23,291 nucleotides of DNA from positions 1-23,291 of IMG/VR virus record IMGVR_UViG_3300034168_000834; one strand, 5' to 3'. This document shows, piece after piece, positions 1-23,291 of this stretch; the stretch's first letter is position 1; every line of letters begins with the position of its first letter. The notes beneath the pieces are model-generated. The model made no database searches, was not told the origin of the DNA, and saw only the letters and a program-made list of their open reading frames with translations. The stretch is from a virus. The position numbers and the translations under genes are program-made.

Positions 1-270
1 CTCCAGGGTTCTTCGCACCTCCAGGGTTCTTCGCACCTCCAGGGTTCTTCGCACCTCCAGGGTTCTTCGCACCTCCAGGGTTCTTCGCACCTCCAGGGTT
101 CTTCGCACCTCCAGGGTTCTTCGCACCCCCAGGGTTCTTTGGTCCCCCAGGGTTCTTCTCACCTCCAGGGTTCTTCTCACCTCCAGGGTTCTTCGCACCT
201 CCAGGGTTCTTTGGTCCTCCAGGGTTCTTCTCACCTCCTGGGTTCTTCTCACCTCCAGGGTTCTTCTCAC
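1..270 (+). repeat. 15 x 18-bp in-frame tandem repeat (PPGFFA/S/G)
   Basis: Fifteen consecutive 18-bp units start at 1, 19, 37 and so on to 253. The first seven are identical; later ones vary mainly in the last codon (GCA, TCA or GGT) and at Pro wobble positions. The unit length preserves the frame, so copy number can change without breaking the protein. The array continues to the left edge, so its true size is unknown. Near-identical units are prone to replication slippage and to collapse during assembly. Confidence 0.95.
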
Positions 271-803
271 CTCCATCTTTTGGTGGCGGCGGCGGATGTA
301 TTGAAGAAAACACTCTAATTAAAACTAAAGATGGATTTAAAAAAATAAAAGATATTGAAGTTGGAGATATAATAGTCACCGCAGATTTAAATGAGTTGCC
401 ATTAGTAGGAACTCAAGAAGAATCTGAGCTTGATTATGAAACTTGGTCTTCTAATTCACTTTCATCTAACGGTTTTGTCGAAGCAACAGTAGTTTCAAAG
501 ATAGGCAAAATTGTTCCACAAATCATGTATTTTAATGGAGACGAATCTTTAAAGATTTCTTTACATCAACATGTGTTTATAAAAAGAGACGGTGTCTATA
601 GCGTCGAACTGTCCTCAGACATAGTAGTAGGAGATCATTTAATTAAACTAGACGAAAATGGACTTATTTCTGATCTATTAATTACATCTATTACACTTGT
701 CGACGGAGTCTCAACAGTTTACAGACTAAACACGGAGCCTCAAGACTGGTTCGTTACAGAAAATATCTTGATGCACAACTATAAGTGGTGGCTCTTGATG
801 TAA
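3..803 (+). CDS. PPGFF-repeat fibre protein with C-terminal Hint domain (5' partial)
   Basis: The gene enters from the left edge; 266 codons are visible. It begins with fifteen hexapeptides Pro-Pro-Gly-Phe-Phe-(Ala/Ser/Gly), then a short Ser-Phe/poly-Gly linker, then a Hint (intein/hedgehog-like) domain. Cys1 of the domain is at 297-299. The N-terminal block contains a thing like T-x-I-x-T-x-D-G followed by an I-x-V-G-D element. The block B histidine is at 570-572 (domain residue 92), although the usual Thr three residues before it is Leu. The C-terminal His-Asn is at 774-779 (Asn161). At 161 residues there is no room for a homing endonuclease. The residue after Asn is Tyr, not Cys/Ser/Thr, and only seven residues follow, so ordinary protein splicing is unlikely; thioester formation, cleavage or crosslinking is more plausible. 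This is probably the tip of a tail fibre or other virion surface protein. A start at 396 (TTG) would cut off the Hint N-terminus, so I reject it. Confidence 0.8.
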   Translation, partial: PGFFAPPGFFAPPGFFAPPGFFAPPGFFAPPGFFAPPGFFAPPGFFGPPGFFSPPGFFSPPGFFAPPGFFGPPGFFSPPGFFSPPGFFSPPSFGGGGGCIEENTLIKTKDGFKKIKDIEVGDIIVTADLNELPLVGTQEESELDYETWSSNSLSSNGFVEATVVSKIGKIVPQIMYFNGDESLKISLHQHVFIKRDGVYSVELSSDIVVGDHLIKLDENGLISDLLITSITLVDGVSTVYRLNTEPQDWFVTENILMHNYKWWLLM

Positions 804-818
804 TGTTATTGTTCTATA

Positions 819-847
819 TTGACATTTATGTTTATAAATGTCATAAT
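819..847 (+). promoter_or_regulatory. Consensus-like promoter of the oxygenase operon
   Basis: A perfect -35 hexamer TTGACA (819-824) is followed by a 17-bp spacer and a -10 hexamer CATAAT (842-847) preceded by TGT, an extended -10. The ATG at 854 begins 7 nt after the -10, where transcription would start, so the mRNA is probably leaderless. This is the best-matching promoter in the window and it lies directly upstream of eight tightly packed genes. Confidence 0.7.
821..842. promoter_or_regulatory. Perfect palindrome between -35 and -10 (candidate operator)
   Basis: GACATTTAT (821-829), a 4-nt centre GTTT, and ATAAATGTC (834-842) form a perfect 9-bp inverted repeat. It overlaps the last four bases of the -35 and the first base of the -10. 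A dimeric repressor bound here would block the promoter. The stem is AT-rich and has no T-run after it, so it is a poor terminator candidate. The operator role is inferred from position only. Confidence 0.45.
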
Positions 848-853
848 GAATAA

Positions 854-1552
854 ATGATAGGTAGTTTAATGCAAAACAGTTTGTCGGAGACGTGGTCTTC
901 AAAAGAACAGCTTTTCCCTGGACTTTGGGTTTACAGAAATGTAATTAAAAAAGAATTAAATCTTTCCCAAAGACTAGAGGAAGAGCTTTCTTTGTCTAGT
1001 CTTCATAGTTGGCAAAAAGCCAAAGTTGGCACTGATAAAAAAGACTCAGACTATAGAGATTGTTTTGATTTTAAAATAAGAAAAAATAATTTTGGTTTAA
1101 GTAACGAATACGATGTATTAAATTCAATATGGCAAGATACATACGATGCTAAAAACCCAGCTTTAATTGATTACTGCAATATGTACAATATACAAATGAA
1201 TTACTGGGAACAATTTAACTTTGTTAAATACGGACCAGGAAATTACTTTAAAGAACATGCAGATCATGGATTTTCTTATGTTGCTACAGTCTCCATGGTA
1301 GGATATATTAATGAAGACTATGTTGGAGGAGAACTTGTTTTTCCAAAAATAGGAATTCAGGTTAAACCAAAATCTGGTGACCTTTACATATTCCCATCGA
1401 CATATTTATTTTCTCATGCCGCCATGCCAATATCAGAGGGAATAAAATACTCTATTGTAACTATGACAGACTACAATGACGATCATCACGGTGAAGACTT
1501 TTCACAACTTATTAAAAAAAGAAAACAAGATAAAATAATTAAGGGAGATTGA
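854..1552 (+). CDS. 2OG-Fe(II) oxygenase, prolyl 4-hydroxylase type (copy 1)
   Basis: The 232-aa protein has the C-terminal double-stranded beta-helix of the prolyl 4-hydroxylase (P4Hc) family. The iron ligands are visible as H135-x-D137 (in HADHG) and distal H188 (in FSHA), with the 2-oxoglutarate-binding K198 exactly ten residues after the distal His, as in collagen prolyl 4-hydroxylases. The family core N-x-D-Y-x-G-G-E-L, K-P-K-x-G-D and F-P-S is also present. The expected reaction is 2-oxoglutarate- and O2-dependent hydroxylation of a peptidyl residue in the cytoplasm. It is first in the operon, and its ATG coincides with the predicted transcription start; ATG 869 is an alternative. It is closely similar to the next gene. 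The substrate is unproven; flanking X-Pro-Gly fibre proteins are candidates. Confidence 0.88.
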   Translation: MIGSLMQNSLSETWSSKEQLFPGLWVYRNVIKKELNLSQRLEEELSLSSLHSWQKAKVGTDKKDSDYRDCFDFKIRKNNFGLSNEYDVLNSIWQDTYDAKNPALIDYCNMYNIQMNYWEQFNFVKYGPGNYFKEHADHGFSYVATVSMVGYINEDYVGGELVFPKIGIQVKPKSGDLYIFPSTYLFSHAAMPISEGIKYSIVTMTDYNDDHHGEDFSQLIKKRKQDKIIKGD

Positions 1553-1553
1553 T

Positions 1554-2252
1554 ATGAACCAGCCAGAAGTTTTAGCACCAGGAGTGCTCGTCTATAGAAA
1601 CATATTTCCAAAAGACATGGATTTTATAAATAGACTTGAAGATTGTTTGTCTAGAGACCCAGATGCCGAAGGTGTTGGGTATTCAGATTCGCCCCATGCA
1701 ACCTATAAATGGAAGCAGGCCACAACTGGATACGCTTCAAGCAACTTAAAGTATAGAGACGCATTTGATTTTAAGATTAAGAAAAACAAGCAAGATAATG
1801 ATGGCAAAAGCGAAGATCAAATTAAACTAGAATCGATATGGGAGGACGCTAAGGATGCACAGCTGGGCCCAGTAGAAGACTATAGACAAAAATTTAACCT
1901 TGCACCACTAAATTATTGGGAGTCTTTTAACTTTGTTAAATACGGTCCAGGACAGCATTTTCAAGTACACTCTGATCATGGATACTCTTATATTTGTGTG
2001 CTATCTTCTGTTGGATATATTAACGATGATTACGAGGGCGGGGAGCTATTTTTTGATAAATTTAATTTAAAAATAAAGCCTAAGGCTGGGGATCTTTATC
2101 TATTCCCTTCATCTTATTTATTTTCACACGCATCGCTTCCAGTAACAAGTGGAACAAAATACTCTATTGTAACTATGCTAGATTACCTAGAGGCTCCTCA
2201 CACACCAGCCTACAGAGAAATAGAAAAGAAGTATACCGATGGATATGCGTAA
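1554..2252 (+). CDS. 2OG-Fe(II) oxygenase, prolyl 4-hydroxylase type (copy 2)
   Basis: This 232-aa P4Hc-family enzyme has H139-x-D141, distal H192 and co-substrate residue K202 (distal His +10). It is the nearest paralogue of the preceding gene. The two share the phrases NFVKYGPG, GYIN-D-DY, FPS-YLFSHA and KYSIVTM, and two stretches of DNA identity of about 20 nt, which points to a tandem duplication. The start has a good Shine-Dalgarno AAGGGAG at 1541-1547, six nt before the ATG. The gene begins 1 nt after the previous stop, and its 3' end overlaps the next gene by 14 bp, so translation is probably coupled. The N-terminal third (about residues 1-115) differs more from copy 1 than the catalytic core does, and could set substrate choice. 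Confidence 0.88.
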   Translation: MNQPEVLAPGVLVYRNIFPKDMDFINRLEDCLSRDPDAEGVGYSDSPHATYKWKQATTGYASSNLKYRDAFDFKIKKNKQDNDGKSEDQIKLESIWEDAKDAQLGPVEDYRQKFNLAPLNYWESFNFVKYGPGQHFQVHSDHGYSYICVLSSVGYINDDYEGGELFFDKFNLKIKPKAGDLYLFPSSYLFSHASLPVTSGTKYSIVTMLDYLEAPHTPAYREIEKKYTDGYA

Positions 2253-2943
2253 AATTGATGTTTTTAAAACAGGAGACAGCCCCGCCAAAATAGAGCAGGT
2301 AAAAGTAAACAGGGAATGGATGGACCAGACAGCTGACAGACATGCATACAACTGTTTTCCAGTTAGTTTATCTAACACTCTAGGATGGGGAATCTCCTTC
2401 CCAGAAGATATTTCTTTTATTTGGGACGGCATCTCAGATAGCCAGTCCATTCATGTAAAAATACTTTCTGGTGAAAAGTATGTACACACAAACAGGGCAA
2501 ATGCAACCATAAGCTTTATTACTGGCTTAACCTTTAAAACCGATAAAGACACAACTATATTAACTATGCCTGCTCCAAACTTTTTTATAGATGGAGCACA
2601 GGCATTTACAACATTGCTAACCACATCTTTTTTCTCTGCCGAGGTTCCCGTAGTTTGGAGGGTGACATCGCCAGGTAAAATAATAACAGTAAAAGCAGGC
2701 ACACCTGTTGCCGTATTTTTGCCAGTCTCATTAAAAGAAATCAATAATTACGAGGTTGACTTATACGATGGGAAAGGTTATGTAGGGTCTCCATATGATG
2801 GAAGAGCTTATGGAATGACAATAGATAAAATAAATATGTCTGGCAAATGGGCTGGGTTTTATAGAAATGCAACTGATCACAAAGGCAATACTATTGGTGA
2901 ACACGAAACAAAAACTTTAAGGTTGAGAGTAAATGACAAATAA
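2239..2943 (+). CDS. Uncharacterised protein in the oxygenase operon (family A, copy 1)
   Basis: This 234-aa protein has no HxD...H motif and is not an obvious oxygenase. Visible marks are a CFP-x-S-L-S-N segment followed by GWG and a P-x-x-I-x-F strand in the first third, a PAPNFF segment near the middle, and KAGTPVAVFLP in the last third. The composition suggests a soluble all-beta fold without signal peptide or membrane segment. From memory it resembles the uncharacterised DUF6065 type, but I could not check this. Its motif order is shared with the following gene, so the two look like distant paralogues. The start overlaps the preceding gene by 14 bp; ATG 2245 is an alternative. Context suggests a partner of the hydroxylases or an enzyme on the same substrate. 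Confidence 0.75.
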   Translation: MDMRKIDVFKTGDSPAKIEQVKVNREWMDQTADRHAYNCFPVSLSNTLGWGISFPEDISFIWDGISDSQSIHVKILSGEKYVHTNRANATISFITGLTFKTDKDTTILTMPAPNFFIDGAQAFTTLLTTSFFSAEVPVVWRVTSPGKIITVKAGTPVAVFLPVSLKEINNYEVDLYDGKGYVGSPYDGRAYGMTIDKINMSGKWAGFYRNATDHKGNTIGEHETKTLRLRVNDK

Positions 2944-3661
2944 AATAACTTTTCATTCCAATAGGTTATATAATATTATTTCTGAATCCTATGCTCCTCA
3001 TACCACAAAATCATTAATGCCAAATTGGTTTAAAGATGCACAAAAATTTGAGATTAATCCTGAGACAAACGAGCCGTACTTAAATACAGAAGGAGGCCCA
3101 GTTAGAACTTTCAGATCTTGCCCAGGACTTTTGGACATATTTATTAGTGGCTATATGTATGTAACTCCATGCAATATAGTATTTAAAAAAAACGCTAACG
3201 GAATCACAACCGTAAAAACAGAATCTGGATATGAGGATTTTGTTGGCTCAAGGCAACCCATGAAAGAATTCCCAGTACCAACTGGACACGACGATTTTCA
3301 TTTTCATTGGTATCCTAACTGGGCACCATCCGTCCCAGAAGGATACAGCGTAATGTATGTTCACCCAATAAATAGATTTGACTTACCATTTACTACCACC
3401 TCTGCTATAATAGATAATGATAAGATGGACACTCCTGGATTAATGCCATTTTTTCTCAAAAAGGATTTTGAGGGCACCATACCAGCGGGAACACCTTATA
3501 TGCAATTAATTCCATATAAAAGAGAAGACTGGAAGATGGAAAAAAAATTCTATTCTAAGTCAGAAATAGAAAAAAGACATGACCAGCAAGCAAAAAAATT
3601 TAGAACCAAAGACGGCGGGGCATACAAGCTAACCGTTAGATCTTTAAAGAAATATGAATAG
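2933..3661 (+). CDS. Uncharacterised protein in the oxygenase operon (family A, copy 2)
   Basis: This 242-aa protein overlaps the previous gene by 11 bp. It follows the same motif order as its neighbour: SCPG-x-L-D near residue 62, then GYMYVTP-x-x-I-x-F, then HPINRFDLPF where the neighbour has PAPNFF, then PAGTPYMQLIP where the neighbour has KAGTPVAVFLP. A His/Trp-rich segment, FHFHWYPNW, lies near the middle and could bind metal or ligand. The C-terminus is Lys-rich and probably helical. No signal peptide or membrane segment is seen. The function is unknown. Its position between oxygenase genes and its shared architecture with copy 1 suggest a conserved accessory of this pathway. Confidence 0.75.
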   Translation: MTNKITFHSNRLYNIISESYAPHTTKSLMPNWFKDAQKFEINPETNEPYLNTEGGPVRTFRSCPGLLDIFISGYMYVTPCNIVFKKNANGITTVKTESGYEDFVGSRQPMKEFPVPTGHDDFHFHWYPNWAPSVPEGYSVMYVHPINRFDLPFTTTSAIIDNDKMDTPGLMPFFLKKDFEGTIPAGTPYMQLIPYKREDWKMEKKFYSKSEIEKRHDQQAKKFRTKDGGAYKLTVRSLKKYE

Positions 3662-3668
3662 GTGAAAA

Positions 3669-4343
3669 ATGGAATATACAAAAAGAGCTAGATTTGCAAG
3701 ACAGTCAATAACACCTTCAGGGCATTTCGGAACCTCACCAGACAATGTTGTAGAGCTAGAAGATATGGTGACTCTTGAAGAGCAAGAGTACCTTTTAAAC
3801 TTTGCAAGAAATAACACAGTGTGGGATGTTACTGAATCTCAGTGGAATGAAAATGGAAACATTATTTATGATCACAGAGTGTGGGAAGATAGAGTTGCTA
3901 CTAAAGACTCACTAATGAAAGCAGACCCAGAAGTTGTCAGAATTCTAAATCTAGTTATCCAAAGAATGACTCCATTTATTAGAGAAAAATTTGATGTAGA
4001 AGTTTCACCGACAGAAGCAGCCATTGTTAGATGGCCAGTTGGAGCGATGCAGTTTCCTCATGCTGACAAGGAGCTACACGAAGGCCCAGACGCTGGAACA
4101 GAAAATGAGTTTCCATGGTACGACATAGGAACAGTGTTTTATTTAAATAATGATTACGAAGGCGGAGAGCTATTCTTCCCACTTCAAAATATTAAATTTA
4201 AGCCCAAAGCAAGAGCAGCATATTTTTTCCCAGGAGATAAGAACTATATTCATGGGGTAACAAAAGTAACAAGCGGAACAAGATATACCGCACCATTCTT
4301 TTGGACAATAACCAGACTAGGTAGGATAGACAATGACAACTAA
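3669..4343 (+). CDS. 2OG-Fe(II) oxygenase, prolyl 4-hydroxylase type (copy 3)
   Basis: This 224-aa protein has the P4Hc signature: H131-x-D133 (PHADKE), the core LNNDYEGGELFF, K-P-K-A, distal H195 (YIHGV) and R205, which replaces Lys as the co-substrate-binding residue at distal His +10. It is divergent from copies 1 and 2 over the whole N-terminal half, which contains a helical LEEQEYLLNFAR segment. A weak Shine-Dalgarno AGGTG lies a few nt upstream of the ATG. The 3' end overlaps the next oxygenase by 11 bp. It is expected to be an active cytoplasmic peptidyl hydroxylase. The residue hydroxylated and the target are not visible from sequence. Confidence 0.87.
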   Translation: MEYTKRARFARQSITPSGHFGTSPDNVVELEDMVTLEEQEYLLNFARNNTVWDVTESQWNENGNIIYDHRVWEDRVATKDSLMKADPEVVRILNLVIQRMTPFIREKFDVEVSPTEAAIVRWPVGAMQFPHADKELHEGPDAGTENEFPWYDIGTVFYLNNDYEGGELFFPLQNIKFKPKARAAYFFPGDKNYIHGVTKVTSGTRYTAPFFWTITRLGRIDNDN

Positions 4344-5115
4344 TTACGAATACACATCTTTTGAGCTTTTGCCAAATGTAAGGATTTATCAGGGACTACT
4401 GCCAGATGCAGATGAATTGTACAGAATAATGAAGGAATCTGATGCCGATGCGGCAGGAAGATATTATTTAAGAACTTGGGACAAGTGGTCAATTTTTGGA
4501 AGCTACTCACAGCAAAAACATAATGAGAACGAGCCCAGAGAGTTTGGTCCAAGATATGATGAAGAAAAGTTTCTTTCAGACAGAGTTTATGAGGCTTACA
4601 ACACTGCCATTGAAGATTACAAAAAGACATACGGAATTGTTTTGCCAGAATCGGCTAAATTAATGACATCATCTTTTTCAAAATACGATGCAAATGTAGA
4701 TACTATGGGCAATGAAATGTCTATGCAGTACCATACAGATTTTATCATTTCAGAAAGAGATATGCCTGGTCCAAAATTTTTGCTTACCTGCACAACATAT
4801 ATTAACGATGACTATGAAGGTGGCGATATAGAGTTTTACATGAACGACCAATACTATCCATACAAGCCCAAGGCTGGCGACATACTTGTATTTCCATCAC
4901 AAGATCCATATTTTCATGGAGTTAGAACGATTAGAAATGGAAACAAGTTTTTTATTAGAAACTTCATACAGTACTATTATGATGGGCACCCACAATGGCT
5001 TGCAAATCAAAAGCACTGGGGTGCTTATACCTGGGCTAAGATGGAGCAAAAAAGAATTGAAAAAGAAAATCCAGCAAACATGAAGTACTCAGATAGAAAG
5101 AATTTAGGGTACTAA
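4333..5115 (+). CDS. 2OG-Fe(II) oxygenase, prolyl 4-hydroxylase type (copy 4)
   Basis: At 260 aa this is the longest oxygenase of the set. H134-x-D136 (QYHTDF), YINDDYEGGD, YKPKAGD, FPS, distal H195 (YFHGV) and K205 (distal His +10) are all present. A roughly 45-residue tail rich in Trp, Lys and Glu follows the catalytic core and has no counterpart in the shorter copies. The start overlaps the upstream gene by 11 bp, and the next gene begins 1 nt after its stop, so all three are probably translated from one mRNA. The N-terminal 100 residues (ELLPNVRIYQG onward) look like the family's helical cap. Confidence 0.87.
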   Translation: MTTNYEYTSFELLPNVRIYQGLLPDADELYRIMKESDADAAGRYYLRTWDKWSIFGSYSQQKHNENEPREFGPRYDEEKFLSDRVYEAYNTAIEDYKKTYGIVLPESAKLMTSSFSKYDANVDTMGNEMSMQYHTDFIISERDMPGPKFLLTCTTYINDDYEGGDIEFYMNDQYYPYKPKAGDILVFPSQDPYFHGVRTIRNGNKFFIRNFIQYYYDGHPQWLANQKHWGAYTWAKMEQKRIEKENPANMKYSDRKNLGY

Positions 5116-5116
5116 T

Positions 5117-5815
5117 ATGACTATGCCAAAGATAAGAGACGAATTTTTTATAGTAGAGAATTTTATAGATCCAGAAACTTGCTCTGCTATTATAAATTAT
5201 TTTGATTTTTTGGTAGAACACAAAATATTAAAATGGAATGAGATATCCTTCTACGGCTCACAGGCTATGGGCTACTGGCCGTCCGACCCAAATTTAAAAC
5301 TTTTTGGATTGCCAGAAGATTTCTTTAATCAGTTTAAAGAAAAAATAAAATCTAAAACCGAAGAATTGCTAGGCTTTGAAGTCTCAGAAGTTAGCTATCA
5401 CGCACAAAGGTGGCTTGAAGGAGCTTTTGCAGACTATCACTCAGACAACTCAGATGAAGTTGGAAACCCAACTGCTTTTGAAAGAAGTAAGTATGCAGTG
5501 TTTATTTACCTGAATGATAATTTTGAAGGCGGTCATTTAAAATTTAAGGATGGAAGTATTGACATCAAGCCAAAAATTGGATTGGGCGCATTTTTTGCTG
5601 GCGGGCATACAAGAGAGCACATGGTTACAACAGTAAAGGGTGGCATTAGATACACAATAGGATCGTTTTGGGATGATGCAAGCATTGTATATACCGACAA
5701 ACAACGAGAAGCTTGGGACATGGAGCTAAAGGCTGTTAGAGCAGAGCAGGAACAAATTTATAAAAAATGGGCAACCCCAGAAGGAAGACCAGTAATGCCA
5801 GAAGGTAGAGAATGA
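5117..5815 (+). CDS. 2OG-Fe(II) oxygenase, prolyl 4-hydroxylase type (copy 5)
   Basis: This 232-aa protein has H108-x-D110 (YHSDN), YLNDNFEGGHLKF, IKPKIG, distal H168 (REHMV) and R178 at distal His +10. The Arg (rather than Lys) and the FFAGGHTREHMV segment set it apart from copies 1, 2, 4 and 6. Its 45-residue C-terminal extension is Glu/Lys/Arg-rich and probably helical. It starts 1 nt after the previous stop and shares an ATGA overlap with the next gene. It contains one CGA Arg codon in an otherwise AGA/AGG-dominated operon. Prolyl hydroxylase activity is the likeliest role; another residue or substrate is possible. Confidence 0.86.
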   Translation: MTMPKIRDEFFIVENFIDPETCSAIINYFDFLVEHKILKWNEISFYGSQAMGYWPSDPNLKLFGLPEDFFNQFKEKIKSKTEELLGFEVSEVSYHAQRWLEGAFADYHSDNSDEVGNPTAFERSKYAVFIYLNDNFEGGHLKFKDGSIDIKPKIGLGAFFAGGHTREHMVTTVKGGIRYTIGSFWDDASIVYTDKQREAWDMELKAVRAEQEQIYKKWATPEGRPVMPEGRE

Positions 5816-6429
5816 TTAAAGAAATTTTAGATGACAATATCTATTATTATAAAAACGTTATACCAAACCCAAGTGAGTTTGTTGAAGAAATAGAAACACT
5901 AGACAAGATATCTTATGACAACCCTCATTTAACAAAATGGATGAGATGGGTTTCTAGTAATAATGAAAATGATGTTTTTGGCGAGTATAAGGTCGGATCC
6001 TTTACCATATCAAAAACAGATAATGAAATTAATAAAAGGTATGCCTTGGTCGTATCTACAATACTAGATGCTATTAATTTGTGCGTTGAAGATTATTCAA
6101 AATCATTGGGAAAAGATCTTGGCTTTTTGCCAAACGAAGTAAGAATAAGCAAGTATTTCCCACCAGCTCAGATGGGTCCACACATCGATTGCGAAGAGGA
6201 CGATGAAGAGGCTAGGCTTACTGCATCAATTGTGTTGTATTTAAATGATAATTACACTGGAGGAGAACTTTCTTTTCCAGAGCAAAAAATAAAGATCAAG
6301 CCAGAAGCTGGTAGCCTGGTTATATTTCCTTCAGTTAAGCCATATTTTCACGCCTCAACCCCGCTAATATCTGGCAACAAATACATGTGCCCAGCGTTTA
6401 TGTTTAAAACAAGTAAGATAATTTCATAG
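5812..6429 (+). CDS. 2OG-Fe(II) oxygenase, prolyl 4-hydroxylase type (copy 6)
   Basis: At 205 aa this is the shortest copy and the last gene of the operon. H124-x-D126 (PHIDCE), YLNDNYTGGELSF, IKPEAGS, FPS, distal H180 (YFHAS) and K190 (distal His +10) are all present, so the active site is complete. An acidic loop, CEEDDEE, follows the iron-binding Asp. The ATG overlaps the upstream stop (ATGA) and is preceded by an AGAAGGTAGAGA purine tract that can serve as Shine-Dalgarno. There is no C-terminal extension. The collagen-like fibre gene begins 16 nt downstream, behind its own -10 element. Confidence 0.87.
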   Translation: MIKEILDDNIYYYKNVIPNPSEFVEEIETLDKISYDNPHLTKWMRWVSSNNENDVFGEYKVGSFTISKTDNEINKRYALVVSTILDAINLCVEDYSKSLGKDLGFLPNEVRISKYFPPAQMGPHIDCEEDDEEARLTASIVLYLNDNYTGGELSFPEQKIKIKPEAGSLVIFPSVKPYFHASTPLISGNKYMCPAFMFKTSKIIS

Positions 6430-6430
6430 G

Positions 6431-6439
6431 TGGTATAAT
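6431..6439 (+). promoter_or_regulatory. Extended -10 promoter of the collagen-like fibre gene
   Basis: TGG followed by a perfect TATAAT (6434-6439) lies 6 nt before the ATG at 6446, the same spacing as at the oxygenase operon, and implies a leaderless mRNA. No good -35 is visible 16-18 bp upstream. AGGTGG at 6428-6433 could instead be a distant Shine-Dalgarno for read-through mRNA. Confidence 0.5.
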
Positions 6440-6445
6440 TAAAAA

Positions 6446-7615
6446 ATGGCAACAGTAGGTGTTAATGGATGGCGTTTCCCAAGTTACTCGGACTCACCCG
6501 ACGTACCTAGGGACCTTGGTATTTTAGGCGCAGACATTGCTGCATTTATTGCTGCAAACCCTGGCCCACAAGGAATAGCAGGCCCTGCTAACGTGTTAAG
6601 CGTAGCAGCAACAAATACACTTAATCCTGGACAAAGTGCCACCGTAACTATCAGTGGAACATCTCCTGCACAATCTTTAACATTCAATATACCAAGAGGC
6701 CAAGACGGAATTCTTGGCGGCCCAGGACCCTCTAACGTATTATCAATTGGAACTGTTACTGCAGGAGTAAGTGCATCTGCAACAATTACAGGAACTTCTC
6801 CATCCCAAGTATTAAATTTAGTTTTACCAAAAGGTGATACAGGCGCAACAGGCGCAGCTGGCACTAACGGAACTAACGGTGCTGTTGGAGCACCTGGACC
6901 TAAAGGAGATGCAGCCGCAACCATAACAGTTAACTCAACTTCAACATCCCTACCAGGATCAAACGCAGTAGTTACAAATAGTGGAACCTCCAGCAATGTT
7001 CTTTTAGATTTTGTAATTCCACGTGGCGCAGACGGAGCACCTGGAGCAGACGGAGCACCTGGCGCAGACGGAGCACCTGGAGCACCTGGAGCACCTGGAG
7101 CAAATGGTACCAATGCCGTTATAGATCCAATTACTACAAGAATTTCATTAAACTATGGAGCAACAGACTTATCTCCAGTCGGAGTAAATTCAAACTGGTT
7201 CCCCTTAACAAATAATACATTTAGCTTGGGCCTTATAGGTCCTCTAAATGCTGGTACTGATCGTGTAACAAGAGGCTGGAAAAATATATATTCAAATAAT
7301 AACGCCACAACAATTTCTGATGCAAGAACAAAAGAAAATGTAGTAACCTCTGACCTCGGGCTAGACTTTATAAATAATTTGCATCCCGTTAAGTATAATA
7401 AAATTGAAGGAAACAGAACACATTATGGTCTAATTGCACAAGAAGTTAAATCAGTATTAGATGCTTCTGGAGTTGCCGATTTTGGCGGCTGGCTAATATC
7501 TGATGTTAATGACTTAGAAGGAACACAGGCATTAAGATATGAAGAGTTTATTTCACCATTAATTAAAGCGGTACAAGAACTTACAGCAAGAGTAAAATCA
7601 CTAGAAGAAAAGTAG
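6446..7615 (+). CDS. Collagen-like tail fibre with C-terminal S74 chaperone/autoprotease domain
   Basis: The 389-aa protein has alternating modules. About residues 35-205 hold three beta-type modules, each ending in a phrase like FNIPRG, interrupted by Gly-X-Y tracts. The longest tracts are nine triplets at about residues 129-155 and ten triplets at about 194-223, the second built on GADGAP and with Pro in the Y position. Residues 291-389 form an intramolecular chaperone of the peptidase S74 family. The Ser-Lys dyad is S291 and K296 in SDARTKENV, followed by INNLHPVKY and HYGLIAQEV; a C-terminal coiled coil (AVQELTARVKSLEEK) ends it. In known relatives this domain trimerises the fibre and then cuts itself off just before the Ser. 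The Gly-X-Pro-Gly tracts are typical prolyl 4-hydroxylase targets, and the gene directly follows the oxygenase operon. Confidence 0.9.
   Translation: MATVGVNGWRFPSYSDSPDVPRDLGILGADIAAFIAANPGPQGIAGPANVLSVAATNTLNPGQSATVTISGTSPAQSLTFNIPRGQDGILGGPGPSNVLSIGTVTAGVSASATITGTSPSQVLNLVLPKGDTGATGAAGTNGTNGAVGAPGPKGDAAATITVNSTSTSLPGSNAVVTNSGTSSNVLLDFVIPRGADGAPGADGAPGADGAPGAPGAPGANGTNAVIDPITTRISLNYGATDLSPVGVNSNWFPLTNNTFSLGLIGPLNAGTDRVTRGWKNIYSNNNATTISDARTKENVVTSDLGLDFINNLHPVKYNKIEGNRTHYGLIAQEVKSVLDASGVADFGGWLISDVNDLEGTQALRYEEFISPLIKAVQELTARVKSLEEK
7025..7096 (+). repeat. 18-bp/9-bp tandem repeat encoding GADGAP/GAP triplets
   Basis: Three 18-bp units (7025-7042, 7043-7060, 7061-7078) differ at only one base and are followed by two 9-bp units (7079-7096). 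They encode Gly-Ala-Asp-Gly-Ala-Pro and Gly-Ala-Pro. The unit keeps the Gly-X-Y register, so expansion or contraction would lengthen or shorten the triple helix without a frameshift. Confidence 0.9.
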
Positions 7616-7622
7616 GTTTGGG

Positions 7623-9428
7623 ATGTCATACAAAAGCGTAGTCTTAAATGACCACCCAACATCATTTTATTTATTAGACGAAGTTACATCAGGAGATGCA
7701 ACATCTTACACAGGATTAATTTCTCAATTTGCAACTTATCAACAATTAAAAGATAGCGGTCTTACATACTCTGCATTAAGCGGGCTACCAGTTTACGACT
7801 ACTCTGGAAATATAAATAATGGATACGCAGTAAATGCATCAACAAAAGAATTAATGCCTTTAATTTCTGGCGGGATCAGGGGCACACAGATCCTCCCATA
7901 TACAGCAATTCATTATATTTCTAAGGGAATTGCAAACGAACATAATGCCGACGACTCTTTTACAATTGAAGCTTGGTGCGTTCTTCCTCCAACTGAAAGC
8001 GACATAACAATAGTTGCAGACACATCAATAAATGCAGGTATTTTTTACAAAAATGGAAACATTGTTTTTAAAGTTGGATCAAGCGAAACTCAATATACTG
8101 CATCTAAAACAGAGTCCCTTTACGTAGTTGGTATATTTCAAAATGCATCAATCTCTCTTTATGTAAACGGATCCATTGTTGACACAGCTTCAGTAGATGG
8201 ATATAGATTTTCCAACTCATCTATTGATTTTAAAACAGGACCAGCAGATGGAAAATTTGTTATTGACTGTGTGGGATTTTATAACTTTAATCTTTCCCCA
8301 AATCAAATTAAGCAACACTACCTTGAGGGAATAAAAGAAATTAATCCATCTCAAATCGTTAATGCTGACGGTGGATATATGTTTAGCATGAACTCCTCTG
8401 CAATTAAACCAAAGTTTAAATTTTCTTATCCGCTATCAAGATCCTGGGCAGATGTATCTGCAAGCGGAATGTCTTTGTCTAATGATGGATCTTATTTATA
8501 TTTACCAGAAACCACCGACCCAGTTGCAGTAAGCCATTCTTTTACAGATTATTTTATTGTTCCTGATTATTTAGACATATCTACCAGCCAAATATACTGG
8601 TCTAATGATGTAAAAGGAATTAAGGTTGAGGTAAGAATAGATGGGGCGGAATGGGAAGAATGTAAAAATGGAAGTCCCCTCCCATACTATAATAAAAATG
8701 ATAATCAGATAGCAGATATATTAGAGTTAAGAGTCACCATGTCATCAGATGACACAAGCAAGTATCAACCTATATTAAGAAATCTAGAGATATTGTTTTA
8801 TAGTTCAAAAAATTTTTATAGCGATAACTCTGGGTATTATGTATCATCAAATTTTGATTACGCCTTACCAAGAAACAATGGAAGAATTCTATCTTACAAT
8901 AAGAATAATGGATTAAAGATGCATAATGGGCATGGGTTTAGCTTAAACAATATACCAGATGTCAGATCAGTTGAAATGATATTCACTCCAGAATTAGGAG
9001 AAAATGTATTGGTATCTGCTTCTTCAAAAATATATGAATGGTCATCTTCTGGAGTTATATCTAAAACAGCAATTTCTTCAATATATGTAAATGGCATAAA
9101 TAGGACAGCCGAGACAAATGTTTTTGACTTTATGTCAGTAGGGCTTCCTCACCATGTTGTTATAACCTTTACCTCGGCTGCATCTAACTTAAAATTTAAT
9201 CAAAACCAGACAGATTCAAAATCAGGAATTGGAAGCATGTATAACAATTTGGCTATATATCAAGAGGCACTCACACAGGCCAAGATAGCTCAGCACTATC
9301 TGCTATATACAGGGAATATTGTAAAGGTTATAGATGACACCAGCATGACTATATTTGAGGCAACAAACGGGAATGACGCTACCTCATTTACATTGACTTC
9401 TGTAGAGCCGCTGTCAGTAAGTCTTTAA
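7623..9428 (+). CDS. Tail fibre/receptor-binding protein with two LamG-like domains
   Basis: The 601-aa protein has two concanavalin A/LamG-like jelly rolls. The first spans about residues 60-237 and includes FTIEAW, a LYVNGS strand and the closing QHYLEG. The second spans about residues 425-560 and includes VEMIF, IYVNG, HHVVITF and the closing QHYLLYTG. Such folds usually bind glycans and are common in tail fibres and receptor-binding proteins. The opening phrase VVLNDHPTSFYLLDE is typical of phage proteins of this kind. Between the domains (about 240-420) is a beta-rich linker with a SYPLSRSWADVSAS-like segment. No signal peptide or membrane segment is present. It starts 7 nt after the collagen-like gene and is probably co-transcribed with it. 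A receptor-binding or fibre-adaptor role is inferred from fold and position. Confidence 0.8.
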   Translation: MSYKSVVLNDHPTSFYLLDEVTSGDATSYTGLISQFATYQQLKDSGLTYSALSGLPVYDYSGNINNGYAVNASTKELMPLISGGIRGTQILPYTAIHYISKGIANEHNADDSFTIEAWCVLPPTESDITIVADTSINAGIFYKNGNIVFKVGSSETQYTASKTESLYVVGIFQNASISLYVNGSIVDTASVDGYRFSNSSIDFKTGPADGKFVIDCVGFYNFNLSPNQIKQHYLEGIKEINPSQIVNADGGYMFSMNSSAIKPKFKFSYPLSRSWADVSASGMSLSNDGSYLYLPETTDPVAVSHSFTDYFIVPDYLDISTSQIYWSNDVKGIKVEVRIDGAEWEECKNGSPLPYYNKNDNQIADILELRVTMSSDDTSKYQPILRNLEILFYSSKNFYSDNSGYYVSSNFDYALPRNNGRILSYNKNNGLKMHNGHGFSLNNIPDVRSVEMIFTPELGENVLVSASSKIYEWSSSGVISKTAISSIYVNGINRTAETNVFDFMSVGLPHHVVITFTSAASNLKFNQNQTDSKSGIGSMYNNLAIYQEALTQAKIAQHYLLYTGNIVKVIDDTSMTIFEATNGNDATSFTLTSVEPLSVSL

Positions 9429-9453
9429 TATTTGCAAAGGCATGGCATAAATC

Positions 9454-9482
9454 TGGACTTTGGTCTCAGATAATGGTATGAT
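9454..9482 (+). promoter_or_regulatory. Promoter upstream of the portal operon
   Basis: TGGACT (9454-9459, 4 of 6 matches to TTGACA), a 17-bp spacer and TATGAT (9477-9482) preceded by TGG form an extended -10 promoter. The ATG at 9491 is 8 nt beyond the -10, so transcripts would have almost no leader. It lies in the largest non-coding gap before the head genes. Confidence 0.5.
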
Positions 9483-9490
9483 TGTGGTCT

Positions 9491-9829
9491 ATGGATATCT
9501 TAAAGAAAAACACTAAAATTGTCGAAGAGACAACCCTTGGCATATACGTCTGGGAAATGCCTGATGGCAGATGGATTGGAGATGATGATGGCAATTTTCT
9601 TTCGATCACGGCAATCAAAGGCAATAGATCCAAAATCGATGCTTTGGCTAGAGAGGTTCGCTCATACGGTATTCATGAGGGCCAGCCTAAATTTCTTTCT
9701 GGAAGAAGAAAGATCAACAACGAAGAGCTTGAAGAGCAAGAACAAAGACTTAGATGGGGACTTCCCCCAGATCCATATGACATAGGAGTTTATAAAGACT
9801 CTGTATCAAGAGGCGGTAAAGTACAATGA
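9491..9829 (+). CDS. Small conserved phage protein upstream of portal, function unknown
   Basis: This 112-aa protein has no recognisable catalytic motif. It contains an aromatic/acidic N-terminal segment, IYVWEMPDGRWIGDDDGNF, then a helical segment, then FLSGRRKI and a Gln/Glu-rich helix ending in RWGLPPDPYDIG. From memory, short proteins with this kind of ending (PDPYDIG before the portal) occur in actinobacteriophages, but no function is assigned. I chose ATG 9491; the upstream in-frame TTG at 9482 shares its first base with the last base of the -10 and would not be in the mRNA. The gene overlaps the portal start in an ATGA arrangement, which suggests coupled translation and perhaps an assembly role near the portal or packaging machinery. 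Confidence 0.7.
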   Translation: MDILKKNTKIVEETTLGIYVWEMPDGRWIGDDDGNFLSITAIKGNRSKIDALAREVRSYGIHEGQPKFLSGRRKINNEELEEQEQRLRWGLPPDPYDIGVYKDSVSRGGKVQ

Positions 9830-11415
9830 CACGCAATATAGAAGTTTTAGAAGACGACAGCTCTTCCAATACAATTGACATTTCAAATACATCTGATTGG
9901 TTTCATTTTCAAAAAGCAGAAGAGTCAGAAGACCCATTTAAAATGGGCTTAGAAGAAATTAAAAAACTTAGAGGACTTGGAACAAACTTTAAGCGCAAAA
10001 TTAATCGTGATTTTTCAAAGGCTTTTGTAGGAGTCGACGGCGCAGGAACACAACAAAACCTTTTGCAGCAAGCAATTAGCGGATATGCTTTATTTGACCT
10101 TGTCGAGCCAACTTATAATTTAGAATATCTTTCAAAAATATATGAAGTTTCAACATACAATTACGCAGCAATTAATGCAAAGGTTTCTAATATTGTTGGT
10201 CTAGGATATATGTTTACTGAGACATCAAAAGCAAAAGATGCAATGGATGCCATAACCGATCAAAAGCAGGTCGACAGAGCACGTGCAAAAATTGATAGAA
10301 TTAAAACACAGTTAGATCGCTGGCTCGATGATTGCAACGAAGAGGAGTCATTTACAGAGACCCTTATAAAGGCCTACACGGACCTTGAGGCAACTGGAAA
10401 CGGCTACATAGAGGTTGGACGTACAACTGCTGGAGACATAGGCTACATAGGCCACATACCAGCCAAGACAATGCGTGTACGTAGATTACGTGATGGATTT
10501 ATTCAATTGCTTTATGGCAAGGCAGTCTATTTTAGAAATTTTGGAGACCTTGAAACACCAAGCCCAATTGCTGGTCAAGAAGATCGACCAAATGAAATTA
10601 TCCATTTAAAGAAGTACACTCCAATGAATAACTACTACGGAGTCCCAGACATTATTGCAGCACAGCAAGCGCTGGCAGGAAATGAATTTGCTGGCAGATA
10701 TAACTTAGACTACTTTGAAAACAAGGCGGTCCCAAGATATATTATTACAGTAAAGGGAGCAAAGCTTTCACCAGAGTCAGAAAGAAAATTGCTTGAATTT
10801 TTCCAGGTTGGGCTAAAAGGCAAGAATCACAGATCCCTTTATATTCCACTCCCAGCCGATACTCCAGACTCAAAGACTGAATTTAAGATGGAGCCAATTG
10901 AAGCAGGAGAACAAGAGTCTTCATTTAATATCTATCGTAAGTCTAATAGAGATGAAATCCTATTAGCTCACCGTGTTCCAATTAGCAAGATAGGTATTCC
11001 AGAAGGAATTAACCTAGCAGCTGCCAGAGATGCGGACAAGACATTTAAGGAACAGGTTTGCCGACCTTCACAGGATAGACTTGAAAAGAAATTAAATTAT
11101 TTAATTGCCGAAAAGACAGATGTCGTACAATTAAAATTTAACGAGCTTAGCCTTACTGATGAAGAGACTCAAAGCCGTATTGATGAAATTTATTTAAGAA
11201 TGCAGGTAATAACTCCAAACGAAGTTCGTATTAGAAAGAATATGACAACCGTTGACGGCGGGGACGAAATGGTAGATTTAAAGCCACAGCAGGTGGCTGA
11301 CCAGCAAGCAAAATCTACTGGAAATAAAAAGCGAGATCAGCAAAGATCCGCCAATGCCCCAGATAAAAGCGGAGAAGCCAGAAACCCCAAGGGCGATGGT
11401 CCAAAAGTCAAATAA
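9826..11415 (+). CDS. Phage portal protein
   Basis: The 529-aa protein has the length and layout of HK97/PBSX-type portals. A variable acidic N-terminus precedes LEYLSKIYEVSTYNYAAINA, where portals carry the wing entry helix. The TYTDLEATGNGYIEVGR-like region is followed by a beta-rich stretch with IIHLKKYTPMNNYYGVPDI, a FAGRYNLDYFENKAVPRYII strand-helix region, and LLAHRVPISKIGIPEG near residue 390. The C-terminus is Lys/Gln-rich and low in complexity. It would form the dodecameric ring at one capsid vertex through which DNA is packaged, and to which the connectors at 14409-16581 attach. No terminase gene is visible in the window, so that gene must lie outside it. Confidence 0.88.
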   Translation: MTRNIEVLEDDSSSNTIDISNTSDWFHFQKAEESEDPFKMGLEEIKKLRGLGTNFKRKINRDFSKAFVGVDGAGTQQNLLQQAISGYALFDLVEPTYNLEYLSKIYEVSTYNYAAINAKVSNIVGLGYMFTETSKAKDAMDAITDQKQVDRARAKIDRIKTQLDRWLDDCNEEESFTETLIKAYTDLEATGNGYIEVGRTTAGDIGYIGHIPAKTMRVRRLRDGFIQLLYGKAVYFRNFGDLETPSPIAGQEDRPNEIIHLKKYTPMNNYYGVPDIIAAQQALAGNEFAGRYNLDYFENKAVPRYIITVKGAKLSPESERKLLEFFQVGLKGKNHRSLYIPLPADTPDSKTEFKMEPIEAGEQESSFNIYRKSNRDEILLAHRVPISKIGIPEGINLAAARDADKTFKEQVCRPSQDRLEKKLNYLIAEKTDVVQLKFNELSLTDEETQSRIDEIYLRMQVITPNEVRIRKNMTTVDGGDEMVDLKPQQVADQQAKSTGNKKRDQQRSANAPDKSGEARNPKGDGPKVK

Positions 11416-11438
11416 GTTTAATCAACTGTTATTTGCGT

Positions 11439-11444
11439 TATAGT
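11439..11444 (+). promoter_or_regulatory. Possible -10 element upstream of the protease gene
   Basis: TATAGT lies 24 nt before ATG 11469 in the gap after the portal. No convincing -35 is seen and no Shine-Dalgarno precedes the ATG. It is a weak call, kept because the 53-bp gap is large for this genome and matches the spacing of the other promoters. Confidence 0.3.
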
Positions 11445-11468
11445 AGATAAACCACTAAAATTAACCAT

Positions 11469-12821
11469 ATGAACATTGAAAAAGGCCATTGGTCTAGTAA
11501 TGGCGAAAATCTACATTTGTCGATTCCGTTTACTAAGGTCAATCGAGAAAATAGAACTGTATCTGGTTTTGCAACATTAGACAATGTTGACCAGACAGGC
11601 GATGTAGTCACAGCAGAAGCAAGCGTAAAAGCTTTTGAAAACTTCAGAGGAAATCTCCGTGAGATGCATCAGTCAAATGCAGTTGGTAAAGTTGTTTCAT
11701 TCAAGCCAGAAACATACTACGACCAAAAATCTCAAACTTTTTACAATGGCGTTTATGTAACTTCATACATTTCAAAGGGTGCACAAGATACTTGGGAAAA
11801 AGTTCTTGATGGCACTCTTTCTGGTTTTTCAATTGGCGGAAAGATTAAAGAGTCAGACAACGAAGTTAACAAAGCAACAGGAGAAGCAGTCAGATTTATC
11901 AAGGACTACGATCTAGTTGAACTTTCAATTGTTGACTCACCAGCAAATGAGCTATGTAATATTTTGTCAATCGAAAAGGTTAACGGACAAATGATTTACA
12001 AAGGCCTTGCTACAAATGTAGTAACAGAAAATATTTTTTATTGCGAAGACAGCGACTCAGTGTTTATGTCTACAGAAAAAACTTTTGATTCACCTATATC
12101 TGGAAAACCAGCCTCGCTAATTGGTTGGGTAGAAAGTTCAGATATTAACAAGTCAAAAGAAATAGATAAGATTCTTGCTTCATTTAAGAAGTCAAGATTA
12201 CCGTTGCCTGAAACACAATTAGCAAAACAGGCAAACGTAGAAGGAGGTAATAAAATGTCAGATACAAACATTGATAATGTTGTAGAAGCTCCAGTAGCAG
12301 AAGCAGCAATCGAATCAACTGACGCAGTAGCCGTAGAAGCTCCAGCAGCAGATGAAGCAAATGTCGATCTTTTTGACAAATCATCAGAAGTTGCAGAAGT
12401 TGCAACTGAAGAAGCCTCTGCCGACAACGTTGAAAAAGCAGCCGATACAGTAGAAGTTATGGTTGATGAACCTGATTTTGCAAAAATGTTAGGCGATCTC
12501 AAAGGCTTTTTCGCAGAGACACTCACAAAAGCTACAGAAGCAAATGCTGCACAAGTTACAGAGATTAAGACATCTGTAGAAGCTTTCAGCAAAAGCGTCG
12601 ACGATAGAATTTCTGAGTTGGCAGAAAAGCACAGCGCACTTAGTGCTGCTGTGACAGAAATAAAGGGCACCATTGATGGTGTTCAAAAGCAGGTTGATGC
12701 CGTAGAAGGCGATACCGCAATTAAGAAGTCCTCTGACCTTGGCGGGTCTGAGGTATTTACCAAATCAAAATCAAAATGGTCTGGAGCTTTCCTCGGTTCC
12801 GTAAATGAAATCTTTAACTAA
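11469..12821 (+). CDS. Prohead protease fused to scaffold domain
   Basis: This 450-aa protein has two parts. Residues 1-180 are an HK97-type prohead protease: ATLDNVDQTGDVV, catalytic H67 in the LREMHQS segment, catalytic S121 in SGFSIGG, and the closing ELSIVDSPAN. Residues about 260-450 are Ala/Glu/Val-rich with heptad-like helices and look like an internal scaffold. A less conserved linker lies between. In known systems the scaffold guides capsid assembly and the protease then digests it. A perfect Shine-Dalgarno and in-frame ATG inside the gene (12241-12257) would also yield the scaffold alone. The major capsid gene follows 21 bp later. The protease assignment is strong; the scaffold assignment rests on composition and context. 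Confidence 0.85.
   Translation: MNIEKGHWSSNGENLHLSIPFTKVNRENRTVSGFATLDNVDQTGDVVTAEASVKAFENFRGNLREMHQSNAVGKVVSFKPETYYDQKSQTFYNGVYVTSYISKGAQDTWEKVLDGTLSGFSIGGKIKESDNEVNKATGEAVRFIKDYDLVELSIVDSPANELCNILSIEKVNGQMIYKGLATNVVTENIFYCEDSDSVFMSTEKTFDSPISGKPASLIGWVESSDINKSKEIDKILASFKKSRLPLPETQLAKQANVEGGNKMSDTNIDNVVEAPVAEAAIESTDAVAVEAPAADEANVDLFDKSSEVAEVATEEASADNVEKAADTVEVMVDEPDFAKMLGDLKGFFAETLTKATEANAAQVTEIKTSVEAFSKSVDDRISELAEKHSALSAAVTEIKGTIDGVQKQVDAVEGDTAIKKSSDLGGSEVFTKSKSKWSGAFLGSVNEIFN
12255..12821 (+). CDS. Nested scaffold protein (internal start in the protease gene)
   Basis: Inside the protease gene, AAGGAGGT (12241-12248), the best Shine-Dalgarno match in the window, is followed after 6 nt by an in-frame ATG (12255). 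The product would be a 188-aa protein starting MSDTNIDN and consisting only of the acidic, Ala/Val-rich, coiled-coil-prone scaffold region. This copies the logic of lambda C/Nu3, where the scaffold is made separately from the 3' part of the protease gene to give excess scaffold over protease. Evidence is the ribosome binding site and the domain boundary. Confidence 0.6.
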   Translation: MSDTNIDNVVEAPVAEAAIESTDAVAVEAPAADEANVDLFDKSSEVAEVATEEASADNVEKAADTVEVMVDEPDFAKMLGDLKGFFAETLTKATEANAAQVTEIKTSVEAFSKSVDDRISELAEKHSALSAAVTEIKGTIDGVQKQVDAVEGDTAIKKSSDLGGSEVFTKSKSKWSGAFLGSVNEIFN

Positions 12822-12842
12822 AATAAGGTAGGTGAAATAAAA

Positions 12843-13892
12843 ATGAGTAATGAATTATTAGAAAAGGCCGCAGCAGCTGGTACAACAGTATCAACTGGTT
12901 TCGGTTCTTCAACAGGTGGTTCAGGCGTTCATGTTGCTTCAGAAAATGGCAACGGTGGACTTCTAAACCCAGAACAATCAGCAAGATTCTTGGACTATAT
13001 GTTCGATGCTACCGTAATTGGTAAAGTTGCACGTACGGTTCGTATGAAATCAGACACAACAGAAATTGATCGTATGTCAGTAGGAGAAAAGCTTGTAAAG
13101 CTTGCATCCGAAGGAGAAAACACAGCCATAAACCAAGGCGTAACATTCTCAAAGATCTCTCTCACAACAAAGAAGCTCCGCATGGACTGGGAACTTTCAA
13201 CTGAGTCTCTAGAAGACAACATCGAAGGTGCAGATCTTGAAGATCATATTGCACGTATGATGGCAACACAAGCTGGAAATGACATCGAAGATCTTATTCT
13301 TAACGGTGACACATCACTTTCAGCCGATGCTCTGTACAAGTCATTTGACGGTGCAGTTAAGAAGGCAAAGACACATGGTCGCGTAGTAGATGCAGCAGGT
13401 GCGGGAATTTCCCGTGAGATCTTCAACAAGGCTCTTAAGGCAATGCCACGTAAGTACAAGCAACGTCGTACAGACCTTCGCTTCCTTTCTGGATCAAACT
13501 TGATCCAAGATTACTTGTTCTCTAACTCACAGAACATTCAGAACGTTACTCCACAAGATATTGCCTCTGGCATTATCCGTGGCGATGTTCCTGTTCTTGG
13601 AGGTCCAGCAGGATATGTAGCTCCATACGCATTTGGTATTCCAATCATTGAAGTTCCATTGCTTCCTGAGACACAGACAGGTACATACGCAACCCCATCA
13701 GGTTCACACGGAGACGTCCACTTGACATTCCCAAATAACGTAGTTATTGGTATCAAGCGTGATGTAACTGTTTACCGCTTCTTCCAGCCACGTAAGGACA
13801 CAATTGAGTACACAATGTATACTCGTGTTGGCGTTCAAATCGAGCAGGCAGACGCTTGGGTCGTTGTAAAGAACGTTAAGGTTGCTTCTTAA
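12843..13892 (+). CDS. Major capsid protein, HK97 fold
   Basis: This 349-aa protein has HK97-type features: a flexible Gly/Ser-rich N-arm (about residues 10-38), LLNPEQSARFLDYMFDATVI leading into the E-loop region, KKLRMDWELSTESLEDNIEGADLE around the spine helix, ATQAGNDIEDLILNGDTS, and a C-terminal beta segment with GIKRDVTVYRFFQPRKDT and YTMYTRVGVQIEQADAWVVV. It would form the capsid shell. Arg codons are almost all CGT/CGC here, against AGA in the other genes, and the gene is followed directly by a strong terminator, both consistent with very high expression. A purine-rich AAGGTAGGTG lies about 8 nt before the ATG. There is no separate 100-residue N-terminal scaffold delta domain, consistent with scaffold being supplied by the preceding gene. 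Confidence 0.93.
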   Translation: MSNELLEKAAAAGTTVSTGFGSSTGGSGVHVASENGNGGLLNPEQSARFLDYMFDATVIGKVARTVRMKSDTTEIDRMSVGEKLVKLASEGENTAINQGVTFSKISLTTKKLRMDWELSTESLEDNIEGADLEDHIARMMATQAGNDIEDLILNGDTSLSADALYKSFDGAVKKAKTHGRVVDAAGAGISREIFNKALKAMPRKYKQRRTDLRFLSGSNLIQDYLFSNSQNIQNVTPQDIASGIIRGDVPVLGGPAGYVAPYAFGIPIIEVPLLPETQTGTYATPSGSHGDVHLTFPNNVVIGIKRDVTVYRFFQPRKDTIEYTMYTRVGVQIEQADAWVVVKNVKVAS

Positions 13893-13918
13893 TTAATTAA
13901 GAATTAGACTACAGAAAG

Positions 13919-13944
13919 GCCCCCAATTAATTTTGGGGGCTTTT
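13919..13944 (+). terminator. Rho-independent terminator after the major capsid gene
   Basis: GCCCCCAA (13919-13926), loop TTAATT, TTGGGGGC (13933-13940) and TTTT (13941-13944) form a GC-rich stem with a T tract. It ends the capsid transcript 27 bp after the stop. Its stem is almost the same as that of the terminator after the major tail protein. Confidence 0.9.
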
Positions 13945-13969
13945 CATTTAAATTTAACAATGCTATAAT
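13941..13969 (+). promoter_or_regulatory. Extended -10 promoter of the connector operon
   Basis: TGC plus a perfect TATAAT (13964-13969) with a weaker -35 TTTTCA (13941-13946) at 17-bp spacing. The -35 overlaps the T tract of the preceding terminator. A Shine-Dalgarno AAGGAG (13985-13990) then leads to ATG 14000. Confidence 0.65.
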
Positions 13970-13999
13970 TAAAGGACCTAGAAAAAGGAGAAATAAAAT

Positions 14000-14392
14000 A
14001 TGTCGTTTGACACATTAAAGGTGGCTGAATTAAAAGTAATTGCAACAGATTTTGCAGTTGATACAGAAGGCCTAAAGAACAAAAAAGACATTATTGCAGC
14101 TCTAGCAGAAGAAGGCGTTACCTGGAGTGTATATCAAAGTACGGTAGAGGCAATTGAAAGAGACACAGAAGAAATTGAAATTCTTCCAAAGTTTGATCCA
14201 AAAGCGCAACCAGAAGATACCCTGCTTGTAAGAATGACAAGAGATAATCACAGATACGATATCCACGGATATACCTTTACAAAAGATCATCCTTTTATAG
14301 CAATGTCTGAAGATGATGCTCAAAAAATCTTTGATACAGAGGAGGGTTTTCGTTTAGCGACACCAAAGGAAGTTCAAGACTTCTATAACTAA
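14000..14392 (+). CDS. SAP-like domain protein, probable head or head-tail protein
   Basis: This 130-aa protein begins with a helix-extended-helix of the SAP/HeH type at about residues 5-38 (LKVAELKVIATDF, then GLKNKKDIIAALAEEGV). A beta-rich C-terminal part holds RYDIHGYTFTKDHPFIAM and EEGFRLATPKEVQDFY. The second part resembles small proteins found just after the capsid gene in actinobacteriophages, from memory; their exact role is not settled. A minor head decoration or connector-associated role is likely from position. It has its own promoter and strong Shine-Dalgarno and heads the connector operon. SAP-like domains often bind nucleic acid, but here that is only a possibility. Confidence 0.75.
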   Translation: MSFDTLKVAELKVIATDFAVDTEGLKNKKDIIAALAEEGVTWSVYQSTVEAIERDTEEIEILPKFDPKAQPEDTLLVRMTRDNHRYDIHGYTFTKDHPFIAMSEDDAQKIFDTEEGFRLATPKEVQDFYN

Positions 14393-14408
14393 ACGTTAAC
14401 ATAAGTTG

Positions 14409-15377
14409 ATGGCAGAAATATATGTAAAGCAAGCTTCACCAGTAAGATTTAAATTATACTGGGGTGGAGAAATAACAGATGCAACTGGTAGTGTAACTGC
14501 GGTAGTAAAAGAAGCATTACCATCTGGTACTCTAAGCGCTACAATAGCAACTTATACTGCCACAAAACTAGATACAGATATCGGAACGTATGAAATTATA
14601 ATTCCACATACAATCGCAAGCCAACCTAAAAAGCTTAGAATTGAATGGACTTATTCAGTCTCTGGTGTATCTTCTTCAAACATTCAAATGGTAGATATTG
14701 TTACGCCGTATGTAAATATATACGATGTAATTGACGATTTGAATATTGGGACGGACCCTTCTGACCCAAATCATAAAACATATAATGATTTACAGCAAGC
14801 AGAGAAATATGCTAGAAAATTAATTGAAGCGTATACAAATCAATTTTTTCATAGCTATATAGGCACACAAGTTGCACAAGGTCACGGATCAGACATTCTT
14901 CCGCTTCCAATTAGAATAGAGCAAATTACAAAACTTTATGAGCAAGATGTTAAAGTATTTGATTCTGCGCTTTCCGTAAACAACTGGTTCTATATACCAA
15001 TAGTTTCTGAATCAAATTACGGAGTCAGAGTTAATCTACAAGATCTTCAAGACGACACAATATACTCAGCAAACGGAATGGTTACCCCATCAGTTAATAG
15101 CAGGGGTCATTCTGGAACATTTAAGAAAGACCTTAGATACCAGGTTGAAGGTTTATTTGGCTGGAACTATGTTCCAGACAATGTTAAAGAAGCTTGTAAA
15201 ATTTTAATGAAACAATACTTTGAGCAAGATCGTGCATGGAAAGATAAATACGTAAAAAACATAAGCACATTTGACTGGAAGTTTGAGTTTATGGAAGACG
15301 CACACAGAGGAACTGGAAATTTATACGCGGATCAACTGCTTGCGCCATATGTAACAAATGGCATGGTCGTATTCTAA
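14409..15377 (+). CDS. Head-tail connector protein with N-terminal Ig-like domain
   Basis: This 322-aa protein has two parts. Residues 1-95 are beta-rich (VRFKLYWGGEITDATGSV, then KLRIEWTYSVSGVSSSNIQM) and look Ig-like. From about 103 on, VNIYDVIDDLNIG and LQQAEKYARKLIEAYTNQFF resemble the helical phage connectors that sit on the portal ring (gp6/gp15 type). The C-terminal VPDNVKEACKILMKQYFEQDRAWKDKYV is a second helical part. I chose ATG 14409 over the TTG at 14406. There is no clear Shine-Dalgarno, and translation is probably coupled to the previous gene. The role as head-tail adaptor is supported by size, helices and the position between capsid and stopper genes. Confidence 0.7.
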   Translation: MAEIYVKQASPVRFKLYWGGEITDATGSVTAVVKEALPSGTLSATIATYTATKLDTDIGTYEIIIPHTIASQPKKLRIEWTYSVSGVSSSNIQMVDIVTPYVNIYDVIDDLNIGTDPSDPNHKTYNDLQQAEKYARKLIEAYTNQFFHSYIGTQVAQGHGSDILPLPIRIEQITKLYEQDVKVFDSALSVNNWFYIPIVSESNYGVRVNLQDLQDDTIYSANGMVTPSVNSRGHSGTFKKDLRYQVEGLFGWNYVPDNVKEACKILMKQYFEQDRAWKDKYVKNISTFDWKFEFMEDAHRGTGNLYADQLLAPYVTNGMVVF

Positions 15378-15803
15378 ATGAGCCTAGCAACTTCATTAAT
15401 GCCAATGAAGCTAGATATCTACCTTCAATTAGACACTCAGGATGAAAATACTGGTGCTATTAAAAAAGAGTGGATATTCACTAGGTCTGTTCCATGTTCT
15501 GCAAAAGGAATGATTTCAAATTCTGGTACAGGCAGAGGAGGAGACAAACAAACATTTAACAACAAGTATATGAATGAGCAAATGCTTGAGATAAGAACTC
15601 CAGACCCAATAACGTATAGAGAGAAGGTTACTAACGTTAGAGATATGAACGGCAACGTAGTATGGAAAGAAATAAACTATCCAAACAATACCCCAACAGT
15701 ATTTGAGGTTATAAGCTCTACCCCGATTACCGATCCATTTGGTAATGTCCTTGCATACAACTCTATTGCAAAGAGATCGGAGAATCAGGAAATTGGATTC
15801 TAG
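15378..15803 (+). CDS. Head-tail stopper/joining protein
   Basis: This 141-aa protein starts directly after the previous stop. It is mostly beta strand, with a disordered Gly-rich loop (SGTGRGGDKQTF) near the middle and a C-terminal VFEVISSTPITDPFG strand pair. The size and place in the order connector, stopper, joining protein, tail terminator suit a head-closure (gp16/FII-like) stopper that plugs the head after DNA packaging. Sequence similarity alone is weak, so the call rests mainly on synteny. Its 3' end overlaps the next gene by about 11 bp. Confidence 0.6.
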   Translation: MSLATSLMPMKLDIYLQLDTQDENTGAIKKEWIFTRSVPCSAKGMISNSGTGRGGDKQTFNNKYMNEQMLEIRTPDPITYREKVTNVRDMNGNVVWKEINYPNNTPTVFEVISSTPITDPFGNVLAYNSIAKRSENQEIGF

Positions 15804-16581
15804 CGTAGCTTTAATTCAAACAGCAAGCGGCCTAGAAAGATTAATGGCAGGCTCAGTCCCAGGAGTTATCAAGGACAGTACAGTTGCACAAATATCAGCA
15901 TTCTTATATTATGAGGCCGCAGTCCTTTCAAAATTAACCACAAACGAATCATTTAAAAATCTATTTAAAACAACTATCTTTAATCAGATAGAAAAAGACT
16001 TTGGGCTATATATGGATTCCCAAGCAAGAACAAGGCCCCGATCATTGCATCATGTTTATGAATGGAATAAAACAGGCATACCTTCTTCTAGATTATTTCA
16101 TCTTTATGCAATTGAAATGGAAGGTCTATCATTTAGAGTAAACTATAATTTTAAATTATCAAAATCATCTGTACCCACTAAAAATAAAAAACAAAAGAAA
16201 AAATATGTATTTGGAAACAAAGCTGACGTGATGGAAGCTGGAATGCCCATAGTAATCCGCCCAAGGTCCGCTGAGCGCCTTGTATTCGAGATGGATGGTG
16301 AAACAGTCTTTATGCCCAAAGGCACCTCAGTGACCGTTAGGAAGCCTGGTGGGGCACAAGCATCTCACCAGTTCTCACTATCTTATGGAAGATTTTTTGG
16401 CGGGCAATTAGTAAACTCTTCAATAAAATCATCAGGCCTACAAAGAATATTTAATTTAAAAATGGCAAGGGCTCTGGGAGTACCTATGAATATTAAAAAA
16501 GTGCAATATAGCTTTACCCCTGGTAAAATAAGGATACAGGCAGACGCATCCTTGGATGCAGCATTTGGAGGCTCACTATGA
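15793..16581 (+). CDS. Minor head-tail joining protein, function unclear
   Basis: With the TTG start at 15793 this is a 262-aa protein (LDSSVALIQTASG onward). GGAG at 15779-15782 lies 10 nt upstream of that TTG. An ATG at 15745 is in frame but has no Shine-Dalgarno and would overlap the previous gene by nearly 60 bp. The first 100 residues are helical with a basic RTRPRSLHHVYEW segment; residues 130-140 are very Lys-rich (TKNKKQKKKYVFGN); the C-terminal half is beta-rich and ends FTPGKIRIQADASL. No enzyme motif is seen. Position between stopper and tail terminator suggests a tail completion or neck protein; the basic segment could contact DNA. The overlap with the next start (ATGA) suggests coupled translation. 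Confidence 0.6.
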   Translation: MDSSVALIQTASGLERLMAGSVPGVIKDSTVAQISAFLYYEAAVLSKLTTNESFKNLFKTTIFNQIEKDFGLYMDSQARTRPRSLHHVYEWNKTGIPSSRLFHLYAIEMEGLSFRVNYNFKLSKSSVPTKNKKQKKKYVFGNKADVMEAGMPIVIRPRSAERLVFEMDGETVFMPKGTSVTVRKPGGAQASHQFSLSYGRFFGGQLVNSSIKSSGLQRIFNLKMARALGVPMNIKKVQYSFTPGKIRIQADASLDAAFGGSL

Positions 16582-17087
16582 CCGTAGACTATAAAATAGA
16601 CGCAATGTTTGAGCTCCGTAAATTTTTATGGAAAGAACTAAAAGATTCTTTTATATTTGATGCCTATGACTACTATTCAGATAATCTCGGAAAAGAGATA
16701 ATTCCAATCATCCCAGTACAGCAATCCCCAGAAATGGACCAATTTTTAAATGGCAAAAAGCATATAATCTATGACAAGATAGGGATGTCATATGAAGAGA
16801 ACTGGTTGATATGCTGCGAGAAGATCTTATTTACAATATACTCCACAGACGTAACGGAAATATATGAGATTAGAAACCTCATGACTGATCTATTTAGAAG
16901 AATGGACGAATCGGCAGTAGATGTAAATGATACAAATAGGCCTAGCAAGCTAAAGTTTCACAGCATCCATATTGTAGAGACATCTCCCATAGATCCGTCC
17001 CTGGAGCTAAAGGGCTTTATGTCCACAGATGTGATCCTAGAAGTCAAGTATTCAAGGACTACAGACAAAAGCGGCAGATTCAACTAG
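16578..17087 (+). CDS. Probable tail terminator protein
   Basis: This 169-aa alpha/beta protein has LRKFLWKELKDSFI and an IIPIIPVQQSPEM strand, followed by WLICCEKILFTIYSTD, YEIRNLMTDLFRRMDES and the closing GFMSTDVILEVKYSR strand. That pattern of a helix, a beta sheet and a long helix after the central strand resembles tail terminators (gpU type) that cap the tail tube and join it to the head. It is encoded just before the major tail protein, the usual position. The start overlaps the preceding stop as ATGA. Support is from predicted secondary-structure order and synteny, not a diagnostic motif. Confidence 0.6.
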   Translation: MTVDYKIDAMFELRKFLWKELKDSFIFDAYDYYSDNLGKEIIPIIPVQQSPEMDQFLNGKKHIIYDKIGMSYEENWLICCEKILFTIYSTDVTEIYEIRNLMTDLFRRMDESAVDVNDTNRPSKLKFHSIHIVETSPIDPSLELKGFMSTDVILEVKYSRTTDKSGRFN

Positions 17088-17116
17088 TTGCTTTTAGTAT
17101 AGTTATCCAGTAGAAT
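17088..17116 (+). promoter_or_regulatory. Promoter of the major tail protein gene
   Basis: TTGCTT (17088-17093), a 17-bp spacer and TAGAAT (17111-17116) form a sigma-70-like promoter directly after the tail terminator gene. The resulting leader would be about 80 nt, unusual here, and contains purine-rich and AT-rich stretches but no clear hairpin. Confidence 0.5.
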
Positions 17117-17205
17117 TAGGCAAGAGGAAAAAGAGAGCCTAGCCAGCTTTGATTTAGATTTAAAAGTAAGTCAATATATATATTTATTTAATGGAGGTAA
17201 TACAA

Positions 17206-17898
17206 ATGGCATCAGCCAAAAATATTCTAGTTGGAGCTTCTCCACTATTCTTGTCAGCACTTGATTCAACATCAGCAAACTACAAGGAAGACATGGAGCC
17301 AGGTTCAACCGACGGTGTAAGCTTTGTTGTAAAAGCAGCAGGAGCAACACCACCAGTACCAGCAACAGTACCATACGCAGACACTCTTAACTTGCCAGCA
17401 AACGCTGCAAAGTGGAGAAACGTAGGTTTTACAAATAACGGTCTTCAAATTACTTACAACCCATCATACGGTTCAGTAACAGTAGATCAGCTTCTTGACT
17501 CAGCAAAGCTTTTCAAAGAGTCAATGGAAGTTATGATTGCAACAGAGCTTGCAGAAGGTACTCTTGAGAACGTTCTTGCAGTATTCGGACAAGCAGGATC
17601 ACCAGCAACAGCAGGTGCAACAGATGCAAAGACATCTACAATTGGTCTAGAAGCAGGAGCTCTTGGTATTGCACCAACAGAGCGTCAGCTAGTAGCAGTT
17701 GGACAGGCACCTACAGAAGGCGTAACAAAGGCAGAGCGTGTATATTATGCTCGTCGTGTTCTTTCTGTACAACAGTCACAGTTCTCACTATCACGTAACG
17801 CAGCAACAACATTCCCAGTAACCTTCCGTTTGCTTCCAGTAGAAGCAAAGACAGGCAAGGAATACGGCGTTATCGTTGACCGTGTCCTAGTAGCATAA
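17206..17898 (+). CDS. Major tail (tube) protein
   Basis: This 230-aa protein starts at ATG 17206, eight nt after GGAGGT (17193-17198). An upstream in-frame ATG at 17191 overlaps that Shine-Dalgarno and is rejected. The fold is beta-rich, with NILVGASPLFLSALDS at the N-terminus, a long central helix (DQLLDSAKLFKESMEVMIATELAEG) and a C-terminal VYYARRVLSVQQSQFSLSR and VTFRLLPVEA, as in siphophage tube proteins. Arg codons are mostly CGT, as in the capsid gene. It has its own promoter and a strong terminator, fitting very high expression. It would polymerise into the tail tube around the tape measure. Confidence 0.88.
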   Translation: MASAKNILVGASPLFLSALDSTSANYKEDMEPGSTDGVSFVVKAAGATPPVPATVPYADTLNLPANAAKWRNVGFTNNGLQITYNPSYGSVTVDQLLDSAKLFKESMEVMIATELAEGTLENVLAVFGQAGSPATAGATDAKTSTIGLEAGALGIAPTERQLVAVGQAPTEGVTKAERVYYARRVLSVQQSQFSLSRNAATTFPVTFRLLPVEAKTGKEYGVIVDRVLVA

Positions 17899-17923
17899 TT
17901 AATTTAATTTAATTAATAGATTG

Positions 17924-17947
17924 CCCCCCAAGAAATTGGGGGGTTTT
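17924..17947 (+). terminator. Rho-independent terminator after the major tail gene
   Basis: CCCCCCAA (17924-17931), loop GAAA, TTGGGGGG (17936-17943) and TTTT (17944-17947). The stem is nearly the same as that of the capsid-gene terminator, so both structural genes are insulated in the same way. Confidence 0.9.
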
Positions 17948-17950
17948 CTA

Positions 17951-17979
17951 TTGCTCTTGTATTTTGAATATGATACAAT
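17951..17979 (+). promoter_or_regulatory. Promoter of the tail chaperone/tape-measure operon
   Basis: TTGCTC (17951-17956), a 17-bp spacer and TACAAT (17974-17979) preceded by TGA form an extended -10 promoter. A perfect Shine-Dalgarno AGGAGG (17997-18002) leads to ATG 18009 after 6 nt. Confidence 0.65.
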
Positions 17980-18008
17980 AATTAAGACAAGATCCTAGGA
18001 GGATTAAA

Positions 18009-18341
18009 ATGGCAAGTACAGTATATGATGTTGAAGAAATTCAACTAGCAAATGGCGCAACAGTTAAACTTAAGCCTTTAACAATTAAAGAGCTTCGTAA
18101 GTTTATGATAGTCATTCAAAAGACAGCAGAAGTAACATCAGAAGACGAAACACTAACAATTTTAATTGAAGCATGTGCAGTGGCTTTAGAAAAGCAACTC
18201 CCAGAGCTAGTTAAAGATATTGACGCATTTGAAGACACACTTGACGTTCCAACAATCAATCGCATTCTTGAAGTATGCGGAGGAATTAAGATGGACGACC
18301 CAAACCTACTAGCGGCAACAGTACTGGCTGGTCAGAACTAG
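18009..18341 (+). CDS. Tail assembly chaperone, short form (gpG-like)
   Basis: This 110-aa, largely helical and acidic protein (LKPLTIKELRKFMIVIQKTAEV, then LTILIEACAVALEKQLPEL) sits between the major tail and tape-measure genes, where gpG-type tail assembly chaperones are found. It ends just after a slippery heptamer at 18299-18305; ribosomes that do not slip make this form, and those that do make the longer gpGT-like product. In known systems both forms coat and guide the tape measure and are absent from the mature virion. It has its own promoter and a perfect Shine-Dalgarno AGGAGG. Confidence 0.88.
   Translation: MASTVYDVEEIQLANGATVKLKPLTIKELRKFMIVIQKTAEVTSEDETLTILIEACAVALEKQLPELVKDIDAFEDTLDVPTINRILEVCGGIKMDDPNLLAATVLAGQN
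18299..18305 (+). promoter_or_regulatory. -1 programmed frameshift slippery site CCCAAAC
   Basis: In the frame of the short chaperone the sequence reads C-CCA-AAC, an exact X-XXY-YYZ heptamer. Slipping one base back gives CCC-AAA in the new frame, which is open from here to the stop at 18671-18673. The first frame stops 33-36 nt later at 18339-18341. Position and type match the conserved frameshift of lambda G/T and many tailed phages. Confidence 0.85.
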
Positions 18342-18673
18342 ATTTAGCCGCTTTAGAAGGGGAAGTATTTCTTTTAGGTAATTGGAAAAATTACGAAGAA
18401 CTAGAAGATAGTCTTTCAATGCCAGAGATGGTCCAGACTTTTAAGTCAATGCAAAAAACTGAAGAAGAGAAAAGAAAGTTCTTAGCTTTAATTCAGGGTG
18501 TTGAATTAAATGAAAGCAGTAATCAAAATGGGGAGGGATCAACCTTCGAAGACGTTAGAAGAAGAGCACTCGGTATTAACGCATCAGCAGACGATGTTGT
18601 TTCATTACAAGGTGGCTTTGCAGCGGAAGCTGGATTTGGTGTCGGAGCGGGATTAGGATACTCTATAGAGTAA
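18305..18673 (+). CDS. Frameshifted C-terminal part of the tail assembly chaperone (gpT-like)
   Basis: This -1 frame is open from the slippery site at 18299-18305 to TAA 18671-18673, adding 122 residues to the first 99 of the chaperone, for a fusion of about 221 aa. The extension contains LAALEGEVFLLGNWKNYEEL, then a helical EKRKFLALIQGVELNE, and ends in a Gly/Ala-rich segment. There is no convincing independent start; an internal ATG at 18419 has no Shine-Dalgarno and would drop the conserved opening part of the extension. In known phages this T-part binds the major tail protein and brings it to the tape measure. Confidence 0.85.
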   Translation, partial: PTSGNSTGWSELDLAALEGEVFLLGNWKNYEELEDSLSMPEMVQTFKSMQKTEEEKRKFLALIQGVELNESSNQNGEGSTFEDVRRRALGINASADDVVSLQGGFAAEAGFGVGAGLGYSIE

Positions 18674-18682
18674 CATATATAT

Positions 18683-21600
18683 ATGGCAGATAATGTAATA
18701 ACGACCAATATTACCGCCCACGCAGACTTCACGAGCTTAAGAGCTCAACTAGCTGCGGTTACTGCCCAACTCGTAAAGTTACAAGAAACAACAGCGGGAA
18801 CAAACGCAAAGCTTGCAAACCAAATTGCAGTGATGAACAAGTCGTTTGCTACAACGCTTACATCAACAGGCCAGTTCTCTCAACACTTTGTATCACTATC
18901 TTCAGACGTAGACAAGTTCGGTAAGAACTTAGATAGAGGTCGCCTCAAGCTCAACGATTATTATAATGCTTGGAGCGGCCATACAAAGAAAACAAGCTCA
19001 TTAATTAGAGATCTTGCTAAGCAGCAAGTAATGCTTCAGCAAGCAATAGTACAGCCTGTGGGTAAAAACGCACAAGGCCATATGCAATATAACGTAATGG
19101 TTGCAAAAGGTCTTGATGAAATAAAGAACAAGATGGCGATTGCTAGACAAGAAGCTGCAATCATGAATAAGGTCATGCTTGATGGATCAACAGGACTCAT
19201 CAACTGGGGTAAAAATACACAGTGGGCGGGACGACAGCTAACAGTAGGACTAACAGTTCCGCTAGTTATGTTCGGAGCAGCAGCCCAAAAAGCATTTAGA
19301 GAAGCAGATGCAGAGCTAGTAAGACTAACAAAGGTTTATGGCGGTCTTGCCGCAACTTCATCTGCAGATTTAGCACAAGTAAGAAAAGATGTTACTGCAA
19401 CAGCTAGAGAAATTGCTGGCTCTTATGGTGTTGCATATAAAGAAACAATCGCACTTGCTGCAGACTTAGCAGCAACAGGGCAACAGGGCAATGATTTAAT
19501 TGCCGCTACGCAGCAAACAACAAGACTTGCCGTGCTTGGTGAAGTTGATAGACAAGATGCGATGAAAGCAACTCTTGCAATTCAAAATGCTTTTAAGCAG
19601 AGCACCGACGAACTAGCCCAATCAATTGACTTCCTCAACGCAGTTGAAAACCAGACATCAACAAGCCTTGCAGATTTGACTGAAGCAATTCCTAAAGCTG
19701 GTCCCGTAATTAAATCTCTTGGCGGAGATGTAAAAGATTTAGCCCTTTACCTCACAGCAATGAAAGAAGGTGGAGTGAATGCTTCTGAAGGTGCAAATGC
19801 AATTAAGTCAGCAATGGCATCTCTTATTAACCCAACTAAAGTTGCAACAGAGCAGTTTATGGGATTTGGAATTGATCTAAAGGGTATTGTAAATGATAAC
19901 GCTGGCGATCTAACTGCAACGATATTATCATTGCAGGCCGCACTAGATAATCTTAATCCGCTAGACAAATCTAGAGCAATCGAACAGCTTTTTGGTAAGT
20001 TCCAGTTTGCAAGAATGTCAGCGTTGTTTGAAAACCTAGGAAAGTCTGGATCACAGACACTTCAGGTTATGGACTTAATGAAAGCAAGCGTAACAGATTT
20101 AGCAGCAATTTCAGAGCGAGAATTAAAGATGATGACAGAGTCAGCCTCTGGACAATTTAAAAGAGCCTGGGCGTCAGTACAAGCAGATCTTGCTGGAGCA
20201 GGAGAGCAATTTTTAAGAATAAGCACAAAGGTCTTAAAAGTTGTTGACGCAATTATAAAGTTTTTCCAAAAGCTTCCCGAGCCAGTTAAAACATTACTAA
20301 ACGTATTAGGAGGATTAACTGCAATAGCTGGTCCACTAATTATGATGGCTGGTGTAATGGGTAACTTTATTGGTTACGTAGTTAAGGGAATATTCCACTT
20401 AAGACAACTTGCAAAAGGCGGTCAAGGGTTCAGGCTTCTAACGCCAGAGATCATAGCCGCAGATGCTGCAGCTAAAGGATTAGCCACCTCATTCTACTCA
20501 GACACAGAAGCAACTATTGTTTTATCTAATGCAGTAAATACTTTAGCTCAATCTTTTATAAACTTAGAAACAAAAGCAAATGCAGCAAAGGTAGCAGTTC
20601 AGCCAGCAGTATCAACAGTTGCAGGCGGAGTAATTATGGCAGCAGGCGGTTCAGGCAGAGTAGTAGATAAAAATAACCCCCTAGTCGGTAAACCATATTC
20701 AAGAGATATGTCTCATTTGATCCCTTCTGGCAATCCCCAAGAAGGAACAATATTTGGAACAGTTCCAGGAGCAAAGCCAGTAAACATAAGAGTTGGTAGA
20801 AACCCACAGGCCTATATGGATGGAGATCTTCCAAAGATACCTGGCCTAACATCAGTAGGTGGAACCTCTACAGGAATTGTTGCAGCAGAGGCTGCAAAAT
20901 GGCATGCTATGACAGCTGCTATTGCTATGCAATCTGAAGCAGAACTTAAAATATTAAAAGCAGAAGTTATGGCAACAGGAACTGTTACATCAAGTTTATC
21001 CGATTCATATCAAGCACTACTCCCAGAGTTTAGTCAGATAACAGACCTTGCCGCAAAAGAGACTGCAGCAATTGTGCAGCAAGTTCAGCAAAGTAAAATA
21101 ACTGTAGAGCAGGCCAGAGCAAGAATAATTTCATTAAATGCAACTGTAGAAGCAATGCTTGCAGAAACAACAAGATTAACTGCAGCAGGAATGGGCAGAA
21201 CAGCAAACCTTACCACAGTACCACTTACTTCTCAGCCAGTTGTAGATCCAGCTACAGGCAAATCTAATATGAAAGAAATGTTTCATAAGGGCCCTACAAA
21301 AGCAATGGTTGATAGAATTGCAAGAGCTCTTGGTGGCGTAAGAACATCTGGCGCTGGATATAATATTGAAACAACAAAGCCAAGGTTTGCAAAAGGAGGC
21401 TTCGTACCAGGAACTGGTGATACAGACACCTACCACACCACAGCAGAGCCTGGCGCATTTGTAATTAATAAAGCTGCAACCGAAAAGCATCTTCCGTTAA
21501 TAACAAATATACTTGGAGGCAAATCTTATTATGCACAAGAAGGCGGACAGGTCCCCGTTGTACTAACACCTGGAGAAGCAGTAATACCAGCGCATATTGC

Positions 21601-23291
21601 AAAAAGAAATATGCCTTTGATGTACGAACTAAATGGCGGACCTGGAAACACATCTGGAAGTGGTATGCACGAACTAGGCGGAGAAACAGCTTTTGAAAGA
21701 AGTCACGTTTCTGAAGCATCTTCTGCTGATATTAAAAAGGTGCGGGCAACAAGAGGATACGCTAATACCGTGAGCGTTGGTCGGGGAATTCCAATTTGGA
21801 TGAGCAGAGATGCAAATCAAGAAACTAGATCAGTTGGCAAGGGAATGACTGGCCCACAATTAGCAAAAGAATTTAGAAGAGCTATTGCAGCAGGAAGACA
21901 CCCATTTGAGCCATGGATGACTGCAGCTCAAGAATTGGGCGGAGACCCAAGAAATAATACTCAATTTAATAAAGTGTTTAATGAAATGCTTAGAAATCTT
22001 GAAAAAGATAATAGAGTGTTTGGTGGTAAAAATGGAGCCATGACATTTGAAAAATGGTTTGAAAAAGAAGTAATTGGTTCTAAATCATTTAAAGATATAA
22101 GAGTTGGAGACAGGTCTTTCAGATCAATATTTAATTCAGTTCTACAGCCTATGGGGCCAAGAGACGGAAAGCCTATTGCGGCATTAGAAACACTTGTTAA
22201 ATCCAGAAATGGTTTAACTACAATTGAAAATTCAAAGTTGGCTGGCCTTGCAAAAGGAATGCTTGGAACATTCAGCGGAAGCTCATTTAATGCAAGCAGA
22301 CAAAGACTTGCCATAATGATGTCAAGGGCATTTCTTAAAAGAAATGCTGGAGGATCTATTCCTGGAGGAACTGTAGAGCGAGGAAGATATGGATACGGTA
22401 AGCCTTTCTTTATTGGCATGCCTAAAACTATAAAACAAGTTGAAGAACAAAGAGCAAAAAGAGCTGCCATGGAAAAAGCAAACCAGGCAGTTATCGATTC
22501 TAGATTTGCAAAGACCCCAGTAACTCAATACGGAGAACTTCTATCTCCTACTTCAGGACGCAGCTTCCCTGTTCCAGGAGTTGGCGGACTCTATATGAAG
22601 GGCGATGAAAAGGTATTCGTAAAGCCAGTATTAGACGAAAGAGCAGCAGTTGCAGAAATGAGAGCAACACAAATTGCTCGTGAGGTTCATGGATTACATG
22701 CACCAACACAAAAAGTTGTTGTAATGAGAGACCCTACCGATCCAACTGGTAGAAGAAGGCTGTTAGCACTAGAATCTAAATTTGATCCAAAGATTGCAGC
22801 GACAGATGCTAAATTTACTACAGACGAATACTTTAGACAGCTAGTCGCATCAGCTTTACGTGGAGACAAAGATTTAGCAAGAGGTAATTTATCTGGAAAC
22901 ATTCTTTCAGACGTAGGACCAGCTGGAGTATTCTCAGCAGCTTCTGGCCTCAGAGAATATTCATCTGTCATGCCTTCAGTAAAAGATCAGGCCTATATAA
23001 ATCTATTGGGAAGAAAAGGAAGCGGAGCCAAGAAATTCTTTGCTGAGTCAACTCATCAAATACCAAAAGGCATGACCGCAGATGAATATCATAGCCGTAT
23101 GCTTAAAGAGATTGAAAGCGCTTTACCAAAGCTTAAGCAGACAGTTTCAAGATTTGATTTAAATCCAGAAGAAAAAGTTGTTTATGAAGCAATGATTAAA
23201 AGGCTATCTGATGCAAGAGGCGTAAATTGGAAAGAGCTTCATGGAATTCACTCTGGTTTACAGATGTCACCAGAAAAACAAATGACGCCAG
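18683..23291 (+). CDS. Tape measure protein (3' partial) with a kinase-like domain
   Basis: The frame is open from ATG 18683 to the window end, at least 1536 codons. Residues 1-190 are helical. A tape-measure core follows, with LTVGLTVPLVMFGAAA near 185-205, ALYLTAMKEGG near 355 and a hydrophobic segment near 535-565. At about 905-970 are two Gly-rich turns, FAKGGFVPG and VVLTPGEAVI, of a kind common in tape measures. About 1005-1160 is a unique insertion with no motif I recognise. About 1295-1536 looks like an atypical kinase: a Gly-rich start, K1314 in VFVKP, E1325 in AEMRATQIARE, and RGDKDLARGN with D1395, D1397 and N1402 in the place of a catalytic loop. The tape measure sets tail length and usually enters the host. 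A weak Shine-Dalgarno precedes the ATG. The kinase-like call is tentative. Confidence 0.85.
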   Translation, partial: MADNVITTNITAHADFTSLRAQLAAVTAQLVKLQETTAGTNAKLANQIAVMNKSFATTLTSTGQFSQHFVSLSSDVDKFGKNLDRGRLKLNDYYNAWSGHTKKTSSLIRDLAKQQVMLQQAIVQPVGKNAQGHMQYNVMVAKGLDEIKNKMAIARQEAAIMNKVMLDGSTGLINWGKNTQWAGRQLTVGLTVPLVMFGAAAQKAFREADAELVRLTKVYGGLAATSSADLAQVRKDVTATAREIAGSYGVAYKETIALAADLAATGQQGNDLIAATQQTTRLAVLGEVDRQDAMKATLAIQNAFKQSTDELAQSIDFLNAVENQTSTSLADLTEAIPKAGPVIKSLGGDVKDLALYLTAMKEGGVNASEGANAIKSAMASLINPTKVATEQFMGFGIDLKGIVNDNAGDLTATILSLQAALDNLNPLDKSRAIEQLFGKFQFARMSALFENLGKSGSQTLQVMDLMKASVTDLAAISERELKMMTESASGQFKRAWASVQADLAGAGEQFLRISTKVLKVVDAIIKFFQKLPEPVKTLLNVLGGLTAIAGPLIMMAGVMGNFIGYVVKGIFHLRQLAKGGQGFRLLTPEIIAADAAAKGLATSFYSDTEATIVLSNAVNTLAQSFINLETKANAAKVAVQPAVSTVAGGVIMAAGGSGRVVDKNNPLVGKPYSRDMSHLIPSGNPQEGTIFGTVPGAKPVNIRVGRNPQAYMDGDLPKIPGLTSVGGTSTGIVAAEAAKWHAMTAAIAMQSEAELKILKAEVMATGTVTSSLSDSYQALLPEFSQITDLAAKETAAIVQQVQQSKITVEQARARIISLNATVEAMLAETTRLTAAGMGRTANLTTVPLTSQPVVDPATGKSNMKEMFHKGPTKAMVDRIARALGGVRTSGAGYNIETTKPRFAKGGFVPGTGDTDTYHTTAEPGAFVINKAATEKHLPLITNILGGKSYYAQEGGQVPVVLTPGEAVIPAHIAKRNMPLMYELNGGPGNTSGSGMHELGGETAFERSHVSEASSADIKKVRATRGYANTVSVGRGIPIWMSRDANQETRSVGKGMTGPQLAKEFRRAIAAGRHPFEPWMTAAQELGGDPRNNTQFNKVFNEMLRNLEKDNRVFGGKNGAMTFEKWFEKEVIGSKSFKDIRVGDRSFRSIFNSVLQPMGPRDGKPIAALETLVKSRNGLTTIENSKLAGLAKGMLGTFSGSSFNASRQRLAIMMSRAFLKRNAGGSIPGGTVERGRYGYGKPFFIGMPKTIKQVEEQRAKRAAMEKANQAVIDSRFAKTPVTQYGELLSPTSGRSFPVPGVGGLYMKGDEKVFVKPVLDERAAVAEMRATQIAREVHGLHAPTQKVVVMRDPTDPTGRRRLLALESKFDPKIAATDAKFTTDEYFRQLVASALRGDKDLARGNLSGNILSDVGPAGVFSAASGLREYSSVMPSVKDQAYINLLGRKGSGAKKFFAESTHQIPKGMTADEYHSRMLKEIESALPKLKQTVSRFDLNPEEKVVYEAMIKRLSDARGVNWKELHGIHSGLQMSPEKQMTP

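Follow-up and report, generated by a model that had tools for sequence, protein, structure and literature searches.

Prolyl-hydroxylase-like enzymes encoded beside a tail-region PPxFF repeat gene: a candidate fibre-maturation unit in freshwater phages

Many freshwater phages encode a set of prolyl-hydroxylase-like enzymes beside a tail-region gene for a PPxFF repeat protein, and the two are nearly always found together. This near-constant pairing suggests that the phages chemically finish their own fibres. We consider it probable that the genes constitute a fibre-maturation unit in which the PPxFF tract is the putative substrate and the enzyme cassette hydroxylates its prolines, a system that would be closer to algal hydroxyproline-rich proteins than to collagen. 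The DNA analyzed, called the window here, is a stretch of 23,291 nucleotides (IMG/VR record IMGVR_UViG_3300034168_000834), and all features described below are on its plus strand.

Results

The repeat protein

The window opens within an ORF (3-803) that is cut at its 5' end. As the original prediction had described, the tract at positions 1-275 consists of 15 PPGFF(A/S/G) hexapeptides encoded by 15.3 copies of an 18-nucleotide unit. This type of tract, [S/A/G]PPxFF in general form, can also be written (SPPGFFAPPVFF)n. The whole protein of 478 residues was obtained from a longer IMG/VR record that is a 100% DNA match to the first 4000 bases of the window. It consists of a fibronectin-III-like N-terminal region (fn3 match of 3.1e-6), which falls outside the window, followed by the tract and a Hint-like C-terminus. 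The Hint/intein-like domain (285-803) has the Cys start and the His-Asn near the end that are visible in the sequence, with Pfam values (Hint_2, 0.0027; Intein_splicing, 0.0037) that are each below the cut-off of the family. The original prediction mentions neither end of the protein. A Hint-like domain is missing, or lacks the Cys and His-Asn residues, in part of the relatives. By a crude pattern applied to 139 distinct tract proteins, 32 had both features, 32 had one, 24 had neither and 51 had no long tail.

The oxygenases

The cassette (854-6429) is a gene string of six oxygenases and two non-oxygenase genes. The oxygenases are OX1 (854-1552; PF13640 4.1e-11; H135, D137, H188, K198), OX2 (1554-2252; 6.8e-13; H139, D141, H192, K202), OX3 (3669-4343; 3.8e-7; H131, D133, H195, R205), OX4 (4333-5115; 3.3e-10; H134, D136, H195, K205), OX5 (5117-5815; 4e-9; H108, D110, H168, R178) and OX6 (5812-6429; 4.3e-12; H124, D126, H180, K190). 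All six exceed the curated PF13640 cut-off (31.4 to 49.8 bits versus 27), match phrog_61 and retain the H-x-D motif, the distal His and, ten residues later, the Lys or Arg that is the 2OG residue. The six genes originally read as one operon of prolyl-4-hydroxylase-type enzymes were confirmed as 2OG-Fe(II) oxygenases, with two further genes, absent from that description, lying between them. Note that the OX5 site was taken from residues that are at least 97% conserved; the pattern script gave H164/K174 instead.

Comparison with solved structures covered OX1 and OX2 among the six. The best PDB sequence matches of the OX1/OX2 profile were the Bacillus P4H enzymes named procollagen-proline dioxygenase (5iax, 3itq and 5hv0; 2.7e-11). 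The predicted structure of OX2 (pLDDT 91.1) was closest to Chlamydomonas Cr-P4H-1, an algal/plant P4H for hydroxyproline-rich proteins, in complex with the Gly-free peptide (Ser-Pro)5 (3gze; Z 20.6, rmsd 2.0, 172 residues aligned). The two share the fold, the H-x-D...H residues and the Lys at +10, although they are only 19% identical. Hypoxia-type prolyl hydroxylases, the Pseudomonas EF-Tu-binding enzyme and the chlorovirus enzyme gave Z scores of 20.3, 20.0 and 17.8, respectively. Grouping of OX1 and OX2 with prolyl hydroxylases is therefore supported by sequence for both proteins and by predicted fold for OX2. However, homology does not fix the substrate, because the hypoxia-type, EF-Tu-binding, chlorovirus and Bacillus enzymes also match closely. 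An apparent insertion in OX2, proposed from long tblastn spans in loci L102-L119, was set aside; the one gene map examined (L106) has a separate upstream oxygenase ORF instead.

The DUF6065 and phrog_7084 genes

The two other cassette genes encode a DUF6065 protein (2239-2943; PF19541 1.5e-30) and a distant relative of it (2933-3661; phrog_7084 2.3e-29); the phrog_7084 family also matches the DUF6065 protein (3.9e-4). Residues 3-178 of the DUF6065 model (pLDDT 93.7) have a predicted trimeric-dUTPase-like fold (Foldseek E 1.6e-4; Z 11.2, rmsd 5.0, 122 residues aligned), but identity to dUTPase-fold proteins is 9-13% in the best rows and the likeness is one of predicted fold only. Neither of two DUF6065 proteins, nor the tract peptide, had a match in the isolated-phage collection, where low-complexity filtering may hide the tract. 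As no relative of either was found there, no cultured system is at hand. A literature search of the PMC open subset returned no papers on DUF6065.

The cassette and the repeat gene travel together

Of 49 records fetched with a PPxFF DNA pattern alone, 48 matched PF13640 (47 of them above the cut-off) and 46 matched the DUF6065 profile, versus six and one, respectively, of 50 records fetched with a (Gly-x-Pro)5 DNA pattern. Both scans took the first 50 loci by number, and the 50 tract loci came from 49 records. An oxygenase gene started no more than 3 kb downstream of 57 of the 63 tract ORFs followed by at least 3 kb of DNA, and none was found within that distance for the other six; where less than 3 kb followed, 17 of 52 tract ORFs had no oxygenase in the locus. 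In the reverse test, on loci fetched with OX2 or phrog_7084, all 38 distinct cassettes preceded by 4 kb or more of DNA had a tract ORF upstream, many of these cassettes being close relatives. The layout of the window is not due to chance, since it recurs in many IMG/VR records, and much of the co-occurrence stems from related phages.

The tract is also borne by unlike carrier proteins, some in records that lack the portal gene of the window. In 20 records of odd layout, PF13640 was found in 18 and DUF6065 in 16 (two lacked the former and four the latter), whereas the portal was found in two; six of the portal-less records are at least 78 kb in length. These findings bear on a reading in which the oxygenases act elsewhere, on a host protein such as EF-Tu, on DNA or in 2OG metabolism, and lie near the tract only because the late region is passed on as one unit. 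Most tract records do come from related phages, the EF-Tu-bound enzyme of P. putida is among the closest folds, and the 2OG oxygenases of cyanophages have been guessed to serve DNA repair or 2OG balance (PMC3037559). We nevertheless consider this reading improbable, because tract, DUF6065 and oxygenases recur together on other carriers in portal-less records and neither LamG nor, apart from those two of 20, the portal gene accompanies them there in the layouts listed.

By eye the carriers were labelled 'PASTA-like' (L285), 'S74-like' (L231) and 'Ig-like' (L276). A Pfam search of the short L285 carrier gave no domain, and PHROGs matches of ten L246 and L285 proteins did not reveal the phage type of the second layout. 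A tract scan of genome contigs from 84,980 species gave 13 stretches, in none of which were the cassette families found. Two of these loci had no ORF of at least two repeats, and by eye the repeat ORFs present resembled low-complexity sequence or antisense frames.

Constraints on the repeat argue against collagen-type recognition

The repeat of the relatives is [S/A/G]-Pro-Pro-x-Phe-Phe. Both prolines and both phenylalanines were kept in all 736 in-register hexads of 53 proteins, a set whose loci were not chosen by tract and in which the first and last repeats are conserved by construction. The sixth residue of the repeat was Ser, Ala or Gly in 97.7% of these hexads, x was free and silent codon positions varied. 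In the 139 distinct tract proteins Gly followed Pro-Pro in 48.7% of the repeats, and 14 proteins had no PPG at all. Gly occupied just 33.5% of 3306 third positions in PPxFF tracts, and thus the tract would not be expected to form a triple helix of the collagen kind.

Downstream of the cassette, as first described, is a collagen-like fibre (6446-7615); it has an S74 chaperone C-terminus (Collagen 9.6e-7, 28.9 bits versus a cut-off of 27.2; Peptidase_S74 3.3e-12). It was found in 15 of the 45 distinct cassettes whose DNA includes the LamG gene and was absent from 30; PF01391 was above its cut-off in eight of the 49 tract records (16 at E ≤ 1e-3). The fibre was accordingly rejected as a required partner, and we treat it as an optional neighbour that may be an extra substrate.

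In the original prediction, X-Pro-Gly in the two neighbours is the target of collagen-type prolyl 4-hydroxylases, which would stabilize triple helices. In its favour, the window tract is 15 × PPG, APG triplets occur in the fibre, the Bacillus procollagen-proline dioxygenases are the best PDB matches of OX1/OX2, Gly-x-y runs of 6 to 10 triplets are kept in all 15 fibre orthologues found, and a sister record has another collagen-like fibre upstream (PF01391 4.2e-14). We judge it a poor candidate given that x is other than Gly in about half of the repeats, 14 of the 139 proteins lack PPG, Gly is found at only a third of the third positions, two-thirds of the cassettes lack the fibre and oxygenases are rare among the (Gly-x-Pro)5 records. 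Moreover, relatives that keep the oxygenases and lack a Pro-Gly-rich fibre, the case named in advance as contrary to it, were found, though only as fragment records. The fragment record of L258 has five PF13640 and three DUF6065-profile matches with a PPAFF-only tract, and that of L269 has four and two with a PPG-less tract; neither has a collagen match. The X-Pro-Gly rule was therefore rejected. What stands of the fibre-maturation interpretation is the P4H type of OX1 and OX2 and the tight linkage to the repeat gene, and the proposed search of relatives bore out co-occurrence with the PPxFF tract, the collagen-like fibre being optional.

Modification at other residues, such as the Phe pair (as invariant as Pro-Pro) or the variable x, is about equally unlikely: phage 2OG oxygenases are diverse and the structural comparison was of OX1 and OX2, but proline hydroxylases are the best matches both of the OX1/OX2 profile and of the OX2 model, and a freely varying x is an unlikely target.

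Discussion

In the proline-hydroxylation reading that we favour, the P4H-type oxygenases, together with DUF6065 and often the phrog_7084 relative, would modify the adjoining tract of the tail-region protein inside the infected host, either ahead of virion assembly or while it is under way. Hydroxylation is the most likely chemistry, at one proline of every hexapeptide or at both, perhaps with different oxygenases serving different proline positions. Like the hydroxyproline-rich proteins of algae and plants, the tract would be recognized by a small residue followed by Pro-Pro, rather than by collagen X-Pro-Gly. Once modified, it could serve as an adhesive segment or as an extended rod that tolerates water better, and the Hint-like domain, where its catalytic residues remain, may then cleave itself off.

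The known enzymes each resemble part of such a system. Cr-P4H-1 acts on a motif that, like the phage tract, has a small residue before Pro, but the motif is Ser-Pro rather than PPxFF and the phages have several enzymes in one operon plus DUF6065. Bacillus P4Hs are named for collagen-type substrates, whereas the phage repeat needs no Gly after Pro. The chlorovirus PBCV-1 enzyme vCPH ('viral collagen prolyl hydroxylase', 5c5t) is likewise a virus-encoded P4H, matching the OX2 model (Z 17.8) and the OX1/OX2 profile (E 8.7e-8), but it is a single enzyme of a eukaryotic virus. We know of no PPxFF tract or DUF6065 partner for vCPH. The PHROG 61 oxygenases common in cyanophages are of the same family as the six of the window and are annotated as auxiliary metabolic, without a substrate, whereas the window set has a co-travelling candidate. 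EGLN3-like folds are reported as widespread in phages (PMC12774648), and the (Ser-Pro)5 peptide of the algal P4H complex is described in PMC9676403. Among the papers listed by our search of the PMC open subset, none reported a phage unit of proline hydroxylases and a repeat protein.

Many phage 2OG-Fe(II) oxygenases lack a known substrate. Here a candidate is encoded alongside, and as a six-residue repeat it can be directly synthesized and assayed. If the proposal is correct, multi-enzyme hydroxylation of their own fibres by phages would be an extra protein-maturation step in virion assembly, would explain part of the oxygenases that are generally classed as metabolic genes in phages, and would offer a first way into the function of DUF6065.

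More tentatively, the PPxFF tract may be a module that moves among tail-region carriers with dedicated proline hydroxylases and DUF6065, the latter being a general partner in protein hydroxylation that also serves alphaproteobacteria. Six of 35 DUF6065 loci in those bacteria carry a fusion of DUF6065 with a Cupin_8/JmjC hydroxylase-type domain, and few of the 35 have a Pro-rich neighbour. Genes with at least 15 Pro in 30 residues made up five of 138 near and one of 269 far genes (Fisher p 0.019; p 0.020 at a threshold of 12 and 0.052 at 10), which is suggestive only; the plasmid loci viewed for such neighbours were three of 32 records with a match. In the DUF6065 tree, read without a root or a direction of transfer, seven proteins of odd-layout records fell with one other in a single clade (support 1.0).

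Gene order and the oxygenase operon

The window, a 23,291-base IMG/VR virus record, belongs to a tailed phage whose portal has up to 57.7% identity to the portal of Streptomyces phages. Its leftmost gene (3-803, the 5' end cut by the window's edge) encodes a repeat protein with 15 PPGFF(A/S/G) hexapeptides (the tract, 1-275) and is followed, left to right, by the oxygenase genes OX1 and OX2, DUF6065 (PF19541, 2239-2943), phrog_7084 (2933-3661) and OX3, OX4, OX5 and OX6. Directly after OX6 come a collagen-like fibre gene with an S74 chaperone end, a gene at what we term the LamG position (it matches phrog_11584, a family of unknown function) and, to the right, portal, protease, capsid and tail genes. 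All six oxygenases (854-6429) exceed the PF13640 cut-off and retain the active-site residues, and several cassette genes overlap (2239/2252, 2933/2943, 4333/4343 and 5812/5815), as expected for the single operon of six oxygenases put forward in the original prediction.

A profile of 35 OX1/OX2 relatives matched Bacillus prolyl 4-hydroxylase (P4H; 2.7e-11), with further matches to chlorovirus P4H, PiuC, prolyl 3-hydroxylase 1, LH3, and human and algal P4H. The OX2 model (pLDDT 91.1) came closest to the algal P4H structure that contains (Ser-Pro)5 (Z 20.6), followed by a Trichoplax hypoxia-type enzyme (Z 20.3) and a P. putida enzyme with EF-Tu (Z 20.0); structures differing by no more than 1 in Z were treated as tied. 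That the algal structure includes a Ser-Pro peptide is confirmed by PMC9676403. Judged from these profiles and the model, proline hydroxylase is the best class for OX1 and OX2, although the fold does not reveal the substrate.

Linkage of the tract and the oxygenase cassette

Scanning IMG/VR DNA for (PPxFFx)3 gave at least 120 stretches. Among the first 50 loci, representing 49 records, PF13640 was found in 48 records (47 above cut-off, with up to 15 matches per record) and the DUF6065 profile matched in 46. In contrast, a control (Gly-x-Pro)5 pattern, which is identical read on either strand and for which DNA stretches rather than confirmed genes were counted, gave PF13640 in 6 and DUF6065 in 1 of the first 50 of at least 120 stretches. 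An oxygenase lay within 3 kb downstream of 57 of the 63 tract ORFs having at least 3 kb of downstream sequence, and somewhere in the locus for 35 of 52 having less. Three of the six exceptions (relatives' loci L282, L286 and L296) involve large proteins of tail type that lie on the border of the fetched stretch; L282 has the usual tract gene with cassette further along.

In the reverse direction, 57 distinct cassettes were fetched without the tract, and a tract ORF was present upstream in all 38 having at least 4 kb of upstream sequence ("distinct" meaning a differing 120-residue stretch of one gene, so that many are close relatives). A collagen-like fibre, in each case with runs of 6-10 triplets, was found in 15 of the 45 cassettes whose stretch includes the LamG-position gene. 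Of the two neighbours proposed to accompany the oxygenases, the upstream tract gene recurs in these relatives and the downstream fibre is optional.

The repeat is constrained at Pro-Pro and Phe-Phe

In 139 distinct tract proteins, the residue after Pro-Pro was G (48.7%), S (12.8%), A (10.0%), R (7.6%), L (5.2%), V (4.9%), N (3.3%) or another; A, S or G preceded Pro-Pro in 1521 of 1652 cases, and 14 of the proteins lack PPG altogether. For 53 distinct proteins the loci had been fetched via OX2 or phrog_7084, and were therefore selected independently of the tract. All 736 of their in-register hexads were PPxFF (the first and last by construction), with Gly as x in 55%, S, A or G as the sixth residue in 97.7%, and varying codons. 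On these counts the constant part of the repeat proteins is PPxFF: Pro, Pro, Phe and Phe are tightly constrained and Gly is not. In a collagen helix the constraint would be the reverse, with Gly fixed. Hence, the earlier proposal that the enzymes follow a collagen-type X-Pro-Gly rule does not fit the repeat.

A second layout has a short protein (60-217 aa) ending in the tract, then an OX3-like gene in the opposite orientation, then OX2- or OX1-like genes plus DUF6065. In 20 records with this or another unusual layout, many of them fragments, 2 encode the window's portal, 18 have a PF13640 match (above cut-off in 17) and 16 have DUF6065; of the 18 portal-less records, 6 are 78 kb or longer. We therefore regard the tract, which stays with the enzymes and DUF6065 while its carriers differ, as the best candidate for their substrate. 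That is the central inference here, and given kinship within each layout the counts are not independent events.

The complete repeat protein

The repeat gene is complete in a 71.7-kb sister record (L470) that shows 100% DNA identity to the first 4000 bases of the window. Its product is 478 aa long, with the tract between a part matching fn3 and a Hint-like end. The genes upstream resemble tail-fibre genes; Mtd_N domains occur in two of them, and one of the two (L470:8582-10819, outside the window) also encodes a collagen-like fibre, the second of this kind and longer than the window's. A ribonucleotide reductase gene (phrog_367, L470:13613-15547) lies near these genes.

By a crude pattern, 32 of the 139 tract proteins have both the Cys start and the His-Asn end of the Hint-like region, 32 have one of the two, 24 have neither and 51 have no long tail; given this variability, Hint is not the constant part. 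Many relatives have lost Cys and/or His-Asn but keep the domain outline (window counterpart 285-803), and such C-termini may have a non-cleaving role. Some phages encode a second, larger tail-type protein with a PPVFF or PPSFF tract in its C-terminal part (L282:2-1576, L276:8942-11326, L240:7942-10620), either in addition to the usual tract gene or separately from it.

Proposed mechanism

In the cytoplasm, the oxygenases and DUF6065 would act on the tract while it is still being made, several enzymes covering the two prolines and different contexts. Hydroxyproline would make the Phe-rich rod less hydrophobic and stiffen it as a polyproline-type helix, and the Hint-like end, where intact, would come off afterwards. 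Prolyl-hydroxylase-fold oxygenases are known and widespread in phages (PMC12774648), and phage 2OG oxygenases have been discussed as DNA-repair or 2OG-related genes (PMC3037559). We found no description of the phage PPxFF/hydroxylase unit in the literature searched, mainly open-access, and see it as related to the known prolyl hydroxylation of repeat proteins by viruses or bacteria. On a wider, less likely reading, DUF6065 would be a general partner of protein hydroxylation, in Alphaproteobacteria as well as in phages.

DUF6065 outside phages

The DUF6065 model (pLDDT 93.7) resembles trimeric dUTPases in predicted fold (Foldseek 1.6e-4, Z 11.2, 9% identity). Members of the family are also present in bacteria, in 46 of 385 genomes sampled from Novosphingobium's class, Alphaproteobacteria. 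Among 35 alphaproteobacterial places fetched of 53 listed (11 ORFs of at least 327 aa scanned), the DUF6065 ORF also carries a Cupin_8/JmjC hydroxylase-type domain in six (L473:1495-3126, L514:7124-8773, L516:7894-9591, L522:7075-8724, L526:5630-7318 and L539:2075-3910), which links DUF6065 with hydroxylase domains in non-phage genomes too, and a SapC domain in one (L521:7184-8710). The gene neighbours in these places are mostly unrelated, and the signal for Pro-rich neighbours is weak.

Pro-Thr repeat proteins occur among the neighbours of L516, L522, L526 and L537 (the same place as L473). In Sinorhizobium (L474) the gene preceding DUF6065 encodes an autotransporter-like protein that includes a long poly-Pro segment, and a Novosphingobium genome has an ORF, a putative gene, with six PPLFF repeats (L345:5535-6311), its DUF6065-Cupin_8 gene being on another contig. 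A plasmid of Ochrobactrum quorumnocens carries DUF6065 directly behind the gene for a surface-like protein whose last part is a collagen-like tract, GTPGAPGTPG (L475:2247-4795).
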